From assembly GCF_014859565.1 (NCBI RefSeq), contig NZ_JACUUA010000163.1, forward strand, positions 1 through 7,421: a stretch of 7,421 nt of DNA. Reading direction: 5' to 3'. Numbering within the stretch: position 1 is the stretch's first letter; each line of letters opens with the position of its first letter. The position numbers and the translations under genes are program-made. A model generated the notes under the pieces. The model was not told the DNA's origin and ran no database searches. It saw nothing but the letters and a program-made list of their open reading frames with translations. The stretch is from Marinospirillum sp. GTDB taxonomy: Bacteria > Pseudomonadota > Gammaproteobacteria > Pseudomonadales > Halomonadaceae. Shown in pieces: positions 1 through 7,421 of the stretch.

Positions 1-15
1 GGTGGCCGCCGTACA

Positions 16-65
16 GCAGAAAAACGTCTGCCTTCATGAACCAAGTGTCCTTTCGTAGGGGACAC
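16..65 (+). promoter_or_regulatory. thrS mRNA leader, probable ThrRS-binding translational operator
   Basis: Two hairpins lie just upstream of thrS. The downstream one (45-65) pairs GTGTCC (45-50) with GGACAC (60-65) plus a T51-G59 wobble, leaving a 7-base loop TTCGTAG (52-58). Read as an anticodon loop this gives U33, anticodon CGU (34-36) and A37, the features of a threonine tRNA. The upstream one (16-31) pairs GCAG with CTGC, and CGT again lies at 25-27 in or at the edge of the loop. A single-stranded link of 13 bases joins them. In E. coli the thrS operator has this design, with two tRNA-like arms bound by the ThrRS dimer, which blocks 30S binding. The Shine-Dalgarno AGGAA (74-78) begins 9 bases after the second hairpin. 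The structure is read from sequence; ThrRS binding is inferred from the E. coli system. Confidence 0.75.
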
Positions 66-84
66 CACTGCTCAGGAACTTATC

Positions 85-1980
85 ATGCCCGTAATTACCC
101 TTCCCGATGGCAGCCAGCGTCAGTTTGAGCAGGCCGTCAGCGTTTTTCAGGTCGCCGAATCCATTGGTGCCGGTCTAGCCAAAGCCGCTCTTGCAGGCAA
201 GGTTAATGGTGAGCTGGTTGATACCAGCCATCTGCTCAGTGAAGACAGCCAGCTATCAATCATCACTGCCAAAGATGCTGGCGGCGTGGAAGTGCTGCGC
301 CATTCCTGTGCCCACCTGATGGCCATGGCTGTAAAACAGCTGTTCCCCAAGGCTCAGGTCACTATCGGCCCAACCATTGAAGATGGCTTTTTTTATGACT
401 TCGACATCGACGGCACATTTACGCCGGAAGACCTGCAAGCCATTGAAAAGCGCATGGAAGAACTGGCAAAACAAGATATTCCTGTTGAGCGCTTCCTGCT
501 GTCACGGAATGAAGCGGTTGCCTTTTTTGAGCAGCAGGGTGAAATCTACAAAGCTGAAATCATCCGTGATATCCCAGCGCATGAAGAATTATCCCTCTAC
601 CGCCAGGGTGAGTTCACCGATTTATGCCGTGGCCCGCATGTTCCCAGCACCGGCAAGCTAAAAGCCTTCAAACTGATGCGTGTTTCCGGTGCCTACTGGC
701 GCGGTGACTCCAAAAACAAGATGCTGCAACGCATCTACGGCACTTGCTGGGCCGATAAAAAAGACCTCAAGGAATACCTGCACCGCCTCGAAGAAGCCGA
801 AAAGCGGGATCACCGCAAACTAGCCAAACGTATGGATTTGTTCCACATCCAAGACGAAGCACCAGGCATGGTATTTTGGCACGCCAATGGCTGGACACTG
901 TATCAGGCACTGGAAACCTACATGCGCGGCGTGCTGCGCAACAATGGTTACCAAGAGGTCAAAACACCTCAGGTTGTAGACAAGGTCTTGTGGGAGCGCT
1001 CGGGTCACTGGGAGCATTACCAGGCCAATATGTTCACCACGGTATCCGAACACCGTGATTACGCCATCAAGCCAATGAACTGCCCCTGCCACCTGCAGAT
1101 TTTTAATCAGGGACTGAAAAGTTACCGTGATCTACCACTGCGTATGGCCGAGTTTGGTTCTTGCCATCGTAACGAACCTTCCGGTTCATTACATGGTTTG
1201 ATGCGGGTTCGTGGTTTCACTCAGGATGATGCCCACATCTTCTGTACGGATGACCAGATGGAAGAAGAATCTGCCCGTTTTATTCAGTTGACGCTGGATG
1301 TTTACAAGGCCTTTGGTTTTAACGATGTTGAGCTCAAGCTCTCCACCCGTCCGGAAAGCCGCATTGGTGATGACGCCCTGTGGGACAAGGCTGAACACGC
1401 GCTGGAACACGCACTCAACAAAATTGGTAAAACCTGGGATCTACAGCCAGGTGAAGGTGCATTTTACGGCCCGAAAATTGAGTTCTCCCTGCGCGACTGC
1501 CTTGGTCGTGTCTGGCAGTGTGGCACCTTGCAGCTGGATTTTGTATTGCCAAGCCGTTTGAATGCCCATTATATTGCTGAAGATGGCAGTCGTAAGACAC
1601 CTGTGATGCTGCATCGTGCTATTCTGGGGTCCTTCGAGCGTTTTATCGGCATTCTGATCGAACATTATGCCGGTGACCTTCCGACCTGGTTGTGCCCGAT
1701 TCAGGCAGTGGTACTGAATATCACTGACAAACAGGGCGAATATGCCCGAGATTTGAAAGAAAAACTGCATCAAGCCGGTGTTCGTATCGAAACTGACTTG
1801 AGAAATGAGAAGATAGGCTTTAAAATCCGCGAGCACACTCTAGCCAAGATTCCTTATCTGCTGGTTGTTGGTGATAAAGAAGTGGAGTCCGGTACAGTGT
1901 CTGTTCGTACTCGTCATGGCGAAGACCTTGGTTCAATGGATCTGGAAACTGTTAAAGCCAGATTACTGGAGCGACACTGA
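85..1980 (+). CDS. thrS: Threonyl-tRNA synthetase (ThrRS)
   Basis: This cytoplasmic class II aminoacyl-tRNA synthetase attaches threonine to tRNA-Thr and edits mischarged Ser-tRNA-Thr. The protein has 631 residues (E. coli 642). Domains in order are TGS (about 1-62), the editing/SAD domain (about 63-225) with HxxxH at His73/His77 and the Cys181-x3-His185 pair, the catalytic core (about 240-530) and the C-terminal anticodon-binding domain (about 535-631). The zinc ligands that select threonine are present as Cys333 (in MNCPCH), His384 (in DDAHIF) and His510 (in [13 protein letters not shown]), one less than E. coli numbering. Motif 2 (HRNEPSG) and motif 3 (GSFERF, Arg519) are complete. The ATG start has AGGAA six bases upstream and gives a normal TGS N terminus. 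The leader carries a tRNA-Thr-like operator, so translation is probably autorepressed by free ThrRS. infC follows after 53 bases. Confidence 0.98.
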
Positions 1981-2021
1981 GTCGCCATTGATATGCAAGT
2001 GTCAATCAAATAAAACAATAT

Positions 2022-2036
2022 GGAGATATAGCAATC
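2022..2036 (+). promoter_or_regulatory. infC ribosome binding site and AUC start codon
   Basis: GGAG at 2022-2025 is followed, after 8 bases, by ATC at 2034-2036, in frame with IF3. The reading frame is open from 1992 (an in-frame TGA lies at 1989-1991), but there is no ATG, GTG or TTG between that stop and the conserved N-terminal IF3 sequence. The only other candidate, ATA at 2028, is two bases from GGAG and too close. The codons after ATC read KR, matching the start of pseudomonad IF3. Confidence 0.85.
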
Positions 2037-2576
2037 AAGCGCGCTAATCCAATCAGGCGGGATCCAAAAAAGAACCTGCCGCCGATCAATGAGAATATTC
2101 AAGCCACTGAAGTCCGTCTGATTGATCAAGATGGTGAACAGGTAGGCGTTGTTCCTCTTGCGGATGCACTTGTACGTGCTGCAGCAGCAGAACTCGACCT
2201 GGTGAAAATTTCTGAAGCTGACCCCATTGTCTGTAAGATCATGGACTACGGCAAATTTCAGTTTGAGCAGAAGAAAGCAAAAAATGCTCAGAAGAAAAAG
2301 CAGAAACAGATCCAGATCAAAGAGCTTAAATTTCGCCCTGGCACCGAAGAAGGCGACTACCAGATCAAGTTCCGTAACATTGTTCGTTTTCTGGAAGAAG
2401 GTGACAAGGTCAAAATCACGCTTCGTTTCCGTGGCCGTGAAATGGCGCACCAGGATATTGGTTTGCGTCTTTTCCAGCGGATCGAAGAAGATCTGGGTGA
2501 CACCATCGTTGTTGAATCCCGCCCTCGTTTAGAGGGACGGCAGATGGTAATGATGTTGGCACCCAAGAAGAAATGA
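2034..2576 (+). CDS. infC: Translation initiation factor IF-3, AUC start
   Basis: IF3 binds the 30S subunit, prevents premature 50S joining, checks the initiator tRNA and start codon, and helps recycle ribosomes. Starting at ATC 2034 the protein has 180 residues, the same length as E. coli IF3. It has the N-terminal domain (about 1-75, with PPINENI near residue 20 and [10 protein letters not shown] near 66-75), a lysine-rich linker (about 79-92), and the C-terminal domain (about 93-180) with [31 protein letters not shown] and the terminal LEGRQ...LAPKKK. A GTG at 2202 would start the protein at residue 57, inside the N domain, so it is rejected. The rare AUC start fits the known family pattern (AUU in E. 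coli), where IF3 rejects its own unusual start codon and so limits its own synthesis. The gene sits between thrS and rpmI, probably on a shared mRNA. Confidence 0.95.
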
Positions 2577-2582
2577 TCCCCT

Positions 2583-2602
2583 GCTGCACCTTCGGGTGCA
2601 GC
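2583..2602 (+). promoter_or_regulatory. Strong UUCG-capped hairpin between infC and rpmI
   Basis: A perfect 8-bp stem, GCTGCACC (2583-2590) with GGTGCAGC (2595-2602), is closed by a C(UUCG)G tetraloop, an exceptionally stable RNA cap. It starts 6 bases after the infC stop codon. The bases after it (TTGCTCAG) are not a T-run, so it is not a typical intrinsic terminator. Possible roles are protection or processing of the infC mRNA end, or part of the L20 translational operator that in E. coli lies in and upstream of this gap. The structure is certain; the role is inferred. Confidence 0.6.
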
Positions 2603-2640
2603 TTGCTCAGCAACCGGGCTCGGATCATGCCCAATCCCTT

Positions 2641-2669
2641 GCAACGCATCCAATGATGCACTTGTGGAG
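2641..2669 (+). promoter_or_regulatory. Hairpin abutting the rpmI Shine-Dalgarno
   Basis: GCATC (2646-2650) pairs with GATGC (2655-2659) around a CAAT loop. Beyond a small internal loop, CAA (2642-2644) pairs with TTG (2662-2664), with a possible G2641-T2665 wobble. The structure ends right before the rpmI Shine-Dalgarno GGAG (2666-2669), which is 8 bases from the ATG. This position suits translational control of rpmI, for example by L20, but the stem is short and the proposal is tentative. Confidence 0.35.
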
Positions 2670-2677
2670 TTAATGTA

Positions 2678-2872
2678 ATGCCAAAAATCAAATCAAACAG
2701 TGGTGCGCGTAAGCGCTTCAAAGCGACTGCCAAAGGCTTCAAGCACAAGCAGTCACACCGTAGCCACATCCTGACCAAAAAAAGCCCCAAGCGTAAGCGT
2801 CAACTGCGTGGCATGAAGCAAATTTCCGCTTCTGACCTGCCGTTGATCAAGCGCATGCTGCCAAGCGTCTAA
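2678..2872 (+). CDS. rpmI: 50S ribosomal protein L35
   Basis: L35 is a small, very basic protein of the large ribosomal subunit. The product is 64 residues (E. coli 65 with Met), beginning [20 protein letters not shown] and including the family signatures [13 protein letters not shown] and KRKRQLRG near residues 23-45. GGAG at 2666-2669 lies 8 bases before the ATG. It stands between infC and rplT, its usual place in bacteria. In E. coli, L20 represses rpmI translation by binding the mRNA upstream, and rplT follows by translational coupling. The structured 101-base gap before this gene is compatible with such control, but this has not been shown here. Confidence 0.97.
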
Positions 2873-2893
2873 GGTTTTTTTAATTTAATAGTC

Positions 2894-2910
2894 AGGAGTG
2901 AGTTTACATG
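2894..2910 (+). promoter_or_regulatory. Extended Shine-Dalgarno of rplT
   Basis: AGGAG at 2894-2898, within AGGAGTGAG (2894-2902), lies 9 bases before the rplT ATG at 2908. It is one of the strongest ribosome binding sites in the window. It sits after an A/T-rich stretch that includes seven T at 2875-2881. I see no strong pairing that would hide it, so tight coupling to rpmI is not obvious from local sequence. Confidence 0.6.
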
Positions 2911-3264
2911 CCTCGCGTAAAACGTGGTGTACAGGCGCGTCGTCGCCACAAGAAGATTTTAAAGCTGGCTAAAGGTTACTATGGTGCCCGCAGCCGTGTG
3001 TTCCGTGTTGCCAAACAGGCCGTTATCAAGGCTGGTCAGTACGCTTACCGCGACCGTCGTGTACGCAAGCGTCAGTTCCGTGCCCTGTGGATTGCCCGTA
3101 TCAACGCTGCAGCCCGCATCAACGGTATGTCCTACAGCCGTTTCATTTCCGGCCTGAAGAAAGCGGACATCGCCATTGACCGTAAAGTACTGGCTGACAT
3201 CGCAGTACACGATATGGCTACTTTTGCTGCCATTGTTGAAAAATCCAAAGCCGCTCTGGCCTGA
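2908..3264 (+). CDS. rplT: 50S ribosomal protein L20
   Basis: L20 binds 23S rRNA early in large-subunit assembly, and in enterobacteria it also represses its own operon. The product has 118 residues, identical in length to E. coli L20, and matches it closely along the whole chain. It has the basic extended N-terminal arm ([19 protein letters not shown]), then [14 protein letters not shown] (about 22-35), [29 protein letters not shown] (about 42-70), and the globular C-terminal domain ending [11 protein letters not shown]. The C-terminal domain is the part that binds both rRNA and the operator mRNA in E. coli. The gene begins 35 bases after rpmI and is followed by a clear intrinsic terminator, so it is probably the last gene of most transcripts from the thrS side. 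Confidence 0.98.
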
Positions 3265-3293
3265 TTTTCCAGCACTCAGCTTGCAAAGTAATC

Positions 3294-3324
3294 AGGGGAA
3301 GGGCTGCGCTCTTCCCCTTTTTTT
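3294..3324 (+). terminator. Intrinsic terminator between rplT and pheS
   Basis: AGGGGAAG (3294-3301) pairs perfectly with CTTCCCCT (3311-3318). The stem can continue inward through a G-T pair and two G-C pairs to a TGC loop. Seven T follow (3318-3324). It lies 29 bases after the rplT stop and 43 bases before the pheS ATG, the same place as the E. coli pheST attenuator. Unlike that system, no phenylalanine-rich leader peptide precedes it. Confidence 0.9.
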
Positions 3325-3331
3325 ATTCTGA

Positions 3332-4381
<1,050 letters not shown>

Positions 4382-4417
4382 TCCGGGCAACCTTTTTACA
4401 ACAGGATTCCGAAGACA

Positions 4418-6808
4418 ATGAAATTCAGTGAAAAATGGCTGCGTGAATGGGTCAATCCAGCCCTGGATTCCGCCAGCCTGGAAGAACAACTTTCTCTTGC
4501 CGGTTTGGAAGTGGACAGCCGTGAAGCGGCGGCCGGTGTATTCAGTGGTGTAGTGATCGGTGAGATTCTGACCGCAGAACCCCACCCCAATGCCGACAAG
4601 CTGCAGGTCTGCAGTGTTTCAGATGGTACTGAAACTCATCAGGTGGTTTGTGGTGCTCCCAATGCCCGCGCTGGCCTGAAAACTGCTTTTGCCCGTATTG
4701 GCGCTGTGCTGCCGGGTGATTTTAAAATCAAAAAAGCCAAACTGCGTCAGGTTGAATCCTGCGGAATGCTCAGCTCTGAACAAGAACTGGGTTTATCCGA
4801 CAGCCACGATGGTATTATGGAATTACCCGCTGATGCACCCGTAGGTACAGATCTACGCGATTACCTGCAGCTGGATGACTTTCTGTTTGATGTGGATCTG
4901 ACCCCCAATCGCAGTGATTGTCTCTCCATTGCGGGTCTGGCTCGGGAAGTGGGTGTACTTAACCGTGTCCCCGTCACCCAGCCGGTATTAAACAAAATTG
5001 CACCACAGATTGATGACCAGCCCCGCATCACACTGGAAGCACCGGTGGCCTGCCCGCGTTATCTGGGTCGTATCATCCGTGATGTGAACATCAAAGCCAT
5101 TACCCCCTTGTGGATGCAGGAAAAACTGCGCCGCAGTGGTATTCGCAGCATCGACCCTGTTGTTGATATCACCAACTTTGTGATGCTGGAGCTGGGTCAA
5201 CCCATGCATGCCTTTGATCTGGCTGAAATTGCCGGTGGCATTTGTGTACGTATGGCCAAAGCGGAAGAAAACCTCACACTGCTGGATGGCTCTGAACTGA
5301 AGCTGAAACCAGAAACCCTGGTGATTGCTGATGATAACAAAGCCCTGGCACTGGCCGGTATTATGGGCGGTGAACACAGCGGCTGCACTGAAAACACCCG
5401 TGATGTCCTGCTGGAAGTCGCCTACTTTGATCCCTTGTCACTGGCTGGCAAAGCGCGTGAATATGGCCTGCATACCGATGCCTCCCACCGATTTGAGCGG
5501 GGTGTAGACTTTAAATTACAACAACGCGCCATGGAACGTGCCACCGAGCTGCTGCTGCAGATCACCGGTGGTCGCCCCGGCTCGATTACCGAAGCCGTCT
5601 CGGAACAACATCTGCCGGCTCGCCAGCCCGTTACGCTGCGTAAAAACCGTCTGGAAAAACTGCTGGCCATCCGTCTGCCGGATACAGAAGTTGCCGATAT
5701 CCTCACCCGCCTGGGTTTGGAAGTCACGGATAACGGCGAAGCCTGGGAAGCACAAATCCCCAGTTATCGTTTTGACATCAGCATTGAAGAAGACCTGATC
5801 GAAGAAGTGGCACGGGTGTACGGTTATGACAACCTGCCGGTTAAAGCACCCTCAGCCAGCCTGCTGATTCAGAGCCGTCCAGAAAGTGAGATCAGCCTGC
5901 GTCAGATCCGTAGCCTGCTGACCGCACGGGGTTATCAAGAAGCAATCACCTATAGCTTTATTGATCCTCGCTGGTCACAGACCTTTGATCCAGAGAATCA
6001 AGCGATTGCCCTGGCCAACCCAATTTCAGCTGATCTGGCGGTGATGCGTACCAGCCTGCTGCCTGGACTGGCAAAAGCACTAAGCCATAACCAGAAACGC
6101 CAGCAACCCCGTGTTCGTCTGTTTGAATCCGGTCTGCGTTTTATCAAACAGGGTGAAACCACCCTGCAAGAACCCATGCTGGCAGGCCTGATCAGCGGCA
6201 ACCGTCAGCCGGAAGCCTGGACAACCAAAGCCGAGTCTGTTGATTTTTACGACATCAAAGGCGACTTTGAAGCGCTGATTGCCCTGGGTCGCAAACCCGA
6301 TCAATGGCAATTCCGCTCAGCCAGTCATCCTGCCCTGCATCCCGGTCAGTCTGCCGAAATCCTGCACCAGTCTGCCGATGGCAGCTGGCAATCAGCAGGC
6401 TGGATCGGTGCACTGCACCCTCAGCTGATGAAAGCTCTGGATATTCGTGGTCATGCTCTGGTCTTTGAAGTCACACTCAGCAGCGTGATGGACGGCAAGG
6501 TACAGCGTTTTGGCAGCTTGTCCCGCTTCCCGGAAATGCGCCGAGACCTGGCTCTGCTGGTGGATGAAAATATTGCTATTGGTGCACTACTACAGGAAGC
6601 ACAGAACCAGGGTGGTGAATGGCTGCAAAAAGTGACACTTTTTGATGTTTATCAAGGTCAGGGCATCCCGGAGGGCAAAAAGAGTCTTGCCTTGGGCTTG
6701 ACCTGGCAGCATCCTTCGCGCACTCTTACGGATGAAGAGATTAATACTCAGGTTAATCAGGTCGTTACGGCCTTTTCTCAGGGTTTTGCAGCGGAGCTGC
6801 GCAGTTAA
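4418..6808 (+). CDS. pheT: Phenylalanyl-tRNA synthetase beta subunit
   Basis: The beta subunit completes PheRS. It binds tRNA-Phe and removes tyrosine wrongly attached to it. It has 796 residues (E. coli 795). Domains in order are an N-terminal segment, an EMAP/OB-fold tRNA-binding domain (about 39-148, with [12 protein letters not shown] and VVCGAPNAR), the B3/B4 editing domain (about 212-386, with QPMHAFDL at 261-268 and GIMGGEHSG at 314-322), B5 (about 402-475, ending [24 protein letters not shown]), a catalytic-like core without catalytic motifs (about 490-690), and the C-terminal FDX-ACB domain (about 703-795, starting [14 protein letters not shown]). The ATG has AGGA at 4403-4406, eleven bases upstream, a somewhat long and weak spacing, so coupling to pheS translation may help. 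No frameshift or domain loss is seen. Confidence 0.98.
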
Positions 6809-6918
6809 TCCAGCTTGCAGCGGTTAACCCTGACTGTTCAGGAGCGGTCGGACTCTATCAAGACCGGCCAGCTTTGAGTTCAGTTGTTTTCATGCAGCAT
6901 TCGGAAGGAGCGGAAAAC
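6809..6918 (+). other. pheT-ihfA intergenic region
   Basis: This 110-base gap has no convincing terminator, so ihfA may be read through from pheST. Only weak structures are visible: an 8-base palindrome GGTTAACC (6822-6829) and a 5-bp stem CGGTC/GACCG (6845-6849 with 6862-6866). I see no sigma70 promoter with both boxes and no good match to the IHF consensus site, although E. coli ihfA is known to have its own promoter and autoregulation. AAGGAG at 6905-6910 is the ihfA Shine-Dalgarno. Confidence 0.5.
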
Positions 6919-7215
6919 GTGGGTGCATTAACCAAAGCAGAAATGGCTGAAAAGCTGATCAATGAACTCGGACTGAGCAAACGTGACGCCAAAGACATGG
7001 TTGAACTGTTTTTCAGTGAAATCAGAGAGTGCCTAACCGACAACGAGCAGGTCAAAATATCTGGATTCGGCAACTTTGATCTGCGCGATAAACGGGAACG
7101 CCCCGGCAGAAACCCAAAAACAGGTGAAGAAATTCCCATCTCCGCCCGTCGTGTAGTCACCTTCAAAGCCGGACAAAAACTCAAGGCCAGAGTGGAACGC
7201 TACAAGGGTGAATAA
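6919..7215 (+). CDS. ihfA: Integration host factor alpha subunit, GTG start
   Basis: IHF-alpha pairs with IHF-beta (encoded elsewhere) to bind DNA at specific sites and bend it sharply, acting in transcription, replication and recombination. From GTG 6919 the protein has 98 residues (E. coli 99), starting [13 protein letters not shown] as in pseudomonads. The HU/IHF fold is complete: N-terminal helices (about 3-40), [11 protein letters not shown] (48-58), the DNA-gripping arm with [10 protein letters not shown] (61-70), whose Pro66 corresponds to the E. coli intercalating Pro65, and [14 protein letters not shown] (76-89). AAGGAG at 6905-6910, eight bases before GTG, fixes the start. In-frame TTG 6874 and ATG 6892 lie upstream but lack ribosome binding sites and would add residues foreign to the family. 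It follows pheT, the usual gammaproteobacterial position. Confidence 0.97.
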
Positions 7216-7246
7216 AAACCTAAACTTTTGTTCGCAAAAGGGTTTT
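7215..7246 (+). terminator. AT-rich hairpin after ihfA, possible terminator
   Basis: CTTTTG (7225-7230) pairs with CAAAAG (7235-7240) around a TTCG loop. AAAACC (7215-7220) can pair with GGTTTT (7241-7246), with TAAA bulged on the 5' side. The structure begins at the ihfA stop codon and ends in four T. It may end the pheST-ihfA transcript, but the stem is AT-rich and the T-run short. The final T residues also overlap the -35 box of the tRNA promoter. Confidence 0.4.
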
Positions 7247-7279
7247 CAAAAGTGAAAAAGCGCCTTATAATGCGCCTCG
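7243..7279 (+). promoter_or_regulatory. Sigma70 stable-RNA-type promoter for tRNA-Pro
   Basis: A perfect -10 box TATAAT (7266-7271) is preceded, with a 17-base spacer, by TTTTCA (7243-7248), which matches four of six bases of TTGACA. The bases after the -10 box, GCGCCTC, form a GC-rich discriminator very like those of E. coli rRNA P1 and tRNA promoters, where it confers growth-rate and stringent (ppGpp) control. Upstream sequence is A/T-rich. The expected start is near 7278, about 62 bases before the tRNA. Confidence 0.85.
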
Positions 7280-7339
7280 CTCTCAGGGCAAACCCCACAC
7301 GGCACTGAAAGTAAAAGTAGCACTGCAGTAGATGTATGA
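7279..7339 (+). other. Leader of the tRNA-Pro precursor
   Basis: These bases between the predicted transcription start and the tRNA would be removed as the 5' leader, presumably by RNase P at 7339/7340. I see no open reading frame or strong hairpin. GCACTG occurs twice (7302-7307 and 7320-7325), which may be chance. Confidence 0.45.
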
Positions 7340-7416
7340 CGGAGTGTGGCGCAGCCTGGTAGCGCACTTGCATGGGGTGCAAGGGGTCGCAGGTTCGAAT
7401 CCTGTCACTCCGACCA
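7340..7416 (+). tRNA. tRNA-Pro, anticodon GGG
   Basis: A complete 77-base cloverleaf with encoded CCA. The acceptor stem CGGAGTG (7340-7346) pairs with CACTCCG (7406-7412), followed by discriminator A7413 and CCA 7414-7416. The D stem is GCGC/GCGC (7349-7352, 7362-7365). The anticodon stem CTTGC/GCAAG (7367-7371, 7379-7383) closes the loop ATGGGGT, so the anticodon at 7374-7376 is GGG, reading CCC and CCU. The T arm is at 7389-7405 with loop TTCGAAT. The C1-G72 pair, A73 and G35/G36 fit bacterial proline identity. A dedicated promoter lies upstream. A proline tRNA near ihfA is also found in pseudomonads. Confidence 0.97.
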
Positions 7417-7421
7417 ACAAA

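Follow-up and report, generated by a model that had tools for sequence, protein, structure and literature searches.

Whether the leader of thrS in Marinospirillum sp. imitates the anticodon arm of a threonine tRNA, and would thereby place the gene under the control of its own product, threonyl-tRNA synthetase (ThrRS), is the question raised by the beginning of the window, i.e., the whole stretch of 7,421 nucleotides that was analysed. In Escherichia coli, as described in passages of PMC7373986 and PMC9976931, ThrRS binds two anticodon-like hairpins located upstream of the Shine-Dalgarno sequence (SD) and blocks the 30S subunit, a block also reported in an excerpt of PMC3858243, and this control matches the level of ThrRS to that of tRNA-Thr. 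The same parts of PMC9976931 and PMC7373986 bear out what the original prediction had stated, namely that E. coli thrS is regulated through an arm carrying CGU and that changing the operator triplet to that of methionine moves the control to MetRS; they cite for the operator the work of Moine, Springer, Romby, Torres-Larios and co-workers, and the G and U identity residues of tRNA-Thr are mentioned in PMC7373986.

The enzyme encoded in the window retains all four domains according to Pfam (TGS, SAD, core and HGTP_anticodon), shares 92% identity with the ThrS of Marinospirillum alkaliphilum and is identical to E. coli ThrRS at 394 of 642 positions, with 61 identical positions out of 108 in the anticodon-binding domain. 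Downstream of thrS come infC, rpmI, rplT, pheS, pheT, an IHF/HU-type gene (at the ihfA position) and a tRNA gene; this is the order known from gammaproteobacteria, and in E. coli the order is thrS-infC-rpmI-rplT-pheM-pheS. Some features of this downstream region can be recorded on their own. The infC gene (2034-2576) has no ATG near the N-terminus and its frame opens at an AUC at 2034, with an SD-like GGAG at 2022-2025 and the nearest in-frame stop upstream at 1989, which we take to be the rare-start arrangement known for infC. Between rplT and pheS, where E. coli has pheM, a terminator-like hairpin followed by a U tract lies at 3294-3318, and no Phe-rich leader peptide was noticed there by eye. 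The tRNA gene occupies 7340-7413, with an anticodon read by eye as GGG, i.e., tRNA-Pro. The features of the thrS leader are as follows.

16..31, + strand: upstream hairpin GCAGA/UCUGC, predicted in folds, without a 7-base U33-NGU loop
42..44, + strand: 5' side of the element base, where C42 and A43 face G70 and U69, and A44 is unpaired (counts over 155 elements)
45..65, + strand: anticodon-arm mimic with a 7-bp stem, 45-51/59-65 (direct reading; shuffles; conservation and covariation among related thrS leaders)
52..58, + strand: 7-base loop UUCGUAG, equivalent to tRNA positions 32-38 (direct reading)
66..70, + strand: 3' side CACUG, with CAC (66-68) as internal loop and U69 and G70 facing A43 and C42 (counts over 155 elements)
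74..77, + strand: Shine-Dalgarno-like AGGA, 8 bases past the arm and 7 bases ahead of the start codon (direct reading)
85..1980, + strand: thrS, threonyl-tRNA synthetase with TGS, SAD, catalytic and anticodon-binding domains (Pfam)

Direct reading of the leader confirms the arm as originally predicted: six Watson-Crick pairs (G45-C65, U46-A64, G47-C63, U48-A62, C49-G61 and C50-G60) and one wobble pair (U51-G59) close a loop which, in tRNA numbering, reads U32 U33 C34 G35 U36 A37 G38, that is U33, the anticodon CGU and A37. The CGU (positions 34-36) sits at 54-56 of the window, i.e., at -31 to -29 relative to A85, the first base of the thrS ATG, and close to the SD, again as claimed. The limits of 45-65 given by the prediction hold for the arm; the conserved element is larger and includes a basal CA/UG and the CAC internal loop, so that in the window it spans 42-70, with a C-C mismatch at 41/71 in place of the basal pair -4/+6 (positions being counted outwards from the stem).

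Set beside the operator of E. coli K-12 MG1655 (domain 2 or hairpin H2), GUGAUCU-UUCGUGU-GGGUCAC-CACUG at -42, the window leader reads GUGUCCU-UUCGUAG-GGGACAC-CACUG at -40. Both have the position ahead of the SD, the 7-bp stem, the 7-base loop with CGU, the A at -2 and the CACUG 3' of the stem, and both stand before a gene for a cognate ThrRS with all its domains. The asymmetric internal loop, with A(-2) facing a 3' strand that reads CACUG, probably corresponds to what has been published as the "characteristic motif" of the E. coli operator. The stem letters differ in a paired fashion, with U48-A62 in the window against A-U in E. coli, and base 37 is A in the former and G in the latter. Unlike in E. 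coli, the basal pair -4/+6 is broken, no second arm is recognisable in the 44 bases available upstream, and a competing fold is predicted.

The conservation of the element was assessed in related thrS leaders, the nearest of which belong to genes whose ThrS is at most about 73% identical to that of the window and none of which comes from Marinospirillum; draws of 390 and 116 genomes yielded no ThrS as close as one from Marinospirillum would be, and a draw of 385 genomes, largely repeating the first, was blank and uninformative. In a test blind to both stem and loop, 107 distinct leaders (loci found by protein, plus E. coli and the window) were anchored on the motif CCRCU. Among 59 anchors near the start codon, 45 are preceded by seven stem pairs, 12 by six, one by five and one by two, whereas 960 anchors elsewhere in the same loci gave one case with seven pairs and 13 with six; at least six of seven pairs are thus formed at 57/59 anchors near the start against 14/960 elsewhere. 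All 57 of these arms have an NGU loop, with CGU in 29, GGU in 25, AGU in two and UGU in one; an extra anchor in locus L029, with five pairs, has the triplet AGG and not NGU. The other 49 leaders lack the CCRCU anchor, and some of them have altered arms and many have none.

The arm is not found everywhere. The 80 thrS loci obtained from one protein scan comprise 38 with a canonical arm, three with an altered arm (L024, L039 and L065), five of a Methylophaga type and 34 with none recognised by eye, many of the latter being leaders of Methylococcales and Thioploca, in which no arm was seen in the set. Because of these 34 loci, the control must be called far from universal even within this class. 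Searches for close ThrS returned 40 loci (some from the same genome), 32 of which carry the arm according to the filter; among the other eight, inspection by eye shows no arm in L228 and, in the remaining seven, an altered arm that keeps NGU.

To describe the element as a whole, 220 loci or records were kept and reduced to 155 distinct 29-mers by a filter that demanded five or more of the seven pairs, a loop containing GU and a C[AGT]CU 3' of the stem, and which excludes other variants. In these elements, located at -33 to -55 from the start codon, the triplet is CGU in 86, GGU in 53, AGU in eight and UGU in eight, the GU being required by the filter; at base 33, U occurs 136 times, G 11 times, A seven times and C once; base 37 is a purine throughout (131 A, 24 G). 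Stem pairs 2-6 are formed in 147 to 155 of the 155 elements, a set preselected for at least five of seven pairs, and covary beyond all 2000 column shuffles, with exchanges such as U-A/C-G, G-C/C-G/A-U and C-G/U-A/G-C. Pair 1 never varies, and covariation support for pair 7 (31-39) had to be rejected, this pair being often open and formed in 114/155 elements against 113.2 expected. The original prediction had called for a test of compensatory changes in the stem around an invariant CGU: the compensatory changes are there in pairs 2-6, whereas the invariance of CGU is rejected, since four NGU triplets occur in the loop-blind set as well as in the 155 elements and only the GU (35-36) is fixed.

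Outside the stem, C is found at -3 in 138/155 elements, A at -2 in 154/155, A at +2 in 144/155 and G at +5 in 144/155, while the filter itself imposes C at +1 and +3 as well as U at +4. A(-2) faces U(+4) in 154/155. The basal pair -3/+5 (C-G or equivalents) is formed in 143/155 and is conserved, not covarying (214/2000 shuffles reach the observed value), and the basal pair -4/+6 is formed in 101/155, above all 2000 shuffles. From the conservation of these basal pairs and of the loop, the element can be described as an arm standing on an internal loop (one base facing CAC) and, below this, a short basal helix.

A covariance model was built from 33 distinct elements, i.e., 44 arm rows from which three that were not arms and eight duplicates had been removed. 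Of the five covariation measures run on these 33 sequences, two are weak, namely the pairs changed on both sides (three; reached by 15/500 shuffles) and the further pair types (nine; reached by 175/500); by contrast, 95.2% of the cells are paired and the covariation score is 0.339 against 0.212 in shuffled alignments, neither value being reached in 500 shuffles. Searched over 23 genomes at E<=1, the model gave matches of 35.2 bits or more (35 to 46) in 16, the next best reaching 21.6 bits; the score of the altered L024 arm is too low to set it apart. At E<=1e-3, matches were found in 88 of 274 genomes of the class to which the genome of L008 belongs and in 64 of 398 genomes of its phylum, exactly one in each genome, these two draws sharing some genomes and stricter filters being in force. 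All 148 matching loci that were opened (87/87 and 61/61, the latter being L169-L198 and L239-L269, with some genomes repeated) are situated upstream of thrS. A similar CACUG-motif filter is passed by 87/87 loci found by the model, which itself favours the motif.

The mechanism that these leaders suggest is the one known from E. coli. Element 42-70 of the thrS mRNA would act as an operator for the very enzyme it encodes: its loop would imitate the anticodon loop of tRNA-Thr, such that spare ThrRS, i.e., ThrRS without tRNA-Thr, could bind it through the anticodon-binding domain and read G35 and U36. The bound enzyme would cover the adjacent SD and keep off the 30S subunit, with less translation of thrS as the outcome, and an abundance of tRNA-Thr relative to ThrRS would leave the operator free. 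Threonine identity depends mainly on G35 and U36, as read by ThrRS, and a free base 34 next to fixed bases 35-36 fits an enzyme of this kind. We consider it highly probable that the element works as a translational operator bound by ThrRS, of the type found before E. coli thrS. The anatomy and position of the element, the compensatory changes that accompany its conservation, the threonine-type triplets to which its loop is limited and the restriction of the model matches at E<=1e-3 to sites before thrS are matters of observation; binding by ThrRS, competition with the ribosome and feedback would follow in this lineage by analogy with E. coli. As for the claim of the original prediction that the mechanism reaches this lineage, sequence comparison speaks for it, many related leaders having the arm, comparably far from the start codon, with compensatory changes and a threonine-type anticodon, and E. 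coli having the same element.

Other explanations of the arm have to be weighed against this operator. Luck could in principle have produced it in a single leader, in about 2 cases in 10,000: among 100,000 dinucleotide shuffles of 1-84, 20 yielded a fully paired 7-bp arm with at least six Watson-Crick pairs and a NUNGUNN loop, and in the whole window such arms occur once on the + strand (45-65) and once on the - strand, inside pheT. A chance resemblance in one genome, already refuted by the recurrence of this element in the corresponding position of many related leaders and by their compensatory changes, is hardly worth retaining. It is also quite improbable, if less extremely so, that a conserved leader hairpin acts without ThrRS, for stability or as a ribosome standby, its likeness to an anticodon arm being incidental. 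The stem does adjoin the SD, as such a role would have it; a stability hairpin nevertheless leaves unexplained why a 7-base loop should carry NGU, with the four threonine anticodons, in 57/57 loop-blind arms, and parts of PMC9976931, PMC3858243 and PMC7373986 report that the element is bound by ThrRS in E. coli.

Somewhat less probable still than a ThrRS-independent hairpin is a two-state switch, in which the arm would expose the SD and an alternative fold would pair 48-51 with the SD and 35-39 with 83-87. The best predicted fold of the window RNA including the start codon does just this, with the arm broken and an arm-pair probability of about 0.01-0.03, and, as soon as the chain contains base 87, is predicted to be more stable than the arm fold by about 5 kcal/mol. 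The isolated 21-mer, on the other hand, adopts the arm as its predicted fold (z -3.38), two extra pairs being predicted within the loop, and in RNA chains ending at 66 to 84 the arm is predicted to be dominant (0.79-0.99). In the leaders of the 155 elements, 24 of which are predicted to lean towards a downstream pairing of the 5' strand of the arm, this pairing has a mean probability of 0.14 against 0.16 with the tail shuffled, while that of the arm has a mean of 0.66 (0.61 with the tail shuffled) and is at least 0.5 in 108/155; in E. coli the arm is favoured, with a predicted 0.97. A conserved switch sequestering the SD was therefore rejected, its frequency not exceeding that of leaders with shuffled tails, and since the alternative fold is not conserved and the arm is predicted to dominate while the chain grows to 84, the fold of the window is treated as a local oddity.

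Besides the canonical form of the element, altered versions exist. In L024 (Marinobacterium marinum) and in L200, L207, L209, L211 and L217, the latter five from genomes that share a family with L008, a longer basal helix extends the stem and the CACU internal loop has disappeared, whereas the CGU loop is kept. Leaders of the Methylophaga type (L007, L013, L014, L043 and L048) follow the pattern GGCC-9-GGCC, with an arm of about four pairs and the NGU loop kept. Regarding the second arm, L031 exhibits two canonical arms in tandem at 1919-1984, 37 bases apart, with GGU at -80 and AGU at -43. A scan for upstream U33 arms, which misses both the second arm of E. coli and that of L031, found 47 in 23,391 bases of the 155 leaders, with NGU in 12/155 leaders, an apparent excess over even triplet use; the same scan found no U33-NGU arm upstream in the window. 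The predicted hairpin at 16..31 may possibly be the counterpart of the upstream arm of the E. coli operator, though this is unproven. Further upstream in other genomes, a tRNA-Val(GAC) gene was observed about 60-130 bases ahead of thrS in six of 11 loci checked (L002, L003, L004, L005, L061 and L079), with, by eye, a terminator-like hairpin and a U tract between this gene and the arm or start in several loci. With the tRNA gene just upstream and the terminator-like hairpin in between, thrS may be read through from the tRNA-Val(GAC) gene.

Taken more widely, it is conceivable, though we lean slightly against it, that the thrS operator constitutes an uncatalogued gammaproteobacterial RNA family, mainly bound to one fixed feature, a 7-base loop carrying a threonine-type GU. 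Base 34 would drift over four anticodons, some lineages would have rebuilt the rest while still under ThrRS control (a longer helix for the CACU loop in L024, L211 and L217; about four pairs in Methylophaga relatives), and the window would represent a single-arm version. In Rfam 15, no family was found over 1-84 of the window up to E 5, nor over the thrS leaders of L001, L031, L036 and L069, the E. coli leader being among those tested, up to E 1. Two matches were set aside as noise, i.e., CRISPR-DR36 at 2617-2645 (20.7 bits against a cut-off of 38) and sR7 (16.8 against 37). A comparative study of this thrS leader was not among the matches listed from the open-licence literature, as judged by titles and the opening lines of abstracts; Torres-Larios et al. 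(2002) reportedly already state in their abstract that a subset of Gram-negative bacteria shares the mechanism.

The element in the window is a well-conserved further example of a known control, not a new kind. With it, molecular mimicry of which E. coli offers the textbook case is extended to a Marinospirillum-like bacterium, in the relatives of which nature provides a mutation series: a free first and fixed second and third anticodon bases are the expected evolutionary outcome if ThrRS recognises the loop in the way it recognises tRNA-Thr, and lineages with altered or missing operators make the needed parts testable. T-box leaders likewise couple synthetase genes to tRNA, by binding uncharged tRNA through codon-anticodon pairing. 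In the thrS leader, by contrast, the mRNA itself carries the anticodon, and Rfam gave no T-box match over the leader of the window or that of E. coli. Also comparable are the eukaryotic anticodon-mimic mRNAs of the HisRS/ThrRS type in yeast, where the synthetase binds the mRNA through a mimic of the anticodon loop. The same likeness holds for yeast AspRS, also eukaryotic, for which part of PMC9976931 describes an mRNA operator bound by the synthetase via an anticodon-loop mimic, as proposed here for thrS.
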